From Chondrosia reniformis (taxonomy: Eukaryota > Porifera > Demospongiae > Chondrillida > Chondrillidae): a DNA stretch of 64,000 nt. Where the stretch lies: the NCBI GenBank assembly GCA_947172415.1, contig OX359195.1, positions 5,121,501 through 5,185,500 of the forward strand. Reading direction: 5' to 3'. Made by a program: the position numbers and the translations under genes. Under the pieces are notes generated by a model, which worked only from the letters and a program-made list of their open reading frames with translations, had not been told where the DNA came from and made no database searches. Shown in pieces: positions 1 to 64,000 of this stretch (position 1 is its first letter; the number at the start of each line of letters is the position of its first letter).

Positions 1-290
1 AACACATCACATAAGCACATACGTACATACATACGTACATTGCTATATAAAGGTTGAATGACTTTTGAACACATCACATAAGCACATACGTACGTACGTA
101 CATTGCTAAATAAAGGTTGAATGACTTTTGAACACATCATTTAAGCACATACGTACGTACGTTGCTATATAAAGGTTGAATGACTTTTGAACACATCACA
201 TAAGCCATACGTACGTACGTACGTTGCTAAATAAAGGTTGAATGACTTTTGAACACATCACATAAGCACATACATACATAAGCTGCATAC
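1..290. repeat. Minisatellite, about 59-67 bp unit, 4-5 copies
   Basis: Units begin near positions 1, 68, 131, 190 and 252. Each holds a conserved AACACATCACATAAGC block, a variable (ACGT)n stretch and a conserved GGTTGAATGACTTTTG block. Copy length varies mainly through the ACGT stretch. The array lies in the intron directly after the exon at 295-454 of the TPR-like gene and may continue beyond the left edge. Confidence 0.85.
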
Positions 291-294
291 TCAC

Positions 295-3200
295 CTATTT
301 CAAAAGCACTACAAAACATTTTGCGAAAGACATCCCTTTCATATGGGTCCGAATCAAAAGCTTTCATATAGTGATTCATTGCCTCCAGCATTTTCTGGTG
401 ATTTTTCTCTGTTTTACCAACAGTAGTACAAATGTCACCAAGTAAAGTACTTGCCTACATAAGATGTACAGTATAGAGGGTTTGATTTATATATGTACGT
501 AGGTATTTACGTAATCAAACTTCAAACTCCTTTGAACAGATTGTCATTGTAACTTGAAGGAAAAAAGATGCAAAATAAATTCTCAATTATTCTTTAATAA
601 TTTTGAGGATAGTTAAGGTTCAAGAATCAATTAAAGTTTATGACTATACAAAGCAGCCAGGTAAGTTGAGTATGAGGGCCAGCAGCCTCAGATTTTTTGA
701 CTTGAATTTCTTGTTTACCTACATATATTTATATACACATATACATACGTACGTACCTTCCAGGATCTCTTAGTAGCAGCTGATCGGCGAGCAAAGTCAT
801 AGGCCTCTGAAAGATGTCCCTGCTTAAACTCCAAGACACCAGACAGATAAAACACTTCTGCCACTACCTTGGGCTTATGGTCCAAGTACTGGCTACACTC
901 CTTGGCCTCTTGTAAGAGTGTGCCAGCATCAGCAATGCATTCATCAAAGAACTTTTTCTCTGCCTTTTCAGAAAGATATTTTGCTCTTTTGGCAAAAAGT
1001 TCCAACACCTGACCCTTCAGTTGATCTTTTGGACCCGAGTAGAGCTGCTTCAGAATCCTAATTGTCAAGTGCTGAATATCCCAGGAAATAACTGCTTTTC
1101 TTAGAGCTATATCCTTAGAAATCTGTCCCCCATGTACCAGAAAAATGTCTACCAATTTAGGAGAACTGATTTTAATGGAGGCTTCTACAAATTTCACCAA
1201 ATTTTCCTTAGTGTGCTGTTGAGCTGGAAGTTTTTCCAATAGAAGAATTGCAATAGATTCTGGCCTTGGGCGCTGACAGAGGTTCGCTAGTAGACTTTCG
1301 GCATCTACTGTGATGCCTAATTGGATTAATTTCTGAATAACATCCGTCTCTAAGTTGCTTGATGGGAGAGAGGACAGAGGGAACTTCTTTAGACTAGCTG
1401 GCGTAAATATTTCAGGAATGTTCTTATTGACACCATCCTTTGTATGAAGCAAATGCTTATTGATAAAATGGACCACTTCTTTAGGGTTTGCGTTTTTCCT
1501 CTTAGCTAGACCTTCCAAAACTGCAGCTACTATAATTGGCTGATCTGGAACTGGCACAGGAGGAACCTTTGTGAGGCAGTCTGTGAAAGAAAAGGAAAAC
1601 CTTATATGACTAATATGGACTACTGTAATTTGGAAAATTTTCGTATTGAAATATTTTGTGGGCAACTATGAAAATTTGTATATACACATTATGTAATTAT
1701 GTTGAGAAAATGGAGGTTTATGAAAGAGATTTCTGTGTTAGTGGCTTTCATGTGTATTGGGACATCTGGGAGGCGGCTGTTTGGGAAGTGCTTAACTGCA
1801 AAAGAGAGCCAGAAATGCTAAGGGCTGTTAGCTTGACCGTATATACATAAATCATACAACACGTTATTATTTTATTGTTAAAAATATTTTGTGAGGAATT
1901 TTCGTGGGTTGAGCCACCATGAAAATATTTCAACAATAAAAATTTCCCAAATTATGGTATTATAATTGCAGTACCAATATAGCAAAACATGGTAATTTAC
2001 TACTTACCATATATGGGGAATTGAATGCGTGTGCCAAAGAATGCGAATTGCGAGTTTTGACTGTATGCGTAATCTTTTGACAAGTATTGATTTGACACCT
2101 CAGTAATTTTGTATACACATCCCGTACACTTAAGCTTTATCTCGTGTTCTTTTATACTTAAACCGGTAATTCGCAATCTTTTACTCTCGCATTCATATCC
2201 CGATATACAGTAGTCATAATACGTACATGGATAATCAAAACACAAGTAATCATCACATCATGAAGGGGAAACAACACAAATGAAGTCATTCCTCGGAACT
2301 GAACCCAAGAATCGGGTTACTTACACCTGTGACTTACCACTGGGTTACAACTACCACAGTAATGCTCTATTCACATTTCTACTCTTATACGTACTAACTA
2401 CTACGTACAGTAAGTGCCATAAGATCCTAATTTATTGAGACTCAGCAACAATTGTATTTAAAAACAAATTGAACGTTTCAACCCGGAGGTCTTTATCAGC
2501 ATAAGCAAGCAATCATCATTATGCTGATGAAGACTTCCGGGTTGAAACGTTCAATTTGTTTTTAAATATAATTGTTGCTGAGTCTCAATAAATTAGGATA
2601 CTTATTATGAACACAACAAAAACCCTTATCACTTCAGTGAGTGCCATTTACACTAACTAGTGGTGATTTGATTTATCAGAACAAGCTGATATCAGAGACC
2701 CAGCCCATTCCGGTGGGAGTGGCAATCTTAACCAACTGGTTGCTGGCCACCACTAACCAGGAAAGAACATGTCAAGTTGATAAATCACATTTTTATACAT
2801 TTGAAATCTAAATGCTAATGAACGAGCAGGGCAGAAGATCAAGATAAAGAAAAAGACAAAGACTCCTAGGATCACTGATGAAGGGTGAAATTCCCAGAAA
2901 CAGCTGTCTGACCCAGTGGAGAAGAAGATGAAAGAAGATAAAAGAAAGGAAAAGAAGAAAGAAAAGACTCCTGTATCATCATCCAAAGCTCTCTTCAGGT
3001 TTAGTGAATAGGCATAGCATGTAGGAATATGGTATATTAGAGTTTTCATGTATTATAGTAAATCTAATGGCGCAATGTTCCCAGCTCAGTAACTGCAAGT
3101 GTAGTCTCCAGGCAATCAAAACCATGCCACAGAACCATTGTAGTTTAACAGGCACTAAGAAATTGTGACAAACTATTTAGTAAATCCATAATTATCTCCA

Positions 3201-6200
3201 TTAGAATGAATCTTGATACCACCTACATCAGCCCAGAAGTGGTTTAATATTCAATATGCCTTTTCTAACCTTCACATGATAGTAAATAGAGGCAAAACAT
3301 TTCCACCTAGCAGTTGCTAAAGAAGACTCCTGGGATAAAATGTCTTACAGAGATTAATCACCACTGTGTCTTTAGAAGCTCGAAGGATGAACCTTTTAAA
3401 ATACCTTTTCTACTAAATGAATACACATAAATCACCATAGTGATAATTAAACTGAAAGAAATAATTGTCACATTAAAGTTTGAAAAGTAGCAATAACTGC
3501 ATGGAAATAAATCCAGGGTAGGTTATAATCTTCAGTGCTCTAGTTTTCCCACTGAACTACAACTGCCACAGCACTGCTTTAATTAAACTACTACAAACTA
3601 ACAGGCATGCAGTATACCAAGGTGATTTAACTAAATATTCAGACAGTGGGTATTATTACAATATCTTACCTATTTTTGTTGCAATAAAGATACAATGCAC
3701 ATAAGGCGGTTTATCATGGGATAATTCATAGGCCTTGGCAAAGGAATCAGTAGCCTTCGTCTGCAGCTGTAATCTGTTCCTCCGATCAGTGACATCAGCC
3801 TTTGAAATATAAGCCTCTGCTAGTCTGTAGTATCCCTACAGACAATTGAAAAATTGTTATATCCTATAAACACTGTTCCATATATGATATTTCAGATACA
3901 ATGAAAGAGACCAAACTTCAAAATACAGTCAACTTTTGAAGAAGTTTATCCGTGCAAGACTACTTTCCTCATAGATTATATAAACAAAGCAACCGCTGAA
4001 GACAAAATTATTGGTCTTACCGCTGTAGGAATACATACACGAGGTACATATAGAATGGTCCGTAGACCTAAATGCTTTCCTATCCATATACGTATGTAAG
4101 TATAACTATCAGGTACGTATGTATATATACGTATATAATACGTAGCTACGTAATATATACAATACTGATCTCTTAGATAAGAACAACTCAGTACTCTGAC
4201 ACTCATGGTGCAGACTAGAAATCTGAAGATCTATCAAAGTGACGCTTAATGATAAGCTGTAAAATTGACAGCTATACAGTGCAACTAAAAGTTCTACTAC
4301 AACTTTATAGATAATACATCACCCCATCCAACTATAAACATAAAATGTACTCTTGCAGGGCTTACTTTTGCATGTTCAGGATACTGTCTAACTAATTTGG
4401 TGGCCCAATCCACTCCTTGATCATAAACCTTCAAATTCTTGCTCACAACTGAAAGGTTACCCATAATCTTTTGCATCTCTTCATGCACGTCAGCCCTCAT
4501 TCTATGATCTGATATCATTCTCTGTAATGTTTGATAAGCACTCAAGTAATTATCACGAGCCTCTGAATAATTTTCATTCTTGAATGCAGTGGTGCCAGAA
4601 TTTCTAAGCTTAATGCAATGTTCTAATTCAGGTATTGGAGCAGCTAAATTCCACTGAGATATAATCTGCTTAATTCTCTGCAAGATGGTTGATTCAGCAC
4701 GACATTGCATAATTTTGTCATAGGCAACTTGAGTAAATTGTACTTCTTTGGTAAGAATAAACTCAATAATATCAAAGTGCTTAACTTTGATGCAGGCTTC
4801 AATCATTTGCTCCACATCGGTTGATGATGGAGGACTGCTTGATTTATCAATAAGGAAACAGGTTGTCTTATATTTCTCTGTATGACGACATCTGATAGTC
4901 TCCAGTATGACAGCTGAAGTAACGATGGCACCATGATCAACAACCGCTTCAAGTAACTCAAAAGTGATGATTTCCTCAAAGAAGTCAGCCAGGTTATACA
5001 TTTTCAGACTGATATGATCTTTGCCACATCCTGAGGATAGATATTGCTTTTCTTGTGTAGGTGTTTGAATGAAGAAAAAATTCAGAAAAATCCCAAGAGG
5101 CACTTTCCTCTTGACCAGGTTATCAACTGCATACTGAAAAACAGTTGACCTTTGATTATATGGCACTGGAGGCAACAACTCCTCCCAATCTACAGAACAC
5201 AAGATTATCCAGGTTATTAACCTTTTAACAACACGTATTGTAGATTAGACCATAATAAGGACTACCAATTTGTGAATTTGGAAAAGATTGTACGATTATT
5301 TTACTTTGTGGACATTACAGGGTCAAACAATTTGGAACCACAAAAGTGGTCATCGGGTGGTAAGGGATTAATGTATCAAAGGCAATTAGGACCTTTTAAT
5401 TTTAACTTTAATCATCGATCAGTTATCTTTTTATGATGAATAAAATTATAAACTAAAAAGTGCTAAATATACATAGTGGTTGTAATCTGAAATTAAGTAA
5501 TTAAGTAATTAAGGCGGTCCCATTTTCAACCAAAATAAGTAATGTAAAGTACATACACGTAGGATGATTCAGGATTGAAATTGTTTGTTACCTTATTGTG
5601 GTCATTAAGGAAGATTTCACTGATTTCACGGTCATTAAGGAGCATTGAAGCATTTCCACTTAATTCGGATTTCAATTACCATTTAATTCAATTTTCATTC
5701 TTCATTTTTAATTCAAATGTTTTTATATTTCCCTTTATGAGTGCTAATACATTACTTTGTACAGATCTGTTTTCAATGGTTAAAACACTCTCCCTCATTT
5801 TTGACACAATAGTAATACTCTCCTCTTAAGATAGATATTTGCTGTGGCGTGATTCATGTAATATTGCGCATTGTTACATAATCTTCAAAATGGTGTCTAT
5901 TTTTGGTAATTGTGATAGTTGTGGTTTGGATACCTGATGACTCATACCAATGGTAAACAGAATGCCAATCATTTTAAAAATTTAAGTTAGGGAAATCACA
6001 AAAAATTGACTTTCAATAACTTCATACCACAAAACATTCTGTTCTTACTTCACTTACATACATACGTAAGTGTATCAGCATGAATCCTTATAGTACAATA
6101 TACAGTATGTACGTACGTACATGTATTTATACTTGCATACATCAACTTGAGATAAAAACATACATATACATACATGCATACGTACATACATGTATATACA

Positions 6201-9200
6201 AACATACAATATAAGAATACTTACGTGTTGGAATAGCAAGCAGCAGTGATTCAAGAAAGGCAATCTTATCACCACTGATTCTGAAAGTGGCAGTGAACTC
6301 AATTATTGCCCGCTGAAGAACCTTAAAATAAGGTACAGGGTCTACATGACCTTGAAACATATCACGACATACCTCACCCATAATGAAGTGACCCTACAGT
6401 GAAATAAGATGTGAGATAGCTTACCTATAGAAACACACTTGGAATTGTAAGAATACACAGAAAGAAACTATTTATCACACTGTCTACCTTACTTATCGAA
6501 AGACTACATTTACACAATATACTGTAGCTTGTATGGCACTTTTGGTCAACCTTGGCATTACTGGTATGACCCTTTCAACCTTTTTTACACTTAGCTAATA
6601 GTTTGTAAAACTGATTAACACTTTTTAAGTTTGTTAAATGAACTATACCAATAACATTCTTGTAACAGATTTGTAAAATAGTTCCCATTATGTCTCAATT
6701 TAATGTATCATAAAATACAAGTATGCTACTGACAAGTATTCTTCTAAGGATAGAATAAGGAATTCTTCTAACCACAATCTAACTTACCTTTCAGATGGTA
6801 TATACACTTTCCAAACTTTGAGCCTCTAGAGGTACACAGTGTTTGTTGAATATTTTGACCCCAGTTATCTTCATCAGTTACTGATCAATACCGTCAGGGT
6901 CAAAATCCTTGATACTCAAACAAAACAAACTGAGTCTCTAGGTGCTAAAATGTTCAGAAGAGGTACCATCTCAAAGATAAATGTTCTGAATTTTTAGGCC
7001 TGAAAATTAACACAAAATGGCCACTATATTATTATACGTAAGTTCTAAGCACTTTCAATAATCAAAGCCTTTTAGGCTTAAAATGTCCAATGCTATTAAT
7101 CAACTCATTGACTATTTTAAATTGTCGTGAGTCAATTTTCAGCTGAAAAATTGTTACTGTGTTATAATATATTATATAATATACAAGTAACTACGTACAT
7201 TGTACCTATGTATACCTTAGCTAATGAAGGATGTCTATCAATACAGTACTGAGCTGAATTAATGGCTTCAGTGTAATTACAAAGGAGACGATGGACTTTT
7301 GATATATTGCAGATCAGTTTTCCCTCCTCTTCGGCCACTTTGGCAGTGAAATATGGATCCATCATGTACATTCTAGGCAGACTGAGGAGAAGGTCCATTC
7401 CTCTTTGATAAGTAATAAGAGCATTAGGGAGGCTACCACTGTGAAAGAACTCAGTTCCATGCTTTCTGAGTGTAATCACTTGCTCAAGTAATTCCTACAA
7501 AAAGTTAAAAATTATTCATACATACCAAATCCATGAAGTGATAAGGGGTTTTGTTGCGTCCATAATAAGTATCCTAATTTATTGAGACTCAGCAACAATT
7601 GTATTTAGGAATGATACTGATGAAGACCTCCAGGTTGAAACGTTCAATTTTCTTCTTAAATACAATAGTTGCTGGGTCTCAATAAATTAGGAAACATACC
7701 AAATCCAGTACTTCATACATACATATTTACGACAGTTATGTATAAGGGTAGAAAAGGTTATACACACTTTCTTTTTAACTTCCTAATATGCCAATAGCCT
7801 TCAATATATCACGCTTGCATTAGTTTGCTGTTATAATAATCACATTGGTGTACCCAAAATGAGCAGTCTAGTCTGGCAAGCCAGACCTCACATTTGTAAG
7901 TAAGGTCTGGTCTAAGTCATATTCAAAAATTGTGATGAGTGAACAGAGAGAGAAAACATACTAAACTAGTTAAGGGAGTGGCTGCCATAAATGGTTCTTG
8001 TGCAAAGTTCAAAAATGGATGCAATTATCATCATTGTGGCACCTTTTAAAGTTCCATTTACACAAGCAACTGCTTTTACTAAAAAGGGTTATCATCAGTA
8101 AAATGAAAAATTTCTAAATTTAGGGGGGCAATGGTATGAGGCTGTTTATATTAACTTCCCTAGGGGGGGGGGGGCAAAATCAATCCTAAGGGGGGCTCTA
8201 TGCAGACCTGAGCATACTTCACTACATCAGAGTTAACTATTTGCTACGTACATTTGTCCACCCCAGCCCATCTCAGCCTGAGGACCATCGCCAAAGGGCT
8301 TGGGACATCCCACGTGTAGAGAGCGTATATGAAGACCTCCTAACAAATGTTGCAGACTCCAGGGCACGGGGTAGACTTTAGCAGCTGACACAAAGGAATC
8401 TGGGGCATGGTTAAATGCGTTACCATTTACTCCCTTGGGCCTCCGTTTGGATGATAATGCCATCGGAAATGCAGTGGGTCTTCGTTTGGGAGTCCCACTG
8501 TGTCAAAGCCATTTATGCCAATACCAATGTGAAGAGGAAGTTGACGGGTTGACCATGCATGGCCTCAGTTGTACCAAGAGTGCAGAGCATCACTTTCACC
8601 ATACTGCCATCTATAATATCCTCTTTCAGTTCAGATCCTCCCACCTTGGAGCCTGCAGGCCTGTCAAGGGCTGATGGAAAAAAGTCGGATGGAACCACCA
8701 TCATCCCAAGGGATACAGGGCAAAACCTTGTCTGGGACGCCACATGCGTGGAGGGGGAGGAAGAGAGCCAAATGTGAGGTCCTGTCTAAAACCAACAATT
8801 TCCTTCCTTTTGCATACCATTGAATACCATTATTCAATTATAATAATTTATCTAGTTTTATATAGAAATGCATTTGATATACTAAACTCATGATCAATTA
8901 AGATGGACAGCCTTGAGATAGACCCTCTTCATACAAAATGTAGTCACAACCTTCGCTCCTTTGTTTACAACAGATTCTTTGTTTCTTGCTTCAGTTTTGT
9001 TGTTTCTTTGTACAAATTCTTTCAGATAACAACCTACGTATGTGGTTTAATGTTTTTTTTGTGATATGAATTTGGCAATTTAACTTTCTTCAAGGGGAAG
9101 GGTAAATATTTTAAGAGGGGGCAAATACCCCCTTACCCCCTTAAAAATTTAATAGGAATGACAACACACTTTATTGCGTTGTGTTTAGGGTCAATGAATA

Positions 9201-9951
9201 CTGTAATTCATTAATATGGAGTCCCTTATATTTAGCGATTGTAATGGTATCAGTAGAATAGTGGCCTTTAAATATAGCGATCAGGCTTTACATGAAAATG
9301 GATGAATTTATCGGCAGCAGCTTTGTTGCGGCAAACTTGCCAATCTTTGCGTGATCATAGTGATGGTGTGAGCTTGGTCTCTTCCTTCTCAATTCTACCA
9401 GGGGGTGCTGGTGGTCTGGAGCTAAAGCAGAAGATTCAAGATCAAGCTATTATGGGATGTCCCAAGTTTGAGCCCAGACCATGGCAGCAGTTTTTCACCC
9501 ACTGAACAAACTGATTATTGCTGACTGATTTACTGTATGTTGTGTTTATGTTGTTATGATTATGTTGTTTGTACTATTGTGGGTGCCTGGAAGAGTAGCC
9601 TCTTGGCTAAAGGCTTCCCACATTAAATAAGATTCCTAATTCCTAATTCCTAATTCCTAATACCAGTATCTTATTATTTGCTTCTCAGACTTCGGCTGCT
9701 TTGTCCTGCGACTCTTCCCCATCTGGATCTGGTAGGTAAGGCTTCTATGGTCAGACACAGTAAACCACTGATACAGTGACATCTTGACAGCGATGTGATG
9801 TCATTGTCATGTGGACAGAATAACTTACCATTAATTTTCGCAATTCCATACTGTACGCGCAACTCGCTTTAATTTTGGGATTTACAGTATACCCCATGAC
9901 CACTTCCTTCCACTCTGAAAGTACTGGTACACACAATTTTGTCACAGCCAT
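295..9951 (-). CDS. TPR-like repeat protein with duplicated exon modules (3' end outside window)
   Basis: Exons in transcription order: 9951-9829, 7494-7216, 6393-6225, 5189-4366, 3835-3670, 1580-757, 454-295. All have GT-AG borders and compatible phases. The first exon starts with ATG and is the least certain. The 7494 exon reads like a TPR helix pair (KHGTEFFHSGSLPNALITYQ). After it come alternating small exons (169, 166, 160 nt, phase 0 to 1) and large exons (824 nt twice, phase 1 to 0). Both large exons open with a PPVP motif and end in a TPR-like helical stretch, so the protein grew by exon-pair duplication. About 850 aa are visible. There is no signal peptide or membrane segment. A cytosolic scaffold is likely, but the family is not recognised. 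Introns contain mobile elements. Confidence 0.75.
2408..2647 (-). mobile_element. Foldback element with hammerhead-ribozyme-like cores, copy 1
   Basis: An imperfect 13-bp target duplication (CAGTAAGTGCCAT at 2408-2420, CAGTGAGTGCCAT at 2635-2647) encloses an element made of two long inverted arms, each starting CCTAATTTATTGAGACTCAG. The plus strand at 2524-2550 reads CTGATGA, a hairpin, then GAAAC, which is the hammerhead ribozyme core. The opposite arm (2471-2502) has one substitution (CTGATAA). A unique 35-bp tail lies on the right side. Penelope-like retroelements carry hammerheads in their terminal repeats; belonging to that group is an inference. It lies in an intron of the TPR-like gene. 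Confidence 0.7.
2831..3055 (+). repeat. Dispersed about 250-bp repeat family, copy
   Basis: It contains the blocks GGATCACTGATGAAGGGTG, AATTCCCAGAAACAGCTG, CCCAGTGGAG, a purine-rich stretch and AGACTCCTGTATC. The same blocks in the same order recur in reverse orientation at about 42.8 kb and 41.7 kb, and degenerate at 18.9, 49.0 and 62.1 kb. It carries no coding potential that I trust and is probably a non-autonomous mobile element. Confidence 0.7.
7520..7707 (+). mobile_element. Foldback element with hammerhead-ribozyme-like core, copy 2
   Basis: A perfect 14-bp target duplication ACATACCAAATCCA (7520-7533 and 7694-7707) flanks a copy of the element seen at 2408-2647, in the opposite orientation. 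It starts with the unique tail (GTGATAAGG, then CATAATAAGTAT), followed by the arm CCTAATTTATTGAGACTCAG. At 7617-7642 it has the core CTGATGA, hairpin, GAAACG, and then the inverted arm. The arms sit where stem I of a type I hammerhead would be. It lies in intron 1 of the TPR-like gene, just upstream of the 7494 exon. Confidence 0.75.
8270..8775 (+). pseudogene. Frameshifted non-LTR reverse transcriptase C-terminal fossil
   Basis: Plus-strand frames give pieces of the familiar C-terminal region of metazoan non-LTR retrotransposon polyproteins. In order they are: a WDIPRVES start, GAWLNALP, GLRLDDNAIGNAVGLRLGVP, a Cys/His-rich patch with CQSHLCQYQC and HGLSC, then DGKKSDGTTIIP and LVWDAT. The pieces are in different frames and a stop interrupts the first, so the copy is dead. 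It lies in intron 1 of the TPR-like gene, antisense to it. Confidence 0.7.
9560..9665 (+). mobile_element. Non-LTR retrotransposon 3' end with (TAATTCC)n tail
   Basis: The block GGGTGCCTGGAAGAGTAGCC, then CTCTTGGCTAAAGGCTTCCC, then TTAAATAA matches the 3' untranslated end of the retrotransposon at 45.9-47.7 kb (GGGTGCCTAGAATAGTAGCC on the minus strand). It ends in four copies of a 7-bp unit TAATTCC, as in CR1/L2-type elements with microsatellite tails. No open reading frame precedes it here, so this is a short 5'-truncated or non-autonomous copy. Confidence 0.65.
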
Positions 9952-11482
9952 AACAACAACAAGAATTTTATATAGTCCCGTGTAGCCAGACCCTTTACCC
10001 TAATGGCTTCCCTGGAAATACGGCTAGAGAGGTAGAATCATGATGGTTTAAATCTCAGCAGGCATTAATGAGATAGGATAGCTAAAAGTACATACTAGCT
10101 TAATCTAGAGAGTGGTGGATTATCCACACAGCATATTAAAATGCCACTCCCGTAAAATTGGTGTAAATTTATTCATCCATCTTCTTTAACTATATCACAC
10201 ACTAAGTAGAAAAGCGTTCCAGTTAGCACCCATTATGTGACGATTTATACCACTCACCGTTTCACTTGATTGGCGATTTACAAGGTCGAGATTTTGTCAA
10301 GACTTCTAGCAAGGTTTTGACGAGTCTCGGCGAGTGAACATTTCTTTTAGCGCGTACGGTACTACCGTAGCATATTATTAGTTAAACTGCCACTCCCGTA
10401 AACATAGGCTCGTAGTATAGATGAATGGCTGCAAATAACCGAATATAACCAAAAATCGCTTCGTTGGTGATTTATAAGGTGTTGCTTGATAATACATTAG
10501 ACAGGGCGGCCATTTTTCCTACTTTGAGAGATAGACAGGTGAACCCAACCTCCTCGTATTGAAACCTGTCATGATCAACTAGATACAAGTTCGCACCATA
10601 GTCACTCCTACCGCGAAAAGGGAGGGAATTCGAAATAGTTTATTAGCCATGAAAGTCTAAGTTAATGGAGCCAATATATAGAGGTTTATGTAACCAACAC
10701 TTACTTTTGACTCAATAAATGGAACTCTTATCAGATGACATGCTATAAGGCTTACCATTGGAATAGGAGGTACAGGGTAACTATTGAGCCCAGACATGCC
10801 GCTGGAATTGAAAAATATCGCTGGGAAATAGTCTTGTTTCTCTCTCTCTTCTCTTTAATTCTCTAATAGAAAACAGGTATACATCACGCGAAACGAACAT
10901 AGAACGAAACTCGTAATGACGTCACGAAGTCTACAGTGCCCCGGGTGCAAAATTTTTTGCTGTTAAGGCATATGAATATCACTATAGACGATGAATTCTA
11001 TAAATAACTTTTATATTATGAATGTCATTATAATTAATTATATCCTGGGAAACATTCGAAAGATAGTGTCAACAATTGGAAAAGAAAATAACATGAAGTT
11101 TCAATAAAACATAGCAACAACATATTTAACAGTAGATCATGTGTATGCCAGATAGTTATACTATCTATATGGTATGATAGAAAAAGCGAAGTGGTAGGGA
11201 AATTCGTTGCACATGTCAATATGTGTTCTCGGTAAATGGAACAAAAAGATTTATGGATTCGATTCGAAGCTTTTACTCAAATTTGTAATCATATTCAGGG
11301 AGTAAAGAGTACATGCCTATAAACAAGAAGGATGAAATATCTATATTCCTATATATAAAACGTAACAAAAGAGTCCTACAGCTCGAATGACAGAAGCAAA
11401 AATTTTGTAAAAAGTGGTTTAATGATGATATATAACAACTACGTCTTATACTTTAATCCAAGAATGTTACAGCTATAGCTAG
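9952..11482. other. Intergenic: TPR-gene promoter side and pseudokinase 3' flank
   Basis: No convincing coding exon. A motif TGCCACTCCCGTAAA occurs twice, near 10142 and 10389. The stretch 10860-10950 is relatively CpG-rich and holds a perfect TGACGTCA. The right part should contain the 3' untranslated region of the pseudokinase gene. Confidence 0.6.
10917..10924. promoter_or_regulatory. CRE-type palindrome TGACGTCA
   Basis: A perfect 8-bp ATF/CREB consensus sits in a locally CpG-richer stretch about 970 bp upstream of the proposed start codon of the TPR-like gene. A single site is suggestive only, because binding is not shown by sequence. Confidence 0.35.
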
Positions 11483-14400
11483 CTATGGTGATCTGACTAA
11501 TGCAGGAGAATCCTCCCACAAGGAACTGTGGGGCCTCTCCGGAAATCCGGATCCCCTATGGCCTGATCTCCCTCCTAAATCTTGATCTCCAGCAGTACAC
11601 TGAAGTCTGTGGCTCCACATAGCTTTTCGTTCACTCCAGCTAAAGGTTTTTCCACATTTTTCACAAAATGGCAGCTTGTCCAAATCGTGATCATCTGCAC
11701 TCTCGGTGAGCTTGCCATCAAGCCTGGTACTACTGGGTACCTCACTGTATCTCCTCATTTGAGTCTTCGTAGGAAGGGTAGAGGATCGGAAACCCACACA
11801 CCTGTTCTGATGCTTCCAGTAGTCCCTGCGGTTTTTCCAGTCAAACTGCATTCCACACTTTTCACACTGTGGTCTGTCTTCACTTGAGAGATCTGCTCCA
11901 ACTTCCATGGTTGAACTTTGAGCTTTCAACTGTTGATGGCTGGAGCTCTCAGTGGGTGCTGATGGTACATCAGTGTGCTTCAATACAGCCTTATGAAGCT
12001 CTGGAGTTCTTAGGACTGTGACTTTAGGATTACCTGAAGTAGCTTCCTGGTGCTTACTGGTAGTTGTCTTTGCTGCTCCAGAGGTAAAAGGCTGGGATTT
12101 CCCTTGAATTTCATGAAAGTTGCCTTCATTCCGACTTGAAGATGGACTGCTGAGTGGACTAGAGGATTCTTGAGAGTGTATATCTTTTTTGAACTAATAT
12201 GGAAAGGAATACATATCATGATATAACTACAGTAACTGTTATTCAAATTCCTTTCACTGACTTTTGATTGTTTACTGTCAGAAATAGCAATTGATAGAGA
12301 TGAAACCCTTCTAAATCCACCTCCTGCTGGATCCTGCATGTAGACATTATATAGAAATGGTCCACTTTGACTTTGTGTAATATTTGAATATACCACAGCA
12401 TGTGATCAAATATCAGTATTTGATTGGGTAATGGAATCAATAGAGTGTTTGTGCACATGTAAACAACAAACCACTGTCATTTGGAGTCTCTCCACTTCTT
12501 CCATAAGCTGACCAGTATGAACTTTCAGTGAAGCCATTCTTTGGGATATTGCTTTATTCTATACACGTAGAAAATGACATAGTTAAACCATAGTTAGGAG
12601 AGTATACAGTCAGAATATTTATATACATCTTTGGAGATATGTACTATAAACTGAGAGAAATATTGGTAAGCAAACATAGGCGTCCATTATTTATATGACA
12701 TTTTAATTGTTGCTATAACAAGTGCCTCACAATGTGTACGTACCTGCTCTGTGTATTTTGTGAGCTGCTCTGAAGCTTCAGTTAGTGACTGTATTCTTCT
12801 ATTCTTAGTAAAGATGTCATCCTAAAACATTAATAGAAATAACAGTACACTAATGAGTGAAAAGGTGTGTTGACATGATTCAGATATGATCATATTTCTG
12901 TTAATCAATCATAGATCAGTGTAACTATTTAATATACGTGTGAACCACTCCTACTGAATATGTAATATGTATATATACGTATATACGTACACAATGTAAA
13001 TGGTTGTGGTCATCATAAACACACCACAGATTACACATTCCTGGCACTATTGACCTACCATAACAGTACATTATATGCATAAGATATACTGCGATAAAAT
13101 AATAAGATAAGTTGGATGGCATTAGATCATAATCTATAGTCACGTTTTTGTATAGTGATAGTCTTCAATACATGTACAATACATACTGTAGATATGGGTT
13201 TGTATAATAGTATATATATATATATACAGATCGATAGTTAAACCTATATATGTATATATATTAAATGTCAACCGGAATTCAGACATATACTGTATATGTG
13301 TATGTCACATTGAAGGATATACATATTTCATGTTCACATTTAGTCAGTTCAACATGTACGTATATATAGTATATAAAAGCATTCGGCATAACTGTTAACA
13401 TGAAAATTCTAATACTTAGAAGTAACTAAAAGCAGACCTGAAGATGTCTATTTTGAGACTCCAGGTAATGAATTCTTTCTTCCTTCACCTTGAGCAGTGT
13501 AGCTAGTGTGGCTAGTTCACTGTCCTTCTCTGAAAGACTTTCAGCAGTCTTTGCATGCTTCTCTCCCAGTTGCTGGATCGCAGCATCTCTTTGCTTTAGC
13601 TGCTGCTCCCATCTCAAGGAAATCCCTTCCTCCTCCAACATAGTTGTGATATTGGAAAGCTGGTGCTCCAACATACCAATAGTCGGCCTCTTTTGCGGGT
13701 CATCGCTCAGGCACTCTCTTAGAAATGGTAACAGAAGACGGCATTCTTCCTCATTGAAACTGTCCAGGTACTCATGTCGAGTGACATACTTTGGGAGAAC
13801 ATCAGACTCTGAGCCAGTACAATTTGGCCAGACATGGGTAATGGTACCAATGGCAAGGCATCCCCAGGAAAACACATCTACCTACATGTATACAAAGGTT
13901 CAAAGTCCACTCAAATCAATCAGATGTGATCAAATATAGCATCATTCCTTTTTAGTTTAACAATTAATATAATTTATTATTTTGCACATGTATATACTAC
14001 TATCACAATGGATTTCAAAATAAAGCTAAGCACATATATATACACTGTAAATGAGGTGTACTATTAGTTGACATAGAAGCTACATCCACATATATACATG
14101 TTTATATTCTGAAACAGATTAGTACGAATATAAATGGATACACCATGTATATACGTACATGTATGCATGTGTGTATGCATAGAATATATAATATAGTGCA
14201 TGGCATTTATTTACTATAAATTAAAACCCTACGTATGCATGTATACACATGTATAATGCGTAGATAGAGAGACAGATATATACACACATGTACGCAGAGA
14301 GAGAGAGAGAGAGAGTAAAAGAAAGAAGGAGACAGATCTAGAAGCAGAGACTTTGTACAGTGAGGACCTCACAATTGGGGACTGAAAAATCAAGTTTATT

Positions 14401-15842
14401 CATGTATCATAAATGCAGTGTAACATATATATAGTCCTAAGATAGCTCTTACATCCCACTCTACAACTTTAGATGCTTATACATACTTAGATCTTAATAA
14501 GCTAGCTCACTACTATATGATCAGGTATACAAACAGGAGATGTGATTGATTGGAAAATAGAGCCATGAAATAAATTAAACTAACAGTAAAGTTGCAAACA
14601 ATTGTCCTTACATACCTTGTCTAGTGGCGAGTTTTCTTCAAAGACTTCTGGTGGAATGAATTCTGAAGTATTTACAGTGTTTTTTTCTAATTTACAGTTT
14701 GAAACATTTTCGGACTGGTCTGTCTTGTCTTCTGTAGGTACAAAATCCAAATTTGGCTTCTGCAGAGTTTCCTTGGCAGTTGTCCAGGATGTCTGATCTT
14801 GGGAGCTACTATCAAGGTTTGGATCGGAACTGGCTATTGGAGAAACACCTTCGGAATAATTAATGATGTGACTATCTTCGGTTTCTGCTGTGTCAGGCTC
14901 CATGTCTTTTGTAGATTCAGGTTTGGAAACCTCCTCAGATTCGGATTTGGGGATCTCCTTGGATTCAGATTCGGGGATCTCCTCGGATTCAGGTTTGGAA
15001 ACCTCCTCAGATTCAGATTTGGGGATCTCCTCAGATTCAGATTTGGGGATCTCCTCAGATTCAGATTTGGGGATCTCCTCGGATTCAGATTTGGGGATTG
15101 CCTCGGATTCAGATTTGGGGATCTCCTCAGATTCAGATTTGGGGATTGCTTTGGATTCAGATTTGGGGATCTCCTCGGATTCAGATTTAGTGGTTTCTTG
15201 GATAATTGATGTACCTGGTAAATTTAATTTAGCACTTACAGTTTTCATTGCATGTGAGGTGCCTTCTATCTGCTCATTACCACTGCCACCTTTCTTTCCC
15301 CAAGTAGGATCAATTTGAAATATACGCTTCATTGCCAAATCTATTTCCGAAATCTTGGCCGTCCAGCTTTGCGTGTCCAGGAGCACATCCTTGGAATGAA
15401 GAAACGGATGAACCTGCTTAGGGTCGTTGATGTGAAGATAGACCAGTCCAAGAGCTATTTGATGGAGAAGAATAGCTTTTTTCCACAGTGGGACATCTTC
15501 TTTGGTTCTCTCCTCAATGAACCGCTTTAAGCTAACTGACATTCTCTCCATTACCAAAATTGGAAAATCTGAATCGGCCTTATAAACGAATCCATAAAAG
15601 TGGACTAGGTGAGGATGGCGAAGCTTCTTCCAGACTTTGCTTTCTCGAATGAAATCGCTCAGGATCGTACCTTCGATATCGAAATGAAGCCTTTTCAATG
15701 CGCAGGGCACCCCGTGCCATTTTGCTCCAAGAACAGCACCAAAGCTTCCTCTTCCCAGCTCCTTTCCGATGTCTTGGACCCCAGTGAGTATAAAATGATG
15801 CTTCTTAAAGTATTTCTTAACGGCACCTAAATCAATCGACAT
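11483..15842 (-). CDS. Pseudokinase with acidic insertion, coiled coil and two C2HC zinc fingers
   Basis: Exons: 15842-14616, 13881-13438, 12821-12744, 12558-12475, 12333-12276, 12183-11483. Phases agree, giving about 863 aa. The kinase N-lobe is intact: glycine loop GRGSFG (30-35), ALK lysine (K50) and a helix-C glutamate. The catalytic loop reads HPFLHSKDVLL where HRDLKxxN is expected, and DFG is replaced by EID in SEID (165-168), so phosphotransfer is unlikely. Between that point and the APE-like FIPPEVF (395-401) lies an insertion of about 215 residues with about eleven IPKSESEE-type repeats. The C-lobe continues in exon 2 (VDVFSWGCLA). A charged coiled coil follows, then two fingers of the form C-X2-C-X14-H-X3-C. 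A signalling scaffold role is inferred. Two donors three bases apart are possible for exon 4. Confidence 0.85.
14931..15190. repeat. 24-bp coding repeat in pseudokinase exon 1
   Basis: About eleven units of 24 bp (plus-strand form GGGGATCTCCTCAGATTCAG plus four bases) encode the acidic IPKSESEE repeat. Because the unit is a multiple of three and lacks stops, both strands stay open here, which creates false antisense reading frames. Confidence 0.9.
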
Positions 15843-16270
15843 GTCGCGTACGTAGAAATATAGCGATCAAGTGCACTCGTGAAACAGTCCGTCTTAAATA
15901 AAAGCAATGCAGAAAAACCTTCTACGGAGCTCCACTGTTGACAGTCTAGTAAAGAGTATTATAGAGTCGACCATACGTTCCAGAACTGAATCACTTATTC
16001 CTCAGCTACACTGGTATGCACTGTGTAAACAAAACTCGTATACCATGTAAATGGCCCATCCCTCCATCATTGACATAACCACGGGTGTGAACGACACGGT
16101 ACGACTTGTTATGCAAAACCTTAAATTTAAATAAGTTCTGATAACAAAATTTCAGGGAACTGAAACATATGCAATAAAATAGCTGCATTCAGAAGTAAGC
16201 ATGTATAGTACAGTACTTAAATAAGGTATTGAATGGGATTAAGAGGAATGGAAAGTGATTATCAAAAGTT
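15843..16270. other. Short intergenic stretch between DCAF7 and the pseudokinase
   Basis: It separates the DCAF7 stop codon from the pseudokinase start codon, and must hold the DCAF7 3' untranslated region and the pseudokinase promoter. I see no TATA box at a convincing distance and no coding exon. Confidence 0.6.
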
Positions 16271-19200
16271 CTAAACTCGCAGAATTTCCAAACACTTTTC
16301 ATAGCAGATGGCTATCCAATCTAGATGAGCTGCCGACCAGTGGACTTGTGAAATTTCACCTTCTGCTGTGTAGGCTAGTATTGGAACCTCAATAGGCTGG
16401 GGGACCTAGTTTGAATAAAAGAACAAAGGAAATATGAGGTGGGCGTATCCCAAGTACAAAGTTAGATTAATTGGACAGTTTCGTTGTCATGGAAATAAGC
16501 ATCATGAAATTTGCTTTAAATTATAAAGTTTAGTTACAGTACAAATTCATTAATAACAGTGGAATGAAATAAGGTTCATGTGTAAACTTCTGGAATATTT
16601 GTATTCTAACAAATGTTACATACAATGTAACAAACATCGCATCTCTCTTGTCATAGAACTGTACAAATAAGTATTACCTCGCCCTCACCTGTTGAATATC
16701 CCAAATTAGCGCTTGAAAATCATCAGCTTAAAAGTTGAGAAAGGAAGAGGAACCATTCACAGCAAACACAAGTAGAGTGTGCATAGAACACAGAGCCAAA
16801 CCTTTTAACAAGTATATATAATGGGACCTCCCAAATTAGTACTTATTATCAGAATTATGTAATGACTAAAAATCTTATAGGATTGAGGTACTGCACAGTC
16901 TTGTGGGTACAATGATCTCTAAAGAAAAGTAGCAAGAGAGCTAAGAAAGACACAGGAGTACAAGTGTGTTATAGTCAGCACTTCTGACATCGATCATTGA
17001 GTGACAGATGATTGTGCACCTATGCATGGTGGAGCAGTAGACAAATTGTCTCTAGTGATGAATGTGCTTAGCAATATCCTATTTTGAGATCTCCGTTTCT
17101 ATTTACCAATGGTCCAGCTAATCCCCTCTAAACGAGACCAGGCTTCTATTCAAGCCCAGCCACTATACAGAATGTACATACATATGTACGTATATGCCAT
17201 ATCTGCTGTATATATCTATAGGTACATATGTACGTATATGCCATATCTGCTGTATATAGGTACATACGTATGTACGTATATGCCATATCTGCTGTATATA
17301 GGTACGTATGTACATATATGCCATATCTGCTGTATATAGGTACGTATGTACATATATGCCATATCTGTTGTATATAGGTACGTATGTACATATATGCCAT
17401 ATCTGTTGTATATAGGTACGTATGTACGTATATGCCATATCTGCTGTATATAGGTACGTATGTACGTATATGCCATATCTGTTGTATATAGGTACATATG
17501 TACGTATATGCCATATCTGCTGTATATAGGTACGTATGTACGTATATGCCATATCTGCTGTATATAGGTACATACATGCGTATATGACATACCTGCTGTA
17601 CAGATGTGACAGGATGAATGTGGTGCCCAGGTTATGCCATTGATTTGAGCCCTGTGATTGCACAATCGTGTGATTGGCAGACTGGGAACTCTAACATCCA
17701 AAATAATTACCTAAAAGAGGTCAAATTGGAGAGCACTCCTGGTCATTGTGTCAGAGCACAACCACCTGTACTTGTGGTTCACTTATCACATTGGGGCCTC
17801 TATCTGAACATATTTGTATACCAAGAGGCTGAGTAATATACTAGGATTACCCATGCATCCTTTAGACATATAAAATTAAGTTAAACCAGTCTTTACCTAA
17901 ACATAAGATGATAATTTCATTAGACTACTGGCAATTCAATGATAGTGAAGTTATACTTATATATACATTGAATATAAACTCATCAGATGGGCAGCTACGT
18001 ATATGTACTATACATTGGTAAATGATATTTTGTACTTACCTCAGTACTCTCCATAGAAAATGTAGCAAGATAATTCGGATCCTGCCTATTCCAGCCTAGT
18101 CTAAGAAGAGGCTGGGAGGATGGATCTTCATATAGAATAGTAGAATGTTCCAAGTCCCTGTACAAAAGGAGCACACGTACAAAGGTGGCTTAGCAGAAGT
18201 ATGCTTACTTTGATCTAATAAACAATGCAAAAATAAACAAAACAAATCACATCAACAACAGCTTTTCTTTAAAACTATCACACGAGGGGAATAATTATAG
18301 CAGCAATTCCTTAACACTAACTAGCACTAACCGAAGGTCAAACATTCTGACAGAGCCATCACCTCCGACTGAAGCAAATATATCCTTTCCTCCCCCAGCC
18401 TTGGTAAAGGCTATATCGTGAACTTCCTTGTCATGGGCAATCAGTTGGGTCTTAACACTGCCGGATACCTTCCTTATCACCTGTCCAGTCTGCACAAAGA
18501 CAAGTAAACTCATGAACCATCTTACAGATTGGAACTCTTATATACAGTATATTTACATTAAATATAAATGTACTACATATACATGTACAATATATGTATA
18601 CTTAAAGATTGGAGCTCTTCTAAAGACATATCTATATATGCAACATAATATGTGTATGTATTGCAAAGTAGACAGTTCTCTTTAATAGCATACAGCTACC
18701 TTCATCAGTGGAATATGACAAAATGGAGCACTCACACATAAAATGACAATGACGAAATGTGGTTAAAGGTGTTTGTTATATGTAAATAGCAATAATAAAA
18801 TGAGGTGTAAAATTGTTTCAATAAGAATTATTAGGAAGTATTAGTAATATTAAGGTTTCCAAGAACAATTGCCTGCATAACATGGACTCACAAAAGATCA
18901 AGAAGAAGACAAAGATTCCCACTACTGTCTGGTCCAATGAAGAAGAAGAGAAGTAGAAGGAAAAACTATTGTATCCTCATCCAAAACTCACACTAGGTTT
19001 AGTTCCCTATAGGCCTCTACTCTAAAGTACGTAGATGTAGCATGTAAGATAAATGGTGTGTTAGATTATTGCAATTTGACCTCCATATATATGTACGATA
19101 CTCAAACCTCCCTTTATCTGGAATAAGCTATATATCAGCACATATATAGTATCATCATTGCGTACCTCCAGAGCCCAAATGGTACAAGTGGTGTCTATAC

Positions 19201-20221
19201 TAGAAGCAGCTAGTAGGCTGGGGTCTGTTTCATTCCAGTCAAAGGATGTCATGGGAGCACAGTATTCAGAACTTTTATTCTACAAGGAAGAGAAAATGAC
19301 AGCCATTTTCTTCTGCTTACTGAACTGCCAGAGAAAGGATTCACTGCTCCCTTACATTATTTAAAATGCACTCCAGTCTGACTTCCTGGTCTGCAACTTT
19401 CCATATCCTCAAGTAGTCACCAGAGGTGCCAACCAAGTCAACATGACTGCAGTTCTACATAGAAATGGAGAGAGTACGTATATACTCTGTCACAGCAACT
19501 CCACTTGTCTTAAAGATTATCACTGGAAGATGTTACACCAAACAGCCAAGTGATCAAGTCTTATTTTAAAATAGTTTGTTTAGTCTTGTGTATTTCATTA
19601 TCTCAATCAATCTCATTTTTCAATCTCTTATGAACCTCTACAAAAAGACACAGTTTTTGGTTGGCTCTTCTTGTAAGATAAACCGTTCAAAGATAAGTCC
19701 AAGGTAGCTAATATATCACATACTTTACTAACTCACCAGATCGGGTATCCAATTGATTTTGGTAGTAGGGTAGGGGTGGTCAAAGGTAGCTCTGTGCACA
19801 AAACCTCCTTTATCTTCATCCAATTGAACAATATGAACCTTTAGACAATTAAAGATTTGATGTTTTTCTAAATATCTCTTTAAATAAAAAGCACAACTAC
19901 GTATACATCTACAATTCCTCACTAGCTCTATGTCACAACCAATATATTGGACATTATCACAATCCAAATTGATTAGTATATAATTATAGGAAACTATTGC
20001 TCACGTGATCAGCAGACGACAGTCTCCATTACAAATTTATCAATACTACCCCTCTCCTATAACTGTGTTACCTTGTTGCTGTAATCTTCAAGAAAACTTC
20101 CAATTGCTAATCTAAACCTTTTATCTGGGCGAATACTCCAGTTCATTCCATAAACTGGCCAGGGAGCTGTATATTTGTAAATCTCCTTTTTCTTTGGTGG
20201 TGACGACTTGGCTTCAGCCAT
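16271..20221 (-). CDS. DCAF7: DCAF7 / WDR68 WD40-repeat protein
   Basis: Nine exons: 20221-20072, 19838-19737, 19454-19356, 19279-19166, 18489-18332, 18157-18040, 17710-17593, 16726-16689, 16405-16271. All borders are GT-AG and phases match, giving 343 aa against 342 in human. The start is the ATG of [12 protein letters not shown]. Diagnostic blocks include [74 protein letters not shown] and [13 protein letters not shown], ending CLEILRV. The protein is a single WD40 propeller known as a partner of DYRK1/HIPK kinases and a substrate receptor for DDB1-CUL4. Exon 8 is only 38 nt. A minisatellite follows the exon 7 donor. Confidence 0.97.
17178..17600. repeat. 38-bp minisatellite in DCAF7 intron 7
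   Basis: About eleven copies of a 38-bp unit containing GTACGTATATGCCATATCTG and CTGTATATAG. In the sense (minus) direction the array starts directly at the exon 7 donor: the first unit is TACAGCAG, then GTATGTCATATACG, and later units read TACAGCAGATATGGCATATACG. The array therefore appears to have grown from the exon/intron junction. The period is not a multiple of three, yet all three minus frames remain open. Confidence 0.9.
18890..19060 (+). repeat. Dispersed about 250-bp repeat family, degenerate copy
   Basis: It resembles the copy at 2831-3055: AAGATCAAGAAGAAGACAAAG, a purine-rich middle, then TTTAGTTCCCTATAGGCCT and a CTCTAAAGTA end block also seen near 27.26 kb and 62.6 kb. It lies in a DCAF7 intron. 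Confidence 0.5.
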
Positions 20222-20828
20222 TTTGTATGATTGCGTAAGAATACTTTTTACCCTAATTAGTCTACATAACCAACTATCTGTACTATCTAAATCAGCCCTG
20301 TAATTTGTGTAAATTTGTCGGCAGACATGCCAAAAATATCTTTTTTTCTCATAACTCAATTATACAGTATAGTTAATAATGATTACACTAGCTAGTTCAT
20401 TAAGACATCTATATACATCACTTTTATGTTGGTGTGCTGTGGCACCATTTGAACATTTGGTTGCATGTACATGTCATATATATTTGATCAAATAGACACT
20501 CTACATTTCGTAGCGTCAAATGGAATTTTATATTTTAAATAATATATTAGCTTATCACAAATTCACGGGAAAAGGGAAAATATATAAGTGTTTAACAAAA
20601 ATTCTGCTAAATTTAATCTAAAATTCCCTTAAAATAATGATATTTTGAATATTTGGTTCACATGACCCTCCTAAGAGCTGTATATATATATATGAATTTA
20701 ATTACTACTTACAGTATATTATAACTTGCATATATATGTATATATACAATATAATGAAAATTCCAATACACAAGTCTTGTAGAAAAGGTTTTACACTGGA
20801 TAAAATAGTTCCTATGAACACAGGGTGT
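20222..20828. other. Intergenic: DCAF7 promoter side, 3' flank of next gene
   Basis: AT-rich, with TATATATATATG near 20683 and an AT microsatellite near 20730-20750. It must contain the DCAF7 promoter and the 3' untranslated region of the gene at 20829. No exon is recognised. Confidence 0.6.
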
Positions 20829-22120
20829 TTATTCCAATTGGGGTACTACGAGTGAATCTAAAAACTTGACAAGATGATCAGTTGAGAAGTCAGGAGTTTC
20901 TGGAGCACTTGAGGAATATCTCAGTTGCAGTGGAGGTCCTTCAGAGGTGTCCCTCTGTAGGCCATCACAAGAAGACACATCCATTGCAAAATAACAGCAA
21001 GAGCTACTACTACTGGGAGGACAGCCCATGGGCAGACCCTGAGGATGACTGGATTGGTGTCTTGAAGAGGAGGAGTGGCTATATTTATCTTGGTATACAT
21101 TCTCAGTAGCAAGCTCAGACTCACGACAGTTTATGTCATTAGCATTATTAGTTGCGAACATAGGGATGGGTATGTTGCAATTGGAGGAATCATGCATATG
21201 ATTAAAACCATTCAATCTAGGTTCTTCCCATAACATACTGGAGAGAGCACTGAGGGCCAGATTGCCATCTTGGTCTGATGATGAAAAGTGATAGTTGGGA
21301 ATACTCTTTATAACATGCTCACACTCCAAAAGCGCTTCCTCCAGAGCTTCTTGTTTTTTGACTGCCAGTTTCACCTTGAGCTCTGAATTAGTTGTTAAGG
21401 TGAAGCACTGAACAGGGGAAATCGAATGTCTTCTCCTCTGTTTAGCTTTGTAGCTTTTAGCTTTCTGTATAACTTGAGAGGTCGCACTTGAGTCAGCCAG
21501 ACCACTATCAACATTGCTGTCTAGCCCTATGGTTGTATTGGCACTTTTTGGGGAAGGAAAAGTGGATGAATCTGAAAACATGAAATGAAAATTTTAGGAA
21601 TCATGTGTCTTTACTTGCACAGCTGGTGAGAAACATAAGGAAGAGCATGCAGTCAATACATGGGAATTAAACCATGCACCAGTGCTTGCCACTTAGTTAG
21701 GAGTGTCACAGGTGATGCCTTATTTACATCACGCATGCCTTCCTCTACAAATATACTAACTACTAATTTAAGTATCCTTTGAATGAAAAATCTTTTTGAG
21801 CATCTAAAAAAGCAGCTTTGGTTAAAGTCTTTTGGGAATTCAAACAGTCAAAGATGTACCATTCAAAAGATAAGTTTGACACAGTTAAAAGGAAGTGTTA
21901 TTTTATTACTTTTCATTTATTTTACGAGGTCAACAAAAGTTAACCATTGACTGCATCTGGTGATATACATACCATTTTTATGTTTGGAATTGATAGGAGT
22001 AGCTAAGATAGCAGAGAGTAACTTTGGGGGAACAGGATTCTTTGCCCTCCATGTCTTCCACTGTTTAGCAGTGTAGTTCCTCTTTGGAAAAGAATTGTTG
22101 TTACTTTTAGATTTGCTCAT
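20829..22120 (-). CDS. Unknown protein, paralogue of the gene at 28404-29556
   Basis: Two exons, 22120-21973 and 21571-20829, joined in phase 1 (GT-AG), give 296 aa. The ATG at 22120 (MSKSKSNNNS) is the first in frame. The N-terminus has RNYTAKQWKTWRAKNPVPPK and LLSAILATP. The middle has a basic patch KAKQRRRHS, probably nuclear localising, then a charged helix (ELKVKLAVKKQEALEEALLE) running into CEHVIKSIPNY. The rest is Ser/Pro-rich. Its paralogue has the same exon layout, intron phase and motif order. The helix behind a basic patch recalls a dimerisation segment, but the pattern is not a clear bZIP. A nuclear or transcriptional role is a guess. Confidence 0.8.
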
Positions 22121-24810
22121 ATTCACTTATAGCATGCACCAGACGGCCACTCTATATATATAATGTTAGAAATACTAAGTAGACATGTATACGTATATAC
22201 TTACGCATAGAAGTGCATGAACTAATAATTTAGAGAACATCATTTTCAACTTGGATATACTAATGTATAGTAGAAACAATATTGGATTGTATATAATTAC
22301 TTTAAAGTTGTGAATTAACGAACACTTAGTAAAGGTGTTAATTTTACATATTTGTGGTTTTCACAATTATTGGTATATGTACAACTTTCCTATATTATAA
22401 AGTTGAACAAAAAGGCTATTTGAGATTTTAGTTTCTTTTTAGATATTAATTAGGGGATATCTACATATGAGAATATGTCTTTGAAAAGACATAATTTCTA
22501 ATCATAAAACTAAATTTTGTGAAAGCATTTCTTTTAAATGAAATTAGCTATATCAATAAACGTTTCATTAAAAGATTGAGATATACTAAATAGATAACAG
22601 AATGTTGTAGATTAAAAATATGTCAACAAAATGTACAAAATATTGTTGTTGGTGTGGATTAACTGGTTGCTATGAGAATCTTTTGTTAAATTTTAATCAT
22701 TCTCTCAGATATTACAACAAGTACAAGTAATACAATTTTCACGTAAAGCTTAGAATTTAAACTACTAACAAGTGCATCCTACCACTAAACACGTACCACT
22801 GAGATAATTATGATGAAGCATAGCTTATTATAACCAATACTTAAATACATTATAGTTATGAAAACATCAAGAACCACTAATGAAACTTTGCCCTAACTTA
22901 ACTATAGATACTATAGCTAGTTTAATTAATTTTAGTAAAAGACCTACCTAACTCAATAAGCTAATATCTTTACTGTAGTCTCTGTACAATTTTGTTTATT
23001 ACTTTCAGTTACTGTGGCAGGTCTGTACACTATGTACGTATGTACAGGCAAGACTTATTGAACAATAATATACAGAATTGATTACATACTTTGTTACTTA
23101 ACACAATAGATGATTGTAAAACATGTCTTTTTACATATAGGGAATGACTAATATAGATAGATTTATATACAAGGATACCACCTCAGTAATCATGATCAAC
23201 ATATGTCGCCTATATGGATTAAGGACTATGAACATAATACACTTTTACACCTAGCATGTTTCATACCATCCACTAGGACAAGTAATATCTTGAAACTTTC
23301 AAATTATGCAACACTTCTTTACAGGAAAGTTTGAAACTTCACAGAAAATTCCAGACCTAATTCAAATGGTAAATAAGTAATTTCTTTGCCTACCACATCT
23401 GCAGACATAACGATAATATTTGTCTATTTCGTATACACATATATTATTATCCCAAGCATTTGTATATTGATCATGACCTCATGAGTACTACTTATGGGAT
23501 GGGATGCCAGATGACAAGATGAAATTATATATGAAGGTTTTGTCGTCAATCAATGTCCTACTTCAAATATACATTACAGATTATGTCATTCTGAGTAAAC
23601 AGCCCTGCCAGGGATCCGCAGTCAGTTTAATGATCGCTTATAAATTACCTCATGAGCCGTAAGAAGGCAGGAATCACTGTACACTGAACAGATTGTCCAA
23701 GTTACGTATATAAAACCAAACCTAACACATCAAAGTGCTATACAATCAGCCAGCCCAGAATCCCTAGGTCAGATCTATGCACCCTGGCTACAGGTCTAAT
23801 GGACATTTTGGACCCAATTTTCAGTACAGTTCACATAACTGTAATAATACCACACTTAGACTGACTTATCTATATATACGACTGACGGACGGAGAGTAGG
23901 AGCAGCAGGATCAGTTCCTTGGTGTTCAAAAAGTGTCACTTCTGGAGTTGAGAGGAGCTGATGAGAATGGGTTGAACTCTGCTTCTTGTAGTATGGTGAA
24001 CCGGAAATTCTCAACAATACGGATGTAGATCAAGTTAACAACGGGGAATTCCCATTATACAAATTTTAAGGAATCTTGATAGTTATGGTTCAACTGCTTT
24101 TAGTTAAAGGATTCGGCTACTTCGCGTGGAAGTTGATGCAATAAAGTGTCATTCACAGTGATTATTAGTTGCTAGCGGTTTTCTACTGATATCTCTTGTA
24201 GTATGGTCGTACCAGGTACATAAGTCCTTAGTCTCAACTTTGAGTGACTGTGAACAGCACAGAGGGTTAAGCCATCTGTGACGATAAAACGGACCATGCT
24301 GCCTGCTTGTACGGATCTAGCTGAAGCTGTATCTCCATTTACTTGTAGACTTGTGGTGCTGTGCACGACTGCGTGTTAGTTGAATAATCACGTGTTATTG
24401 GCCACATAAATCCATTAATAATTAAATGTTGCACAACCATCAGTTATCGAATACATATGCCGCCACGGTTAGTCTATTAGTGTAAGATGACCTGTTGTAT
24501 AATGTGTTTCTACAGTAGTTGGTTGTACTGGAGGGAGGCTTTTAAGTATTGTTGAATCATCACTACAGGTTGTCTGTTATAAATAGACATTATTTTAATC
24601 AGGATAGCTACTTCCATCAACAGCAGCTCCTTAAATTGAGTACTCTGTGGTATACAAAATGACAGGATGATTGTATTCACAATATAATAATTATGTTAAT
24701 TGATTCCATTTTATAAAATTAATTGAAGATTCAGAGTACTTACAGAATGTCTAAATGATAATATTATTGGACAATTTGTTATGGTTGAAAATACCATGAT
24801 ATTAATTTTT

Positions 24811-24833
24811 AGGGGCTGCCACAGGCAGCCCCT
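24811..24833. repeat. Perfect GC-rich hairpin, 10-bp arms
   Basis: AGGGGCTGCC, loop ACA, GGCAGCCCCT: a perfect 10-bp inverted repeat with a 3-nt loop in AT-rich surroundings. It does not match the histone 3' stem-loop. It could be the end of a mobile element. Confidence 0.7.
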
Positions 24834-25293
24834 TATATTGTTTTCATTTGCCGATTACGTTGTATGGCTTCATGTTACGGAAAGATATATATATATATAT
24901 ACTACACAGTGCAAGTTACAAATTTATGCACGGATGCAAGTGACTCCCAAGATAATCACACTGAGGTAGATAATATAATACAGATGGAAATGACTCCCAA
25001 AATAATCACAATCAGGTATATTAAACGCTACAAGACTTTAGCCACACTGAAATTCTCAACTGCTGCATACAGAGTAGTAGTCTCTACAGATCATATAAGG
25101 TTAAACGCATGGCCTTCCAATTACCTTTTCACACCTTAGTATAGACTGAAGATGATGCAACTGCATGCCATTATCAGCAAAAATTCCAGTCTCATGCAGG
25201 GGGTCTCAGCCAATAATCACCGCAGATTTGACTTGCCTTGAGTGTGAGCTAGGAGTACCGTTGGTTGCTTTCATGCATTCACATAAACAACAG

Positions 25294-25402
25294 GGTGAGA
25301 GACAATTTGGTAACTTGCACACAAGGGACATAAAGGCTGGGGCCTTTAATTTATTTCATGAACAATGTCCCTTGTGTGCAAGTTACCAAATTGTCTCTCA
25401 CC
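25294..25402. repeat. Perfect 37-bp inverted repeat
   Basis: Arms at 25294-25330 and 25366-25402 are exact reverse complements (left arm starts GGTGAGAGACAATTTGGTAA). The loop is 35 bp. Identical arms indicate a young or recently corrected foldback, for example a small MITE or a snap-back duplication. No clear target duplication is seen next to it. Confidence 0.85.
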
Positions 25403-25769
25403 AACTCGCATATTCGGTAGCTCCTTCTCGTAGGAGAGCGTCGACTTGTCATAGCCGTTCTCGAAAGGATGATCTTCTTTAGCAACGAGCCGGTGACGTT
25501 TTCGCAACGTCATATGATTCACTAAATGTTTACGGAGCGACATACGAGAGGTGTTGGTGACGCATTAGAAGAACATCATAATACATCACCAGCTTGCGCA
25601 ATCGTAACTTTGAATTCTTCATTATATTTTGATTATTTTGCTCATTTAATTAAGCAAAACTTTGCCAGACGTTTCTTATACACATGTACCATGATATATG
25701 TTGATTTCCCAGTTATCTGACAAATTGAAATTTTTTATTAATATAACACATGGTTTGCATATAAATTTC

Positions 25770-25960
25770 CCATAGGTTTTCTATAGTCCTTAGGCCTTTT
25801 ATATGCAAACTTTGTCCTCCGTTTTCTAACAAACGAAGGCCTAAATAAGAAATCCCTTAATTTAAAACGAGTTTTATACCCTAAACTTTATGATGATATG
25901 CCCATTTTGTTTCTAGATCCTTTCTTGGAGCCATATGAATTATTTAATTATATTATTTAT
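25770..25960 (+). repeat. Dispersed repeat, copy also at 59125-59300
   Basis: It shares CTTTGTCCTCCGTTTTCT, CTTAATTTAA and TTTCTAGATCCTTTCTTGGA with CTTTGTTCTTCGTTTTCT and TTTCTAGGTCCTTCTTGGAC near 59.15 kb. A related tail (GTAACTTGTACTGTATAT) lies at about 26.67 kb. Family unknown. Confidence 0.55.
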
Positions 25961-26265
25961 TTATTTATTTATATTATTTTTTTTTTCTCTTCAATATTAA
26001 TTTTACATATATACGCTACCCTATTCAATTTATTTAAATAATGTGCATAATCATTCTAAATAGTCAAATAAAAACATTGTCTGTTGGGGGAGAAGTGCCC
26101 CTCACTGCGGCCGCATTGCCCCGCTGGACATCGTTTTGCAAATGGCGGCGTTCAGGAAGCTTTAGTTAACGAAGCTTTTCTGTCGCTATTTATAGTGTTC
26201 AGGACACTTAAGCGTCCTCAATCGTTAGTATTACGAATATATATATTAAATGCCAACGATACGGC

Positions 26266-26327
26266 CAAGTAGTTCGAGTTGATTCGGTGGGCGGCAGCCC
26301 CACGAGTTTTTAAACTCGAACTACTTG
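26266..26327. repeat. 15-bp inverted repeat around a GC-rich loop
   Basis: CAAGTAGTTCGAGTT (26266-26280) pairs with AACTCGAACTACTTG (26313-26327). A related block AAGTAGTTCGAGTTTAAAA occurs near 56.01 kb, so this may be one end of a short interspersed element. Confidence 0.6.
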
Positions 26328-26905
26328 TTTGATACAAATATGATGCAAGAATGGGGATTCCCTGGTTTGCTGAAACTCGGGGTATAGTTAGTCTAAATAA
26401 AGTTACTTGTGTAAAGTTTTGAAGTTTTGAAGAAATTGTACTACTTTTCTTATATATAAGCATTGAATAGTGTTAGTATCACATTAGAGAGAGTGACAGT
26501 GATTTGGAGCTTGTTACACAGAACTTTATTTCCTTATGATCATCAGACTGACTTTGGAAACTACCAATTTACCATATATAGAGAAATTAATGTACTTATA
26601 TATATATATATATTGGAGTCATATGAATTATTTATATTAATTATATTAGATTACCTTAGTATATTGTAACTTGTACTGTATATATCACTGCAAGAAAAAG
26701 GGCAATTTACAATGGTTTGCATTATTTGAGGATTGGCTGTAAATTGTGCTGGCTTCATTGAATATAATTTGCCTTCCATTTTGAATTTTTGCATTATTTC
26801 CTGTTATATTAGGCTGTTTTAGTGTATGAATTATGCTATATATCACTTATACAAGGTGTGTATGTACTGTTAATATTCACTCTAATTGGAAGCACTTTGG
26901 CACTT

Positions 26906-26934
26906 TGACCCTTGACCCTTGACCCTTATGACCT
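26906..26934. promoter_or_regulatory. Nuclear-receptor DR1 half-site cluster
   Basis: On the minus strand, three GGGTCA half-sites are spaced by exactly one base (a double DR1), preceded by AGGTCA three bases away. DR1 is the preferred site of HNF4- and RXR-type receptors. It lies about 4.8 kb upstream of the gene at 20829-22120 and 1.5 kb downstream of its paralogue. A chance 7-bp microsatellite is the alternative. Confidence 0.3.
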
Positions 26935-28360
26935 TAACAATAATGAATAGCATAACAGGAAGTGCCACCTAACACCTTATGCTCAATCAATAGGAATGCG
27001 TACATGCTTTTTCACAGGTGATGGTAAAGCATGCTGGCTTTATAAACTGTTCTGACCCTGCCTTTTGAGCACGCTCAATTTCTTGGTTACTGAGATCTTT
27101 CTTAATTGTGTGGTGCACCCCTACACATATACTATCTCCATATTGTAAGATACACCTCAGGAGCTCAAGGCTTTTAGAAAACACTTGATTCACATGTACA
27201 TTTTACCCATTTTCATGAATATTATAACCCACCATTTTCCTACATATATACTACATCTGTTCTAGAGTAAAGGCCTATAGGGAACTAAATCTAGTAATCC
27301 TAAATTGGATGAGGTTACAAGAGTCTTCTCCTTTGAATTCCTTTCCACTTGGCCATTCACGAAATTTCCTCATGCTAATCATGTGACATATATTAAAGGT
27401 TTCTAATGATACTACTGCCTTTTTTAGGATAACTAATCCATTAGTCGAGGTTAATAGGATATGTGTCCTTTTAATAATGGTCTTGATTAACCTTTCAAAA
27501 ATAGTAGATCCAGTAGTGACCTTTCTAGGAAGGTTGGTGTTTGTAGATGTTAGGTGCACCCAAAGGTTCGCCAGTAGGAAGGTGTGACTATGTAGTAGAT
27601 GATTTTTCAACAAACTATTTTATCAGTTATAACTGCATCTCTAGATGCGCACAAGACTCAAGATGAGCCAATTCAAAGATAAGTCTGGCACAGTTAGAAG
27701 AAACCCTTATCATCTATTATATCAGTTGTTTGATCTTGGGAGACTTCCTCTGCTGTTAAGATTATATAGTAATCTGATTGTATAGTAATCTGATTAATTT
27801 AAGCCCTAAAATATTTACTCTAGGAATATCTTATAGCAAGCAATTACATACCCTATACACTTTAAACTGTTGATATTTGTGGTCACTTGAACAATTAATT
27901 ATATAAGTTGAGCATTCAAGAGTGTAGATACTGTGGGGGCTAGGGGACCACCCCCCAGATTTTCTTTGAGAACATGTACGTACATCACAATAATAGACAT
28001 AAAACATTCATAAGTTACTTAATGTCATCGCAGGATGCATGTCTATTGATCATGATCATGATCAATATAATGTAAATCATGACTTACATTATATAAAATT
28101 GAGAAAATTTAATCTTTGCAATTGGATATACTATAGCTAGAGGTCCCTATTCCTTTCATACTGCAGCTAATATAGGAGCTATAATACACCCAACCTCTAA
28201 CTATATACACATGTGGACACATTTTCACCATCTGTATATTTATATATATACTTTATACTTGCATTCAAAAACATATACTTTGTACAATTAAATAAAAAAA
28301 GGAAAACAAAGGGTTAAAGGGTTGGTTAAAAATATACAAATTAATTGTCATTCCAAAAGC

Positions 28361-28425
28361 GAAATTAATAGGGGAAAAGTGAAATTAATAGGGAAAAGTG
28401 AAATTAATAGGGGAAAAGTGAATTA
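28361..28425. repeat. 18-19 bp tandem repeat overlapping a stop codon
   Basis: Four copies of GAAATTAATAGGGGAAAAGT or close variants. The stop codon and last residues (SLFPY) of the gene at 28404-29556 lie inside this array. Confidence 0.85.
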
Positions 28426-29556
28426 TATAAATCCGGTATGTGTTCAGTTGATTGTCCATATGTTTCAGGTATACTTGAGTTACTATGTCCCTGCGGTGAG
28501 CTTAAGGTACCCATGTCAACCGCAGTACAAGGTACACTGTAATGAGGCTCTCTAATTGGAGAATACGTAGTTGAAGGGAGGTACTGCTCTTGTTGAAGAT
28601 CTTCCAACTGATGGTGATTCTGCATGTAATCAACGGGCGAGTCTGCAGTTGGTGTACAAGTTGAGTAAGTTTCTTTACCAAACCCATAGTTGTCTGTAGC
28701 TGAGAAGGGTAAATAATTAGAGGTAGGTTTTTCAGAAAGATTAAAGTAGTCGTTCATCCCGGGTTCTGTCCATATGGCACTTGACGGAGCACTGTAACAT
28801 GGAGGTGTTGCCGTGCTCCATGGCATAGAGGTGGGAGGGGACTGGGAATAGTTTGGGATGCTCTCTATTGCATGCTCACACTCCTTCAATGCCTTCTCTA
28901 GAGCTACCTCTTTTTTGACTGCCAGCTCCACCTTAAGCTCATAGTTATTCAGTAAGGTGTGATAATAAACTGGTGTCATCTTATGACGTTTTCTTCTCTT
29001 ATCAATCAGTTGTCTGTCCGGCATGTCTGTTAATGATTTGCACCTTTTCACTGGTCTAATATCATCCATGCTGCATGCTGAAAGACTAGCAGGGGTGCTT
29101 GCAGAAGATGGAGATGTATCATTTGAATTCAAACCTGTAATGATAACAAGAGATACATTCAAATCAATAATTTCTATACAGAAAGTAATAAATAAATTAT
29201 ATATACACATGCAGCATATATGTGATATATGTAATCACTTCTGACCAAAGTCCTTGGTTGTGAGACTAAAGTCCTATTGAATATAGCATAATAGGTATAT
29301 AGATATTTTTAGGATTATACTTACCATCTATATGAAGATCACTGACAACAGGAGCTTCTAGTAGAGCTGTTAGAGTGGCAGGGACAACTGGACGACGCTG
29401 CCGCAGTTTCTTCCACTGTTCCACTGTGTATTTACCATTCTTAAGTGCACCTGATTTTTGACCATTAGAAGAGTAGAGTTCACCATTCGTAAACTCGTTA
29501 CTATGCACAGGATCCATAGTAGAGCATTTGTATTTAGGTGATCTTAGAGCAACCAT
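28404..29556 (-). CDS. Unknown protein, paralogue of the gene at 20829-22120
   Basis: Exons 29556-29325 and 29134-28404 join in phase 1 to give 320 aa. An acceptor at 29562 just before the ATG and a donor after 30032 (TTATAG, then GTGAGT) point to a 5'-untranslated intron of about 470 bp. N-terminal motif KYTVEQWKKLRQRRPVVPA is followed by LTALL (an LXXLL motif, residues 62-66). Then come a basic patch DKRRKRHK, a charged helix ELKVELAVKKEVALEKALKE and CEHAIESIPNY. The C-terminal half is rich in Pro, Ser, Tyr and Gln, like a transactivation region. Exon layout and motif order match the paralogue. No catalytic motif is seen; function unknown, nuclear role inferred. Confidence 0.82.
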
Positions 29557-30132
29557 TTATACCTGCATTAAAATATAAATAAACAAATTTTTGATAAGCA
29601 AAATATTTATATACACATGTTTATATTAGGTTGTACAGTACTATATTTTAACTTGTATATATATGATAGGTTAAACATTTACCATTTTGCTGCACGCGTA
29701 AGAGTTTCATACAAGTAGTGTACTATACACTAATTTCCTTTATTATCTATAGATTACATGCTACATAATATTTTCGCTAAGTTGGAATTTCCATGATAGC
29801 TACGTACTACTCTACTAACTGACAATGCTTTGAAAGCTGAAACAACAATAATAGTGTTTCCTATCCGCATACATAGCTGACAATAAAATATCGTCCTTCT
29901 ATAATATTCATCTAATTAACCCCACAGATACCTATGTACGTACCGAGTAATAATTAGCATATACGTATAACCATTTATCTATACTGTAATAATCCTGACC
30001 CAATCTATGCTACGCACTTTACTATACTCACCTATAAAGTTGATAATGTATCGAGGTACTGGAACATGAATTAGTTGTAAAGAAGACCGCCACCATTCAC
30101 CTAACCGACTGCAGATTGCTGATTTCATCTCT

Positions 30133-30704
30133 GCTTAAATACCTCTAAAAATTCCTTGCACCATGCTGTTTTTGGTGTAGAGTACGACAAACCGGAACAA
30201 CGAGACAATTCGGAAAATTTCGAGAAGACGTTTCCGTGCAGGAAGTTTAAATTCTGCCCACCTAGTCACGTCAGCCCATGGCACGCTTCGTTCGACCTTT
30301 GATCCTGCCAATGCGCATGTTCATCCATTTATTTCTTCTCATCTGACCAGTCATAAGCTATCGGTGAATATACCATCCTCAGTTAGTGGTTGAACGCTAG
30401 TAGGTGTTTATAGTCGTGCTGCAGTGCCATTATAAAGTTCTTTCATTAAACATCTTAAACTGTAAGAGTGTAGATCGGATCAAAGTAATGACGATGATGT
30501 AACTAAGTAAGTAAGCCATACACTATATCAATGTGTTCGTGTATCTATGGTTAAATACTCTTCGATCACTTGTTTGCCCTTATAAGCGCTCGTATGTTCT
30601 AGCTATCACTTTGCAATATGAAACCGTAATATTGTATAACCTGCTCTAAGTAGGATAAATGTTTTCAACAAGTTTGGAAGATAAACAAATTTGTAACTTT
30701 TAGC
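30133..30704. other. Upstream flank of the gene at 28404-29556
   Basis: The part at 30170-30330 is richer in GC and CpG than its surroundings (TTCGGAAAATTTCGAGAAGACG, then CACGTCAGCCCATGG), as expected near a transcription start for the minus-strand gene ending its 5' exon at about 30.03 kb. No exon is seen on the plus strand. Confidence 0.4.
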
Positions 30705-30985
30705 TCCTACTGACATCTCTTGGCATCCTTCAGTTGACCATTAAGTATTTCCCACTATTGGAATGTTGTTAGGTAATTCACCGTATAACTCATTCCCTAC
30801 TGCAAGCATAGCACAGTGTTTTTATATTCAGTCCAACCAAATGGGATGTGTTGTTACCAATAGGGCCTGTTATATTGGCCGACACTTTGCTGAACTCAGC
30901 TGAAAGCTGTTCCTGGTAGATGTCAGTAGTCAAGAGATTTAGAGCTCACAGTTATATAGAGCTCTCTTCAACTTCTCCCAACTAA
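30705..30985. repeat. Duplicated block, partly inverted partner at 34130-34375
   Basis: 30705-30772 is the reverse complement of about 34130-34195 (CTCTTGGCATCCTTCAGTTG against CAACTGAAGGATGCCAAGAG). The following part, AACTCATTCCCTACTGCAAG up to CAGTAGTCAAGAGATT, is repeated in direct orientation at 34205-34360. Confidence 0.85.
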
Positions 30986-31132
30986 GCCTCACTTCACTGC
31001 TGATGCTTGATTCCGCTGTGTTTGAAATAGATCAGTGGTTTTACTGATTACAGTGAACTCCTCTTGACTGTATACTGAAGAAAATTATAATTCTTTTCTG
31101 CATCAAAATGTATCTGAGAATTTAAGAGAAAT

Positions 31133-31556
31133 AATAATTTTGTATTACAGTGGGATCTACATACATAACTACATAATGCTTAAGTATATAATCCTCTTAT
31201 TTGCAAGTATAATGGTATCATATGCAGTACATAGTTTTATATGTGCATGATTGAGGTCATTTTGTAAGCTAATAGAATAACTAATCTGCCTAAGGAGGTC
31301 CAGGTTCTGCCTTGCTGACATGATAGTGAAAGTCCATACAGTTTGTCTCTATACTACTTGCGCAAAGATTGAATAGAAAGCCAATTGTGCTGATGTGTAC
31401 CTTGAATGTATTTTTACTTCTGGTGCATTGAAATGCCACACCAATATTACTGGGTGATCCTGTTTGCACACCAATATTACTGGGTGATCCTGTTTGATGC
31501 TTATAGCTATTATACTTCTCCCATTTGCCAGGTAAATGTACAGTTACAGTAACAAT
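31133..31556. repeat. Duplicated block A1
   Basis: Nearly identical to 32264-32660 in direct orientation; a diverged third version lies at 34560-34860. A1 has an extra 27-bp tandem copy of ACACCAATATTACTGGGTGA plus seven bases. A minus-strand open frame of 84-91 aa persists in all three copies, but has no recognised domain. Confidence 0.9.
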
Positions 31557-31559
31557 CAT

Positions 31560-32260
31560 CTTTACAATCCAATGTCCTTAGATTAGATTACTGTAGGAGT
31601 GACCTCTGACCCCTTGTGTGGGGTCTGATTTGTGTATGTTATGAAACCATAAAAGTGTACCCCACCTAAAGGTATGTACTTTTCTTATTGCATATACATA
31701 TGTACTGAACCAGTTGGAATGATTAGCCAACTAATATCTCTGCACTTTGGTGGAAATGGGATATGTAGTATAAGAATTTTAGAAGGTGTCTCACCACGAA
31801 GTGTGTGCATATAGCCTCTGCATGCTCCAGGGTGCAAAGTTCAGTTCATGCTGCTCTAAAGCTCATGCACTGTTCAAAGTGGTTAGTCTATGATCTGCTC
31901 ACTTCACCAATACATGGTGTATATACATAAGTGTACAGGTGTCGATAAGCTAATATATGGAAACGGAAGTCTTCTTTGGTCATAATCTCTCATTTAGTAG
32001 CTTATATAACCAACTGCTGATTTATAAATTATCTAGTTGTACTGTGAGTACGTGTCATTATAACAAGAGGGAGTTCTGAGGAACTAGAATCTACAAAATC
32101 CATATCCAATAATATATTGGTTAAATAGTGTCTGCCTCTGTTACCATCTGGTGATGATGTCCTTACATTTCATAAGTGGAGTTCGTAAGTTATCTGTTAA
32201 TTAAGCCTCTTTCTTGTAAATACACGTCTTTATCTAACAACACTCCAATAGTGGGAAATA
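31560..32260. repeat. Duplicated block B1
   Basis: Nearly identical to 33517-34153 in direct orientation, starting CTTTACAATCCAATGTCCTT. B2 lacks about 64 bp present here (around 31672-31740). B1 contains a DR1-like TGACCTCTGACCC at 31600-31612 that is kept in B2. Confidence 0.9.
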
Positions 32261-32263
32261 GTT

Positions 32264-32660
32264 TAATAATTTTGTATTACAGTGGGATCTACATACATAA
32301 CTACATAATGCTTAAGTATATAATCCTCTTATTTGCAAGTATAATGGTATCATATGCAGTACATAGTTTTATATGTGCATGATTGAGGTCATTTTGTAAG
32401 CTAATAGAATAACTAATCTGCCTAAGGAGGTCCAGGTTCTGCCTTGCTGACATGATAGTGAAAGTCCATACAGTTTGTCTCTATACTACTTGCGCAAAGA
32501 TTGAATAGAAAGCCAATTGTGCTGATGTGTACCTTGAATGTATTTTTACTTCTGGTGCATTGAAATGCCACACCAATATTACTGGGTGATCCTGTTTGAT
32601 GCTTATAGCTATTATACTTCTCCCATTTGCCAGGTAAATGTACAGTTACAGTAACAATCA
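32264..32660. repeat. Duplicated block A2
   Basis: Direct copy of 31133-31556, lacking the internal 27-bp duplication. It directly follows block B1. Confidence 0.9.
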
Positions 32661-33186
32661 GTTGACCAAGTTTCACTCATACTGCCTTACTGCTCTTATG
32701 CAATATTTAAGAAGTTGTAACTAATTCAAAACACCTGTGACATTGATTTGTATGCTTCAGTAAATCTCTAGGCATACCTTCTGCAAAATCTCTACTTTTT
32801 CAATCTTAAATCCTGCAAACCAATGCATTTTACATTCAATAATTATGTCATTAACACTTTAGTTAAGATGGGCAGTCTAAGTGGAATGCTCCAGAATGTG
32901 ACACTTTCATACGATTTCTTCACCTATCGATTACTATCCAAAGGTGATAGTGCAAAGGTGGAATTTGCCTGATGGGAAACATTAATTAAATTGGTTCAGA
33001 ACATGCTACTGTGATCTAGTGGTCGCTAAATAAGATTCAATTCAGTATCAATTTAATTCAATTTAATGTATTGTGTATGCACTTAAATAGGTCAATCAAA
33101 GGATTATCTATTAGACTAGTGTTTGCTACTTAAAAAGAGGCTACATGATATTGCACTATTGAATGTCTGCCCTAACAGTATTGTAG

Positions 33187-33258
33187 CCAACCCACTACCA
33201 GAAGAACCACACCCACTACCAGAAGAACCACACCCACTACCAGAAGAACCACACCCAC
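33187..33258. repeat. 20-bp tandem repeat (CCACTACCAGAAGAACCACA)
   Basis: Three full units and a diverged fourth. One plus frame reads PLPEEPH repeats, but no exon context is visible. Confidence 0.8.
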
Positions 33259-33516
33259 CATCAGAAATAATAATGAAATTGAATATTTTCTGGTAACCTT
33301 AATTGTCAATCCTATTCTGTGCATGCTCTTTCCAAGTCTGCCTTTAATTGGTTCAGTTTATTGATTCAAGTATCAGAGGATTGTAATTCTTGTTCTCTGC
33401 ACTTCATGTGAATATAAAGCATTCTACATAGCTGTAGTACTAATGTGTAGTATTGCCTTATGAAAGCTCTAAATATAATTCATGTGATTTATACCAAATT
33501 TGGAGTTTCTTCCATT

Positions 33517-34153
33517 CTTTACAATCCAATGTCCTTAGATTAGATTACTGTAGGAGTGACCTCTGACCCCTTGTGTGGGGTCTGATTTGTGTATGTTATG
33601 AAACCATAAAAGTGTACCCCACCTAAAGTATGTGCACTTTGGTGGAAATGGGATATGTAGTATAAGACTTTTAGAAGGTGTCTCACCACGAAGTGTGTGC
33701 ATATAGCCTCTGCATGCTCTAGGGTGCAAAGTTCAGTTCATGCTGCTCTAAAGCTCATGCACTGTTCAAAGTGGTTAGTCTATGATCTGCTCACTTCACC
33801 AATACATGGTGTATATACATAAGTGTACAGGTGTCAATAAGCTAATATATGGAAACGGAAGTCTTCTTTGGTCATAATCTCTCATTTAGTAGCTTATATA
33901 ACCAACTGCTGATTTATAAATTATCTAGTTGTACTGTGAGTACGTGTCATTATAACAAGAGGGAGTTCTGAGGAACTAGAATCTACAAAATCCATATCCA
34001 ATAATATATTGGTTAAATAGTGTTTGCCTCTGCTACCATCTGGTGATGATGTCCTTACATTTCATAAGTGGAGTTCGTAAGTTATCTGTTAATTAAGCCT
34101 CTTTCTTGTAAATACACGTCTTTATCTAACAACACTCCAATAGTGGGAAATAC
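33517..34153. repeat. Duplicated block B2
   Basis: Direct copy of 31560-32260 with an internal deletion of about 64 bp and a few substitutions. Confidence 0.9.
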
Positions 34154-34559
34154 TTCATTGTCAACTGAAGGATGCCAAGAGGTGCAAGTAGGAGCTATAG
34201 TACCATGTAACTCATTCCCTACTGCAAGCATAGCACAGTGTTTTTATATTCAGTCAACCAAAAGGGATGTGTTGTTACCATAGGGCCTGTTATATCGGCC
34301 GACACTCTGCTGAACTCAGCTGAAAGCTGTTCCTGGTAGATGTCAGTAGTCAAGAGATTATTGTCCACGGTTATATAGAGCTCTCTTCAACTTTTTCTTC
34401 AACCTTCCTCGCCTCACTGCTTCTACCAACACCGCAGTGCTTGATATCAGTGGTAGCACTGATAATAGTGGAATTATAATTAATACGAAATGATTCTTTC
34501 AATCCTAGTACCAGGGTGAAGTGTATGTGCATAGTTAAATTCTTAGCTGCTGGAACAAC

Positions 34560-34860
34560 TGGAGTTAATCTACTTACAAAGGTCTAGGTTCTGTCGTATT
34601 GTTTTTAAGCTTCGATCCCGTTGATCCCTCCAAAACAAGTGAAGTTCCCTCCCGTTCCTAACTACACTCTTGGAGGCAAGATTGAATAGAAAGTCAATTG
34701 TACTGATGTACCTTGTACTTCCGGTGCATTGAAATACCACACCAATATTACTGGGTGATCCTATTTGATGCTTATAGCTACTTCTCCCATTCCCAGAGGT
34801 AAATATATAGTTACAGTAACAATCAGTTGCCCAAGTTTCACTCATACTGCCTTACTGCTC
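34560..34860. repeat. Duplicated block A3, diverged
   Basis: It shares AAGATTGAATAGAAAG, CCACACCAATATTACTGGGT and TTTCACTCATACTGCCTTAC with A1 and A2, with many substitutions, so it is an older copy of the same block. Confidence 0.75.
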
Positions 34861-37800
34861 TTGTATAATATTTAAAAATAATGTACAATAGAAATATACA
34901 AAATATTTAAGGATATTTTTACAATTTAAACAGGCCTACATTATGTATAGCTCAATTTCCCTTTCTTTAGAAGATCTTAGTTATTGCACAAGGACTAAAT
35001 TGTAAATAGCTTCTTTACTTAACTCTATCTTTACAGAAGATACTATAATGTTCATAAATTATCAAAGACAAACATAATTTTCCTGTACTCCTGACTTGAG
35101 TATGAAACTCTAGATGTGGATACAGTCATCTTACTTGTTTTTCTATTTAGGATTGAAAAGCTATTTCTAGGAATTCGAAGTTACTGATGACCCAGTTTTT
35201 TTCTTTTTTTTTCTTTTTAGCTAGCACCACAGCACTTACATATAATATACGTACATATATGTATATTAAAATTTTATATCTATCAACAAAATGGCAGACG
35301 CTTGGCTGGTTTTTGCTTTCTAAGCTTAAAATTAGCTTTCTCTTCCTTTGCATTGAACATTGAACCCATGAAAAGGATTTAGAAACCACCTTTACTAATA
35401 CTATGCAATATTATAAAGCCTGCGCAAAAAAGTTTTCTGCGAGGTGCCAGGTGCCCCATGAGTTTTTTAACTTGTTTTCCACTTTTCTAGGTTACCTTTC
35501 ATGACCTGAATGCCCTCCTTTCCTACACCTAACATTATACTGTACAATTGCAGGCTAGCCCCAGAGCGTGTACATTCTCCTAGTTTAGAGTGTGACATTT
35601 TTATAGTTTTCTTCACCTATCAATTAACTACCCTAATATATATGTAGGAAATTCTATTAATAGTGATCGAGAACATACTACTGTGGTCCAGCAATTGCTA
35701 AACAAATTAGTGTAATGATTATCAATTTGAACAGTATTTTGTAACAGTATACGCTTAAATACATAGGTCAATCAAAGGGCTACATATATATTAGATTAGT
35801 GTTTGCTACTTAATACAAAGAGGCTGCATGACATTGCACTAGTGAATTTCTGCTCTAACAGTAGTGTACAATACTTGTAATATCATGGCCAGTTACGTAG
35901 TTTGTACATATTTACATACAGGGGGAATATATGTACATTTGCATACGTAGTTACAGATAATGTGTATATTTCAGTACTAAAGCTGTACTTATCTTTCAAT
36001 TTAATATTTCTTGTAAATCCACATAGTAACCATAAGAGTCCCACAATCGGATCTCATTGTGTACACTGCAAGCATTCTGACTTAATTTATCATCATACTC
36101 ATCATATTACATCTATCTATAGTACTTAAATCAAACTTATATGAATTTACAGTACTACATCACCATGAACCTTTACACTATATTTTGATATTTGTATGTA
36201 GAAATGTAGAAATATAATTAACATGTAAGTCAAATAAAAGGGGTAATATTAAAATGCATGTCTAACTCGGTTTACATGGAGCTCAATGTCCAAAGACATG
36301 TTTTATAAATGCTTCGTACTTTACCGGAAGTCATCACCTATTGATTAGCTGTAAAATTCAAATCACAGGCTTCCCTACATATGTAAGTGGTGTAATCTGA
36401 TAGGTCATGCTTACGTAAGTGCAACTTAACTGAAATGATGAAATGATGACATTCAAAGCTTTAAGATATCACTAATTATATAGTTGTGGCTATTTTGACA
36501 ATTCACTTATCTGCTGATAAGGAAACCAAAAGTGTTTAGCCTGTGAGAATACTTGTGAGCAGAGTTAGCCACTCATACTTCCATTGTATGCCATACTGAT
36601 GAATCCTAACAAGGATTAAAAATTCAGCCATCTTTTTGAGTACGTACATAGTGTTAGTAGTGTATATGTACGTAGTATAGTGTTGCTGATGAATACCTGC
36701 AGGTCGAAGTGTCTGATTTCTGTATCCAAGTAGTGTTCCTGATGCTAAAAGATAATCACTTTCCTGTGGGAATATACTGTATTTATAGCACAGATATCTA
36801 AAGATATATAAGTAGTTGGTTTCATCTGTGGTTGGTTAAAGCAATTCAACATTTTCTAGAATATATAATAAAGGATTTATTTCTTGGTAAATCTATCCTT
36901 TTCCTTTTTTTATTAAAAGGAATGACTGAACACTTAATTAAGCAGACAAAATAACACATTATAACATTTGTCTCATGTATGTATACATATCAGAGAGTAC
37001 CTTTTTCTACCATTTTGAGGATACACATTAATATTTTGCCAACAGGTTACTGTTTGGTGCTTTAGAGGATAAAAGAAGCTGCAAGGTAAATATAATTATA
37101 AACCTCTTAGGGAAAAAAGTACTAAAAGGGGAGAACCCTCTTTAAGTAGTGAAAAAGATACAAAAGAGGAGAACCCTTTTTCACTTGAGAGGGATATGTA
37201 TGGGTCAAACACATGTCAATTGTCTCAAAAAAGGAGACTTTAAGATCCGAAGTCGATCTTAAAGCTGCAAAGTCTCATCATTTGACTCTGATATTTTACC
37301 CCACCCACTCTTGTCCCCTGAGGAGCTTGATGAGCAAAAGGTGGAATTTGACTGATAATTTCACTTGATGGGAACCACAGTTTTCCCTTAGCCCGAAGAT
37401 TGGCTTCAGATCTTATAGTAAAGTCCCCTATTTTAAAAGGCACTGGCTTGTATATTGGTTAATTTTGCACATACCTACATATGTATTTGTGAGGTTCATA
37501 GACCATATTTGGTGATCTCTTGGATTAACTAGTTTTGATTCTAATTAGGAACATCCTTTCTTCTAACTGCCTCAAACTTATCTTTGAATGGTTTATCTTT
37601 AGCGTCTCAGGACACAGATAGTTTAATCTTTTGCTAGATCTCATTGAAGTAGATCCTTAGGGTTGAAATGTCCGACAAAAGAAACTCACTGTATTCTTAG
37701 GCTTTCAAAAGTCAAAAGATGAATCATTAAGTAGTAGTAACTGTAGGGTATCATAATTATTATGTATGTGTGTGGGCAATAGGTGAAATGCATGCTTGAG

Positions 37801-40800
37801 TCTTGGCAAACTAACCTGAACCTTCAACTATTAGTACAGAATGATAAACCATGCTGCAGAATACTAGAAGGCATACCATCAAGTTCAACAAGGTTAATTG
37901 AATTTTGTTGCCTAATGCCTGACCTCCAGTCACACGCTGCTTGTATGATTGCACAATACCTTTTAGGGATCACACTTGTTGTGTTAGTATAGTAGGAGCG
38001 TGGGATCCTAATGGCTATTCACACCTCCTATCTTAAGGAAATGTTATAATATTCTATTTGAGATCATGCATTCCATGTCAACAATGCCAAAACTAGTGCT
38101 GTTGTCAAACAAAGGGCATCACTTGTTTTATGAATGAATAGCTAGACTGTCACTACTTCATTTTGATCATATTTCTTGTGCTGTACTGTGAAAGTTTGAA
38201 GTTTGAATCTTCAACTAACTCACCCTCAACTCTCCCTTTAGTGAGTGATGCTATGCTGGCCTGCAAATAGTATGGCCATTTCATTATGACTGCATGTGGT
38301 CAGAACTTTCTACCTAGCTTTCAGAGTGTCCACTTACTTCCTAGTGTGACCAGGTGCAAGTGAGTATTTCCTCAAGTCAATTGCCCCCTGCAATGTGTAC
38401 TGCTATAAGTCAATTGACCTTGTTGAATGGTTAATTGAATTCAACTTGTAAGGTTAAGCCATACAAATGCCTATGTCTGCATTTGATTGATTACTAACAC
38501 CACTGGGCTTTGTGGCTGTCAGCATGAGAAGCAGAGGTGGGTGGTTGTTTTGACAGGTATAATATCACATCTTTGGCTGGATTTGTACATGGTTTATCAT
38601 GGAAGTTTTGATTGTAAACTTACACACCATTGTATGTTGGATGGGTTTCATCAGTTAAAACTTCTTCTGAAGAATAATGTTGTACTATTTTTATATTCAG
38701 AAATCAGAAATTTTGTTGGAAAAGAGTCAGTGATGTATTGGAGTCTTTTAGTTGAAATGTACTTTGTATAATACTTGGTTTAAGTATGAAGAAGAATTTA
38801 AGTTGGGAAAACAAATGTAAAGGATCCATGTATGCTTTATATACATAATTCAGTAATTAGCTAGGGTGAATGTACTGTATATGTCAAAACAATAATGTAT
38901 ACAGTAGATGTAGGGTTCATATGTGCCTAATATATTATATTTGTACCACTGTTGGTATAATTAATGTATATAGATGGTCTGGCAACTTAAAAAGATTCAC
39001 TACCAAAGTAGATTAGACATTTACCACTCTGTTACTATGTCTGAAAGGGTTGAGACTTGGTTAAACTTGCTTTGTACCTGTCAGACAAGGAATCATTATA
39101 GCTGCTTAGTAGGAACTTAAGATGTTCCCTGCCTAATGTTGGCTTTGACCTATATAAAATGTACAGTCAAATAGGATCAGTGAGTGAGTACGCAAAGTGG
39201 TTTATATATAAAATAAACCTTAAGTGACTGGTAGTACATGTTAACACCATTCTATTAGCAGGGATACCAAATTTGGTAAACATCTAGATAATGTAATATG
39301 TCCTTCTGGATATCATTCATTTACATTTGTTTGAGCACTTTGAGAGACCTTTCATGGTAATCTCAGTGCCAACAATAATCCTCAATTACAACTCAATCAA
39401 CTCTAATGTATGTAGGCATTACAACAAAAGCTACAGGTTTAATACTTAGGTATAGCCATATAGTTGTGTTTTAGATTGATTAGTATATAGCAGGCCAATG
39501 AACAACTTTACATACTTATATAACAGAGCTGTATTTGTACAAGTGGTTATGCTAATTTGTACTGCACCCTTTACTGGTTTATAGTAGTCTGTTAAGCATT
39601 GTTTGGTTAAATTGAATACCTTTTTTATTAGTGTGTGGTTTGTAGTTGTGGGTATTGATTGCTGTACCTATTTGTTACTGGTGTATGATATCCATTTGAC
39701 ATATTACATCCCACTCACATTGTTAGGGGGACGACTGACACAGTCTCTCCATTCTGTTGAAACATGTGAGATTACCAGATCATACTGATGAGCATTGAGC
39801 ATAACTGCCTCCCTTAATTCAAAGTGAACTAACTCATACTTTAGTTCAGTATCAAGTCATTCACTGAAGTGTAGTTATTTGAAATAGTCTATTGTTCAAT
39901 TAATCTCTTGTTTAAAAAGGGCTAAATTTTAATTCATAACCAGCAATGGAGGAAGACATAACACTTGAAATGACTTACATACATACTATGTACTTTTTAA
40001 TTATGTACACTTTTTTAATTGTCTTTCTAAAAGAGTTACATGAATAGTTTACACCTATATATGACAAGGGCTCATTGCTGAAGTTTTCAACATGAAGTAA
40101 TTAATTATGAATTGTTTATGCAGGATGAAAGTGCTTACCTCAGCCAAGTTACATAAGACAGCCTAAGAAGGTGGGTGGCGATTCCTAATAAGGGCGTTTG
40201 ATGTTGTGTTTTCGCAGGAAGTGATGGAAGCTAACGCCCACGCATTCACCACGTGCTTTTGAAGACACCTTTTGTATTGTCCAAAAATTATATTAGTTGA
40301 CCGGCTTTTGTGGGCAATGTGCTCTAGTCATATAGTACAGCACTTTTTGGGTCGGTTGTGCAGATCAGACATTGCAATAGGTATCAGTTAGCAACTCACT
40401 ACTACCATTTGAACAAACTTTCCCACTAGAATGACATCAACATACAGTGATAACCTTTTTACGGATTGCAACTTCTGGTCTGGACAACTGAGCCAAAAAG
40501 TACTGTATATACAGAAAATGTGAATTGTGCATTTTACAATCTTCAGACATTTCAGCTGGAGACACAATTATGTATGTCTCATGTTGGACAGATTGATTTT
40601 GGCCATTCAACTTTCGAGGTGTTGTATGTTTTTAATAATGCCTTTTCCATAAGAGAAGAGAAATTGATATTTTGTATATCCAAAAATGAGTGGAGAATTT
40701 AGTGTAGTTGTTAGGCTGTTTATAGATTTGAACGCCAGATTGTGAACCATCTAACTGATTTGGTATCTGCATCAGCAAACAAAGTATGATAATGAATTGA

Positions 40801-41689
40801 ATGCCAAAAATGCTATTCATCAATTCTCAAATTCAAACATTCTGTTATTCCCCCCAACTGGTATATGTATAGTATGTCAGATACATGAAACATATGTACA
40901 GTAACTAATTTAAATCTGTGTTTTATAAATGTACATGTATACAGTGCCTCGCCCTAACTCTACTGTTCTGGTAGTGAACTCTCTAATGTGACATATACGT
41001 ATACGTATGTATATAAGGTCTTATGAGTTTATTGAGCTGTCATCACTGATCTCAGTTTTGTATGGATGTTATTATGTTCTCCTCCCTTCCTCCAACCCCC
41101 CAATATTTTAGATGAAAGTAGCTTATATTTTATCATATTTCCTATAGACTGGAGTCTCCCTCTTTTTGTCAAAATAACAAGAATGTACTTATCTTCGAAA
41201 GTGTAAGAGGATCTCTGTATTTCCTTGTGAAGGTGCTTCTATAATTATCATATTAATCATATCAATCTTCCCTATCTCCAGTATTCAGATGTCCTAATAG
41301 AGTAAGACAATCAATTGCATTGGTCTGTAACGAGCTTCACACCTGTCATCTCCACAAAGACAAGTTAAAAGGCACTCCCAAGGGGGTCATTAGTCACTGG
41401 ACATTTTAGCTGGTGTCAAACGTGTGACATTAACATAAGTTATAATCAAGTTAATTTTGTGGTAATGTTTTTTAGAGCTTTTAATTGGGTTAGTTTCAAA
41501 ACTTTTGCTGAGTATTTTTCTATATATCTGTACTCAAATTCTTTGCCTTAATTGATGCACAAGAACAGTGTATGTGTGTTCTATAGCTAGTTCACTAATA
41601 GCTCTTATCACAGTGGGAACATGTGTGATTACTTTGCAAGGGGCATGGCTTTTGAAGAGATACCCATGAGAAATCTAAAATACCATTTT

Positions 41690-41890
41690 CCTACATACGT
41701 GCTGCATCCATTTTACAGTAAAAGGACTAGGGGAAACTAAACCTAGTGACAGCTTTGGGTGAGGATACAGAAGTCTCCTCTTATTCTTCTCCTCCACTGG
41801 GTCAGACAGCTGTATCTGGGAATTCCACCCTTTGTAAGTAACCCTGCAATTATTTCTGGAATTCCATACATCCTGATACATATGTACATT
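41690..41890 (-). repeat. Dispersed about 250-bp repeat family, copy
   Basis: Minus-strand copy of the family at 2831-3055: GTGAGGATACAGAAGTCTCC, TCCACTGGGTCAGACAGCTG and CTGGGAATTCCACCCTTTG. The flank CATTTTCCTACATACGTGCT is also part of the family. Confidence 0.7.
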
Positions 41891-42819
41891 ACATCCACAT
41901 TATATATATATTGTATATATAGTAAATTTGACTTCAAACTTCTTATTGAAGCAAAATTGATACAGTCACACCAGTAGGCATACGTAAATTGATTGTTCCA
42001 AGGGACTCCTTTTAGTTATTCACAGTTCCTTGTTTAATGGATTCTACAGATCAAACATCATCAAGTAAACATAAAATGTTGAGAGAATACAGTACCAGAG
42101 CAGAGACCAGACAGGCCTCTTGTACATTACCAAAACCAATATGCTTTATGTATATATAGGATAGCTAGTAATTAGTGTACACTTGTGGATTTCTTATGAC
42201 CTCGATGGTAATAGAATATCTACATGAATCTCGGTAAGTGGGGACAAATTTCTCCTTTGATGTCTCCATTGAACAAGATCTATCCTTCATTAGTCTCTTA
42301 TTGGACTTGTAAAGATCTTCACAAGATATTAGTGTAAAGAATATCTATCCTTACGCACGAGAACAAAACACGATGTGAATGTACACTACTTATGAAATTT
42401 AAGTAATTTTGCAATAGATCAAATCCTACTTTTTAAAAGTATTGTTTTACATTTTTCATATTCTAAAGGTAAGAATTAATGTGTATGTTATTTTTGGTGT
42501 TCTAATGTACGGTGTAATATGTACAGGTTTGACATATCTTGAGTCTAATCTACTTCTATAACTATATATGGACTGAAATCTTACATTGTCTGTTTCCATG
42601 GATTCACAACAGGTGTTTCTGTGGTGATGATGGAAACCAATAGTTGGCTAAAAAGAAGGAATTTGTCCTTTTAAGTAACTGTTACATTCTTTGTTGTGAC
42701 CAGTTACAACTGCCAAATAAACTATATGTGTAGAAGTTCCATACTATGCATTCTCTCATGTACTGTAAGTGGCTTTAATTTGAACCTGAAGAACTGCAAA
42801 AAGATTATTAAACCTGAAG

Positions 42820-43080
42820 AGAGCTTGAGACGAGGATACAGGAGTCTTCTCTTTCTTCTTTTGCTCCACTGGGCCAGGCAGCTGTTCTGGGAATTCTACC
42901 CTTCATCAGTGATCCTGGAAATCCTTTTCTTGATCTTTGTGAATCCTCGGCTCTCTATGCTAAATCTAGGGGTCTTATATCCATGAGTATGTTTCTGGTG
43001 TATACATATACATCTTATGGTGTTTTTTCTAATCTAGGTTATCACATGTAGGAAAATGGTATCTTAGATTTTTCATGAGA
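42820..43080 (-). repeat. Dispersed about 250-bp repeat family, best-kept copy
   Basis: Read on the minus strand it matches 2831-3055 over most of its length (AGATCAAGAAAAGGATTTCC, then GGATCACTGATGAAGGGTAG, CCCAGTGGAGC, AGACTCCTGTATCCTCGTC). A piece of the family end block (CATGTAGGAAAATGGTATC) follows in the opposite orientation. Confidence 0.75.
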
Positions 43081-43463
43081 GATCAGTAATGTTATTGATT
43101 GCAACAGTCCCAAGTGTGGCTGTTAGAGTATTTAAGGAATTCATTAGAAGCTGTATAAACTGGTTCGAATGTGTACACATTGTCACGTTCATCTGAGAAA
43201 AAGATTTTTGTCTCATACACAATCCATTATGCATTGTTGCTCTTGGTTACATGTGGACATTCTATCTAGTTTAAAAGTGATTAAGTGTGAGAATACAAGA
43301 TTACAGATTTGAATGTTAACATGAAAGAGGGGGATACAAATACAAGCAAAAAAATACAAATATTGAAGTCTTCTTCAATGTAGTTTACAACAACTTGTAT
43401 AGTTAGTATGTTAGTTGTCAATGAAACGCAGCAGTTAATGATACTATATTTGCCAGTGTTCCA

Positions 43464-45012
43464 TTAGAGTAAAATGTTACTGAAGTCATCACTGAAGAAT
43501 GATGCATCCAAAGAATTGCCCCAGTCTGAAAAGTTATAACTTGAAAGAACATCTGCTTGAGGAAAAATGCTTGGTCTGGAGAATGTCTGGAATTCCCACT
43601 GAGGTGCAGTTGGCTCGAAAATGTTTCTTTTCTCCTTAATTCCACCCTCTTGAATATCAGTCAATGGACTCTGGATCAAATCAGCTTCAGGTTCACAGCT
43701 GTCAAACAGTGTTGATGCCGAATAAGGTGGTGGAGGTATGTAGGATTGGACTGGTGGTGGTGACAGGAATGGTGTCTCCTCCTGAGGGAAGCTGCTCGCT
43801 GGTGATCCAAAGGATGGAAAGGGGGAAAGTGACTGACCAAAGCCAGAGTCTTCACTCTGTTTAGATGGAGTTGGAGAAGAAGATCTGGGAGACTTTTCTG
43901 ATGATGTCTTTCCATTCAACTTCTCATAAGCATCTCGTACTGGCATGTCCGTCTGTAATAGCTGTGCCAAGAGTGATCCTTCACTCTTCTTCTCCTGTTT
44001 TGGTTGCTCTACAGGTGCATCTTCCAGAATGGTGTCCAGTGTTGACAGGGAGGATTTCCTTGATGAAGGCTGATACAGGTCGTTATCCAAGTCATCCAGA
44101 AACCTCTCCCAGGGTTCTGGTTCAGGACTGCTCATGACAACTGGTGGGGACCCGTTGACAGAGCTGGGCAGAGAACTGTAATCACTGAATGAATCTACTG
44201 TCTCAATTGCATGCTCTGAATTCTTTCTGACAAACTGAAAAATCGGTCCTTCTGGTTCGGCTTTTAGTGGCTCCTCGAAACTTATTCTTGGCTTCTTGGC
44301 CAAGGTAGGACCACAGGTAGTAGAGTATTGCTTGCTGGGGACCCAATCACTACAGGGTGTTGTACAAGGAGTGTCTCTCTTCACAGACTGAGACTTGGCT
44401 ATATAAAATTAGAAAGTTAAGTGACAAATTGATCCCCACAATTAGGTCAAATTACTGTAGTGATATAAATGTAACGATTATCACTATAGGAACACATGGC
44501 TAGATATCCAGCAGCAGCCCATCTCGCCGTCAGTGACAGAAACACCGACTAGTGGTACGTCCTGACGCAATTTGCAATTTACAAGTCATTATCAACTGGT
44601 CCAACGTGTAGTATCACAAATTAAACTACCTTCTTAAGTCGAAGTACAAGGTCTTCGCGACTCCGATGTGCTGTGTCAGTTCGCACGTTTATACGAAGAA
44701 CAGACTAATTAGGTCAGCACTCACCGGCAGCCGGCAGTCTCAGGACTGGCAAGCTCTGCGAGGTGTTGTTTAGCAGCGTGTTTAACAGCAAGGAGACGGA
44801 CGGAAGGTCATCTTGTTGACTCTCGGCGGCCCCATCAACTTGCGCTGACTTTCTATTCTGACGATTCGTGAGCTACACATAGAAAAGGCAACACAATTCA
44901 TCTAGAGAAACGTTTCCGCTTGCGCGTGGAACTACACACATTCCCACACAAGTGGTAAACTTACGAGTTTAGGGTGAGGTTTGTTAGAACTACGAATGAA
45001 CCCACGGCACAT
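43464..45012 (-). CDS. Unknown LXXLL-containing protein, paralogue of the gene at 60311-61738
   Basis: Exons 45012-44965 (48 nt), 44872-44725 (148 nt) and 44398-43464 (935 nt) join in frame to give 376 aa. The start MCRGFIRSSNKPHPKL is conserved in the paralogue. Motifs: DDLPSVSLLLNTLL (with an LXXLL at residues 46-50), a basic LAKKPRI, NSEHAIETVDSFSDYSSLP, PEPEPWERFLDDLDNDLYQP, a second LXXLL in EGSLLAQLLQTDMP, long Ser/Pro-rich stretches and an acidic hydrophobic C-terminus FFSDDFSNILL. No catalytic domain or membrane segment is seen. LXXLL plus acidic/hydrophobic ends suggest a nuclear coregulator; this is inference. Parts are almost identical to the paralogue at DNA level. Confidence 0.87.
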
Positions 45013-45335
45013 CTTGAGGAAGGCGAGACCTACGAAAGGAGAGCGTACAAAATGTAACGTCATGCAAGTAACACAATAGGAGAGTGTAGAACAAAGTACC
45101 TTTAGGGTTGTGAAAAATCGAAAATGAAGAAACTCGAAATCAAACGTTCTCTGTGACGTATCGGAGTGTATGCCTCCGCAGGGGGCTTTGGTTAATATAT
45201 TGTAGAAGCGCACGTGACCATAGCCCAGACTTCCGGAATGGTCACGTTTGTTCATGTCAGGGGTTAATGGGTTTTAACTACGTACAGTCTATGGTTAAAC
45301 CAAAAAGGAACGCGTTAACGTTAACATATATATCG
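45013..45335. promoter_or_regulatory. Likely promoter region of the LXXLL gene
   Basis: This stretch upstream of the ATG at 45012 is CpG-richer than the window average (GCGCACGTGACC near 45208, GTGACGTATCGG near 45154) and includes a CACGTG E-box. No TATA box is obvious. The assignment rests on position and composition. Confidence 0.35.
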
Positions 45336-45425
45336 AGATCGATTTCAAATTGTCGATTGCCGTATATTGGAATTGTCGATTGTCGATTTCGAATTGTCGA
45401 TTATCGTTTTCAAATTGTCGATTGC
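45336..45425. repeat. Cluster of AATTGTCGATT motifs
   Basis: TTGTCGATT occurs several times, with spacers that keep repeating (TCAAATTGTCGATTGCCGTAT at both ends). It is a short imperfect tandem repeat upstream of the LXXLL gene and could be a binding-site cluster or a plain minisatellite. Confidence 0.65.
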
Positions 45426-45881
45426 CGTATTTTTAATTTTTGAGTTAACACACTATACGTGTTTTCTGCAGATAATTGCATATACTTTTAAGTCTTATTA
45501 TTATTATTAATAATAATAATAAATAAAATCCTTGGATCCCCCCGGAGTGTCTGAGCATGCATATGTGCACATAATATTATATTAATGTAAGCTAGTGAAT
45601 ATATACTAATATCATGATCATGCACCTATAGCTAGCCATAAACAAAATTTGCAAAAATAGTTAACTATTTTATAGGCAATCAATTGATTGAGGCTTGTCT
45701 CCTAAACAGGATTTTCTTATATAACTCCTATATAGCTGGGTCTATACCTTGAGCTCTCCTTCCATCCATTACTATTATTTTACCATACATTAAGTTCATA
45801 TACCATGTAGTACTAGTATTTCCATGTACATTTAGTGCTGTAACTCTGCCAAATGGGTAAATATATAATATTCTTTTTTGG

Positions 45882-47733
45882 TTTGGTTTGGTAAGCTTAT
45901 TTAAACAGGGAAAGCCTTTAGCCAGTGGCTACTATTCTAGGCACCCTGTAAAATACAGTAATACAAAAGGACAAAAACATAACAGTTCTGAGATTCAAAA
46001 TAAGTAAGAGTCATGCAGATTTAATAAATATAAAAGGAAAGGATCATGTGTGTGAGTCAAAATAATCGTGTGCAGTCCTTGAGAAATTCTTTAGTGATCC
46101 AGAATCACGTAGTGAGGCAGGTAGAGACCGCCACAGGGATGCACCTCGAAATGAAACTGCATGCTGTCCAAATGTCGTCCTGACCGCGGGAAGGTTGATG
46201 AGGTTATTCCTTCGTGTGTTGTGGTGGTGGGAGGGGAGACGGAAGAGGGATGAGAGATAGGGGGGAGCAAGTGAATTGAGACACTTGTAAGTTAGCTCCG
46301 CAAGATGAAGTCTCCTACGGTTGTGCAGTGAAGTAAGACCGAGTTCCTTCCAGAGGGCAGAGGAAGATGAGAGACGAGGGCGATGGAGGGCAAGACAGCA
46401 AGCATAGTTGAAAAGGGACTGGAGATGATGAGAGTCATGTTGGGTACAGTTGTCCCATACCACATCGCAGTAGTCAACCAAAGGCAAGATATAGGACTTG
46501 AGGTAGAGGACCAGGAGGGATTGGGGAAGAAACCAGGATAAACGCCTGAGGAGGTTCACACCACGTCCCATCCTAGAAGCAACGTGGTTGATGTGGTCAG
46601 TCCAGGTCAGAGTGTCGTTAACAAGGACTCCAAGAAGCTTGAAACTGGAGACCTGCTCAATTTCAGAGCCAGAGAGGTGGATGTGGAGGGGTGGTGGATC
46701 AACTCTGGTTCTTGAGGAACGAATGAGCATGCACTTGGTCTCATCAGCATTCAGCTTCAGCCCGTTATTGGTCATCCAGCTACTGGCAATGTCAAGACAT
46801 GATTGAAGTGAGGAGCTCAGGAGGCTGCAGTTGTTGCCGACAAGAGAGATTGTAGTGTCGTCAGCAAAGAGGACAGTAGAGTCAGGAGGGAGAACACTAG
46901 GCAAGTCATTAATAAAAAGCGAGAACAGAGTGGGGCCAAGAATTGAGCCCTGCGGAACACCAGAGGTTGTAGAGCCTGGAGAAGATGTGGAGTTAGACAC
47001 ACGAGTAACTTGGGAGCGACCAGAGAGGTAGGATTTGAACCAGGTGACACTGGAAGGATCAAAACCAAGGCAGTGGAGCTTGGAGAGCAAAAGTGGATGA
47101 TTCACGGTGTCAAAAGCCTTCGAAACATCAAGAAAGAGGACTGCGACATACTGCTTCTGGTCAAGTGCTTGGTACCATTTGTTAGTGCAGTGTAGAAGAA
47201 GGGACTGAGTTGAGTGCCTGGAGCGGAAGCCAGATTGATAGGAGTAGAGTAGATTGTTGGAGTCAAGATGTTCAGTGACCTGATCTTTTACATGCCACTC
47301 CAGTACTTTACTGCACACGGGAAGGATGGAGATTGGCCGGTAGTTTGAGAGACAGCCATGGCTGCCACCTTTGTGGATAGGTCGGACTGAGCTGCACTTC
47401 CAGGAGCTGGGGAAGATGGACGAGGAGATGGAAGAGTTGATGATGTTAGACAATGGATGAGAGATGATGGATTTAGAAGTTTTTAGAGGAAGAGAAGGGA
47501 TGTTGTCTATGCCAACAGCTGAGCTGACTATGAGGGAGGCTAGGAATCTCTCGCACCGATCAGAGGTCATGCATGACAAGGACAGGGTTGAGGAGGGGGA
47601 GTAAGAATAAGTGGAAGGAGGAAGGGATACATTTGATGAACTGACAGAGACAAAGTGATCATTGAGGGAGTTGGCAATGGAAGTGTGATCAGAACCAAGA
47701 GGATCCCAATTGGAAGAATGGGTATGGGTTTTT
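45882..47733 (-). mobile_element. 5'-truncated non-LTR retrotransposon with intact RT domain
   Basis: A minus-strand frame is open from about 47733 to the stop at 46044 with no internal stop. It contains a reverse transcriptase with YRPISILP, FLDVSKAFDTVNH, the GVPQGSILGPTLFSLFINDL block, catalytic FADDTT and a LGVLVND-type motif. A conserved C-terminal RR-N-rich region (NTRRNNLINLP) follows. The endonuclease and 5' part are missing: upstream of THTHSSNWDPLG the frame meets a stop. The 3' untranslated end contains AGGGTGCCTAGAATAGTAGCC and finishes in an (ACCAA)n tail, as in CR1/L2-like clades. It lies between the LXXLL gene and channel gene A. Confidence 0.9.
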
Positions 47734-48201
47734 TACCAATCTCTTGTGCCCTGTCATATCCAATTATTGTTTCCTGTATGTAACTGCTTCCTTTTTACCT
47801 TCTCCAAAATATATATACCCTCTTGTATACTGCTGTTCCTTTTTGATTGTTTCATTTCTTACTCTGCAATCGATTCTTGATTCTCTTTCTAGCAATTCCT
47901 TTAAGCATACCCTTTATATACTAATTATACTTTTAAAATAGGAAATTGGAGTGGAGTATACACTTAAAACTCTTATAAAAGTCTCTTAATTCCGAATCTA
48001 TAACTTTTACACAATGCAAAATCTTCCGTGGGCTCATTCATTAATTGTAATTAGATATTTTGGGAATTACACTATGTACAAATATAAAAAGTGTCATTAA
48101 ATTCAAAAATGGCTAACAATTTTAAAGAAATGGTGCTAGATGCTAAAGATAATGTGTTGCATGGTTTTGAATTCCGGCTTTCTTTTTAATTAAGTTGTCG
48201 C

Positions 48202-51200
48202 CTATTCATTTTTGTACCGGTAAAATCTGATTTGAAACTTGCAGGTTACAGATCCACACTGAAGCAGTACTTCATTGGGGCAATCTGGTTTATCTTGACT
48301 GCAACACCCAACTTGGTACTTCAACCAATTGCACAATTCTCTACACCAATGGACCTCGGTACTAGGCTCACTTTGCATACTAATAACTTCCTCTTGCAAA
48401 GCTGTAGCATTCTGTGGTTCACGTTCATGATTAAATGTAATATTCCACTTAATCCAATCACTACAGAAAGAAGGCGTACACTACATAATATTTACTGTAA
48501 GTTACATAGTTTGGGAAGTTGGTCATCCATATTTAAATCTTAGAATGTAATAACCTAAACTCTTATACTAAAGACACACACTGCGTGATATACATATTTA
48601 TTGCAATATTAATGTAACATTGTAGTAGTAGTAGTGAATTGAATCATTGTGATTGAAACACCTTGACGAAGGAACACACTTGTCACTGTCAACTAAGCAT
48701 CAATAAAAATCTCTTACATGTGCACCAATCAGTATATCCAACTGTCAAAACTACTCTAGAAAGTTCTTAATTAGATCAAAACACTTAGAATAGAACAAAA
48801 CACCTTGCCTACATGCACGTCAGTCTAGCAAATAAGCTCACTCTGTTACATATTAAAGTGACTCTAGTAGTATTCTTGTGATATAATTTAAGGTTAAAAC
48901 TATCTTGCAAAAGGAAACTGTAAAGAACTGTATGACTACATGGTAAAGTACACAGAGAAGAAGACAAGAAGGAAAGACTTCTGGGGTCACTGATAAATGG
49001 TGGAATTCCTAAAAACAGCTGGCTGGCCCAGGAGACAACCTCAGCCAAAGCTCTATAGGTTTCCCTATGCATGGAAAACAGTCTATTATATTCCATTTTT
49101 CTTAGTCTTTAAAGAAAAACAATAAAAATAGGTAAATTATGGTATAAAATTAATTATTATAAAAATAGTGCAATTGAAAGACTGATATTGAATCTCAACT
49201 GATTGTTCCCTCCACTATTAGAATGTTCATACATAATCCATCTTTACTACCTAATACTATTGTGATTTACCCAATTCCATTATTAGATTGCCCATACAAT
49301 CATCATGTTTAAACAAGAAAAAAGGAGAGATATATACGTAATTTAACTCACTTTCCATGTGGTTTAAATTCATCAAATTTATCTTCCACAGACATTCCTT
49401 CGACTGACTTTGGCCTGAAGGTTATTAGTTTTGTCCCATTTTTTATTAGTCCACACAATTCCATAAGGTGGAGTAGGCTACTTATAGTGGAATACCTCCC
49501 AGCTACAGACTGGGACTTGGCTATTGGACCCACTATTATTGCAGTAAACGGACGATTATAAGAAAATCTAAATCCATCAGCAACTTCACTTTTTCTTAGG
49601 CACTCAACAAATCTGTCATAGTCTTTATCTGTTGAATTCTTATGTAATATACATTGCTTACCAAGTTCAAGCCTGAACTGAAATATAGGATTAAAAATCA
49701 CTCATATATGTACGTATATGAAATGATACAACCAAATTTTACAGGAGTTGTATACTGATCATAACTAGAGTGATACAAAAATAAATCTTTAGGACTTAGA
49801 TTAACAACAGAATAACAGACCTTTTTGAGTAGGTTGTCTGTACCGATTCAAACGTATGATGCAATTGCTCTTGGCATCTTCTACTACAAGGGTGTTTGAA
49901 TATCCTGCCAGGATGATGTCACAGCTAAGAGCTTGCATCATCACACCTTATGGCAGTACATTAGTGACATCTGGCTTGGACAACTGACTCAAAAAGTTCA
50001 CACAAACTTTATGAAAGTAGAGGTAAAAAACACTACATGCATTATACTGTATGTATAGGTACATACACCTATAAAAGTATAGATACACCCATTTACATCT
50101 AGGTACACCCATTTACATCTAGGTACACTTATTTACATCTAGGTACACCCATTTACATCTAGGTACACTTATTTACATCTAGGTACACCCATATGCGTAT
50201 ATAAAGGTTACCTATATAGTTGTATGCAGGTCACTTATAATTAAGACTTTTACCCATATACATAGTTATGCAAGTCACTTAAAACGTTTAGGTACGTAGG
50301 TTACTTAAGACTTTCACCTATATAGTTGTGCAAGTCACTTAAGATCTTTACCTTGTCAAGAATTTCATTACTTTTACTGAAGAGGTTGGCACTTGCTTTC
50401 ATTACATCCATTACAATGTATTTCTCAATAAGGAAAGGTTTTCCATCACATTCCAGTAAGTGAGGGTCAAAGTTCACACTCATGACCTACATCACAAACA
50501 TAGTTCAAACAGGCAATCTATGAAATGGAATATTGTGAAATCATTTTGCCTGTAAAATTAATCAACAATGGAAATACAGTAAGCTGGTGGTGTTCAATGC
50601 TTGGGGCACTTCACTGAATTTAATACAATTTTAAATTTACATGATAATAGCCAGATTTGGCAAGCGATAACTTTCAAATAATAAAGATTAGCACACTCAC
50701 AGTAAGTAATTATATCATAAAACTCAAGTTTGCCTTTAAATAGGCCCGCACCAACAATGCTTATCTTGCTGTTAGAAGGTAAAGAAAGCTTGTTCCAAGT
50801 TACCTTACATTACGGTAAGATTGTCGAAAGAGATATTTGTTGTAAAGTACAGACAGTTTATTCCAACATTGGTGCTCCACATATAATAAATAGCAATGTT
50901 GCAGGCCACTAGGCTCGTAACACAAAATCAGTACAAATACATACATACATAATAGAGTAAGGATTCCTTCTAACATACGTACATGTACCTACCTTTGCTG
51001 CAAGCCTGCCAAGTGTTGTACGATAACCAATTGTCCCTAAGCTTACATCCAAAAAGAATGTATTGCCTAGTTCACTGGGAATTTCTAATTCCTTACTTTT
51101 TAAGAGATTTGTTAAAAATGCACTCATTTTTGCACCCATCTGTAGACACAAGACAAACCGTTATTGAATACAACAAAGTTTTTGAATCAAATAGGAAGCA

Positions 51201-53018
51201 TCCTTTACCATATATGTATATACAAGACTCTTGACTTCCAGCTGTGGTACACCTTCCTGCTGCGGTACACCTTCCTGCTGCGGTACACCTTCCTGCTGGG
51301 GTACACCTTCCTGCTGTGGTACACCTTCCTGCTGCGGTACACCTTCCTGCTGCGGTACACCTTCCTGCTGCGGTACACCTTCCTGCTGCGGTACACCTTC
51401 CTGCTGCGGTACACCTTCCTGCTGTGGTACACCTTCCTGCTGCGGTACACCTTCCTGCTGCGGTACACCTTCCTGCTGGGGTACACCTTCCTGCTGCGGT
51501 ACACCTTCCTGCTGGGGTACACCTTCCTGCTGCGGTACACCTTCCTGCTGGGGTACAGCTGGATTGACCCTTCTCTGACGCCTTTTTTTGAAGCATTTAA
51601 AACACCCTTGAGAGTCTTGAGACTCATCGTCATCCTCATCTTTCATAAGCTCCTGATCCACCACTGTTGGCAAGTATAATGCACATATATTCTTTTATAT
51701 TAAGCTGCATGCTATTGTATATCACATTTCATTCAACATGTAACAATGTATTACAGTGTAACAGCAGCTATATATGCACACATATGGATTTAATATTTCA
51801 CATGACTTACAGCAACAAGTCTGTTCAGTCGAATTGGTTCATATATATAAAAGGTATTGTAGATTCAAACAGGGGACCCACCTATTTTCGTAAAATTGTC
51901 TTACCTTTTGTTACAAAATCCTTCTGTAAAATTTGCCTAAGAACTGTCATGTTTTCATATTCCCTTTGTATCTTCTCTTGTATGATCTGCTCAATTAGGA
52001 CTTCCCTTAGCACATATGCATATCCTGCATCGTGTTTAACTAGCTTCAGATACAAGAAATGCAAGTCACTGGTAATGCGGTACCGGCAGTTAAATCTTGC
52101 AAAGAACGGCTTTGGAACATAGAAATTGTGGGAGATTCCAGAAGCCAGTGAAAAACGTGCCGCATCATTCCAGCTAAGATGATCTTCATGATTCTTTATG
52201 CACCAAAAACAGCCGTACAGAGATGCTAAAAGTACTCCTCCCAATAGGATAAAATTGCTGTACCACACAGCTCTGAGAACATTTAACGTAGACAGGACGC
52301 AGTAAATATCTCGGTCTAAGGGCCACCTCTCTGGGATACTGCTGTCATTGAAGGCCCTTGGACAGGAAAATGGCGGTGAATAGTCATTGAATACTAAGCT
52401 GCAGATGCATATCCACGCAATGACCAGACCCAACTCTAGAAATAAACCGAATGCGTAGAACAGGTATGTTCTCGCTGTTTCTCCGAGTGCTCCCTTAAGT
52501 TCCGAGGCTACGATAAAGTTTTTAAAAGCAAAGGTACCCGTTTCGCCCTCTCTGTGCCGATCTAGAGACGTAGACAGAGCGGTGAAAAATCTAAACCTTC
52601 CAGCAAACCAGATTGACCAACTGTAATATGGTAAGGCAAGCGTAAATCCCTGGATCAAGAGGATAAAAGCAAAGAAGTCGGTTGGTGCTGTGTACTGGCT
52701 GCAGTAGCTGTTGATGTAGGCCCCCTGATCTATAGTGTAGTCATCTGGCGTCATGCACTGCACCGATATTCCTCTTATGGAAGAGAGCACGTCCAGAATG
52801 GTCAGCAAAAACATTCCGGCCACACTGTACTTGATGATTTTGTCCCAAAAGAAGTCTTTCAAATCTTCCGGTGCCCTCTCTTTTTTATCATAGCCCAGAT
52901 CGCGAAGAATCCCCTCGGAACTGACTAAGTCTTCCCTACTCCTCTTCACCTTATCATTAAGGCTCTCAGTAGGCCTTTCCTCCGTGCGAATATTTGCTTG
53001 CTCTGTTCGGCCAGACAT
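48202..53018 (-). CDS. Innexin/pannexin/LRRC8-superfamily four-TM protein, copy A
   Basis: Six exons: 53018-51905, 51663-51209, 51139-50993, 50486-50352, 49677-49352, 48460-48202; phases agree, 811 aa. TM segments lie near 62-82, 114-136, 183-208 and 250-273. Loop 1 has C88 and C106 (VQCMTPDDY, then YINSYC), loop 2 has C219 and C240 (FSCPRAF, then IYCVLSTLNVLRAVWY), the layout of pannexins and innexins. The post-TM4 stretch SDLHFLYLKLVKHDAG resembles the LRRC8/pannexin cytoplasmic helix. Exon 2 encodes GCFKCFKKRR and about 17 VPQQEG repeats. Exons 3-6 encode an unrecognised region of about 290 aa, ending with a Cys-rich LCNW...EVLLQCG segment. Likely a plasma-membrane large-pore channel; gap-junction function cannot be judged. 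The start matches copy B. The donor of exon 2 is the least certain border. Confidence 0.85.
48955..49090 (+). repeat. Dispersed about 250-bp repeat family, partial copy
   Basis: GGGGTCACTGATAAATGGTG, GGAATTCCTAAAAACAGCTG, GCCCAGGAGA and CCAAAGCTCTATAGGTTTCC follow the family order. It lies in intron 5 of channel gene A. Confidence 0.6.
50083..50195. repeat. 20-bp minisatellite in channel gene A intron 4
   Basis: Units of TACACCCATTTACATCTAGG, about five to six copies, alternating ACACCC and ACACTT variants. No unique spacers, so not a CRISPR array. Confidence 0.9.
51241..51558. repeat. 18-bp coding repeat (VPQQEG) in channel gene A exon 2
   Basis: About 17 units of 18 bp (plus strand CTGCGGTACACCTTCCTG) encode VPQQEG. 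Third-position variants CGG, TGG and GGG mark subtypes. With no stop in any frame, all six frames are open here. The copy number is probably polymorphic. Confidence 0.95.
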
Positions 53019-53401
53019 TTTATTTCCTGGAATTGCGGTGCACGTCCCCAGAAATATATATATAATATACAATCAGGATTGCGCAAATTCCTACATTGTG
53101 CGGAACATATACGTAAAGGTGTCTAGTAATGAGAACAAATAGACTAATAGTCTATTAATAAAATAATAGATAAAATTATACAATTATTAGGCCAGTTCTA
53201 CTAAATATCCATTTTTATTATTAAAAAGGGTGGTCATTCGTTTTTTACATCATCTACTGCCGTATATATATACTCTAATGCGTCCTTATATTCCATAATA
53301 TATATCAACCACAAGAATTGAGAAAACCAGATCATGTCAAAATACAAAAAATATAATTAAAGATATAAAATATAAAATTTGTACTGTTAGGTTTCTGACT
53401 T
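53019..53401. other. Short spacer between the two channel genes
   Basis: Only 383 bp separate the start codon of copy A from the stop codon of copy B. It is AT-rich, with TATATATATAATATAC about 40 bp upstream of the copy A ATG. It should hold copy A's promoter and copy B's 3' end signals. Confidence 0.6.
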
Positions 53402-56400
53402 CTATGTTGTCTCTCTCTCTTTGAATTCATAAAAATTAAGTTGAAACATACAGGGTACAGGTCCACACTGAATCAAAACTTCATTGCCCTTCAGTTTAAA
53501 ACATTTCTTGCAATAGCAAAACTGGTACCTGAACCAGTTACACAATGAGTTAGAGCAATGCTTAGAGTCTTCATTAATGTTGGTAGACTCATTTACATCA
53601 ACAAGTACAGCTCTATCTCTGGATCCCTCTCCATCTCTAGTTACAGCTTCATTATTGGATTCCTCTGCTACTCGATAATAGTTATTTTGATCTCCATTTT
53701 CATGAATAAAGGTAATTTTATTCCAGTCATCCCAGAAACTATCTGTATCAGACCTGTAATGTATATAAACTTTCCTTAAGAATTGGAGAAAATTGAAAAG
53801 CAGCTGCTGAATTCAGCAAGCACTTCTATAGACACATTAACATACGTAGAGTATAGATTAGGTGACTTCTTTATAACTGTTATTGTATTTTGCATGTATT
53901 TCATCTATTTTTGCAAACTTTATATCTTTATTATTATTATTAATTATTGTTCACACTGTTAATAAGAAATAGTAATAACGAGAAAGACTTTGTCCTGCAC
54001 TGTGGATTTCTCGTTAACCAGTTCCTACTGTACTATATTGTGATTTAGATTGCCCATACAATCATCATGTTGAAACAAGTAAGAGGAGCTACATAAATTA
54101 ACTCACTTTCCATGTGGTTTAAATTCATCAAATTTATCTTCCACAGACATTCCTTCGACTGACTTTGGCCTGAAGGTTATTAGTTTTGTCCCATTTTTTA
54201 TTAGTCCACACAATTCCATAAGGTGGAGTAGGTTACTTATAGTGGAATACCTCCCAGCTACAGACTGGGACTTGGCTATTGGACCCACTATTATTGCAGT
54301 GAATGATGAGTTGTTGTATCTGGTTGGAAATCCTGTGGCAGGTTTTCCATCTCTTAGACACTCTACAGCTTCATCCTCATCACTTTGTTCTTGTACTAGA
54401 TACTCCTTAACAAATTCTCTCACAAACTAAAGGTAAGGAATGAAACCCCTTCTGAATCAGTTTAATTATAAAATGCAATTAGAAAGTCGTGCCACCCCCT
54501 GCACTACAAATACTTGTACACCTTGTTTGGTTTATAGGTTTGGTTTATATTTAAAGTTATAACTGATTCAAAACTAACAAAAGGACAGAAACTTAAGGTT
54601 AACGAATGCCGCCATTTGCAATTATGTATAAATAAAGACTTATGATACTTGCCTATGAACAAATATTTTCAGGAAATAAAGTCACGTGGAGTTAACATTT
54701 GTTTTTAAAGTGCAGGTTGCTTATGCATAACTTACTATTGCCTATATATAGTTGTATGCAAGACTATGCAAGACTTTTATCTATATAGTTGTATGTAGGT
54801 ATATAATTGTATGCAGGTCACTTTTACGTACCTTGTCCTGGATTTCATTACTTTTACTAAAGAGGTTGGCACTTGCTTTCATTACATCCATTGCAATGTA
54901 TTTCTCAAAAAGGAAAGGTTTTGCATCATACTCCAAGAAGGGGTCAAAGTTCACACTCATGACCTACATCACAAACAAATTACACATACTACATCAAAAT
55001 CAACACTTTTAAGAACTTTAATAATTTAAACACATTAAAATAACTGTATGGACATTCGTCTCACAATTGGTCATACCTATCAATTTATCTTTACAATTAG
55101 TATTTGTTGCTATGAAGCAATGCAACAAATTTATATTGTAATTACAGAAAATCATCCCATGTAGCAAGCATAAAAACATACCCACAATTTTATCCTAATA
55201 TTCTCATTAAAAGTGGCTCTATACTATGTACAGTCACATGCATACATATGTAATCAGCTCTGCATTGTATATCATAAACGTATACAAAGATGCTCATCGT
55301 ATTACTTCTCCTGCAATCCGGCCAAGGGTTGTGCGATAGCCAATTGTTCCCAAGCTTACATTCAAAAGGAATGTATGGCCTAGCTCAGCAGAGGGGTGTA
55401 ATTTGAAACAATCTAATTTTAAAAGGTTGGTTAAAAATGTATTCATTGACTTTCCCAATTCCTGCAGATAAAAAATAAACCAATAGAATATTTGAAACAT
55501 CAACTGGAAAACAACTTCACACATACAGGTAGTCTAGTCGAACTCTGTTGCTGAGCTGAGCTCTGTTGCTGAGTCGAACTCTGTTGCTGAGCCAAGCTCT
55601 GTTGCTGAGTCGAACTCTGTTGCTGAGCCGAGCTCTGTTGCTGAGCCGAGCTCTGTTGCTGAGTCGAGCTCTGTTGCTGAGCCGAGCTCTGTTGCTGAGC
55701 CGAGCTCTGTTGCTGATCAGGTCTTGAATGACTTCCTCTTTTAAGACAAGGAAAACATCCTTTAGATTCCTCAAGTACTTCACTATCATCGTTTCTCATG
55801 AGTTCCGCTAATGGGATATGCATTATACAAATCATAATTACATTCACTGACAAAAACATACATATTTACTATCTAACTTTGAAATCATACAGACAATGTA
55901 TGTACATACTGCCTAGTCAGTTAGTTAGTTATAATGATATTTAGACAAGAAAGACCCATCAGCTCTGCAAACAGCTGGTCTACCTGGGTGTCCTGTACAT
56001 TACATTAGAAGTAGTTCGAGTTTAAAAGGCACCCCCAACAAATTCAAACCACTTGGCTTATATATAAGGTTATGAACAGGAAGCCATACGTTAACATAAT
56101 TTCTGAAAACAATATAGGGCGCCGTAGAAAAGAACAAAAAGGTAAATTAGTCATAACTCCTAATTAATCTGGGTTACTTAACAAATGAATAAATGAATAT
56201 TAATTAAACCATTTAGTAATCAGTGACAGCCCCTTGAAGAATTTAGTCAGCCATTTTACTATAGTCAATCAATGCCTTGGTGCTATTCAGCACTTTCCCT
56301 AGGACAATTCTCTATGTAGCCAACAGATGTACGTATTACCATACGTAACCTCTTACGCAGGTGACCTTAAGCAGGTGACCACTTACGCAGGTGACCACTT

Positions 56401-57863
56401 AAGCAGGTGACCACTTACGCAGGTGACCACTTAAGCAGGTGACCACTTACGCAGGTGACCACTTAAGCAGGTGACCACTTACGCAGGTGACCTCTTACGC
56501 AGGTGACCACTTACGCAGGTGACCACTTACGCAGGTGACCACTTACGCAGGTGACCACTTACGCAGGTGACCACTTACGCAGGTGACCACTTAAGCAGGT
56601 GACCTCTTACGCAGGTGACCACTTACGCAGGTGACCACTTACGCAGGTGACCTCTTACGCAGGTGACCTCTTACGCAGGTGACCACTTACGCAGGTGACC
56701 ACTTACGCAGGTGACCACTTACGCAGGTGACCACTTACAGCATGAACCTTCCTGTTACACTTACCACCTATTGTTAGAAAATCCTTCTTGAAAATTTGCC
56801 TAAGAACTGTCATATTTTCATATTCCCTTTGGATCTTCTCTTGTATGATCTGCTCAATTAGGACTTCCCTTAGCACATACGCATATCCAGCATCGTGTTT
56901 AACTAGCTTCAGATACAAGAAATGTAAGTCACTGGTAATGCGGTACCGGCAGTCGAATCTTGCAAAGAACGGCTTTGGAACATAGAAATTGTGGGAGATT
57001 CCAGAAGCCAGTGAAAAACGTGCCGCATCATTCCAGCTAAGATGATCTTCATGATTCTTTATGCACCAAAAACAGCCGTACAGAGATGCCAAAAGTACTC
57101 CTCCCAATAGGATAAAATTGCTGTACCACACAGCTCTGAGAACATTTAACGTAGACAGGACGCAGTAAATATCATGGTCTAAGGGCCACCTCTCTGGGAT
57201 ACTGCTGTCATTGAAGGCCCTTGGACAGGAAAATGGTGGTGAATAGTCATTGAATACTAAGCTGCAGATGCATATCCACGCAATGACCAGACCCAACTCT
57301 AGAAATAAACCGAGTACGTAGAACAGGTATGTTCTCGCTGTTTCTCCGAGTGCTCCCTTAAGTTCCGAGGCTACGATAAAGTTTTTAAAAGCAAAGGTAC
57401 CAGTTTCGCCCTCTCTGTGCCGATCTAGAGACGTAGACAGAGCGGTGAAAAACCTAAACCTTCCAGCAAACCAGATTGACCAACTGTAATATGGTAAGGC
57501 AAGCGTAAATCCCTGGATCAAGAGGATAAAGGCAAAGAAGTCGGTTGGTGCGGTGTACTGGCTGCAGTAGCTGTTGATGTAGGCCCCCTGATCTATTTCG
57601 TAGTCATCTGGCGTCATGCACTGCACCGATATTCCTCTTATGGAAGAGAGCACGTCCAAAATGGTCAGCAAAAACATTCCGGCCACACTGTACTTGATGA
57701 TTTTGTCCCAAAAGAAGTCTTTCAAATCTTCCGGTGCCCTCTCTTTTTTATCATAGCCCAGATCGCGAAGAATCTCCTCAGTGTTGGCTAAGTCTTCTTC
57801 TTTACTTCTCCCCTTACTAGGAAGGCTATCTGCCTCACTAGGACTATCAGCTCGGTCAGACAT
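53402..57863 (-). CDS. Innexin/pannexin/LRRC8-superfamily four-TM protein, copy B
   Basis: Six exons: 57863-56765, 55807-55527, 55461-55306, 54963-54832, 54426-54107, 53738-53402; all phases agree with copy A, 774 aa. The TM part (EILRDLGYDKKERAP up to IQREYENMTVLRQI) is almost identical to copy A, including the four loop cysteines. The first 30 residues, the exon 2 repeat (about ten QQQSSA units), the N-terminal half of exon 5 and exon 6 differ strongly. Exon 6 starts FWDDWNKITFIHENGD and ends with a Cys-rich LCNWFRYQFCYCKKCF segment and EVLIQCGPVPC, parallel to copy A. The two proteins could co-assemble; this is inference. A dense tandem array fills the start of intron 1. Confidence 0.85.
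55534..55715. repeat. 18-bp coding repeat (QQQSSA) in channel gene B exon 2
   Basis: About ten 18-bp units (plus strand GAGCTCTGTTGCTGAGCC) encode QQQSSA or QQQSST. The period equals that of copy A's repeat, but the sequence is unrelated. Confidence 0.93.
56350..56740. repeat. 16-bp tandem array in channel gene B intron 1
   Basis: About 24 units of CACTTACGCAGGTGAC. On the transcribed (minus) strand each standard unit reads GTCACCTGCGTAAGTG, so it contains the 5'-splice-site hexamer GTAAGT; a minority variant has TTAAGT. Each unit also has CAGGTG (an E-box) and GGTGACC. It begins about 25 bp past the real exon 1 donor at 56764. Units are contiguous without spacers, so not a CRISPR array. Confidence 0.95.
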
Positions 57864-60310
57864 TTTCCAGGAAACGCGGAAACTGCATCTACCGTATTTT
57901 ATTTGTAAAATTAAGGGAATGTGTCAATGTGATAACACTTGAACCTTCCCTAAAATGTGGTTGCCCTTTGGCGTTGATGTTTTATGTACATATAAACCAT
58001 ACTCTGCTCAATGGCATATCAAGAATATTGCTTTTCAAATCTGAATCAAAACAAGTCAAGCTTAAGGACATTGGCAGAATGCAGATTTTTGGCCACTGGA
58101 GAATTGAACCTGAATTGTGATTTGGGTTTATAGCCAGTCTCTTTGTAATATAATAAATATCCAACTTTCATTTTTGTGTCAATATAATGTTTTTTTTTGT
58201 ATATACAGTACACTTGGCTCCCTGTAGTGAAGTTCCAGTATATGTAATAATTATGCCTGGTACAGTATTACATTGAAAACCTCAGGACTCCCAGTAACCA
58301 CTATAATGTATAAAATTTTGTTCAATGTTACTTTCATGATTTTGATGTATCTATATATACATATACCTGTGTGCACTTGTATTTATATTCATATGTATAT
58401 TCATATGTATATTGCATCTAATCTCTAGTATAAATGGTTTACATATAACATACATACGCTACAGTCTACATATAGTATATATTGAATCCATGCTTGGGAT
58501 TTTATATAAATATTAGCATCAACTGCAGGACCGTTCCAGTAACTCAAAAGGAGAAGGGTCTCTTTACAACCAGAAGAACTTGTTTAAGAACTAGCTACAT
58601 TGTTTGACCATTTTTTTATAATTTTAAAACCATGTACATGTATATTTTATATTTCAGAATTGTCAAACAAAAATGATCATTGTGCAGTGGTTAAATATAT
58701 ACACGAATTCATTTTATGAGCTTGGAATAATAAGATACATATACATTAAAATGTAACCCAGTTCATTGCAAATGCATATATACATCTATGTCAGCATTCA
58801 GTATACTCTTGTAAAATATTGCATAACAAGAATTATAAAAATCCAAAGGCCATGTCCCCTTAGATTGCTGCAACGTTGCAGGATACAGATATGTATCATA
58901 AATACCATTCGTATTGTAAGTAGAGAGTAACTAAGAAAAAAGGGAAGTAAATGAAAAAGAAAAAAAGGAAAAATGAGGAAAGTAGATGATAAAGAAAAAA
59001 GGAAGAGACAAGAGTATAAGAAAGTAAGTAAAACAAAAAAGGAAAAAATATACGATTTTTTCTGCATGTGTACTCCAGGGAATAAGTAGTGTACCAAGTC
59101 CCTTTCAATGACTGCAATAGGACCTATATAATGTATTTTATAGGCAGACTTTGTTCTTCGTTTTCTACCAAAAAAAAAAACCTTAATTTAATGTTTAATG
59201 CCAATTCTGTTTCTAGGTCCTTCTTGGACCCATATGTTAGTTAACTACAGTATTTTGTAACTTGCACTGTATATAAACTGTTTTAGGTCTATAAACTCAC
59301 ACTATTTCCAAGACATATTGATCAGTAACTCAATCATTTACGAGCTCAGGTGCTTTCCATTACTTCTAATGTTTCCTGTTCTAGAAGTATAGATCTAGAC
59401 TATAAAATGGGTAGCTACCTACATATGTATACCTATATATGTGCATTGTATAAACAACCATTTTGTACAATCCTTATACACTAATGAACATTTAGCATGC
59501 ATATGGAATATATAGTGATGGTTTAGGGCTATGCAGCTGAACTTATATATTAGAGCTACAAAGCCTAATGTACAGCCCATTATGACTTTTACCAGGGCTG
59601 CCTATCAGAGAGATGTCTGCTCTACTCAGGTGACTGTTTACAAAGGTTTTACTGTAAGTATATATATATTTATCAGAATTATATAAAGTATGCACAGTAA
59701 TAATACAATGTAAAAAATAAATTTTTGGATTTGACCTATTGCAGGTTATCCAATTTGCTAATCAATGTTGAAACACGTGCACATGTTTTGGCATTTAGAA
59801 CAACATACATAAGCGACTGCAAATATGTAGTTGAATATAAAAATTAAATCCCTGTTGATATATATATTATGTGATAATTGATAATACATTGAACAGGGTA
59901 CACATGTTCTTTTAACCAACCTACTTAGATCATTATCATGATCACACTTACAGCAGTGCATGGCTATTGAAGAACCAGTGTAGCTCATGCATATTGATAA
60001 TAATCATATAAATGTTGATTAGACAAAGGGTTCTCCTCTTTGGAGGTAAACTGCAAAGGTGTTCATTTCAGAGTGATTTTTAAGCAAAATAAATAGCAAA
60101 TTATAATTTCTTTGAACAAAAAAATACAAAAACAACTTCACATTACATTACAAGCTGTACAGTATACATAGATAATTACAAGCCAGTATTTATAGTTCAG
60201 AACTAGAACATTGGCTTATAAGGAGCTTAAGTTCATGGAGGTTCTTAGGTTTGTTTGACAATTAACAATGAAATGCAGCAGTTAATGATACTATATTTGC
60301 CAGTGTTCCA
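57864..60310. other. Intergenic: channel B promoter side, 3' flank of the LXXLL paralogue
   Basis: No exon recognised. It contains a purine-rich strand at about 58917-59050, a dispersed repeat at 59125-59300 and many TATATA/TACATA microsatellites. The first few hundred bases should hold the promoter of channel gene B. Confidence 0.55.
59125..59300 (+). repeat. Dispersed repeat, copy also at 25770-25960
   Basis: Shared blocks GACTTTGTTCTTCGTTTTCT and TTTCTAGGTCCTTCTTGGAC, followed by GTAACTTGCACTGTATATA as at about 26.67 kb. Family unknown. Confidence 0.55.
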
Positions 60311-61738
60311 TTACAGTAAAATGTTACTGAAGTCATCACTGAAGAATGATGCATCCAAAGAATTGCCCCAGTTTGAAAAGTTGTAACTTGAAAGTACATC
60401 TGTTTGAGGAAAAATGCTTGGTCTGGAGAATGTCTGGAATTCCCACTGCGGTGCAGTTGGCTCGAAAATGTTTCTTTTCTCCTTAATTCCACCCTCTTGA
60501 ATATCAGTCAATGGACCCTGGATAAAATTAACTTCAGGTTCACAGCTGCCAAATACAGTTGTCAGAGGAGGCAGGGGTGGAGGTTGGCGGATGTAGAAGG
60601 AAGATGGTACTGCAGCATGAGTCCTCCTACTTGACTGCTCAGAAGAATCGCTCGCTGGTGATCCAAAGGATGGAAAGGGGGAAAGTGACTGACCAAAGCC
60701 AGAGTCTTCACTCTCTTTAGATGGAGTTGGGGAAGAAGATCTAGGAGACTTTTCTGATGATGTCTTTCCATTCAACTTCTCATAAGCATCTCGTACTGGC
60801 ATGTCCGTCTGTAATAGCTGTGCCAAGAGTGATCCTTCACTCTTCTTCTCCTGTTTTGGTTGCTCTACAGGTGCATCTTCCAGAATGGTGTCCAGTGTTG
60901 ACAGGGAGGATTTCCTTGATGAAGGCTGATACAGGTCGTTATCCAAGTCATCCAGAAACCTCTCCCAGGGTTCTGGTTCAGGACTGCTCATGACAACTGG
61001 TGGAGACCCATTGACAGAGCTGGGCAGAGAACTGTAATCACTGAATGAATCCACCATTTTGATATCATTCTCTGAGCCTTTTCTTTTAGCGACATACTGG
61101 TAGTTAGATCCTTCAGTTACTGGCTCTCTACCAATATTTATTCTTGGTTTTTTGGCCAGAGATTCTTCGGGTACTGTCGGATTTTGTCTGTTTCCACTTT
61201 TACAGCACAGATCTAGAGTACCAGAAGGACCCCTCTTTTTGAAGAGTGAGTTAGCTTTATCTGGAAGGAGATACGTAGAGAGTATATATCAATCACTGAT
61301 TTAGGTTTCTATGCTAAATAGACTAAGTTAATATTTGTATGCAGTCCGCGTATGAAATTCATGCTAAAGTTCACCCAAAAGCTTACCGACAAGCGCTGCG
61401 GGCATCCTCAGGTCTGGTAGATTCTGTGATGTTTCAAACGTGTTCAACAGCAAGGAGACGGACGGAAGGTCATCTTGTTGACTCTCGGCAGCCCCATCAA
61501 CTTGCGCTGACTTTTGGTATTGGTAACTTTGGCCCTTCAAAAAGAGAATATAAAGCGAATAAAATCACATAGTCTTGTAAAACAGATTACATATACAAAG
61601 TTTTGACTATCTCCTCCAATCAGATTCTAAGGTGCTAATATATACGTGTAATCGTAGCTATAGGCAATGTCAATCGTAATTAAATCTTACCAGTTTTGGA
61701 GTGGGCTTGTTGGTGTTGCGAATGAATCCTCGACACAT
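60311..61738 (-). CDS. Unknown LXXLL-containing protein, paralogue of the gene at 43464-45012
   Basis: Exons 61738-61691 (48 nt), 61534-61387 (148 nt) and 61260-60311 (950 nt), with the same phases as the paralogue, give 381 aa. The start MCRGFIRNTNKPTPKL is conserved. The first LXXLL is lost (LNTFE here), while EGSLLAQLLQTDMP is kept. The segment SENDIKMVDSFSDYSSLP replaces SEHAIETVDSFSDYSSLP, and a region near the middle (FYIRQPPPLPPL) differs. The C-terminus FFSDDFSNILL and even the first 45 bases after the stop codon are nearly the same. Nuclear coregulator-like composition; function unknown. Confidence 0.87.
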
Positions 61739-64000
61739 CTTCTAAAATTGAGACTGATCCTAAATTAAATAAATTATATATCTATAATATTCATACAGAA
61801 TGACGCATATTTTCTATCGTCCATGTATACGGAGCTGTAAATTGACAACTTACAATCGAAAATTGAATGTCAAAGAAACCAAAATCCGTATATAGAGATA
61901 ACTTTAAAATTACAGATAAACCTTGTAGCCTAACTGTCTTAAAATATAATATTATGAACAGTCACGACCAGTTATATTAGTATTATGTAGGCATTTCCGT
62001 TTGCCATATTTGGTATATAAACACGACTCGTCGCTGGCCTCAAAAACATTTCAACATATAGCAAATTGTTCCATAACTGACATGGTGGAATTCCCAGAAA
62101 TAGACAGTGCATGGAGAATAATTATATAAAAGAAAAGAAAGGTGAAAGCTCCAAAGCTCTCCACTAGGTGTATATACTTCCCTATACATGAGGCAGATAC
62201 TCTTCCAGTATACAACATCCAGCTAGCAAACAAGTTGAATTGATTAATTAGTAATTGCCTCATAGTAGGGATGAATAGCCATATAAGGGTGACATTCCTG
62301 AGGATGAGGTTTTGCATATCTTCTGTGCCCTCACCCATAGACTATATTTCCTCCCTGGGTGAACCCTCTCATTCTCAAAACTTTCCTTTATTACTTCTAA
62401 TGACTGCATGACATATCATATTATTATGCATGTTCTGGAATATGATCATATGCAGAATAGCTAGGCATGGGGATGACATAAGACATAACATGTGGGACTA
62501 TAAAGTATGGATGATATATGAGGTGATGAGAGGTTATATTATACTGCATAAACAATTTTATCTCATGCTTTATCAAGCGAGGTTTTACTATAATATATAT
62601 AGGCCTTTACTCTAAAGTAGAAAACGATAATGGACCGGTATGCTATATACATATATTACATTATTCATGCGTATGCATATATACTAGCCTCCTTTTGACT
62701 GTATAATCATTTATGCAGACAGATATATTAATATTTATGGAGAAATTGTATATATTCTATTGATCTCTATGTATTTATATATATATTATGTACATATGTA
62801 CACATTATACCCATGCATGCATTTTTCCTGAGTGATATACAGGTACATTATTCCAACTATTCTATATGCTTAGCAAGTATCAAACCTAGCTAATGTATAT
62901 ACGTATAAAGACGTGTTTCTAAAAGTATACGTTTCTTTAAATTACAAAGTGTAACACATTTATCGACCATATTATTACAAATTATATTAACAAGTTTCAA
63001 TGCATCAGCAACAAAATGCAATCTTCACTGACCACCACTCTCCATAGTACGGCTTACTTTACTTCACTGCAGAAAGAAGTTTTTTTAATAATGACACATT
63101 TAATTAATTGTTGTTTAATTTACTGATAATCCTAATTGAATGCCAATACCACACTCCATTGCTTGAGTGTCTACTATAGAAATAGTTTAAGTATTACGAT
63201 GACCATAGTACATATGTTTGGGATCAAAAGGAGAAGGAAACAGTTGTTGATAGGAACACAGTACTGCATTGAGTAACTATATAGTCTGCCTTAGTCTACT
63301 ACATTGATCGCTGATGTTTTCCTTTAACAAAATGTTGGATGTCTAAAATTCTTATAATAAAATAAAATTTCAAATTCAGAAGCTTTAAAAAGATAAGATT
63401 AGTTGTACATACTGTATGTATTTATGAGGCTTCCAGAGGTTGGTTATATATATTGCAGACATTCACTAAATAGTGAAATATGTACACACACAGCTGATGC
63501 CTTCTTCAACGAACTCTCATTTGGCCATAAAAAACAGAGAAATAGTTCCTACTTCGCACACTAGTGAACCTCTATACATTTGAAATCCTCAAAGTAGTAA
63601 TGCTGAATACAATGTACAAGGAAAATCTATTTGACAAAACATTCCATACACTGTTCTGCCTGTTACTTAGCAACCATATGCATACTGTGTAATATTTTAT
63701 TTAAAACTTTAAAATGTTTTTACCCACTAAACAGTTATGCTCACCCACTCATACTATATAGCTCTAATGTGACAGGTCAGTAACAAATCCTATGATATCA
63801 TTACTTTGATGTGATGACTTAAGGGAATACAAAGATAGCATAAGGTGTGTACAATATGTTTCAATTCTAGGCCTACACAGAGCATATGAATATCATTATG
63901 TAGGCCTACATATTATAGTACATATGAATGTCATTATCTTAGTACATATGAATGTCATTATCTTAGTACATATGAATGTCATTATATGGTAAGTGTTATA
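61739..64000. other. Right-hand flank without recognised genes
   Basis: It should begin with the promoter of the LXXLL paralogue. It holds a degenerate dispersed repeat copy (62080-62205: GGTGGAATTCCCAGAAATAG, CCAAAGCTCTCCACTAGGTG) and a 24-bp tandem repeat at the right edge. No exon is seen on either strand. Confidence 0.5.
63916..63985. repeat. 24-bp tandem repeat, three copies
   Basis: TAGTACATATGAATGTCATT plus ATCT, starting at 63916, 63940 and 63964, with a diverged unit just before (ATATGAATATCATTATG). Confidence 0.9.

Follow-up and report, generated by a model that had tools for sequence, protein, structure and literature searches.

Members of the innexin/pannexin superfamily are stated in several publications to be lacking in sponges, or not to have been found there (PMC6391747, PMC8769644, PMC10280926, PMC9949713, PMC9816575, PMC4685580), and a survey with BLAST and HMMER reported no such proteins in Porifera (PMC6391747). 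According to published statements, sponges have no identified gap junctions either, and innexin homologues termed unnexins, which bear on the age of the superfamily, were reported in kinetoplastids (PMC9868820). Titles and opening lines of abstracts in the open-licence literature yielded no report of a sponge member; an earlier report elsewhere is possible. Pannexins (PANX1, PANX2, PANX3) possess four transmembrane (TM) helices and two cysteines in each extracellular loop. A YYQWV-type motif before TM2 is the signature of innexins in the strict sense.

The DNA considered here (the window) is a stretch of 64,000 nucleotides from chromosome 7 of Chondrosia reniformis (positions 5121501-5185500), for which a chromosome-level, Hi-C-checked assembly, odChoReni1.1, is available (PMC12181767). 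A sequence-only reading had proposed two tandem pannexin/innexin-like genes at 48202..57863 in a probable sponge; the source is a demosponge, rather than an animal known to have innexins, and the outer ends of the spliced models fall on the same positions, 57863 and 48202. The two genes are read from the minus strand, with gene B upstream (57863 to 53402) and gene A downstream (53018 to 48202). Six exons each were predicted, with GT-AG borders and a kept frame throughout, and the whole membrane part is contained in exon 1, within long minus-strand open frames at 56703-57923 (gene B) and 51882-53072 (gene A).

Exon 1 of gene B (56768..57863; alternative donor after 56765) comprises the start codon, a cytosolic N-terminus, TM1, extracellular loop 1, TM2, a cytosolic loop, TM3, extracellular loop 2, TM4 and the post-TM4 helices, as judged from the open frame, the splice model and a Pfam Innexin match. 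According to the splice model, exon 2 (55527..55807; alternative donor after 55521) would encode an acidic/basic linker with QQQSSA repeats, exon 3 (55306..55461) the start of a C-terminal domain (LLNVSLGTIGY), exons 4 (54832..54963) and 5 (54107..54426; IIVGPIAKS...FDEFKPHGK) further parts of this domain, and exon 6 (53402..53753) a Cys-rich tail and the stop codon, which gives 778-781 residues across four donor choices. In gene A, exon 1 (51905..53018) extends from the start codon through TM1-TM4 and the post-TM4 helices, on the evidence of the open frame, the Pfam Innexin match and a structure model. Its exon 2 (51209..51663) would code for a linker with QQEGVP repeats, and the donor at its 3' end is uncertain because the repeats stem from an 18-bp coding minisatellite; the best consensus was chosen among 22 in-frame GT candidates. 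The C-terminal domain is predicted to start in exon 3 (50993..51139; FFLDVSLGTIGY) and to continue in exons 4 (50352..50486; VMSVNFDPHLL) and 5 (49352..49677), followed by the Cys-rich tail and stop codon in exon 6 (48202..48460); the product would have 811 residues at longest. The DNA of exon 4 is conserved between the two genes, as are 57 bp of exon 6 of gene B.

The downstream exons are supported by their likeness to P0017, a protein of 617 residues encoded by a JGI record of 2136 bp, in which a single frame covers both the membrane part and the C-terminal region. Exon 5 resembles it at E 4e-4 to 6e-4 (5.6e-4 in gene B, 4.3e-4 in gene A), exon 3 weakly (E 1.9 and 4.3, respectively), at the expected place and with splice sites. 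The C-terminal domain (about 215-320 residues) was found in both window genes and in P0017, and four paralogues on chromosome 3 have traces of it on their own strand, at a distance of 2.9-6.1 kb downstream (2202370, 1742510, 2221005, 2288077; E 0.002 to 0.15); beside 7 of the 11 other paralogues a trace was absent at E<=1. A further trace, at 2212290, is located on the upstream side of the nearest gene of the plus strand. The spliced C-termini of genes A and B gave no Pfam match up to E 10. A short Gly-rich motif of P0017 matched methyltransferases in NCBIfam (E 6e-4 and 1e-3), Pfam (E 0.045) and the PDB (E 0.07 and 1.4), a weak lead which might hint at a degenerate Rossmann-type domain; the best rows of the same PDB search were plant receptor kinases (E 0.03), aligned to another stretch. 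In a structure model of P0017 nearly all of the C-terminal domain had pLDDT values <50, and its fold search bears on the membrane part only.

Four hydrophobic segments had been noted before, and hydropathy analysis located them in gene A at residues 60-89, 110-136, 182-216 and 245-276. Hydropathy, structure model and the density of loop sequons agree on a topology with four TM segments and two extracellular loops. The two cysteines described for each of the two loops are present in both window proteins, the loop 1 pair being 17 residues apart, a spacing also seen in innexin-6 and pannexin-1, and the YINSYC motif of loop 1 and CVLSTLNVLRAVWY at the transition from loop 2 to TM4 are likewise contained in the open frames. 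Across the 33 family members considered (see below), at least two cysteines were found in loop 1 of 32, P0021 being shortened, and in loop 2 of all 33; the C-x17-C spacing of loop 1 occurs in 28, the exceptions being spacings of 18, 18, 14 and 21 and one truncated protein. A cytosolic N-terminus, four membrane-spanning helices, a pair of extracellular loops with cysteines and cytosolic parts of helical character make up each family protein. The long post-TM4 helix of the sequence-only reading was also predicted, at model residues 317-369, with low to moderate confidence (residues 329-343 had pLDDT <50). A fold search with the structure model, which is of moderate confidence (mean pLDDT 62.8), returned pannexin, LRRC8 and connexin protomers, so that the predicted fold would be that of a solved pannexin protomer rather than an unlike one; LRRC8 outscored pannexin in the structural comparison of this moderate-confidence model. 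Among the 50 matches listed in the VIA-align fold table an innexin chain was absent, which is no evidence against one.

At the level of sequence, gene A scored 26.6 bits with Pfam Innexin (PF00876), above the curated cut-off of 25 bits, and gene B 22.7 bits, below it. All 14 members scanned matched this family at E<=1 (best 9.2e-9), and a search of the genome (117,379,552 bp, 15 contigs) with it gave four places above the cut-off, all on chromosome 3, with the window genes not among them. The proposed check against family profiles was therefore borne out for Innexin, if only by gene A above the cut-off, and failed for Pannexin_like (PF12534), with which no convincing match was obtained (1 of 14 members, at E 0.2). 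When the window proteins and the 14 members were scanned with Pfam, neither Connexin (PF00029) nor CALHM (PF14798) matched. Genome searches for LRRC8, connexin and CALHM were empty, and since the control likewise matched nowhere, absence does not follow.

A profile of 14 members found 54 distinct sequences in the PDB, 53 of which are pannexins, LRRC8s or innexin-6, with pannexin-2 as best match (E 8.9e-11); the 54th (E 1.3) was unrelated. Aligned with hhalign, the family matched pannexin-1 with probability 96 (E 4.3e-9, 219 columns), innexin-6, as a single sequence, with probability 95 (E 2.8e-8), and LRRC8A, also as a single sequence, with probability 9 (E 0.0037). As far as sequence goes, pannexin and innexin are thus closer to the family than LRRC8 by profile comparison. 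With a small profile of pannexin plus innexin-6, 29 of the 33 members, including both window genes, scored higher than any of 1023 controls (990 block-shuffled and 33 reversed sequences); the other four were chr4_1198k, P0031, P0021 and P0022. In a search with a profile containing pannexin-1 and innexin-6, the best 120 of 586 matches were mostly vertebrate pannexin-1, which is not independent evidence. A single-sequence PDB search reached pannexin-1 at E 0.92 only, and this short reach may explain why earlier surveys missed the family. In a phylogenetic tree a branch supported at 60/83 separated the sponge rows from the others, the branch order not being fixed, in a data set which omitted chr4_802k and 11 of the 20 relatives, contained INX-6 and LRRC8A as single long rows and carried a long-branch warning. 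Taken as a whole, genes A and B almost certainly belong to the innexin/pannexin superfamily.

Comparisons with the single families show a mixture of characters. Pannexin-1 and gene A, with about 18% identity, have in common the loop 1 pattern C-x-[ST]-P-x-x-[FY]-x-x-x-Q-x-x-[FY]-[VI]-[ND]-x-[YF]-C, and both carry an NDS sequon in loop 2. The idea that the loop 2 sequon sits where that of pannexin-1 does was not retained as evidence, the sites being opposite each other in one non-significant alignment and four residues apart in two others. The residues W74/R75 of PANX1, named in a PDB title, lie at the outer constriction; PANX2 has R-D-Q at these positions, likewise 20 of the 33 members, whereas the window copies differ in having I-D-Q. 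Pannexins differ from the sponge genes by the extra C-terminal domain on the sponge side. Features common to the sponge family and innexins, with Caenorhabditis elegans INX-6 (18% identity to gene A) as reference, are the PF00876 match, the loop 1 cysteine spacing of 17 and the Trp ending TM2. INX-6 has the YYQWV motif before TM2, whereas the sponge family does not: it was absent from five family members in one alignment and from 15 rows in another, and pannexin-1 is also without it. Because of the missing YYQW and the unconvincing PF12534 result, the name "innexin" in the strict sense is not warranted. A further difference from innexins is that loop sequons are nearly universal in the sponge family. 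Connexins showed no sequence match to the sponge proteins in Pfam scans.

With gene A as query, the Chondrosia genome gave 16 matches corresponding to 13 genes on chromosomes 3, 4, 6, 7, 9 and 11, since two genes each matched in two separate parts and a further, weak match (E 0.008, internal stops) was dropped. Protein searches added 20 further relatives (ena, jgi and lgn records) with 30-49% identity to gene A over the aligned part; these presumably come from sponges, and no relative with an NCBI, UniRef or nr label was seen among the 8000 candidates scored. The earlier suggestion that the family, or a sister branch of it, is present and tandemly duplicated was pitched at the right level, the window pair representing 2 of the 13 genome copies. 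In DNA, genes A and B are 97% identical along a 1032-bp part of exon 1 and 94% along 266 bp at exon 5. In a core of 317 codons, 13 synonymous and 5 non-synonymous codon differences were counted, and 14 of the 21 base changes fall at third positions; over all 372 aligned codons, with the unlike ends included, dN/dS was 0.46, and constraint is weaker there than in the core. Five other paralogue pairs had dN/dS values of 0.14 to 0.76, the highest belonging to a pair that includes a copy running into a repeat after TM4.

The extracellular loops of all 13 Chondrosia genes and of 19 of the 20 relatives (32/33) contain one or more N-x-S/T sequons. Sequon density was 2.40% in the loops and 0.30% in the cytosolic loop plus C-terminal segment (8-fold), where 12 of the 33 members have a sequon. 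When the loops were shuffled, 17.6 of the 33 sequences on average, and 27 at most, had a sequon, compared with the 32 observed, although the members are related and their counts not independent. Owing to these near-universal loop sequons, an undocked, glycosylated large-pore channel would appear to be the likeliest product. By analogy with pannexins, we infer that the subunits would assemble as ring-shaped large-pore channels in the plasma membrane. Their loop sequons would be glycosylated and the hemichannels would stay undocked, and ATP or other small molecules could be released through them. A receptor for such ATP may exist in the same genome, where the P2X family gave two matches above cut-off on contig 5 (with internal stops as expected from intron read-through), and the ATP might act on it.

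A glycosylated hemichannel is, in our judgement, rather likely to be the correct reading when set against a gap junction. True gap-junction innexins, docking between sponge cells in cryptic gap junctions, would fit the loop 1 cysteine spacing, which is the same as in innexin-6, and mixed channels would be possible with 13 paralogues; moreover, gap junctions are formed by some innexins despite sequons in their extracellular parts (PMC8769644). Sequons in the loops of 32 of 33 members argue against docking, however, and in chordates, where according to the same source all innexin homologues surveyed carry sequons, N-glycosylation prevents gap junctions and the sequon-bearing homologues do not form them (PMC8769644). 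Gap-junction proteins are therefore considered unlikely. Still less probable is a sponge version of the LRRC8-type volume-regulated anion channels (VRAC) with the leucine-rich repeats swapped for another domain. Leucine-rich repeats were not found in the sponge genes, and the C-terminal parts had no Pfam family; LRRC8A gave only a weak profile match, with the 9% probability mentioned above compared to 95-96% for innexin and pannexin (LRRC8A and innexin-6 being single sequences), its loop 1 is laid out unlike the shared C-x17-C loop in the tree alignment, and Pannexin_like appeared in a single member at E 0.2.

Convergence, i.e., an unrelated four-helix membrane protein, might be suspected from the 18% identity to innexin-6 and pannexin-1 and from the single-sequence E value of 0.92, but is highly improbable in view of profile E values of 9e-11 and 4e-9, the common C-x17-C loop motif and the 29 of 33 members above all controls. 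Contaminating DNA from an innexin-bearing animal is scarcely conceivable, since the contig represents chromosome 7 in an assembly based on Hi-C, the family is spread on six chromosomes, and the identity of gene A to pannexin-1 and to innexin-6 is the same (18%). The best reading is that of a separate, unreported branch of the innexin/pannexin superfamily; in full, that the 13 genes form such a branch and work as glycosylated hemichannels, the window genes among them with an extra cytosolic C-terminal domain; to this whole we assign a probability of roughly 0.65. A more far-reaching version is tentative and rather doubtful: sponges would neither have lacked nor lost the family, and demosponges would have kept a deep sister branch of it, specific to sponges, with at least 13 genes in this species and a cytosolic Rossmann/methyltransferase-like domain as fusion partner. 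A glycosylated hemichannel, perhaps gated by ligands and releasing ATP, would then have been the original form, and gap junctions would have arisen later.

The superfamily itself is known; what is new is a branch of it in a phylum reported to lack it, as the published statements, in agreement with the sequence-only reading, have it. The absence of innexins in sponges (and placozoans) is used as an argument in discussions of how early animals evolved and how nervous systems arose (PMC9816575, PMC4685580, PMC6391747). If the sponge branch is real, the family would have been present in the last common ancestor of animals, whichever phylum branched first, barring transfer. ATP and glutamate coordinate sponge contractions (PMC11883242), and the available text of that study names no ATP-release channel, the words "pannexin" and "hemichannel" being absent from it. 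The sponge genes would be direct candidates for the ATP-release channel in these contractions.

The surroundings of the tandem channel genes A and B contained several further open frames, all on the minus strand. One of 562 amino acids (46044–47732), in which Pfam recognises a reverse transcriptase domain (RVT_1, E 7.5e-36), is a retroelement immediately downstream of the channel genes. Two near-alike open frames, at 43464–44408 and 60311–61288, lie one on each side of the pair and yielded no match in a Pfam search; they look as if they belonged to a larger duplication. Farther away, the open frames 20829–21593 and 28404–29234 resembled each other and had the motif ELKVxLAVKKxxALExALxECEHxIxSIPNY in common, with no family above the cut-off in a Pfam scan; at 14580–15866, a protein kinase domain (PF07714, E 5e-19) runs on into a KSESEEIP repeat.

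Minisatellites were present within and between the exons of genes A and B (51235–51560, 55536–55716 and 56345–56738). The first two are coding in the exon 2 models, where they are read as QQEGVP and QQQSSA repeats, respectively.

As for the C-terminal domain, residues 419–477 of the 617-residue relative P0017 contained a Gly-rich motif with a weak, methyltransferase-like character. A trace of the domain on chromosome 3 (L047, chr3:2212290–2212478, plus strand) was positioned downstream, on the same strand, of none of the family genes (0/13).

In the chromosome 4 family copy L014 (chr4:802163–802915), the frame enters an NLQLS repeat after TM4, and comparison with the neighbouring copy gave a dN/dS of 0.76. 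This copy may therefore be in decay; alternatively, the repeat could belong to an intron.
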